The translations under genes and the position numbers were made by a program. Positions 1 through 25,831 of a DNA stretch of 25,831 bases are shown one piece after another. The stretch is from a virus. The first letter of the stretch is position 1. Every line of letters starts with the position of its first letter. The DNA lies in the IMG/VR virus record IMGVR_UViG_3300042185_000002, positions 1 through 25,831 of that record; one strand, given 5' to 3'. The notes below the pieces were generated by a model. The model ran no database searches. It saw only the letters and a program-made list of their open reading frames with translations, and was not told the DNA's origin.

Positions 1-703
1 TTCCAATATAAATAGATACGTGACTCAGGCTACCAATACCATTAGGATCTCTGGCACCAGTATGGTAGAACACTAGATCCCCTGGCAAGAGGTTACCCAA
101 AGAAACTCGTTTTCCTGCCTTAGCTTGCTCATAGGTTGAACGGGGTAGGCTCACCCCTAGCCTTTTATAAATGGACTGGACCAATCCACTACAGTCTACA
201 CCTTGGTTTAGGTTAGTGCCACCCCATACGTAAGGAATTCCTTTCTTCATTGCGTCCATAGCAGCAGATACAGCGCGGGCCCCTATATTACCACTAGAAG
301 CCCCTGGTGCCAAGTTGGTTGTAAATCCTGCTGACATTTCTTGCTGGTTCTGCAATTGTTGCCAAGTAGCTTTAGATTCCGCTGTAGCTAGACTTAGCTT
401 TCCTCGGTTGGAAATACTCTCAATCTGCGAATTAAACTGAGGAGTGAAATTTGTAGTTTTATCTCGGACAATTCCGTATTGGTCTACAGGGATTTGACCC
501 GCAGCCTTCTCGGCATAATCACTAGCTAGTTCAGTGGTCTTCTTAGACTTATTAGTAGTGTACTCAGTAATCGCAGAGTTTTTACGAGTCTGTAGCCAAT
601 CTGGAATAGCGGAGCCAAATGAAGTTCTATTTCCTACAGGGGGGTTAAGAACAGGAGTGTTATTGTTAGCTGATAGCGGATTAACCATCTTCCTGTTCAT
701 CAT
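1..703 (-). CDS. NlpC/P60 (C40) peptidoglycan endopeptidase, virion-associated, 3' end cut by window
   Basis: At least 234 residues, open to the window edge with no stop. The C-terminal half shows the C40 peptidase signature: YVWGG at about 158-162, the nucleophile in GVDCSGL (Cys171), PGDLVFY at about 208-213 and the histidine in LSHVSIYIG (His228). The third catalytic residue would lie outside the window. Family enzymes cut peptide stems of peptidoglycan. The first ~140 residues are Ser/Thr/Gln-rich with no recognised domain, consistent with a virion-attachment segment. It follows the giant internal protein by 35 nt at the end of the ejection-protein block, so the likely role is local wall digestion during DNA entry, not host lysis; a separate amidase lies upstream. 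Starts at 703, 700 or 688 are possible and none has a strong ribosome binding site. Confidence 0.85.
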   Translation of the reverse strand, partial: MMNRKMVNPLSANNNTPVLNPPVGNRTSFGSAIPDWLQTRKNSAITEYTTNKSKKTTELASDYAEKAAGQIPVDQYGIVRDKTTNFTPQFNSQIESISNRGKLSLATAESKATWQQLQNQQEMSAGFTTNLAPGASSGNIGARAVSAAMDAMKKGIPYVWGGTNLNQGVDCSGLVQSIYKRLGVSLPRSTYEQAKAGKRVSLGNLLPGDLVFYHTGARDPNGIGSLSHVSIYIG

Positions 704-738
704 TGTATTTTTATACGTCTTTAGAAAATCATCAACAC

Positions 739-3700
739 TCACGGCCTCCTACTCTTCAGATACTCGCGCAGATCAAATTCTGCCGACTTCTGATATGGAC
801 CTGTATTCTGAGCACCCAGCGCGCTGATGAGGTTAATTATGTTCTGCATGTTGTACCCAGAACTGTTCTCTTTAACCGTATCCGAGGTTCCAAATTCACC
901 TGTGATTCGGCCGGCGTGACTTAGTCCTGGGGTCTGCTTAATTAGGTAGTCAGTATCTGTTATCCCACCAATAGGAGCCCCACTTTGTGAATCTCTCCCT
1001 GTAGACAATTCAATAGGAATTCTCGCCGCAGGATTAAGCATACCCATTGCCATCTTACCAGGATTATTAAGCTGAGCAACGGTATCCAAAGTAGGATTAC
1101 CAGGGTTAACTACTGAATAACCCGGAGTTCCTCCGAGAAATTCAGATACTCCACCGATAAGAGGAAGCTCAGAAGTAGGACTAAATGCAGGTCCAATACC
1201 TTTTTCACGAATCCAATCAGGAAACAATTGATCTACAGGGAAGGGATCGGACATAGGTCCACCTTCAGTACCCATCATAAGCTGAGTAGCGTACATCATC
1301 TTAGGGTAAACCATTATCTTACCCGGAGTAGCTACCATAGATTCAACAATAAGAGGCAAGGCTTTACGAGTCCAACTATAGAATGGGAACATTCGACGCA
1401 TAACATTACGTTCAAACTTAGTCAAGTCCATACCATCAGGATGCCATTTACGAACTGTCGCGGCAGCTTCTTGTATAGCCTGTTCAAATGGTTTCTTAGA
1501 CTTCTTAAGAGCATCAGCATAATGGGCTAGACGAATGTAATGATCGCGCCCCTCACTAATAGTGTGAGCTGCTTTCTGACCCTTGCCTCCGAGAGGCTTA
1601 AATCTCTCGAAACCTATAACTGCATCATCAGGAATATCTTCAAGAACTCTAGTAGTAGGCAAAATACCCTGTTGGAAGGCAGTTACGTAAAGCTCATCGT
1701 TAGTTATTTGCCGGCCACCACGGGTAGTTAGCGCGATCTGCTTACCACTGGCAGTAGAAGGCAACTTCCCCTGTAGAGCAAGCATTAGTGATTTGGGATC
1801 GGTAAGTTCATTAATCCCCTGTAGACCCTCGTATCTTCCCTTCTGGGATTGCATAACCTTGAGAGCAATACCATAAGGACGGGTAGAATTAACTCCACCA
1901 AGCCAGTTAAAGTAGGTATCCCCAATAAGATTGCGAATGTGGTGAGAAGGCACATAAATAGTAACTGCTGCCTTCCACTTACTCACAGCCTTATCAAACA
2001 TCTGCATCTGCTTAGAGTTAGGGGTACTAATCTGCTTCAAATTACGAATGAAAGTGTTAGCTTGTTCCGCAGCATCCGGACCAAAATAAAGATGTCCAAG
2101 ACGAGGATGGTTTACTCTATGAACGAATTCTCCGTCTCTAACTTTACTACCCCATCTAGCAGCAATTTCATCAAACATAATCTTTTCACGTACAGTATGT
2201 TCAACCACATTCTGAATTCTAAACAGGAATTCTAGAGGCTTTTCAATATCCCATTTTTCCCACGAATTAAGCCAACTAGTACCGTCATCAGCTTTCTTAA
2301 ATTTATACTGCCCAAGACCGAAACGAATCAGATTCTTATTAAGCTCGTCCATAAACAGTTGAGAACGTCCAGCTACAGTATTAGTTTCAGCCATACCTTT
2401 ACGAAAACCTGAACTACCAAAGAGATTTTCCATAGTTTCAAGAAGCTCTTTAGACAATGCATCTGCTTGGCCTACAGGAGGAATTTTACCCTGAGCACCT
2501 TTAAGAGCATCATTCCAAAGATCTGCATCGTTAACATTATATTCTTTAGCTAGACGATTAAGATTTTCAGCTCGACGAGCTACAGTTGATTTAGCAACTG
2601 TGGCCTCTCTCAAATAAATAGGCCGCATGTCAACATTCTTGTATGCTGCATTAAATCTAGCTCCCAACCATTCTGGAACTAGCGCAGAACGACCTACTAG
2701 TTTACCAAGAGCACTAGGGGTAGGGCCGCCAATAGTTTTATTAATAGCTCTAGTTATAGCAGGTGCACTAGAATAAGTAGCCAACAGCTTAGGAGACACA
2801 TTAGGATGACTAATAAGCGCTGTAGTATTTAGCTTGTTTCCATTAATTGCACTATCTATTGGATTCTTGGGGGCAAATTCTTCCTTAACCGTTTTAGCAG
2901 CTGTTGCTCCGGCGGTAGAACTTCCACCAGCCATACGAGTAATGTCATCAGCTACCTTACTACCAATAGTAATAACTTCGTCTTGACGTGCAGCACTGAG
3001 GGGACCATTTTTAATAAGGTCTTCAATACCTTTAGAAGCAGTATCTACACCCTTAATTACATTGGGTGCTTCTACAAGGGCTTCGGCAGCTTTAAATTCT
3101 TCAATTCTCTGAACAATAGACGCGTCGAGATTTTTAAGCGCTGCCTCCTCACCGCGCAGAATCTTAGTAAGTAGTGTCGGTTTCATAGCCGCTGCGGCAG
3201 GACCAATAGCCTCAAGAACTTGACTAAGTCGAAGCGGGAAAGAAGTAGCTGAGCGATAACCGCTCATAGGTTTCTGACCCTTAGCTATAAACAGATCCTC
3301 AGTTTGACGCAAAACATTATGTGCTGCTTCAAAACGCTTAGGAGCAGGAATATCCTTAAGAGCATGCGTAATTTGATTCCACATCTGGACTTGCTGAGAT
3401 CCAGAATACCTAATAGTTTTCCCTGTAGCAATAGCTTTGTTATAAGCAGTAGGATTGTTAATTCCTACAGGAAGCTTAGTTCCAGTAATCTGAGGATCAA
3501 ATTTTTCAAATACAATCTTAGCCAAGTTAGCGTCACGAGTCGGATTCTTAGATTTAGGCGCGACAGGGCGTGCACTCTCTACCAATGCAATGTTATCTAC
3601 ATTTTTACTGTTAATCAGATTCTTAGCAGGTACGATATTAGGAAGTTTAAGTGCCTCTGAGTCAGCTCTAATTACCCTCTGTAGAGCCTTGAAAATTTTA

Positions 3701-5040
3701 GCTCGTTCATCGGGAACAGCCATACGCTTAGCAATATCAGGAATGCTTTGCATATGCTTAACGAATTTGTTAATATTTGTGAGTTTAGCAGCATTACCAT
3801 TAGGGAATAGTCTCTCAAGGGTAGCATCCGCGTTACCTTTAAGAAGACTGTTCAAAATATTATTAGCAAAATATTTGTTACCTTTGGGCTTCATCAAATC
3901 ATTAGCAAGTTTAAGTTGCTTATCCGGAGCCCGTGCAGGTATAGTATTTCTAGCCCAGTCATCATATTGTCTAATAGCCTGCGTGGCTGTACCAGATGCC
4001 CAGTTACCGAGAATATCATCAAGAGGATCAAGTTCATTAAGTACAGGTGTAGACTTAGTGGTTCTAGTAACATTACCCATAGCCGCAGCAGAACTAGGAA
4101 AATTAAACCACTCTGGCACATTAGTAAGAGTACCATCTGAAGTAGCTACCTTATTCTGAACAGAACCAGGTGGCAGCTTAACCGTATAAGACCCTGATTT
4201 TCCTACAGTGGGGGTTCTAACAATATCCGAGTTCTTGGCAGCGTCATCTATAGGAGCTTTAAACAAGTCATAGATATTCTTAGAACCGCTAATAATTTCA
4301 GGAACTTCAGCTGTAGCCTTAGCAGCCTTAACCGGAGCACCAATAAAGTTAATAGGATCAGCTATCGCGCTAGTTCCGAAACCATAAAGTTTCATGTCTT
4401 GGAAGTAATCGTTAATATCTTCGTCTGAAACTTCGACCTTACCAGTACCATGGTTAAAGAAATATTTATCTTCTGGAGCGTCACTAAACTGATTGATTTT
4501 CTTATTCATCAGCCTTTGACGTACTTCTTCCCGATTTTCGGGTTTCATAGCGTCTTCGGCTGACATATGTGTATCAAAACGAATTAGAAAATCTCCGAGA
4601 TACTGCTTATCCATTGGATCGGCAGCAGTCTCACTAGGCGCAAAGGCACCCCGTAGGCCCGTTGCACCGCCTCTCCCGAGTCCCGTGACGTAGCCCCCGA
4701 TCATTTGGCCCACGTCTTCGATTACTGAATCATTATCCGAACTTTGATGCCCCGCCAATGCGTCATCAGCAGCGTTAGCAACAGCATAAGCAGGAGTACT
4801 AAGTAGATCTGTAACTCGACCCCACAAAGTTTGCTGACGCTTAGGGGCTTCCATAGTTCCGTTAGCACCTGGAGTAAAGCCCTTACCCATCAACTCAATA
4901 ACTGGAGTCTTATTAAATTGTGAATTAGCTAGGATGTTAACAGCTGCTTGAGAGAGGCCAATTCGATTTCTAATTTGTTCTACAGGGAGTTGTCCGCTAA
5001 ACATACCACCGAAATTTATCGGCTTATAGCCTTCAAGCAT
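739..5040 (-). CDS. giant internal virion / ejection-type protein (about 1433 aa)
   Basis: The largest gene of the window. I see no signal peptide and no confident catalytic motif. The sequence is mostly Ala/Lys/Asn-rich and helical in character. About 225 residues from the C-terminus is an aromatic/basic segment (FERNVMRRMFPFYSW) followed by a moderately hydrophobic stretch, and the C-terminus is basic (KSRRP). Size, position after the nozzle and coiled-coil proteins, and the NlpC/P60 gene just downstream fit a podoviral internal core or ejection protein. The frame opens at ATG 5055, but that codon has its purine-rich site only 1 nt upstream. ATG 5040 has GAGG 6 nt upstream and overlaps the end of the holin-like gene, so I chose it. 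It contains several copies of the CTACAGG word in both orientations. Exact function is inferred from position. Confidence 0.7.
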   Translation of the reverse strand: MLEGYKPINFGGMFSGQLPVEQIRNRIGLSQAAVNILANSQFNKTPVIELMGKGFTPGANGTMEAPKRQQTLWGRVTDLLSTPAYAVANAADDALAGHQSSDNDSVIEDVGQMIGGYVTGLGRGGATGLRGAFAPSETAADPMDKQYLGDFLIRFDTHMSAEDAMKPENREEVRQRLMNKKINQFSDAPEDKYFFNHGTGKVEVSDEDINDYFQDMKLYGFGTSAIADPINFIGAPVKAAKATAEVPEIISGSKNIYDLFKAPIDDAAKNSDIVRTPTVGKSGSYTVKLPPGSVQNKVATSDGTLTNVPEWFNFPSSAAAMGNVTRTTKSTPVLNELDPLDDILGNWASGTATQAIRQYDDWARNTIPARAPDKQLKLANDLMKPKGNKYFANNILNSLLKGNADATLERLFPNGNAAKLTNINKFVKHMQSIPDIAKRMAVPDERAKIFKALQRVIRADSEALKLPNIVPAKNLINSKNVDNIALVESARPVAPKSKNPTRDANLAKIVFEKFDPQITGTKLPVGINNPTAYNKAIATGKTIRYSGSQQVQMWNQITHALKDIPAPKRFEAAHNVLRQTEDLFIAKGQKPMSGYRSATSFPLRLSQVLEAIGPAAAAMKPTLLTKILRGEEAALKNLDASIVQRIEEFKAAEALVEAPNVIKGVDTASKGIEDLIKNGPLSAARQDEVITIGSKVADDITRMAGGSSTAGATAAKTVKEEFAPKNPIDSAINGNKLNTTALISHPNVSPKLLATYSSAPAITRAINKTIGGPTPSALGKLVGRSALVPEWLGARFNAAYKNVDMRPIYLREATVAKSTVARRAENLNRLAKEYNVNDADLWNDALKGAQGKIPPVGQADALSKELLETMENLFGSSGFRKGMAETNTVAGRSQLFMDELNKNLIRFGLGQYKFKKADDGTSWLNSWEKWDIEKPLEFLFRIQNVVEHTVREKIMFDEIAARWGSKVRDGEFVHRVNHPRLGHLYFGPDAAEQANTFIRNLKQISTPNSKQMQMFDKAVSKWKAAVTIYVPSHHIRNLIGDTYFNWLGGVNSTRPYGIALKVMQSQKGRYEGLQGINELTDPKSLMLALQGKLPSTASGKQIALTTRGGRQITNDELYVTAFQQGILPTTRVLEDIPDDAVIGFERFKPLGGKGQKAAHTISEGRDHYIRLAHYADALKKSKKPFEQAIQEAAATVRKWHPDGMDLTKFERNVMRRMFPFYSWTRKALPLIVESMVATPGKIMVYPKMMYATQLMMGTEGGPMSDPFPVDQLFPDWIREKGIGPAFSPTSELPLIGGVSEFLGGTPGYSVVNPGNPTLDTVAQLNNPGKMAMGMLNPAARIPIELSTGRDSQSGAPIGGITDTDYLIKQTPGLSHAGRITGEFGTSDTVKENSSGYNMQNIINLISALGAQNTGPYQKSAEFDLREYLKSRRP

Positions 5041-5236
5041 AAGGGTCCTCGTCATTCTCCTTGTCTACAGGAGATACAAACTGACGACCAATAATTGTTC
5101 CAGCAACAATTAGAAGGTTAGTAATCATTGCCGTGTCAATCTCTCCTCCCTGTAGATAAGATTGGATAGTCTGGAGAACAACTATAGTAGCGCCAATCCA
5201 GGCGATAGGCTCCTTAGAAAACGAATACTTATTCAT
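5033..5236 (-). CDS. small two-helix membrane protein, holin-like
   Basis: A 67-aa protein with two hydrophobic segments (about residues 12-28 and 37-54) joined by a short polar turn containing GGE, then a short acidic tail. The RQFVSPV stretch after the second helix resembles the R-x-x-V-x-P-V ending I recall from many small actinophage holin-like membrane proteins. Holins permeabilise the membrane so endolysin reaches the wall. Start ATG 5236 overlaps the stop of the upstream gene (ATGCGATGA) with AGGGAAG 5 nt upstream. The endolysin candidate lies about 15 kb upstream in the operon, so the lysis genes are dispersed. It could instead be a virion membrane protein that helps ejection, since its neighbours are ejection-type genes. 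Confidence 0.6.
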   Translation of the reverse strand: MNKYSFSKEPIAWIGATIVVLQTIQSYLQGGEIDTAMITNLLIVAGTIIGRQFVSPVDKENDEDPYA

Positions 5237-6513
5237 CGCATCTTCCCTTGATAAGCCATGAGAGCCATAATAGCATTATTAATATCTGCACTACTATACT
5301 GCGTACCTGAGAGTGGAGTATTACCACCCTGCATCTGTTCTATAAGCATTTGCCTAAGATATGCATCGTTAACCTTATTCATAATAGGCTTACCATACAT
5401 GTCCTTCTGACCCGTATCATATTTACCAGCGATAACGTTAGGGTTAGCCATCAATTCATCGATCTCACCCATAACAGCATTGGAGCTAAAAGTATCTCCT
5501 CCGCCATAAAGTTCACCAAGAACATTAGAAGCGCCAGCGGGACCGTTAGTACCCTTAAACAAAGAACCAAACGGACTAGAAGCCTGAGAATCTTTTTGAG
5601 CCATTTGCTGCATCTTCAGTTGAAGATTAAACATATCCATCATACGATTGTATTCTTTTTCTTCTTGCGAAGCTATACGTTCTTGATCCTGTTGCTGAAG
5701 TTGAGCAATAGCCGCTGAAATAGCCGATTCTTTACCGGCTTCATAACCACCGAGCTTAGCATTAGCACCCTGTAGATATTCTTCTAGTTGTGCACCAATA
5801 TCATTAGAAGCATTAATACCTGCAAGACGTGTGTTATTTGAAGTCTGCTGGTTATAAGCCTGATCAGACTTAGTCATTTCCCGGAGAGCCTGTAGAGCGG
5901 CTGTTTCATCCGATTGGCTCTGCTGCTGGAAATAAGCTTGGTCTTCCATAGCTTGCTGAGATGCTTCGGGAGCTGCCGCCTGTATACCGAGCTGCTTATA
6001 AAGTGCATTCTGCTGTTCAGCATTCTTAGAGTATTCCTGCTGAAGAATTTCCTGAGTGGCATCGTATTGACCTTGTGCTTCTTTAGAAGCTGCGGCCATT
6101 TGAGCTGTAATTTCAGGCAATTGTGCAGCAATGTTAGCAGCTTCATCGCTATACATTTGCTTTACAGTGTCTTGATTCTTACCCGCGCGCTTTTTAGTGC
6201 CTGAAATCTCAGCCTTAAGTTGTTCAATAAGTGGATCATATTGAGCACCTACAGAGCCGTAAGCCTGCTGCTTAATAGTTTCATAAGGAGTTGCACCAAC
6301 ATTAATGTTCTGAATCTGATTAAGCAACTGACCCAGGGGATCATTCATAGAAGGAAGACCAGCAGCAACTCGGGCTTGATCCGCCCTATTCCTAGCTGCT
6401 TTTCTTACTGCTTCTTCCGGATCTCTATTTCTTTGTGCCGCAGCCTGACGTCTAATGGCATCAGCAAGACTACTACCGGTGCCGGAAGTATCCCATCCTC
6501 CTGGTTTAGCCAT
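5233..6513 (-). CDS. Gln/Ala-rich coiled-coil structural protein, ejection-type
   Basis: A 426-aa protein dominated by Gln, Ala and Glu heptad-like stretches from about residue 90 to 310, with a flexible Gly/Ser/Asn-rich C-terminal third. No enzymatic motif was seen. The composition and place between the nozzle module and the giant internal protein match small ejection or internal-core proteins of podoviruses (compare the roles of P22 gp7/gp20 or T7 gp14), but I see no specific sequence match. It starts two bases after the previous stop (TAATAATGG) with a weak ribosome binding site, so translation is probably coupled. It carries two CCTGTAG copies (5769 and 5889) that read LQG and LQA. Function is inferred from context and composition. 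Confidence 0.6.
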   Translation of the reverse strand: MAKPGGWDTSGTGSSLADAIRRQAAAQRNRDPEEAVRKAARNRADQARVAAGLPSMNDPLGQLLNQIQNINVGATPYETIKQQAYGSVGAQYDPLIEQLKAEISGTKKRAGKNQDTVKQMYSDEAANIAAQLPEITAQMAAASKEAQGQYDATQEILQQEYSKNAEQQNALYKQLGIQAAAPEASQQAMEDQAYFQQQSQSDETAALQALREMTKSDQAYNQQTSNNTRLAGINASNDIGAQLEEYLQGANAKLGGYEAGKESAISAAIAQLQQQDQERIASQEEKEYNRMMDMFNLQLKMQQMAQKDSQASSPFGSLFKGTNGPAGASNVLGELYGGGDTFSSNAVMGEIDELMANPNVIAGKYDTGQKDMYGKPIMNKVNDAYLRQMLIEQMQGGNTPLSGTQYSSADINNAIMALMAYQGKMR

Positions 6514-6515
6514 TA

Positions 6516-6947
6516 TTAAAGCCCCAATCCAGCAGCTCGACGCCTAAGTGCATCTTGTCTAGCAGCATCTTTTTCTAGACCAAGCTGACGAAGAAAATTA
6601 GTTCTCTGCATAGACAGATCACCGAGCTTGTCTTGCTGTCCTGTAGAAAGATTCTTCATCTTTGCGTTAAAGTCTGTATTATAGTCTCCAAGAGCCTTAG
6701 CGAATACACCAGATCTTAGAATACCTCGACCAGCAAAATCATTCTGCTGGTCTACCCTATCCTGATTAGCCTGACGATTCATAGCTCTCTGGGTTTCAGC
6801 ATAATCACGCTTCTGAATACCTGTTTGGCGTTTATACTGAGTCTCATAGTCTTTCTGAGACTTAAGGTAGTTAGCTAGCTGCTGCTGATAGGTAGTATCC
6901 CCGGCAAGCCATTTCTGAGAAGCTGACTTCTTCTTCTTCTTAGCCAT
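6516..6947 (-). CDS. small basic coiled-coil structural protein (unknown role)
   Basis: 143 aa, opening with a Lys-rich run (MAKKKKKSASQKW), then Gln/Arg/Asp-rich helical sequence with a central GRGILRSGVFAKAL segment and an Arg-rich end (DALRRRAAGLGL). It is strongly basic at both ends, which would suit contact with packaged DNA. It sits between a 151-aa unknown and the Gln-rich protein with gaps of only 2-3 nt, clearly in the same transcript. Most likely a minor virion or ejection component. I recognise no enzyme family. Stop TAA is at 6516-6518. Confidence 0.55.
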   Translation of the reverse strand: MAKKKKKSASQKWLAGDTTYQQQLANYLKSQKDYETQYKRQTGIQKRDYAETQRAMNRQANQDRVDQQNDFAGRGILRSGVFAKALGDYNTDFNAKMKNLSTGQQDKLGDLSMQRTNFLRQLGLEKDAARQDALRRRAAGLGL

Positions 6948-6950
6948 AAG

Positions 6951-7406
6951 CTACTTCTTCTTCTGTCGGCGCTTAATAGCGTCTTTTCTAGCTTCTTCTT
7001 TAGCTGCTTTGTCCATATCAGCTTTAGATCGGCCTATCCAATTACCATCAGTTCTACCCTTAGCAACAGTATCTGAAACTCTAGTTAGATCTCTTTGTCC
7101 GATAGAATAGGGAATAGCCGCGCCTCTATTACCATCTCCAAAATCGGTATCTACATAACCACCACCAGTTTTAATATAAGATTCTTTCCACTTCTTACCA
7201 ACTTTAGTCTTATTATAAGAGTCCTTGTTGGTCTTATACAGCTTCATCAAGGCGTCATATTGATTCTTTTTAGTGTTGTCTCTGCTTGGTTCTACAGGTA
7301 CAGAACCTACAATCTTAGGGCGACTAGGCGTAATTCCGCGACGAACATACTTCTTAAGGTTATTGGGAGGAGTAGAAGCAGCTGTAAAATTCATAGCATT
7401 TGCCAT
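6951..7406 (-). CDS. hypothetical basic protein in the tail/ejection module
   Basis: 151 aa, Lys/Arg-rich at both ends and finishing in KRRQKKK. The centre has aromatic and glycine residues (GGGYVDTDFGDGNRG, about 75-90), suggesting a small folded part between disordered basic tails. No family was recognised. The start ATG 7406 overlaps the stop of the upstream 90-aa gene, and a G-rich site (GGGGGTG) lies about 9-10 nt before it. It is probably a minor structural or DNA-contacting protein because of where it lies. A CTACAGG copy at 7292 encodes VPVE. Confidence 0.5.
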   Translation of the reverse strand: MANAMNFTAASTPPNNLKKYVRRGITPSRPKIVGSVPVEPSRDNTKKNQYDALMKLYKTNKDSYNKTKVGKKWKESYIKTGGGYVDTDFGDGNRGAAIPYSIGQRDLTRVSDTVAKGRTDGNWIGRSKADMDKAAKEEARKDAIKRRQKKK

Positions 7407-7678
7407 TAATTAAACACCCCCTTAGATGTGTAACCGAGAACACTACTATTCATTGGATTCCCTGTAGACTGACCTTTCATCCTACGCATAATCGCATTCT
7501 TACGAGACTGTGCACGATTATCGCGTTCGTTGTACCCCTGTAGACTATTTACAGCGCCCACATTAGGAGCGTTTCTACCTGCTCCATAGGATTTATTACC
7601 TGCCGAATAAGGATTGAAAATCTTACCACTGACAGGTGTTGGTACCTGCTTATTCCCGAAGAAGTCCACTATGTTCAT
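7406..7678 (-). CDS. hypothetical small protein downstream of the nozzle gene
   Basis: 90 aa, polar, with many Asn/Gly/Ser residues and a basic middle (RKNAIMRRMKGQ). No transmembrane segment or known motif. Starts at ATG 7678, overlapping the stop of the nozzle gene, with AAGGCGGTG just upstream. Two copies of the CTACAGGG word (7461 and 7537) lie 76 nt apart in it and are read in different frames, giving STG and LQG. It is likely virion-associated from its position only. Confidence 0.5.
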   Translation of the reverse strand: MNIVDFFGNKQVPTPVSGKIFNPYSAGNKSYGAGRNAPNVGAVNSLQGYNERDNRAQSRKNAIMRRMKGQSTGNPMNSSVLGYTSKGVFN

Positions 7679-9372
7679 TAGTTCACCGCCTTTGGTACCA
7701 ACTGCTTACCAGAAACAAACGCTGTAACAGTATAAAGAGATGCAGGGCCATCAGTAATATTGCCTACAGTGATCATCTCTATTTTAAATTGAAGAAGCCT
7801 AAACCTAAGAGATTTAGGAAATCTGATAAATTTAATCTGTTTACCAGTATTATCTGTCGTCTGAACAATTCCAGGAATATCTGTGAGTGGATAATCCCAT
7901 GTATTTAGATCATGCCAGTGATACAGATGAAGTTGTAGCCACGTAGTTTTATACGCTGCTGAAAACGGAAACAGGGTTCCAGTTACGTTCCTTGCAGTAT
8001 AGCAGTTGATACCCCAGTGCATCAAGCGCTTGAATCTATGACTGATGCCTATATCGAATTGTTTGGTAATCATAGTCAAAGAGATATCTACAGGGGAAGG
8101 CGTAATATCACCATCCTCTGTATTGTCTTCATCATAGATATCTTCCATTTGAAATATCTTGAAGTAACGTTTCCATGCTGTAGTTACTCCAGATCCACCA
8201 GAATCCGGTGTCTTAGCTAGTGTTGATCCTGCTACGTATGTATCAAAACCCCTAAGAAGATCCGTATTAGTATTATCCAGACGCATTATGGGACCTAGAT
8301 AGGCTATATTAATATCGTTAGAATCCCACCGTGTCCAAGCCCTAAGTCGAAGATGATACACATATAGTTTATTATAAAATCTAACTACTGCTCGATCTCC
8401 AACTACTCTAAGCCAGAAAGGATATTTCCACCATTGGCCGCCCATTTCATAATCGTTATCTACAGGGAGAGATTCATCGTATTCAAATGGCAGCTTAACG
8501 CTAACTCTGACAAAGTCATAATTAGACATTTCATAAACTTGATTATACTTAAGAACAAATACTGAGTTTTCATATACGTCTACACAACGAGGACCCATCG
8601 CGCCAATATCGCCATTAATAGGTTCTAGAATAGCTTGTGCTGGAGATGTGTCGTAAGTCAATACATAAGTAGCGTTATCCTTAAAGATAACCATGTTTCC
8701 CTGATAGATTACCAATTCGTTAACGGCATCTCCATCGCCAGGATTAATATCGAAGAAGTTAACACCTGGCCATGCAGCAGAGAAGTTCGCAAGTTCACTG
8801 AAGAACAATCGAGAGTTATTAGCCTCATTACGACGACCACTAATCCACAAACGATCCTTGTAAACTACAGATGCGTAACCTACAGGCATCGACGCGATGA
8901 CAGTTACAACACCTGTAGAGAGGTCATATTTTGCCCCAAGTCCCGTGTTACCAATATCAGGAACCAAATAGATATCATTATCGTATCGATGAGCTTTACT
9001 ATGTGACCCTGGGGTGATGAGAGCTAGAATACCTGTGTTAGGTCCATCCACATAATAGATATATGAACTAGCAGTACCCGTGTGATTACTATTGATAATG
9101 ATAAATCGGTAACCCTCAAAGGTGCCCGTACCAATAACTAGCTGATAGGAATCGGGAGGGTCAGAAGCACTAGACGATGAAGTATTAGATGTTGATGTTA
9201 GCAATGACCAAGGAGGTCTAGACTTAAGAGAACCATCAAGTTGAATATCAAAATTAATACAATCAACCATCTCGTCATCAGCAATTTTAGCTGGGTCAGA
9301 GTAATTGTTAATACCTCCTGAAAATGGACCTACTTCTAGTTCCTGTATTGCCGTATTAGTTTTGGAAGGCAT
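7678..9372 (-). CDS. tail nozzle / tail tubular protein B-like
   Basis: 564 aa. The N-terminus has the layout typical of podoviral nozzle proteins: a GGINNYSDPAKIADDEMV segment at about 19-36 followed by INFDIQLDGSLKSRPPW, then a mostly beta-rich body with repeated Gly-Asn-Tyr/Trp motifs. In P22 (gp10) and T7 (gp12) such proteins extend the portal and adaptor channel. It begins next to the stop of the adaptor gene at 9372, the expected order. It contains four CTACAGG-word copies (8088, 8460, 8880, 8912). Assignment rests on N-terminal pattern, size and gene order, not on a search. Confidence 0.75.
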   Translation of the reverse strand: MPSKTNTAIQELEVGPFSGGINNYSDPAKIADDEMVDCINFDIQLDGSLKSRPPWSLLTSTSNTSSSSASDPPDSYQLVIGTGTFEGYRFIIINSNHTGTASSYIYYVDGPNTGILALITPGSHSKAHRYDNDIYLVPDIGNTGLGAKYDLSTGVVTVIASMPVGYASVVYKDRLWISGRRNEANNSRLFFSELANFSAAWPGVNFFDINPGDGDAVNELVIYQGNMVIFKDNATYVLTYDTSPAQAILEPINGDIGAMGPRCVDVYENSVFVLKYNQVYEMSNYDFVRVSVKLPFEYDESLPVDNDYEMGGQWWKYPFWLRVVGDRAVVRFYNKLYVYHLRLRAWTRWDSNDINIAYLGPIMRLDNTNTDLLRGFDTYVAGSTLAKTPDSGGSGVTTAWKRYFKIFQMEDIYDEDNTEDGDITPSPVDISLTMITKQFDIGISHRFKRLMHWGINCYTARNVTGTLFPFSAAYKTTWLQLHLYHWHDLNTWDYPLTDIPGIVQTTDNTGKQIKFIRFPKSLRFRLLQFKIEMITVGNITDGPASLYTVTAFVSGKQLVPKAVN

Positions 9373-10061
9373 TAAAAATAGCCTCCCCAGTATCCGTAGT
9401 TTCCGTAATTCTCATCTTCCGGGAGTGTTGTGATACGCGGATAGTATTCTTGTGAAATCCACTTATTACGGTCATTCAATTTCATAAGTTCATCAGCTAC
9501 AGAAGCCTTCTTAAGTTCTGCTTTCTGATAGTCCTCATCCAGTTCATAAGCCTGCTGTAGACAATAATTAACTACAGTATTATGATATTGGAGTGGAATC
9601 GATAGATCATCAGCTAGTGTGCCTACAGAGGCGGGATGCTTAATATAGTATATCGTAAGTCCGTTAGTTACATTTTCATTAGGCTTGGGGAATACAGTAA
9701 TCTTATTATTCCAAACCATGAAAATCTCAGGAATACCCGGACCATAAGGACTTACACCATCAGCAGCACTATAACCATCAATATATTCATTAAATTCGGC
9801 AAAGGACATCGGCTTAATTCGGTAACCCTTATACTTAAGGCTACGAAGTACACTAAAGTCTGCTGGGACGTCGTATTCCATCTGGCTTTGAACAATATTA
9901 GCTGACGCAGTAGTTTCCATAAGGCCCTCGTTTTCGAGCCCTACTTTTTCTTGAGCGTCATTAATCCAACGAATAATATCATCGTCAGTTATTTGAACAC
10001 CTGACTCATCACCAAATGTACGTTTTACTCTTGTGACGACGTCCTGGACGTTCAAAGTCAA
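9372..10061 (-). CDS. head-tail adaptor (gp4/gp11-like connector)
   Basis: 229 aa. It opens with NVQDVVTRVKRTFGDESG and then DDIIRWINDAQEKV, a helical start typical of head-to-tail adaptors such as T7 gp11 (tail tubular protein A), P22 gp4 and relatives. A middle beta region follows and the end is rich in Gly and aromatics. The adaptor binds the portal and receives the nozzle, which is the next gene. The first start is TTG 10061 with GGGGAGG only 3 nt upstream; TTG 10055 would have a 9-nt spacer and remains possible. It overlaps the end of the upstream 159-aa gene by about 50 nt. Confidence 0.7.
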   Translation of the reverse strand: MTLNVQDVVTRVKRTFGDESGVQITDDDIIRWINDAQEKVGLENEGLMETTASANIVQSQMEYDVPADFSVLRSLKYKGYRIKPMSFAEFNEYIDGYSAADGVSPYGPGIPEIFMVWNNKITVFPKPNENVTNGLTIYYIKHPASVGTLADDLSIPLQYHNTVVNYCLQQAYELDEDYQKAELKKASVADELMKLNDRNKWISQEYYPRITTLPEDENYGNYGYWGGYF

Positions 10062-10488
10062 TCACCTCCCCGTTCATTTTAATGGTATATGACGACTTAT
10101 TATTACGAAGAATGGCCGCGGCCATCTCATGCAATTCTTGACGCTGTTCCATATCTTCTTTGGCACGTACTAGTTCGAGAGCATTATTATAGTTCTCGAT
10201 AAAACTTAGCTTGTTGGGGGAGTTTGTTTGATCTGATTCAAATACTCTTGCCAAAAGACGTTCGTCAGCTTCTGGTGCAAAGCAGACTGCATAAGGTGCT
10301 CGTCCTGGTGGGAAAGCGACAACCCGAAAGGCAAGGTCTCTTTCACTACGCTGATTCGGGGGAATGAACTGGAGTTGCAATGTAGGATCATAATCCTGTA
10401 GGACCTCATTAATTCGAATCTGTTTCTGGCTTACAAAAGTTCCGTCTACAGGGAAGTACCAATTGCCATTAAATACTCTGTCTGACAT
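10009..10488 (-). CDS. hypothetical virion-region protein
   Basis: 159 aa, unrecognised. The N-terminal half has aromatic and proline residues (NGNWYFPVDGTFVS, FIPPNQRSERDLAFRVV); the C-terminal half is helical and charged (RAKEDMEQRQELHEMAAA) and ends basic. The ATG at 10488 has GGAGGG 6 nt upstream, a good ribosome binding site. It lies between the decoration-like gene and the adaptor, so a head-completion or minor capsid role is possible, but nothing in the sequence proves this. The CTACAGGG copy at 10446 encodes FPVD, and one at 10395 reads LQD. Confidence 0.5.
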   Translation of the reverse strand: MSDRVFNGNWYFPVDGTFVSQKQIRINEVLQDYDPTLQLQFIPPNQRSERDLAFRVVAFPPGRAPYAVCFAPEADERLLARVFESDQTNSPNKLSFIENYNNALELVRAKEDMEQRQELHEMAAAILRNNKSSYTIKMNGEVIDFERPGRRHKSKTYIW

Positions 10489-11069
10489 TAAAGTACCCTC
10501 CTGGCTACAATACTCCCGCTGTAGACAGAGCTAGCAGTAGCAGCCGCGACAGCAATAATATTAGCTGTAGTTCCGCCAGGAGCAATGACACGAACTCTAA
10601 GCTGTCCAGTACCTACAGCTCCAGTAGTGCCAGGAACAGGATTAAGGACACGACTAATAGCCGTAGTACCTATACGCAGACGCATATTAGTTTGTTCAGT
10701 CGCAGCTACTGTAGTTCCACCAATAAATGTAATAGCTTCCAGATCCCAAGTTCCTGCGGCCAAAGCTACAGTTTCGCATACTGTAACTCCAGCGCCAGGA
10801 GCAGCAACCGTAGCAGTATCCGTAACTGAAGTACTATTCTCAGCAGGGTTGGGTATAGTTGCTACTCTGTTATTAGGATCAGTCTGATCCAGCTTAACTG
10901 TGCTGTTAGCCGGATCGATCTTAATTGTGTTACCGGTGGTCGCAATAGTTACTGATTGCGCAGCCCCACCCGCAGCAGTACTAACTTGTCTGGCGTAAGA
11001 ACCATCTCCCAGTTTAACAAAGGAGTTTTGCTGCATAGTATTAACTGACTCGGCCTCTGGAGCCGCCAT
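10488..11069 (-). CDS. capsid decoration-like beta-rich protein
   Basis: 193 aa, rich in Ala, Thr, Val and Gly with almost no long helices: patterns such as SVTIATTGNTIKID and GTWDLEAITFIGGTTVAA suggest beta strands. It directly follows the major capsid gene after a 71-bp gap that holds a hairpin. Capsid decoration or head-fibre proteins are often found there and have this composition. No signal peptide or enzyme motif. The start ATG 11069 is preceded by ACGAGGTTA. A minor tail or head fibre is the alternative. Confidence 0.5.
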   Translation of the reverse strand: MAAPEAESVNTMQQNSFVKLGDGSYARQVSTAAGGAAQSVTIATTGNTIKIDPANSTVKLDQTDPNNRVATIPNPAENSTSVTDTATVAAPGAGVTVCETVALAAGTWDLEAITFIGGTTVAATEQTNMRLRIGTTAISRVLNPVPGTTGAVGTGQLRVRVIAPGGTTANIIAVAAATASSVYSGSIVARRVL

Positions 11070-11084
11070 TAACCTCGTTTCATT

Positions 11085-11125
11085 TACAAGAAAGGCGCCT
11101 ACAGGGGGTTAACCTATAGACGCCT
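11085..11125 (-). terminator. hairpin after the major capsid gene, probable partial terminator
   Basis: Read on the minus strand, AGGCGTCTATAGG (11125-11113) can pair with CCTGTAGGCGCCT (11105-11093): 13 pairs including two G-U, with a 7-nt loop, then TTTCTTG. The U-run is short, so partial termination or mRNA-end protection is more likely than a full stop. It sits just after the capsid gene, where it would raise capsid transcript over downstream genes. The distal arm is itself a CCTGTAG copy. Confidence 0.6.
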
Positions 11126-11140
11126 CTCTAAGAGAATTAC

Positions 11141-12337
11141 TTATGCTTCAGTAATATCTGTGATCTTACCGTGAGAGTTACGACGGTGGGTACCGAGCTG
11201 GCAGTACTTATAAAGTGTAGCGTCATAAGCATCATAACCAATAACGCGCTGCCACTTGGAACCGTCTCGGTCCATAAAGGACCAGTCTGATTCCCTGTAG
11301 ATCTTAAGTTCCTTCTCGTTAATGAAGTACATACGGTTAGGCTGGCAGTCAACATCGGTGATAACCGGGATTTCACCGTTATCTGTAGCGAATGCTAGAC
11401 CCTTAAATCCGCCCTCAAAGTCCTTCGTGTCACAATAACGTCGCTGCTGAGTAAGCAGGTTGAAGTAAGCGCGACGGACACCGAGGGTAGTAAAGATAGC
11501 CGTAGTATTCCCACCATTGGTGTAAACATCATCGACCATCTTAATCATCAGACCCTCAGAAAGAGCCCGACTAACCCCACCGTTAGAGTTAATAACAGAC
11601 TTCCACAGAGGCTCTGTGGCAGGATTAATATTAAACAGAGGAGCCGTATCATCAACAATCTGGGCCAGACCGATAATTTCTCGGTTAAGCGAACCCTGAC
11701 GGACAACAATATCCGTGTTAACTGTAGCTACACCAGGTGCTGTAGACACCGTAAAGTTGGTGTTCTTAGTAATGGCGGTAATAGTCACGCCACCTACAGC
11801 AGTCTTGAGGGTAACACCTGTAGCGTCGTAAACATCTACAAGCATTCCAACTTCAAGATACTGGGTATTCGTAGCCGGGATAACCGCAGCCGCGTTAGCA
11901 CCAGTAATAGTAGCGAGAGCACCTACAGAAGTGCCATAAACCTGACGGTTAAAGTCCTTCGCCAGATCTCGCTGAATACCATTAACTTCCTCATCAAGAA
12001 CTGATGCGAAAGCCTGGAAATTACTCTGGGCCAATTCCATAGACTGACCCGAAAGTCTAACAGAACCATACTGGTAGCTCAAAAGAACCTGAGCACGGGC
12101 ATAACCCTGGTTCTGAGCTACAGGAAGCTGTTCCATTTCAAGTCGCGCACCAATACCATGGTTACGCTTGACGTGAACAGGAAATACAACGTACTTACCG
12201 CCGACTTCAGAAGTAACACCTTCTGAAGTTTGCTCAATACGCTTAGAAGTTTTAAGCCAATTCTGAAGCTGTTCACGAATACGCGGTTCGTAAATTTCCT
12301 TCAGAATATTAGTTGCTGTGGTGAGCGTAGCTCCCAT
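11141..12337 (-). CDS. major capsid protein
   Basis: 398 aa. The start (TTATNILKEIYEPRI) and the segment GIGARLEMEQLPVA followed by a strand-rich block and a long helix (SNFQAFASVLDEEVNG, about 105-120) fit an HK97-fold coat protein. A beta-rich Ala/Thr/Val insertion at about 140-215 looks like an added Ig- or I-domain. The coat protein forms the icosahedral shell, assembled on the scaffold encoded just upstream. ATG 12337 is preceded by CCGGAGGTTA, an excellent ribosome binding site. A hairpin follows the stop. Identification rests on gene order, size and overall pattern. Confidence 0.85.
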   Translation of the reverse strand: MGATLTTATNILKEIYEPRIREQLQNWLKTSKRIEQTSEGVTSEVGGKYVVFPVHVKRNHGIGARLEMEQLPVAQNQGYARAQVLLSYQYGSVRLSGQSMELAQSNFQAFASVLDEEVNGIQRDLAKDFNRQVYGTSVGALATITGANAAAVIPATNTQYLEVGMLVDVYDATGVTLKTAVGGVTITAITKNTNFTVSTAPGVATVNTDIVVRQGSLNREIIGLAQIVDDTAPLFNINPATEPLWKSVINSNGGVSRALSEGLMIKMVDDVYTNGGNTTAIFTTLGVRRAYFNLLTQQRRYCDTKDFEGGFKGLAFATDNGEIPVITDVDCQPNRMYFINEKELKIYRESDWSFMDRDGSKWQRVIGYDAYDATLYKYCQLGTHRRNSHGKITDITEA

Positions 12338-12354
12338 TAACCTCCGGACTTAAG

Positions 12355-13137
12355 TTACTGTTGCCGCGCTGCGGCCTCAGCCATCTTTGCAACGAGATTA
12401 CGAGTTTCTTTGTTACTAAGCTTAGTTGGATCGATCGCATTAGAGGGAATACCATTCCCACCAGAACTACCAAGAAGCGTAGGTGCAAAAGGCTGAGGAG
12501 TAATACGTTGAACCAGAGCCTGATAAGACTTTACTGCGTCTTCTCCAGACATACCCAGTTGCATCTTAGCGAGAACGTAATCCTCGTCGTATTCTCCATG
12601 CGCTGTCTTAAGATCTTCAAGTTCCTTATTAAGCGCGTTATCAGCGTTTGCATCCTGCTTAGCCTGCGCATCATTCAGTACAATTTGGGATACAGCTTGA
12701 AGAAGCCCATCATGCTGATTAAGCTTTTCCAGAATCTCAGGAGGAAGATTACTGAGAGGATTCTCTTCCTCTTCCTCTGTTTCCTGGCCTTCCGGCTGTT
12801 GTCCAAAATTATAAGCACTCTGGAGAGCAGAATACACGTTCCGAGGATTATTATTGATCTCATACAGGAGCCTAATACCCTGTTCGAGTTCCTCAGAAGT
12901 AATACCATGCTCTACATAAGGCTTATACGCCTCGAATTGAGCAAGCTGGGCATTAACAGATTCCACACGCTGGTTAGCGGAATCATCCCACTTCTTAAAT
13001 GTAGGCGTAACTACTGAATGAAATTGTTCTGGCAGCAAATCAAGAACTTCACTCCACGCCGGATTAAGCCCTGGAGAACCTTCGCCCGTCGGCTCGATTC
13101 CCTGTACTTCTCCGGTCGATTCGATAGGAGTTCCCAT
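12355..13137 (-). CDS. capsid assembly scaffold protein
   Basis: 260 aa, acidic, helical and Gln/Glu/Asn-rich. The segment FHSVVTPTFKKWDDSANQRVESVN (residues about 37-60, quoted here in part) followed by predicted long helices and a Glu run (EEEEEN, about 120-126) is typical of phage scaffolds. The C-terminus is rich in Lys/Arg/Ala, as expected for coat binding. It sits directly upstream of the coat gene with a 17-nt gap. Scaffolds guide coat assembly and leave before or during packaging. The ribosome binding site is AGAGGAAATA before ATG 13137. Confidence 0.8.
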   Translation of the reverse strand: MGTPIESTGEVQGIEPTGEGSPGLNPAWSEVLDLLPEQFHSVVTPTFKKWDDSANQRVESVNAQLAQFEAYKPYVEHGITSEELEQGIRLLYEINNNPRNVYSALQSAYNFGQQPEGQETEEEEENPLSNLPPEILEKLNQHDGLLQAVSQIVLNDAQAKQDANADNALNKELEDLKTAHGEYDEDYVLAKMQLGMSGEDAVKSYQALVQRITPQPFAPTLLGSSGGNGIPSNAIDPTKLSNKETRNLVAKMAEAAARQQ

Positions 13138-13197
13138 TATTTCCTCTAATTTCCAGGCTCGTACCTCTCGTTACCGGAGGCCCTAAACCTATTTCAA

Positions 13198-13446
13198 TTA
13201 AATGGGCTTACCTTCGCGAGGTTCGCTCTTAGATTTATTTTCCTGTGCCACCATAGCCCTTACAAAACAATCCTTAGCTTCAAGGAGCTTTCGAAGACCC
13301 GCAGTAAGCTCAGGATCATCATCAATTCTACCCAGAATAGTTTCAGAAAGTTCTGCGCAAGCAAATGAAATAAATCGAAGAGGCTCAGGAAGATGATCGT
13401 ATTCAAAGAAACGAGTAATAGCTTCTACAGAAGGGTGTCTATTCAT
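13198..13446 (-). CDS. Acb2/Tad1-hairpin-family protein, candidate cyclic-oligonucleotide sponge (anti-CBASS/anti-Thoeris)
   Basis: 82 aa. Two helical blocks match my memory of the Acb2 family: HPS...FFEYDHLP at 4-20, and ELTAGLRKLLEAKDCFVRA, of which ELTAGLRKLLEAKD spans 46-59 and CFVRA 60-64. The spacing between blocks is short, as in a helical hairpin, and a disordered Lys/Glu tail follows. Characterised Acb2 proteins form hexamers that bind cyclic di- and trinucleotides and so block CBASS signalling; related Tad proteins block Thoeris. Start ATG 13446 overlaps the preceding stop (TAATG), so it is expressed with the structural genes. Activity is an inference; no structure or search was run. 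Confidence 0.7.
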   Translation of the reverse strand: MNRHPSVEAITRFFEYDHLPEPLRFISFACAELSETILGRIDDDPELTAGLRKLLEAKDCFVRAMVAQENKSKSEPREGKPI

Positions 13447-13595
13447 TAATTCTTAGCCCCACTATCCTTCTTGCGTCGGGCTGCGATACGTCGACTAATT
13501 GCATTCATCTTAGCATCTCCACCCGAGGGTTGTCCAGCGCTCCCTACAGGAGAATTATTAGCCTTAGTAAGACCAGGGGGAAGCTGCTTCTTCAT
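13446..13595 (-). CDS. hypothetical 49-aa basic protein
   Basis: A short gene filling the gap between two others. It begins MKKQLPPGLTKANNSPVG, is rich in Gly/Ser in the centre and has a basic helical end (AISRRIAARRKKDSG). The ATG at 13595 overlaps the previous stop (TAATG), and its own stop overlaps the next start in the same way, so both ends support a real coupled gene. It carries a CTACAGGAG copy at 13544 that reads SPVG. Function unknown; a DNA- or capsid-binding peptide is possible. Confidence 0.65.
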   Translation of the reverse strand: MKKQLPPGLTKANNSPVGSAGQPSGGDAKMNAISRRIAARRKKDSGAKN

Positions 13596-13867
13596 TATGC
13601 GACCCTCGCAGTCTGGGCAGGGTAGTAATCAGTAATAGAAGCCTGCTGACCTCTACAGGCGCGCCAAGCGAAAATAAGGTCATTAAGAGTCATCGTCGCC
13701 ATATTCTCGGCGGTGTAAGTAAACGCGTCAAAGGTATTCAGCGCAGTCTTAATTGCTGTAATATCCTCAGTCTCCGCGTAATTCGTAATAGGGTTAGTGG
13801 CTGCACCCTGAGTTCTACGAATGTCGGTATAGTTAAGATTTACTGCTCCCAAAAGAGCATCTGCCAT
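13595..13867 (-). CDS. hypothetical 90-aa protein after the portal
   Basis: 90 aa, Ala/Thr/Asn-rich, without transmembrane segments. The segment TMTLNDLIFAWRACRGQQ (about 58-75) looks like a small helix pair. Start ATG 13867 follows GGAGGCTA and overlaps the end of the portal gene. Placed between portal and scaffold it might be a head accessory protein; I recognise no family. Confidence 0.55.
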   Translation of the reverse strand: MADALLGAVNLNYTDIRRTQGAATNPITNYAETEDITAIKTALNTFDAFTYTAENMATMTLNDLIFAWRACRGQQASITDYYPAQTARVA

Positions 13868-15996
13868 TAGCCTCCAAATCCTCCACTAACGGGCGCCTGC
13901 CCAGTATCTACCATTTGTTGTGCTGTTCCATCAGTAGAAGCCTGTCCCGGAGTAATAGGCTGAGCACCTTCACTAGGAGCAGGCATACCAGGAATCATAC
14001 CCATAGCCATCATATGCTGATTAACATGGGCTTCAAACAGATCCTTAATACGCTGAGGAAGCTGTTCATATTCCTGACCCTTGCGATAGTTATTGTGAAC
14101 CTGAATATGAATTTGATGGTTATCGTAACTATTAACAGGTACAATAAGAGGAGGTTCAGTAGGCATGCCCATTTCATCTACAAGGGGTCCACCAGTATTA
14201 GGATCAACCATTATAGCTTGCTGAGTAACAGGATCAGTACCCTGGAAGGTTTGCAGATACTGAGCCATATTTTCTTCGGTAACAGTACTCATCTTCATAT
14301 TCTCACGTGCAGCCTGAGAACTATCAATCTGAATCTCTTCATAAAGTCTGTTAACTCCGCCAACTTCCATAAGCTCAAGACCCTTTTCCGGTGGAATAAA
14401 TCCATTGGTCATAAGATCCATCAATAGAGCTTGCTTACCAGCTTTAGAAGTTGGGAGAGCTGAGCCAGCCTCAACCCTAATATCCGTATTAGATCGGAGA
14501 TCTGAACCAGCGAATGCCATTACATTAAATTGCCCATCGCGACCAACTACTCTAACTGCACGAGGGACAGTCCAGTATTGCTTCACATAATTGAGAGTCT
14601 GATAGCCTATCTTCTCAAAACCTTCTTCAATACCAGCAAATGTAGTACTGAGCATAGATTCGTCTTGCTCCTGTAGGAAGCTAATAGCCGTTGCGGCTGT
14701 TACTCCCGGAGGAACTTGACCCTTAGATACCTGATGCTGGCCACTAAGATCTTCAAAATCCAAAAGCTGTCGTTCAATTTCCTGAACAACATAAGAAGGA
14801 AGATCTTGAAGTGGAAGAGGCTGAGGAATAGGAAATCCAAGTTTATAAAGAATAACTTGACCCGGCTCAGTAGTTATCTTGGAAGCATCAATAGAACCTT
14901 CAGCCGCCAACAATTGTGGGTGACCCATACGATTTTTAGCTTCAATGATTTGACCACGAGTACGATTGTACTCTCGCTGAACAGGGATCAAGTCTGTAAT
15001 AACTGAATCAGCATAGAATCTACCTGTAGGCAAATGAGGAAATCTAATAAATGGGTATTGCTGATGGTGGTAAGGGTTACCTTCAGTATACTGAACGATA
15101 GTATCACCGATAATAGTATACATTCCTCCATTAGGCATAAATTCTACATGCCCTGGCTTTACCCAAACTTCGTAACAGAGAATAGCATTCTTGCGAAAAT
15201 CGCCTGCCCCAACAAGCTGCAAGAAGCTATCATTAAGGATATCGTTAGCTTCCATTACATTGGGCTGTGCCTTAATACCAGGATAACGCGCCTGTACCCA
15301 TTCAGGACTCTTGGTCTGAATATGGATAATATAAGGCTGATCCTCAATATCCTCTACAAGCATATCGGGAAAGAATAGATGAAACGGAGTTATATTCTCA
15401 TAACAAAAATCACCAGACTCACCCTGGGGATCTTTCTTATTAGGGTCCCAATATGTCTTCATAAAACCAGTACCAGTACACAAAGTCCAAAGCATAGTTT
15501 GACGAAACGTAGCTTTAATCTTCTTTTCTCTGTAAGTCGAGTCCCAAATTTGTTCTCCTGCCTGTGCAGCAGCGAGATCCTTATCATCACTTGATGCTGG
15601 AACAATAGTAGCAGTTGGCTTTTGTGAAGTCAACTTAGCCAGTTCAGTACGAATAATAGGCCGAATACGGTTAATTACAGGACGAGCACGATAATAAGGA
15701 GCAGGAGGGATATATAGCCGTACTCCAGTAGCAGCGCTGCTAGCAGAAGAAATAGGAATGACTGCGACATTCTGCTTGCCAATGTAGAAAGCCAGGTTGA
15801 TATACCACTGTCTCTCAAGTTGCTGCCTAATCGTTCGGCATCGCATATGAGCAGATTTAGTCCACTCAATAATACGATTCTCCTGATCCTTACGCTTAGA
15901 TGACTTAGCAAGATCAGAAAGCTGCTTATCACTATATTTATTATTGTCCTCTACAGTTCCACCCATCATAGAAGACATAGAGGGTTCTACAGTCAA
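13867..15996 (-). CDS. portal protein (P22-like size class)
   Basis: 709 aa, close to the P22 portal (725). Features: a basic N-terminal helical region (ENRIIEWTKSAHMRCRTIRQ), a wing with FGNP-free but YRARPVINRIRPI at about 100-112, clip and stem segments near IPVQREYNRTRGQIIEAKNR (about 335-354), and a Gln/Pro-rich, disordered C-terminus. The portal forms the dodecameric vertex through which terminase packages DNA. The start is TTG 15996 with GGGAGG 3 nt upstream; ATG 15978 is an alternative. It follows TerL by about 1 kb and precedes scaffold and coat, the usual order. Only a few motif copies fall in it. Confidence 0.85.
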   Translation of the reverse strand: MTVEPSMSSMMGGTVEDNNKYSDKQLSDLAKSSKRKDQENRIIEWTKSAHMRCRTIRQQLERQWYINLAFYIGKQNVAVIPISSASSAATGVRLYIPPAPYYRARPVINRIRPIIRTELAKLTSQKPTATIVPASSDDKDLAAAQAGEQIWDSTYREKKIKATFRQTMLWTLCTGTGFMKTYWDPNKKDPQGESGDFCYENITPFHLFFPDMLVEDIEDQPYIIHIQTKSPEWVQARYPGIKAQPNVMEANDILNDSFLQLVGAGDFRKNAILCYEVWVKPGHVEFMPNGGMYTIIGDTIVQYTEGNPYHHQQYPFIRFPHLPTGRFYADSVITDLIPVQREYNRTRGQIIEAKNRMGHPQLLAAEGSIDASKITTEPGQVILYKLGFPIPQPLPLQDLPSYVVQEIERQLLDFEDLSGQHQVSKGQVPPGVTAATAISFLQEQDESMLSTTFAGIEEGFEKIGYQTLNYVKQYWTVPRAVRVVGRDGQFNVMAFAGSDLRSNTDIRVEAGSALPTSKAGKQALLMDLMTNGFIPPEKGLELMEVGGVNRLYEEIQIDSSQAARENMKMSTVTEENMAQYLQTFQGTDPVTQQAIMVDPNTGGPLVDEMGMPTEPPLIVPVNSYDNHQIHIQVHNNYRKGQEYEQLPQRIKDLFEAHVNQHMMAMGMIPGMPAPSEGAQPITPGQASTDGTAQQMVDTGQAPVSGGFGG

Positions 15997-16007
15997 TTAC
16001 CTCCCTT

Positions 16008-16367
16008 CTAAAATCCGTGACCCTTAAGTCCTAGCTCACCGAGAGCATCATCAGGATTATCATAAGCAGAAGCAGGATCAATACCTGCTTCTATATACTG
16101 TTTAGCAATATGCTTGGCTATTTCTTCATCATTTTGCGGAATAAACGGTTGGTCTACAGGGACCACACCATTATTATTCAAAGTCGTCAGAGTCGAAAAG
16201 GTCGTCAGATCCTTCGACGCTAGGAGAGTGTTCTGTCTCCTTATCTCCATCAATAGATCCGCTATTAGCTTCCACGCCTGTATCTGACTTTTGTATAGAA
16301 GCCACAGGATGATTGACAAGATCATCAATAGGACTATCGTTATTGCCAAGAACAGTGCGAAAAGCAT
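16008..16367 (-). CDS. small membrane-anchored protein overlapping the upstream gene by 194 nt
   Basis: 119 aa. Residues 1-24 are a strong transmembrane segment (MLFALFLAITIVLLMILSII...), then an amphipathic helix (QIQAWKLIADLLMEIRRQN, about 28-46), then a soluble C-terminal part with a regular NDEEIAKHIAKQYIEAGID segment. Start ATG 16367 lies inside the upstream Zn-ribbon-like gene in another frame, with AGGG 9 nt before it. Residues 1-64 are therefore dual-coding. A second, shorter start (ATG 16325 or later) cannot be excluded. The C-terminal half is certainly unique coding sequence. Role unknown: a holin-like or membrane accessory protein is possible. Confidence 0.6.
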   Translation of the reverse strand: MLFALFLAITIVLLMILSIILWLLYKSQIQAWKLIADLLMEIRRQNTLLASKDLTTFSTLTTLNNNGVVPVDQPFIPQNDEEIAKHIAKQYIEAGIDPASAYDNPDDALGELGLKGHGF

Positions 16368-16653
16368 CTTCCACAGCCCTATTCCTCAATGTAAGTTTAT
16401 CATGCGCTACCTGGAGCTTCTGAAAATCCCTGTAGAGAGCATCAAAAGCAGACTTAGCAATAAAATCTACAGCAGTTGCAAATTCCTTAATGCATTCAGT
16501 ACAGAAATAAACAGCACCATACCAGTCTAGCTGCTTACCGAAGTCAATAAACTTACGATCGTCTCCGCCTACACTACCGCACATGCAGCAATTACCAGGC
16601 GCAGCAATGGGAGTATTTAGTATCTGTACCCTACTCTGTGGGCTCACTGTCAT
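16174..16653 (-). CDS. putative zinc-binding protein with acidic tail
   Basis: 159 aa from ATG 16653, which has AAGGAC 7 nt upstream; the longer frame to 16686 lacks a good site. Near the N-terminus CCMCG and a second pair FCTEC about 32 residues later make a likely four-Cys zinc ribbon. A helical part (FDALYRDFQKLQVAHDKLTLR) follows, then an acidic low-complexity tail (EGSDDLFDSDDFE). The tail is the part that overlaps the next gene in another frame. It begins inside the end of the preceding gene. Function unknown. Confidence 0.6.
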   Translation of the reverse strand: MTVSPQSRVQILNTPIAAPGNCCMCGSVGGDDRKFIDFGKQLDWYGAVYFCTECIKEFATAVDFIAKSAFDALYRDFQKLQVAHDKLTLRNRAVEDAFRTVLGNNDSPIDDLVNHPVASIQKSDTGVEANSGSIDGDKETEHSPSVEGSDDLFDSDDFE

Positions 16654-16984
16654 TATCAATGTCCTTAAAAAGGTTATCAAGATCAACGGAACTAGTAGGA
16701 TCTTCCTCTACAGGGGAAGACAAATTATCTTCCTCTACAGGGAGAGATTCCTCTACAGGAACTTCATCCGGACTAAGCATTTCAAAAGTACTAACCGATG
16801 AAGGAACATTAAGATCCGGGTATTTCGGGTACCGATCTACGTGATAAGCAACACGCGGTTCACGACCTTCGCGACGAGCATTATAATCTTCCCTAGCCTG
16901 AGCGTCTACTTCGTCGAGAAAAGGCCCGGCTCCTGCTGCACCAAGAGTAGGATTTTCCCAAATCTTAGGGTCAACATCAGTCAT
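16631..16984 (-). CDS. hypothetical acidic protein with PVEE repeats
   Basis: 117 aa. The first half includes DARAREDYNARREGRE-like helical sequence (as read: VDAQAREDYNARREGRE); the second half is acidic and proline-rich with three PVEE units (VPVEES, LPVEED, SPVEED) at about 75-95. These units are encoded by three closely spaced copies of the TCCTCTACAGG word. Start ATG 16984 overlaps the terminase stop (GATGACTGA), with GAGAGAGG upstream. No family recognised. It may be a terminase- or head-associated accessory protein, judged from position alone. Confidence 0.55.
   Translation of the reverse strand: MTDVDPKIWENPTLGAAGAGPFLDEVDAQAREDYNARREGREPRVAYHVDRYPKYPDLNVPSSVSTFEMLSPDEVPVEESLPVEEDNLSSPVEEDPTSSVDLDNLFKDIDNDSEPTE
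16703..16761 (+). repeat. three close copies of TTCCTCTACAGG
   Basis: TTCCTCTACAGGGG at 16703-16716, TTCCTCTACAGGGA at 16730-16743 and ATTCCTCTACAGGAAC at 16748-16763 approximately. On the coding (minus) strand each reads CCTGTAGAGGA and gives PVEE. Spacing between copies is 27 and 18 nt, which are codon multiples. This is the densest cluster of the dispersed motif in the window. Confidence 0.85.
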
Positions 16985-18503
16985 CGTTAAGTACCTCTCT
17001 CCATTCAGTCTTTTTATTTAGAGCCTGCGGAGTTAGATTAGGATCAATATTAGGAAGATGAGCCCACTTAGCACTATTGCCGCCAATCGCAGGAAGTTCC
17101 AACTTCTTAGGAAGCTCAGGCGGCTTTTTGAGGTCCGGAAGAAAGGAAAAGAAGTATCTGGCGGAATCACACGCGTGGTCATCTTTTTTATGAATTTCGT
17201 CATAAGGGTTATTCTCAGACTGTTGTTTACGTGATGCCCAAGTTTTCCAACGAAGTCTCCCAATCTCTTTGATCAGGTTACCACAATTCTTGGTAATGAG
17301 CCAGTTGGGTTTACCATCAGCACCAAAATCCAAATATTGATTAACTTTAGCTATACCAACTTTTACATCATTATTTCCTGGAGCCATACCTATTCCACGA
17401 ATGGCGTACTCAACCTGGATGGAAGTTCCAGTAAGCGCCTGACGCTGCTGTAGGGCCGGATCACAGACTCTCAGATCGGGCAGTCTCCCATGTGTTTCAT
17501 CCCGAGTTTTAATAACTTCCGAATGATAATCAATAGTTTTCTCAGCTTCATAGTGCTCAGCAAAAGTAATAACTCGACCATCAGGCTCTACACAATGCCA
17601 TAGCACGGCTGTAGGATTATTAAATCCATGGTCTAGTGACATATACCAACGATTAGCAGGATGCGCCAATATCTTCATATCTACAGGATCAATAACGTGC
17701 GTAGCTATCGAGAAGTTCTTATAAACTAGTCCACCACGCTGAACAAAATGTCCAGCACCGCGAATTTCACGTTCTGCGGGAGTAAGTTTACTAAGAAAAT
17801 CCTCTACAGCTTGTGGATCAAGATGGGGATTTTCTTCCATCCCTACTTCGATAACATCTATCTCAGGATCACCAATACGTCCCGGTTCATAAATCTGCTC
17901 GAAAATCCAAATCATTCCCTCTACAGGGGTTAGCGTGAACCATTCTCGACCCTTGCGGTCAATAAGTCGCGCTAGATTTTCAATCCTAATATGCTCTGGG
18001 GGTTCTTCGTCATAGTGAATGAAATCTCGACTAGTACCAGCAAATTTGTCTAGATCCTGGTCATACGACATTAGCTCTACAAAGGAACCATTCTCAAAAT
18101 TAAGTACTCGCTCCGCAGAATCATAAGCACTAAACCACGATCCACCTCTAAGTTGGGATGGAGGAACCCATTGCTGTAGTTGAGGCTTAATAATCTTGTT
18201 AACACCATTAGCAAAGTCAACAGAAATAATACGTCCTGCTACTGGCCTATTCTTAGGAGTATCAAGATAAGGATGCTTACCGGTGAGCCACCAAATATCT
18301 TCAACAATACCACCGGTAGTCTTACCTGATCGGTTACCACCAATATAGAGTCGTACTGGCTTATCTGACTTATGAAATTTCTTCTGTTTTTCATGGGGTA
18401 CATACGAATTCATATCCGGAGTGACGGCAACACGATTAAGACCATCTGCCATCTCTTTAATGGCATCTGCAAAATTAACGATAGGCTTTGCGTATCTAGC
18501 CAT
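16977..18503 (-). CDS. terL: terminase large subunit
   Basis: 508 aa. The N-terminal ATPase has Walker A GGNRSGKTT at 55-63 and Walker B FIHYDEEP at 161-168, with a C-motif-like segment FTLTPVEG at about 189-196. The RNase H-like nuclease has acidic residues in YMSLDHGFNNPTA (Asp291), RVCDPA (Asp348) and the late KDDHACDSARY (Asp441/442/446). It drives ATP-dependent DNA packaging through the portal and makes the cuts. ATG 18503 is directly after the preceding stop. Several CTACAGG copies read DPVDM and TPVEG. Very secure. Confidence 0.97.
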   Translation of the reverse strand: MARYAKPIVNFADAIKEMADGLNRVAVTPDMNSYVPHEKQKKFHKSDKPVRLYIGGNRSGKTTGGIVEDIWWLTGKHPYLDTPKNRPVAGRIISVDFANGVNKIIKPQLQQWVPPSQLRGGSWFSAYDSAERVLNFENGSFVELMSYDQDLDKFAGTSRDFIHYDEEPPEHIRIENLARLIDRKGREWFTLTPVEGMIWIFEQIYEPGRIGDPEIDVIEVGMEENPHLDPQAVEDFLSKLTPAEREIRGAGHFVQRGGLVYKNFSIATHVIDPVDMKILAHPANRWYMSLDHGFNNPTAVLWHCVEPDGRVITFAEHYEAEKTIDYHSEVIKTRDETHGRLPDLRVCDPALQQRQALTGTSIQVEYAIRGIGMAPGNNDVKVGIAKVNQYLDFGADGKPNWLITKNCGNLIKEIGRLRWKTWASRKQQSENNPYDEIHKKDDHACDSARYFFSFLPDLKKPPELPKKLELPAIGGNSAKWAHLPNIDPNLTPQALNKKTEWREVLNDD

Positions 18504-19190
18504 TTAACCCGCCGAGGCAAACGTATAGGAGGACCAGTATTCAAGTCCAGTGAGCCATGCATTTCTAACAGTAGTACCTGAAGTATTAAAAAACATGTAT
18601 CTACAGGTGCCGTCTGGTTCCATTTTAACTCTCCCACCTTTGTAACCTGTAAGTCCGGTACCACTATTAATTGGGTCTACAGGGACGGTATGATAGAAAT
18701 CAGAATTAGGTCTGAGTCCTACAGGGAGAGTCTTAAATGGAAAGAAACTAGTCATGTTAGCGATGCTCGCGTTGAAAGTAATTGCTCCACGCCAGTGCAC
18801 AAAACCTCGACTATCGAGCGCGATAGCCGGGGGATACGTAGCATTAAGCGACCAGTTAACGTTGTCTATTACGCCTGCGGGGAGTACTATCCAAGGTGAA
18901 AGAATATTCTGTACTGGTCGCCAATGCCAGCCCCAAGTAGCATCTTTACATACAAGAATAAACGAGCTTGTATGGTCGAAAGAATCCGCTACGGCCTTCA
19001 TACGAATTACACGATCGCCAATTTCGTAATCGCCAACTTGGGGGAGTGCTCCACCATTAGCAATAACTGTAGGGTCAGCACGAGTAACTAGCTTCTCAAA
19101 ACTATCGGTTAGATTCTTTTTAACGTCAGCCATAGAATCAGTGGGGACTGGTTTAAATAGCCCATAGTTAGGCGTAAATTCATCAGCCAT
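18504..19190 (-). CDS. tail fibre / spike-like protein, third paralog
   Basis: 228 aa from ATG 19190, which overlaps the preceding stop (TAATGG); the longer frame start at 19202 is inside that gene. Layout: an N-terminal amphipathic helix (ADVKKNLTDSFEKLVTR), a Trp-rich middle (DATWGWHWRPV) and a C-terminal beta domain with ALDSRGFVHWRGAITF and LPVGLRPNSDF. The two preceding genes have the same layout. Such domains form trimeric fibre tips or receptor-binding parts. Three CTACAGG copies (18601, 18677, 18719) lie in 125 nt. Function inferred; carbohydrate or protein receptor is unknown. Confidence 0.6.
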   Translation of the reverse strand: MADEFTPNYGLFKPVPTDSMADVKKNLTDSFEKLVTRADPTVIANGGALPQVGDYEIGDRVIRMKAVADSFDHTSSFILVCKDATWGWHWRPVQNILSPWIVLPAGVIDNVNWSLNATYPPAIALDSRGFVHWRGAITFNASIANMTSFFPFKTLPVGLRPNSDFYHTVPVDPINSGTGLTGYKGGRVKMEPDGTCRYMFFNTSGTTVRNAWLTGLEYWSSYTFASAG

Positions 19191-19831
19191 TAATACCACC
19201 ACTTAAGACGATCCAACATAACGAAGTTTCCTCCGCCTGCATCGCCCTGAAATCTAACCTTAATAGAAGTCCTAGAGGGGCCAGCCTCTGTAGATATTCT
19301 AATTAGTGCTGCTGCAAAACTGCTAGCAGCAGTAACTGCCGAAGTGGCAGCCTCAAAGAAACTGAGGCCGCCGGGAACAGGGGCAAATGAGTTAGCAATA
19401 GCTGCATCCGCAGTAATTTCTACATCCGACCCTGTAGGCCAAGGATCAGCAGCAACATTAAGTAGGACTCCTCCGGATAGCTGAACCTGTCTGGTCCATT
19501 CATTAATTCGAATCCGAGGAGTAAACCCTGCACGTTCTACAGCAGGCGCTCTAAGACTAAGATTAGACCATGCGCCCCAACTACTAACATGATTAAGGCT
19601 TCTAACCCAGTTAGTACCATCATAAACAGCAATCCTATATTCATCACCAGGATGCTGCGGATCTAGACCCTCTGTCCCTACAGGGGGGGAACCTACTATT
19701 GCGCAAGGCTTTTGATTCCACCCCTGTAGCTTAAGGTCTAGATCTTCATAATTTTCATTAAGTTGTGTTTGTTCATCAACAGTTTCATCCGCAGGAGGGT
19801 CTGTTACGAAGTTGAAATCAAAATAGGTCAT
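19190..19831 (-). CDS. tail fibre / spike-like protein, second paralog
   Basis: 213 aa. A short N-terminal region with a helix (QTQLNENYEDLDLKLQGW) is followed by a segment typical of fibre tips (YRIAVYDGTNWVRSLNH), then WTRQVQLSGGVLLN and a beta-rich end. The order of elements and the R-x-V-x-L-x-G-x-V pattern parallel the flanking two genes, although overall identity is low by eye. Start ATG 19831 has AAGGAGG two nt upstream, an unusually close spacing. Likely a receptor-binding or fibre subunit. Confidence 0.6.
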   Translation of the reverse strand: MTYFDFNFVTDPPADETVDEQTQLNENYEDLDLKLQGWNQKPCAIVGSPPVGTEGLDPQHPGDEYRIAVYDGTNWVRSLNHVSSWGAWSNLSLRAPAVERAGFTPRIRINEWTRQVQLSGGVLLNVAADPWPTGSDVEITADAAIANSFAPVPGGLSFFEAATSAVTAASSFAAALIRISTEAGPSRTSIKVRFQGDAGGGNFVMLDRLKWWY

Positions 19832-19839
19832 GCCCTCCT

Positions 19840-20487
19840 TTATGCGTCAGATATGGGATAATACGCATCATTAAGATTTAGGAAATTATTACTAGATGGT
19901 GCTCCTGCCTGACCATAGACTATAAATTCACATCTAAGATCAGGGTTCGTAGCGGCTGGAATAAAGATTCGTGCAGTTTGGAACTGAGTAAGTCCTTCTC
20001 CACCGTGGACAAAGAAATAACGGGACTTAGTAGGATGTGCATCTACAGGGAGAGTCATAAAGTCTGTAGAGACATTCTTCGGCAAACTGTCGAAATTATT
20101 AAGTTTCAATTTACCGCGCAGGCGTACCATACCATTAGCAATGCAACAGCCAATACGATTAGTACTGGAATCCACACTACCATAACCAGCTTCGAATGTA
20201 ATATCAGTTCGCCAAGTATCTACGGCTGCATTAGGATCTTGACTAATCAAATTCAACCCAGCATGGCAATACCAAACAGCATTAGTAGCTGTCTTATACC
20301 ATTTCATACCTACTTCTTTAACTAGGGATGAATCTGATACAGAAGCTACATCTGTCTTCATATACTCTACAAGGGTTCGCATCCTATAATCGACGCGATT
20401 TAGATTGTAATTAAGATCCTGCTCGACATTAACCAGATCGTTTTCACCAATTAGCCAGAATCTTTGATTGGGAGAGTACTCCCCCAT
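19840..20487 (-). CDS. tail fibre / spike-like protein, first paralog
   Basis: 215 aa. N-terminal helix NDLVNVEQDLNYNLNRVDYR at 15-34, then a Trp/Tyr region (KWYKTATNAVWYCHAGLN) and a beta domain with IANGMVRLRGKLKL and MTLPVDAHPTKSRYF. The last two elements match those in the third paralog (RGFVHWRGAITF and LPVGLRPNSDF). It starts at ATG 20487 overlapping the amidase stop (TAATGG). It probably forms part of the tail fibre or adsorption complex together with its two neighbours. Confidence 0.6.
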   Translation of the reverse strand: MGEYSPNQRFWLIGENDLVNVEQDLNYNLNRVDYRMRTLVEYMKTDVASVSDSSLVKEVGMKWYKTATNAVWYCHAGLNLISQDPNAAVDTWRTDITFEAGYGSVDSSTNRIGCCIANGMVRLRGKLKLNNFDSLPKNVSTDFMTLPVDAHPTKSRYFFVHGGEGLTQFQTARIFIPAATNPDLRCEFIVYGQAGAPSSNNFLNLNDAYYPISDA

Positions 20488-21302
20488 TATTCGAGATTCC
20501 CGAGGAGCTTAAGGATTTGATCTGCCTTTTGATTAGCCTGCGCTGCCTGCTCCGCTGCATAACGCAGCATAGTCTCAGGTGTCCACAACGTATTCTCAGG
20601 ATTACTAGTTGAAGTCTTAGCCTTATCCATAGCATCAGTTTCCCAAACATCCTTATAAACCTCGGGCAGAGGCAACGGATGGGTAGGCATCCCCACGTTA
20701 GGTCCCTTCTTAAGAGCTTCATCAACAGACTTACGGACAGGATTAATATCCATCATAGTATTAGCCTTCATACCAGGGTCCCATTTACCTGGCTGCCACA
20801 TACCATGGAAGATAACGGATTCTTCATCCCATTTATGCCAGTCAAGAATAGCACAAGACAGCTTAACTCCAGAAGTATACTGAGCAGCTGACATAGGATG
20901 ATTACCCGAATACCAAAATTCAGCACCATAAAAATGCCGGTTGCCGTCAGTATTAGCTTCGTCGTCTACAGGGGTTTCTGTCTCATTAATTACTGCTTCA
21001 AGAACATCGTCATCACCTAGACCAGCATGATTAGCGCGTCCCCAACCAATAAGCCAGACAGTACCATCTTGAGCAATACCAAACTGACAAAGGGGTCCAG
21101 GAAGATCCCCGTAACCATTATAAAGAAGTTCGCGCTGGTCATCATCATCTGAACCTGTGTGGTGCCACATAAAACCATTAACAGGTCCCCAGGAACCCTT
21201 ATGATTGCGGTTATGGGTTTCCCAATCTCGGTATTCCTTGAACTTAATGTGCCACTTCTTAAGCTGCGAAATGATTTGCTCGGGAGTCATCGGAGGGGCC
21301 AT
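20487..21302 (-). CDS. N-acetylmuramoyl-L-alanine amidase endolysin (Amidase_2/PGRP type)
   Basis: 271 aa from ATG 21302, where GGTGGAG lies 8 nt upstream; the frame to 21359 lacks a site and includes a spurious hydrophobic start. Zn-site pattern: MWHHTG (His47/His48), NHAG (His92 region), then FHGMWQPGKWDPG at about 165-177 with His166, Lys173 and Asp175, the usual Amidase_2 arrangement. It cuts the amide between muramic acid and L-alanine. The C-terminal ~90 residues are helical and Ala/Gln/Lys-rich, probably a wall-binding or linker part. It overlaps the upstream 74-aa gene by 44 nt. It lies between TerS-side genes and fibre genes, away from the holin-like gene. Confidence 0.85.
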   Translation of the reverse strand: MAPPMTPEQIISQLKKWHIKFKEYRDWETHNRNHKGSWGPVNGFMWHHTGSDDDDQRELLYNGYGDLPGPLCQFGIAQDGTVWLIGWGRANHAGLGDDDVLEAVINETETPVDDEANTDGNRHFYGAEFWYSGNHPMSAAQYTSGVKLSCAILDWHKWDEESVIFHGMWQPGKWDPGMKANTMMDINPVRKSVDEALKKGPNVGMPTHPLPLPEVYKDVWETDAMDKAKTSTSNPENTLWTPETMLRYAAEQAAQANQKADQILKLLGNLE

Positions 21303-21483
21303 TAAGTATCTCCACCTTAACTTTATAATACTGAGGATGGTTAATAAAGTAAACTTCAAAGTAAGGAGTATTGCCTACAGGGACAACAGCAATATCGTCA
21401 TAAACAGCTTCTGGCATACAATCGTCTAGGACCTTTTTAGCTACCTCAATTACGTAATCGTCGAACAATTCTGTGGTGTTCAT
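21259..21483 (-). CDS. hypothetical 74-aa protein
   Basis: 74 aa, acidic, with a helix first (TTELFDDYVIEVAKKVLDD) and a strand-like second half (NTPYFEVYFINHPQYYKVKVEIL). It looks like a compact alpha-beta domain. Start ATG 21483 follows GGCAGGTGTA and adjoins the stop of the previous gene. Its last 44 nt overlap the amidase start, which supports tight co-expression. No family recognised. Confidence 0.55.
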   Translation of the reverse strand: MNTTELFDDYVIEVAKKVLDDCMPEAVYDDIAVVPVGNTPYFEVYFINHPQYYKVKVEILNGPSDDSRANHFAA

Positions 21484-21911
21484 TACACCTGCCTGAAATT
21501 AACAAACTTCCCCAATAGAGTAACGAGGTCGCCTACAGTGGGCGCCAAGGGAATAGTCCACTCAGGTCGGGTTTTATTCGTCCCTGTAGGATCTATTTCT
21601 AGCGGACCAATTTTCTTAGAATTAATTCCAGCATGGTCGTGATCCCCAGGACTAGCCTGATTATGACCAGTTCCTAGAGTATGGTGCAACGCCCTAGCAC
21701 TTAGATCTGTATCGGCGCGGTCATGATTACGCCTAGTTTGCTGTGGCCCTTCACCTGACCACTTAGACCTATCGTAATCATTATTATAAGCCTGACCGAA
21801 TTGATCTGGAGTACTAGACTCCGAGGTCCTAGTAACATCAGACCTACGGAACTTATTAATCCTCATCTTAGTAGGTTCTAGAGTCCGTCCTACTCCATTA
21901 TCTTCACTCAC
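21483..21911 (-). CDS. HDH-motif minor structural protein
   Basis: 142 aa from GTG 21911, overlapping the preceding stop (AATGTGAG), with AAAGAG upstream. The centre contains HHTLGTGHNQASPGDHDHAG (about 79-98), a Gly/His pattern common in tail- or neck-associated proteins of actinophages. The N-terminal half is charged and probably disordered, and the end is hydrophobic (GDLVTLLGKFVNFRQV). It is probably a fibre-associated or virion attachment component. It lies next to TerS, amidase and fibres. Confidence 0.6.
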   Translation of the reverse strand: MSEDNGVGRTLEPTKMRINKFRRSDVTRTSESSTPDQFGQAYNNDYDRSKWSGEGPQQTRRNHDRADTDLSARALHHTLGTGHNQASPGDHDHAGINSKKIGPLEIDPTGTNKTRPEWTIPLAPTVGDLVTLLGKFVNFRQV

Positions 21912-22585
21912 ATTAGCTCTTTCATGGTTGCAGATTCCGGAACAATGGAGCCTTTGCCTACAGGGGAGCCTGCCTCAATAGCTAGCTGACTCATTTCTAC
22001 AGCGAGTCTATTAAGTGTTTCAGGGTCCTGTACGTGCTTCTGAATAGCTTCCAGAATACGGCCAATAAGCATACGTACGTTAACTTGGTTTTCCTGATCC
22101 GGATCATAACGACCAGTGAGCTTATAATAGAGACTAATCGCGCTAGTGTTACCTTGCCTAACTCCGCGCATTAGTCCTAGATGAGCTTCATGTACTGAGT
22201 TAGCTACTAGTGCTTCTGTTCTCTCTGCTACGTACTTAGCAAAATCTCTATTCTGCATCCATGTTGACCACTCTTCAGTACTAACGCCAATATCCCGAAG
22301 TTTCTTCTCATCACTACGTCGGTCTACTAGATTAAGCATTAGCGCAGCAGCGGCCATTTGTTTCGAGGACAAACTAGTTTGGCCTACAGGGATTCCCCGA
22401 GCCTCCATTGACTTAATGAAGAACTCGTTTTCCTTGAGGTTAATAATACTAACCGAGTTAACATGTTCGAACTTCTTAGTAATTGTTAGATACTCTATGA
22501 TAGCACGATCTTCGGGCATCGCGCCATACACACTATGATAGCGTTCAATAAAAAGAACGGCTTCCTTTTCCCAATCCTTAAGCAC
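21908..22585 (-). CDS. probable terminase small subunit
   Basis: 225 aa, helical. The region LRDIGVSTEEWSTWMQNRDF (about 96-115) followed by a long Ala/Glu/Arg helix and GNTSAISLYYKLTGRYDP (about 143-162) matches the usual phBC6A51-type TerS layout: a helix-turn-helix DNA-binding part, then an oligomerisation helix, then a segment contacting TerL. TerS selects and positions phage DNA for packaging. Here it lies about 3.4 kb upstream of TerL with amidase and fibres between them, an unusual gap. Start GTG 22585 has GGAG 5 nt upstream and overlaps the 57-aa gene. Confidence 0.7.
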   Translation of the reverse strand: MLKDWEKEAVLFIERYHSVYGAMPEDRAIIEYLTITKKFEHVNSVSIINLKENEFFIKSMEARGIPVGQTSLSSKQMAAAALMLNLVDRRSDEKKLRDIGVSTEEWSTWMQNRDFAKYVAERTEALVANSVHEAHLGLMRGVRQGNTSAISLYYKLTGRYDPDQENQVNVRMLIGRILEAIQKHVQDPETLNRLAVEMSQLAIEAGSPVGKGSIVPESATMKELM

Positions 22586-22751
22586 GATTCTCCAAATCTG
22601 CCCTATTCGTCTTTCGCGCTGAGCATCCGTTAATCATACACTTACGATATTCCTTACGAAACACGTGAACGTGTCGAGGATTAACGGGTTTAGCCACGTC
22701 ATTAAGAGCCGCGCTAATAACGTCTTCAACTTGGCGTTTCTTACCGTTCAC
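22578..22751 (-). CDS. hypothetical 57-aa basic protein (short gene)
   Basis: A gene too short for simple length cut-offs, read here directly. It begins GTG (22751), reading NGKKRQVEDVISAALNDVAK, then HVHVFRKEYRKC and a Cys-containing basic end, stop TAA at 22578-22580. Evidence for reality: its start overlaps the end of the regulator gene, its stop overlaps the GTG start of TerS, and a GGAAGGG site lies about 10 nt upstream. Two Cys (KCMINGC) might bind a metal. Function unknown; DNA or TerS partner is possible because of its place. Confidence 0.6.
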   Translation of the reverse strand: MNGKKRQVEDVISAALNDVAKPVNPRHVHVFRKEYRKCMINGCSARKTNRADLENRA

Positions 22752-23220
22752 TGGTTTTAAACCCTTCCCCGATAAGTCCTAGCTTAGACATTACTTCCTT
22801 GAGAAGCGCCGGCATCTTATAGGATTCACCCTGTTCGTATTGAGTTACTGGATAGGGATGCATACACATGTCTACAGAGAATTCATGCGCAGTCTTCCAA
22901 TAAAGGTCGCGCCAGTCTCTAAAGAGCTTGTGGTAGTAAATAATGTCAGGATTGTAGTGAGGATTAATTCCTACAGGGCGAAGCATCTTAGAGTTCTTAA
23001 CGCTAAACCTATGCTCCCACTGCCACTTAGAATAGCTATCGATAATCTCTTCGGGCTTTACGTTTAGAACTTCTGATGCCCAATTAACCAATTTATGGTT
23101 GGGCTTCTCATAGAGTCCCTGTTCGACCCTGGCAACATATTGCCGAGAAACCTCTAGTTCCTTAGCCAAATGTGGCGTAGAATAGAGGCTAAGGGAACGT
23201 GCTCTAGAGATCGGATTCAT
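22741..23220 (-). CDS. DNA-binding regulator with two HTH-like segments (XRE-like)
   Basis: 159 aa. Residues 14-55 form a clear XRE-type helix-turn-helix (HLAKELEVSRQYVARVEQG, then a short loop and a helix). A second, weaker HTH-like segment lies at about 98-148 (WKTAHEFSVDMCMHPYPVTQYEQG). It is the first gene of the late array and lies next to a good minus-strand promoter. Repressor or late-gene control is likely. The start ATG 23220 has GAAGGG about 8 nt upstream. Whether it binds the dispersed CTACAGG word is an open question; no copy of that word lies in its own promoter. Confidence 0.75.
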   Translation of the reverse strand: MNPISRARSLSLYSTPHLAKELEVSRQYVARVEQGLYEKPNHKLVNWASEVLNVKPEEIIDSYSKWQWEHRFSVKNSKMLRPVGINPHYNPDIIYYHKLFRDWRDLYWKTAHEFSVDMCMHPYPVTQYEQGESYKMPALLKEVMSKLGLIGEGFKTSER

Positions 23221-23260
23221 GGTTGCACCCTTCGATTTGGTTTAAATTATTATTTGCTCT

Positions 23261-23290
23261 ATTTTACTTGGTTTACATGGGTTTTGTCAA
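23261..23290 (-). promoter_or_regulatory. sigma-70-like promoter for the late minus-strand array
   Basis: Minus strand: -35 TTGACA (complement of 23285-23290), 18-nt spacer, -10 TAAAAT (23266-23261; five of six to consensus). It faces the regulator gene whose start is about 40 nt downstream. As no other strong minus-strand promoter was seen upstream, it may serve the whole array. Confidence 0.7.
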
Positions 23291-23335
23291 ATCGATAGGA
23301 AGTGATTAGGGATAGGGAAACACGGGTGGAATTAT

Positions 23336-23364
23336 TTGACAACATAAAGGCCACACCATAGTCT
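23336..23364 (+). promoter_or_regulatory. sigma-70-like promoter for the plus-strand arm
   Basis: A perfect -35 TTGACA at 23336-23341. The -10 is weaker: CATAGT at 23357-23362 (15-nt spacer) or TAGTCT at 23359-23364 (17-nt). It points at the small genes beginning at 23404. Confidence 0.55.
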
Positions 23365-23403
23365 GTGAGCACAACACAGCAGCCGCTAACTCTGGAGCTA
23401 ATA

Positions 23404-23670
23404 ATGATCACGATTCTCGCGCTGGTTATCCGAGTCCTTATGGCTCTGGTTACTCCCACGCACGTCGACGTGGTCGTTATTCCTCCGATGCCGCAGTACT
23501 CCGCTGATGAACTGTTCGAGGAGTGCCTTTGTGACGAGTGCTGTTACGAAGAGGCGGTTAAGGCTTATGCCGATGAGTTCACCGCGCTCTTTAACAGCTA
23601 CACCTATAAGCTCAGCAAGAACGGGCGCAGCATGATCAATGGTAAGTTTGTCGCGATGGGGGCGAAGTAA
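23404..23670 (+). CDS. small membrane-anchored or exported acidic protein (unknown)
   Basis: 88 aa from ATG 23404, which has GGAG 6 nt upstream; a GTG at 23365 would add 13 residues but lacks a site and falls on the promoter. It starts with a hydrophobic segment (ITILALVIRVLMALV) followed by VVVIPPMPQ, so it is membrane-anchored or exported. The next part has four Cys in CLCDECC and acidic residues, then a Lys-rich end. The Cys cluster could bind metal. Its stop overlaps the start of the next gene (TAATG). No family recognised. Confidence 0.6.
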   Translation: MITILALVIRVLMALVTPTHVDVVVIPPMPQYSADELFEECLCDECCYEEAVKAYADEFTALFNSYTYKLSKNGRSMINGKFVAMGAK

Positions 23671-23831
23671 TGCTTAAGAGCGACGCTCGTAAGGAACTCG
23701 AATCCGGTTATTACAGGGATTGGGAGACTGACGAAGTGTGGGGATTTATCTGCACTCACTTCCCTAACCAGGCTGACGACCGTGAACTCGAAGTAATCGT
23801 AGCCGAAATCGTATTCGGAGGGGCCGAGTAA
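23670..23831 (+). CDS. hypothetical 53-aa protein
   Basis: 53 aa starting at ATG 23670 and reading LKSDARKELESGYYRDWETD, then GFICTHFPNQADDRELEVIV, ending AEIVFGGAE. The start overlaps the previous stop (TAATG) and its stop overlaps the next start in the same way, making a three-gene coupled operon. It has an acidic helical start and a strand-like end. Function unknown. Confidence 0.65.
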   Translation: MLKSDARKELESGYYRDWETDEVWGFICTHFPNQADDRELEVIVAEIVFGGAE

Positions 23832-24013
23832 TGCAGTGTGCTATCGGATGTGGTCGAGTTAACCTCGGAAAGCACCCCAGCGGTATTTGCCTTCCCTGTA
23901 AGGCAGCGGCACGTAAGCGTTATCTCACGCATCGAGAGAACGTGAATCGGTTTATCGCATCGTGCGAGCGCGCTTATCTGGAGACGCAGCGCACCAAGAT
24001 GATTTACGGTTAG
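23831..24013 (+). CDS. small putative zinc-ribbon protein
   Basis: 60 aa. It has two Cys pairs, CAIGC (Cys3 and Cys7) and CLPC (Cys20 and Cys23), a likely four-Cys zinc knuckle, followed by a basic helix (KAAARKRYLTHRENVNRF). The ATG overlaps the previous stop, with GGAGGGG about 10 nt upstream. Such small Cys-rich phage proteins often bind nucleic acid or host proteins; here that is inference. A terminator follows 20 nt after the stop. Confidence 0.65.
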   Translation: MQCAIGCGRVNLGKHPSGICLPCKAAARKRYLTHRENVNRFIASCERAYLETQRTKMIYG

Positions 24014-24032
24014 GCGCAGCGGCTGAAGATCT

Positions 24033-24062
24033 CCGGCCCTTAATTGGGTCGGATTTCTTTTT
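24033..24062 (+). terminator. rho-independent terminator after the zinc-ribbon gene
   Basis: CCGGCCC (24033-24039), loop TTAATT, GGGTCGG (24046-24052), one G-U pair, followed by ATTTCTTTTT. Ends the three-gene operon that starts at 23404. Confidence 0.8.
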
Positions 24063-24116
24063 AGCCGCAGCTGGAATTACGGGTGGAATTCTGGACGGTC
24101 GCTTCCGAACCAGGTA

Positions 24117-24218
24117 ATGTCTTCCTTACAACAGCTCATTGACAACTCCATAGCCGCTTTACGAATCGGGCGCGATAGACGCGTGTCGCTATTAATGGAC
24201 GCGCTAGGTAATCGTTAG
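24117..24218 (+). CDS. possible 33-aa peptide
   Basis: ATG 24117 to TAG 24218 reads SSLQQLIDNSIAALRIGRDR and ends MDALGNR. The peptide looks amphipathic and not random, but the ribosome binding site is weak (CAGG two nt before ATG) and there is no coupled neighbour. It overlaps one CGCGATA copy. Low confidence. Confidence 0.25.
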   Translation: MSSLQQLIDNSIAALRIGRDRRVSLLMDALGNR

Positions 24219-24297
24219 TTCGTGTGTATGTAAGTCGGTTATGAGAGTAAGGCTTAACCTTGTTAATTCAACAGTGCGCGCCGTAGCAATTCGCAAC

Positions 24298-24358
24298 GGT
24301 TATTAGGTGTTCTGGCCTCCCCTTATTCCCGGGAGTTAGACGCGGCAGCCTAATAACC
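24298..24358. repeat. perfect 10-bp inverted repeat with structured interior
   Basis: GGTTATTAGG at 24298-24307 and CCTAATAACC at 24349-24358. Inside, CTCCC and GGGAG can form a second stem. It could be an RNA stem-loop or a DNA site for a replication or packaging protein. It does not have a poly-U tail and so is not an ordinary terminator. Confidence 0.7.
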
Positions 24359-24614
24359 AACGCGATAAAGGCTCTGACGCGATAGGCAGTTTCTAGCCAT
24401 TTAGTCGCGTTTATTGAAGTCCATTATGCCAGGCATGACAGCTCTAATGGGCGTAGTTAATGACTCAGCCCTTATCTGAAACTTCCAGCATGACCGTTTG
24501 ATGGTTCGGGGTGAATTAACCATTAGGCTGATAGATCTCTTTATGGGATTTATTAGCCACGGGTGCAAGGTGATCCATTTAGAATTCCTATGCACTGCAA
24601 AGGCACATCCATGC

Positions 24615-24641
24615 CTGTCAACCATGCAGGTGTGATACAAT
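24615..24641 (+). promoter_or_regulatory. possible promoter for the 284-aa gene
   Basis: Extended -10 TGATACAAT with TACAAT at 24636-24641. The upstream CTGTCA (24615-24620) is a weak -35 with a 15-nt spacer; the TG extension may compensate. About 41 nt before the ATG at 24683. Confidence 0.5.
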
Positions 24642-24682
24642 GGGCATTGCCCAACCCAATCGATTGAATACGGAGTCTTGCA

Positions 24683-25537
24683 ATGGCTGAGAACACGAAG
24701 ACCGAAGCGACCGAGACCGAATCTAAGGCCCCTACGGCTGAGGAGCTTAAGGTCGCTTATGACTCCCTCCCTGCTGAGTTTAAGCAGACGATTAATGATC
24801 TCAATGCCGCTATTAAGGCGCACAACGCCAATGTCAATAAGGTCGTTGCTTCTGAAGCTACTGACCCGAAGCTGATTAAGGCTGAGATCTTCGAACAGAA
24901 CCCTGACAACAACACTAAGTTGGCAAGGCTTCGTGTCGAAGAACTTAAGCACCTTGAAGCGGCCGAAAAGATCCGTACTCAGGCATATGAAGTCATCGAA
25001 AAGGATGGCCTTATGCCGAGGGAACTTACGGAGGAGGAGGTTACGAAGCTGAAGGCTTCGGTTACTGAATCCACTAAGAACCTCCGGGACCAGGCCAGTA
25101 CTCTCGCTAAGTTCGAAGACATGATGCCCATGTTTAAGAACAAGCTGGTTATTCACCTCGAAGAGATTAAGACTCGGCGAGGGACTGGAAAGGTTGGCGG
25201 AGCACAGTCCGCAGCACAGACAGGGGTTAAGCGTCCCCGCTTTAAGAAGATTCTGGTTAATGGCTCTGACCAGGAAACGATTAACGGCAAGACGCTTACT
25301 GTCTGGGGTGAGGCTAATGGGGAACAGAAGTACACCATGACGTTCCTGTCCAAGTTCCTTAAGGCTAAGAACCCCGTCCTTACTTGGACTGCTAAGGACT
25401 TGCAGGACGCTTACTTCGGAGACAAGTCCGACCAGTCTGAAATTGAGGACGAGCGTACGTTCGTTATGACTCACGAGTTTAAGGACGAAGCGGGTAACAC
25501 GAAGTCGGTGAACTACGAGATCACGGCCATTAAGTAA
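24683..25537 (+). CDS. hypothetical 284-aa right-arm protein, coiled coil plus basic linker and beta domain
   Basis: 284 aa. ATG 24683 has GGAG with a 7-nt spacer, a very good site. Residues 1-20 are acidic and disordered, 20-150 are helical with heptad-like Leu/Lys/Glu, then a Gly/Ala/Arg-rich basic linker (TRRGTGKVGGAQSAAQTGVK) and a smaller beta-rich end (GKTLTVWGEANGEQKYTMTF). It could be a DNA- or RNA-binding phage protein made in quantity, given its site and its own promoter. No family was recognised. The codon use looks richer in C- and G-ending codons than that of the late genes. Confidence 0.8.
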   Translation: MAENTKTEATETESKAPTAEELKVAYDSLPAEFKQTINDLNAAIKAHNANVNKVVASEATDPKLIKAEIFEQNPDNNTKLARLRVEELKHLEAAEKIRTQAYEVIEKDGLMPRELTEEEVTKLKASVTESTKNLRDQASTLAKFEDMMPMFKNKLVIHLEEIKTRRGTGKVGGAQSAAQTGVKRPRFKKILVNGSDQETINGKTLTVWGEANGEQKYTMTFLSKFLKAKNPVLTWTAKDLQDAYFGDKSDQSEIEDERTFVMTHEFKDEAGNTKSVNYEITAIK

Positions 25538-25553
25538 TTCGTCGCTATGAACT

Positions 25554-25585
25554 AGGCCAGGCTGAGTTAATACTCGGTCTGGTCT
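25554..25585 (+). terminator. 14-bp hairpin after the 284-aa gene, likely attenuator
   Basis: AGGCCAGGCTGAGT (25554-25567), loop TAAT, ACTCGGTCTGGTCT (25572-25585), with three or four G-U pairs. It is followed by CTTCATTGAAAGG, not a U-run, so it would slow or protect transcription more than end it. The next gene starts 22 nt later. Confidence 0.55.
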
Positions 25586-25606
25586 CTTCATTGAAAGGAC
25601 ACACTA

Positions 25607-25717
25607 ATGTGTGACTGCAAGGTTAAAGGTCCTAACAACAGTTGCCATGACGACGCCGGTAATGAGATTCCGATCATCGAGGATTACGACGACGGATTCG
25701 ATTACAGCCTCAGCTAA
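25607..25717 (+). CDS. hypothetical 36-aa Cys/Asp-rich peptide
   Basis: ATG 25607 with AAAGGA 7-8 nt upstream, stop TAA 25715. It reads CDCKVKGPNNSCHDDAGNE and then an acidic end with DYDDG. Three Cys plus His (CxC...CH) suggest metal binding. It lies between a hairpin and a strong terminator, so it is a real short transcript unit or co-transcribed with the 284-aa gene. Function unknown. Confidence 0.6.
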   Translation: MCDCKVKGPNNSCHDDAGNEIPIIEDYDDGFDYSLS

Positions 25718-25725
25718 TGATTAGA

Positions 25726-25771
25726 CCCCCGAATCCACCTTCAATTGAAGGTCCGGATTCGGGGGTTTTTT
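25726..25771 (+). terminator. strong rho-independent terminator
   Basis: CCCCCGAATCC (25726-25736) pairs perfectly with GGATTCGGGGG (25755-25765); an inner CCTTC/GAAGG stem closes an AATT loop; TTTTTT follows at 25766-25771. It ends the 284-aa and 36-aa gene unit. Confidence 0.95.
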
Positions 25772-25777
25772 CATGCC

Positions 25778-25812
25778 CTCAATTAGCTCAGTCCACGCAC
25801 CTATTAATTGAG
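25778..25812. repeat. 8-bp inverted repeat near the window end
   Basis: CTCAATTA (25778-25785) and TAATTGAG (25805-25812) with 19 nt between. It is short and AT-rich, and it follows the terminator. A regulatory site or chance; nothing else is seen from 25813 to the end. Confidence 0.4.
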
Positions 25813-25831
25813 AGACGAGTCGCGGATAGAA

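Follow-up and report, generated by a model that had tools for sequence, protein, structure and literature searches.

Between the portal gene and the major capsid gene of a 25.8 kb virus fragment lies a short open reading frame, and the question raised by this locus is whether its product is an Acb2-like anti-CBASS or anti-Thoeris protein, as a preliminary description had proposed. In the window, that is, the whole analysed stretch of 25,831 nucleotides, the frame occupies positions 13198..13446 on the minus strand, begins with ATG, is intact and encodes an 82-aa helical-hairpin protein of the phrog_5120/phrog_1761 family. Both sequence blocks singled out in that description are present, each standing out by its conservation in the family: FFEYDHLP (residues 13-20; 13387..13410, minus) in the loop joining the N-terminal helix to the hairpin, and LTAGLRKLLEAKD (residues 47-59; 13270..13308, minus), the family signature, in the second hairpin helix. 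The placement of the gene inside a head-gene block also holds. The structural block runs in the order TerL (16977-18503), the P22-like portal protein (13867..15996, minus), the 82-aa gene, a 260-aa protein of unknown function in a scaffold-like position (phrog_33339; 12355..13137, minus) and the SU10-like major head protein (11141..12337, minus). A small ORF of 49 aa (13446..13595, minus) precedes the 82-aa frame, its stop overlapping the start codon within TAATG, and homologous ORFs are likewise located upstream in the close relatives L008 and L012.

The 82-aa ORF is a genuine gene and not a chance ORF, since it is intact, is under purifying selection (dN/dS ~0.17-0.28 against five relatives) and belongs to a family whose members in phages and prophages number in the hundreds. 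In HMM searches the protein matches PHROG 5120 with an E-value of 2.6e-26 over residues 2-72, as well as the C-terminal half of phrog_1761 (E 1.9e-19). It is a clear member, with no noted difference, of these families, which carry no function and are labelled "unknown function" in the database. With tblastn, 331 phage records yield relatives, the best at E 7e-17; almost all of the matches listed are labelled hypothetical. At least 583 relatives are present in IMG/VR, and 193 occur in GTDB genomes, which extend from Actinobacteria to Proteobacteria, Chloroflexi and Bacteroidota. The IMG/VR and GTDB relatives were gathered with RKLLEAK(D) as the search pattern, and the INPHARED set from annotated phages by tblastn without a motif pattern. 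A literature search returned no paper naming PF24729 (the Acb2/Tad1 hairpin family of Pfam) or PHROG 5120. Two family members, L147:3001-3189 and L168:1806-2000, contain an in-frame stop inside the domain, which may represent a pseudogene, a sequencing error or a recoded stop.

The AlphaFold2 monomer of the 82-aa protein (pLDDT 95.2, pTM 0.82) consists of three helices, at residues 5-14, 23-40 and 45-72 (13231..13434, minus). A review describes the Acb2 architecture as one short N-terminal helix followed by two long antiparallel helices (PMC12043709), and the predicted monomer has this topology, with a short N-terminal helix leading into a two-helix hairpin. A similar arrangement is predicted for a protein of the type of Gordonia phage Rosalind gp50, whose helices span residues 6-15, 24-47 and 52-74. 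Foldseek against the PDB returns no Acb2 or Tad1 for the 82-aa model, and none for the model of the Rosalind-type control, a genuine PF24729 protein; this negative is uninformative, because the family of the control does match a solved Acb2 homolog by sequence. Among viral models, Foldseek ranks an "Acb2/Tad1 hairpin domain-containing protein" directly after the family members (probability 0.97, E 0.38), and Acb2/Tad1 hairpin proteins occupy ranks 7, 13 and 14.

By direct comparison, the 82-aa protein is not a recognised Acb2. The HMM search against PF24729 that had been proposed as a check leaves the protein unmatched at E<=1, short of the 27-bit cut-off that defines Pfam membership, and detects nothing in the whole record; the best PF24729 match of any family member has an E-value of 0.054. 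As controls, the solved Acb2s PaP2 p26 and T4 Vs.4 match PF24729 at 3e-18 and 7e-20, respectively. Searching the PDB by sequence and by profile with the protein and its family retrieves no Acb2. The profile search does retrieve phage P1 Gp22 (PDB 8jaj; E 0.017, with a domain E of 0.054), but this protein of 529 aa, which comes from work on the P1 tail, is judged a chance match. In hhalign, the family profile scores 13.6 against PaP2-type Acb2 (P 0.045) and 11.3 against T4-type Acb2 (P 0.18), both inside the shuffle range. PADLOC does not match the 82-aa protein, but it likewise leaves PaP2 Acb2 unmatched. The likeness to PaP2 p26 (PDB 8H2J) and T4 Vs.4 (PDB 7UQ2) lies in the short N-terminal helix and the hairpin, with no significant match in sequence or profile. 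The FFEYDHLP and LTAGLRKLLEAKD blocks, which had been read as motifs of the Acb2/Tad1 hairpin, are in fact the signature of PHROG 5120.

A distant connection emerges when the family is compared with the actinophage branch of PF24729, represented by a profile built from relatives of Rosalind gp50, which itself matches PF24729 at 2e-21. The family aligns with this profile at an hhalign probability of 91, a P of 1e-6 and a score of 34.3, compared with a mean of 10.3 (sd 2.4, maximum 18.3) over 300 column shuffles and 9.9 for the reversed template. With more members added, the score rises to 36-39 and P falls to 1.6e-7, the latter value being reached with the INPHARED tblastn set, gathered independently of the motif. 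The solved PaP2-type and T4-type Acb2s reach just 20.5 and 23.2 when scored against this branch, so that the family is closer to it than they are. When the two families are searched reciprocally with HMMER in small pools, E-values reach ~1e-6, with 56 of the 165 family members clearing the 1e-3 threshold. The Rosalind-type profile in turn matches PDB 9ptq, "Acb2 homolog 43" (1e-9), and Tad1 (7e-5). The 82-aa protein on its own is too divergent for the Rosalind-type HMM, which does not list it even at E<=10, and the link therefore rests on other members of the family.

The two groups are alike in predicted topology and in helix length, and they have in common an F-x-[YF] pattern ahead of the hairpin, L-A in helix 2, and LP-x-G-x-E and K-L-x-E-A in helix 3, the alignment being almost ungapped across LP.G.E...KL.EA. 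They differ in that the 82-aa protein has no Pfam match and a shorter stretch from F-x-[YF] to helix 2. Tad1 (PDB 7UAV, 8SMD and 8KBB-8KBH) belongs to the same C-terminal hairpin superfamily, reached from the 82-aa protein only through the Rosalind-type profile, and possesses an N-terminal beta domain (PMC12043709) that the 82-aa protein lacks. It is likely that the family shares ancestry with the Acb2/Tad1-hairpin superfamily and forms a divergent branch of it that lacks annotation. Of the designation "Acb2-like", what stands is this significant relationship to the actinophage branch and the predicted Acb2 topology; the part implying a match to PF24729, to an Acb2 in the PDB or to PaP2/T4-type profiles does not. 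Canonical PF24729 proteins were looked for on 34 family contigs; a weak PF24729-like gene turned up on one of them and a partial, marginal match on another. On contig G002, a protein of 77 aa (L198:1465-1698, minus) matches PF24729 below threshold, at 21 bits, and the contig also carries a member of the PHROG 5120-type family (L013/L121); one phage may therefore carry both hairpin types.

Conservation across the family is concentrated at F14, Y16, H18, L19, P20, A or S34 and E46, and along the last helix at R52-K53-L54-L55-E56-A57-K58-D59, V62 and R63. The strictness of the RKLLEAKD block is partly a matter of ascertainment, because RKLLEAK(D) served as the search pattern. Phage members as distant as any examined retain [A/S]K[D/N] following E56. 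In the roseophage members, found by tblastn, the block reads LRSLWEAKNLAVFA, and K53 and R63 are replaced. The invariant residues of the Rosalind-type branch (H30, R34, W67, N69 and R74) are mostly not kept in the PHROG 5120-type family, and the family's conserved K58, D59 and R63 are without counterparts in that branch. If a pocket exists, it therefore differs, and its ligand may differ as well. By eye, Y16 aligns with Acb2 Y11, a ligand-stacking residue, and the family has no conserved lysine at the position of Acb2 K26, a ligand contact; the alignment there is uncertain.

The surroundings of the gene vary from phage to phage, in a scattered, passenger-like distribution resembling that of an accessory gene. 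The slot beside the 260-aa gene is kept in seven related loci, all of them close relatives. Elsewhere, the family gene is preceded by a minor tail gene or is close to genes for the major capsid protein, primase, topoisomerase, RNase E, exonuclease, holin or TerL. In Henu6 it is near topoisomerase and RNA ligase, in Erwinia Y3 near primase and in BirdsNest near RNase E; in roseophages it comes after phosphoesterase and thymidylate synthase. In the N4-like roseophages (L406:335-1486, L407:312-1475 and L408:59-1276), the preceding genes are a metallophosphoesterase/exonuclease-like gene and thymidylate synthase, with the family gene directly after them or one gene beyond. A conserved partner gene was also sought. 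The downstream genes seemed translationally coupled, but the neighbour clusters are almost all singletons outside the lineage of the window phage, and this candidate was dropped. Apart from gene position, nothing supports the link to capsid sensing, in which late expression would coincide with CBASS triggered by the capsid, as relatives occupy many different genome contexts.

In four Rhodococcus-type loci, the domain forms the N-terminus of an ORF that runs in frame into an HK97-type prohead protease (L182:3001-4872, L187:3001-4878, L349:4001-4333, which is cut, and L403:4001-5875). In L182 and L403, the two examined with Pfam, the ORF comprises an S78 protease and a capsid protein (PF04586 and PF25209). 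These fusions are the only concrete tie of the domain to capsids. Two other fusions place the domain at the C-terminus, after a P-loop-like N-terminus in Erwinia phage Y3 (L321:3758-4177) and after a DnaJ/anti-TRAP-like zinc-ribbon N-terminus in Ochrobactrum phage OH (L322:765-1130), the Pfam matches being weak in both. The member in Roseovarius phage FR682616 (L409:1432-1695) is labelled "structural protein" in the database. Virion proteomics of the sister phage RPP1 reported gp28 in virions and paired it with DSS3phi2 gp30 (PMC4193335), one gene before the DSS3phi2 family member, gp31; the label is therefore probably a numbering slip and is not counted as evidence.

The proposed explanation is that the gene encodes a small, all-helical protein, predicted to fold as a short N-terminal helix and a two-helix hairpin, which by analogy with Acb2 and Tad1 would probably assemble into a symmetric oligomer. 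Pockets between its subunits would then probably trap a small immune signal of host origin, the candidates being a cyclic oligonucleotide or an ADP-ribose derivative. That the protein works like Acb2 is plausible. Known sponges set off Panoptes OptSE (PMC12657218). The oligomer, its ligand, the sponge function and an anti-CBASS or anti-Thoeris role are all things that we infer, and for the sponge function itself we put the chance at slightly below even. A bolder form of the proposal appears doubtful: PHROG 5120/1761 would constitute a separate, very widespread class of phage signal sponges in the Acb2/Tad1 superfamily, the LRKLLEAKD helix would form the pocket, the ligand would be unlike those of Acb2 and Tad1, and some Rhodococcus phages would make the sponge within a capsid protease-capsid polyprotein, hence together with the capsid.

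The position of the gene invites a competing reading, in which the protein helps to assemble the capsid or portal, as a chaperone, a scaffold-like factor or a protease-associated domain, and its likeness to the Acb2 hairpin is ancestral only. Its strongest point is the fusion to prohead protease in the Rhodococcus-type loci, and the gene does lie between portal and major capsid genes in the window phage and related loci. However, its position with respect to portal, protease and TerL varies, and many members, such as those of Henu6, Erwinia Y3, BirdsNest and the roseophages, are distant from head genes. A head or packaging gene is detected inside the fetched flank in at least 51 of 177 loci, a count that speaks for such a role; yet about a third of loci near head genes may not exceed chance expectation, and no enrichment near head genes is claimed. 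On balance, a part in head assembly seems rather unlikely.

The protein might instead inhibit or regulate a host protein, contacting it through the conserved charged surface that the last helix presents (R52, K53, E56, K58, D59 and R63) rather than sequestering a small molecule. Such a role accords with how very strictly the charged residues along a single helix of this small protein are conserved, and with the fusions to small modules, zinc-ribbon-like in phage OH and P-loop-like in Erwinia Y3. A ligand pocket would explain the same conservation, which is in part ascertainment and is relaxed at K53 and R63 in roseophage members, and we regard this role as unlikely. It is improbable that the family has no relation to Acb2/Tad1 and that convergence on a short helical hairpin, with its shared helix patterns, accounts for the profile similarity. 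The non-significant comparison with validated Acb2 and the negative Foldseek search of the PDB would fit convergence, but the shuffled and reversed controls fall far under the observed score, and the alignment passes almost without gaps through LP.G.E...KL.EA.

Hundreds of phages of unrelated hosts, including Actinobacteria, Vibrio, Acinetobacter, Erwinia and roseobacters, carry this gene as a "hypothetical protein". If the protein is a head-assembly factor, the capsid-protease fusions offer a simple test. If it is a sponge, the phosphoesterase adjoining it in roseophages may be worth attention, many phages would be carrying a counter-defence gene that has gone unrecognised, and the charged helix, by its conservation, would point to a ligand that can be searched for.
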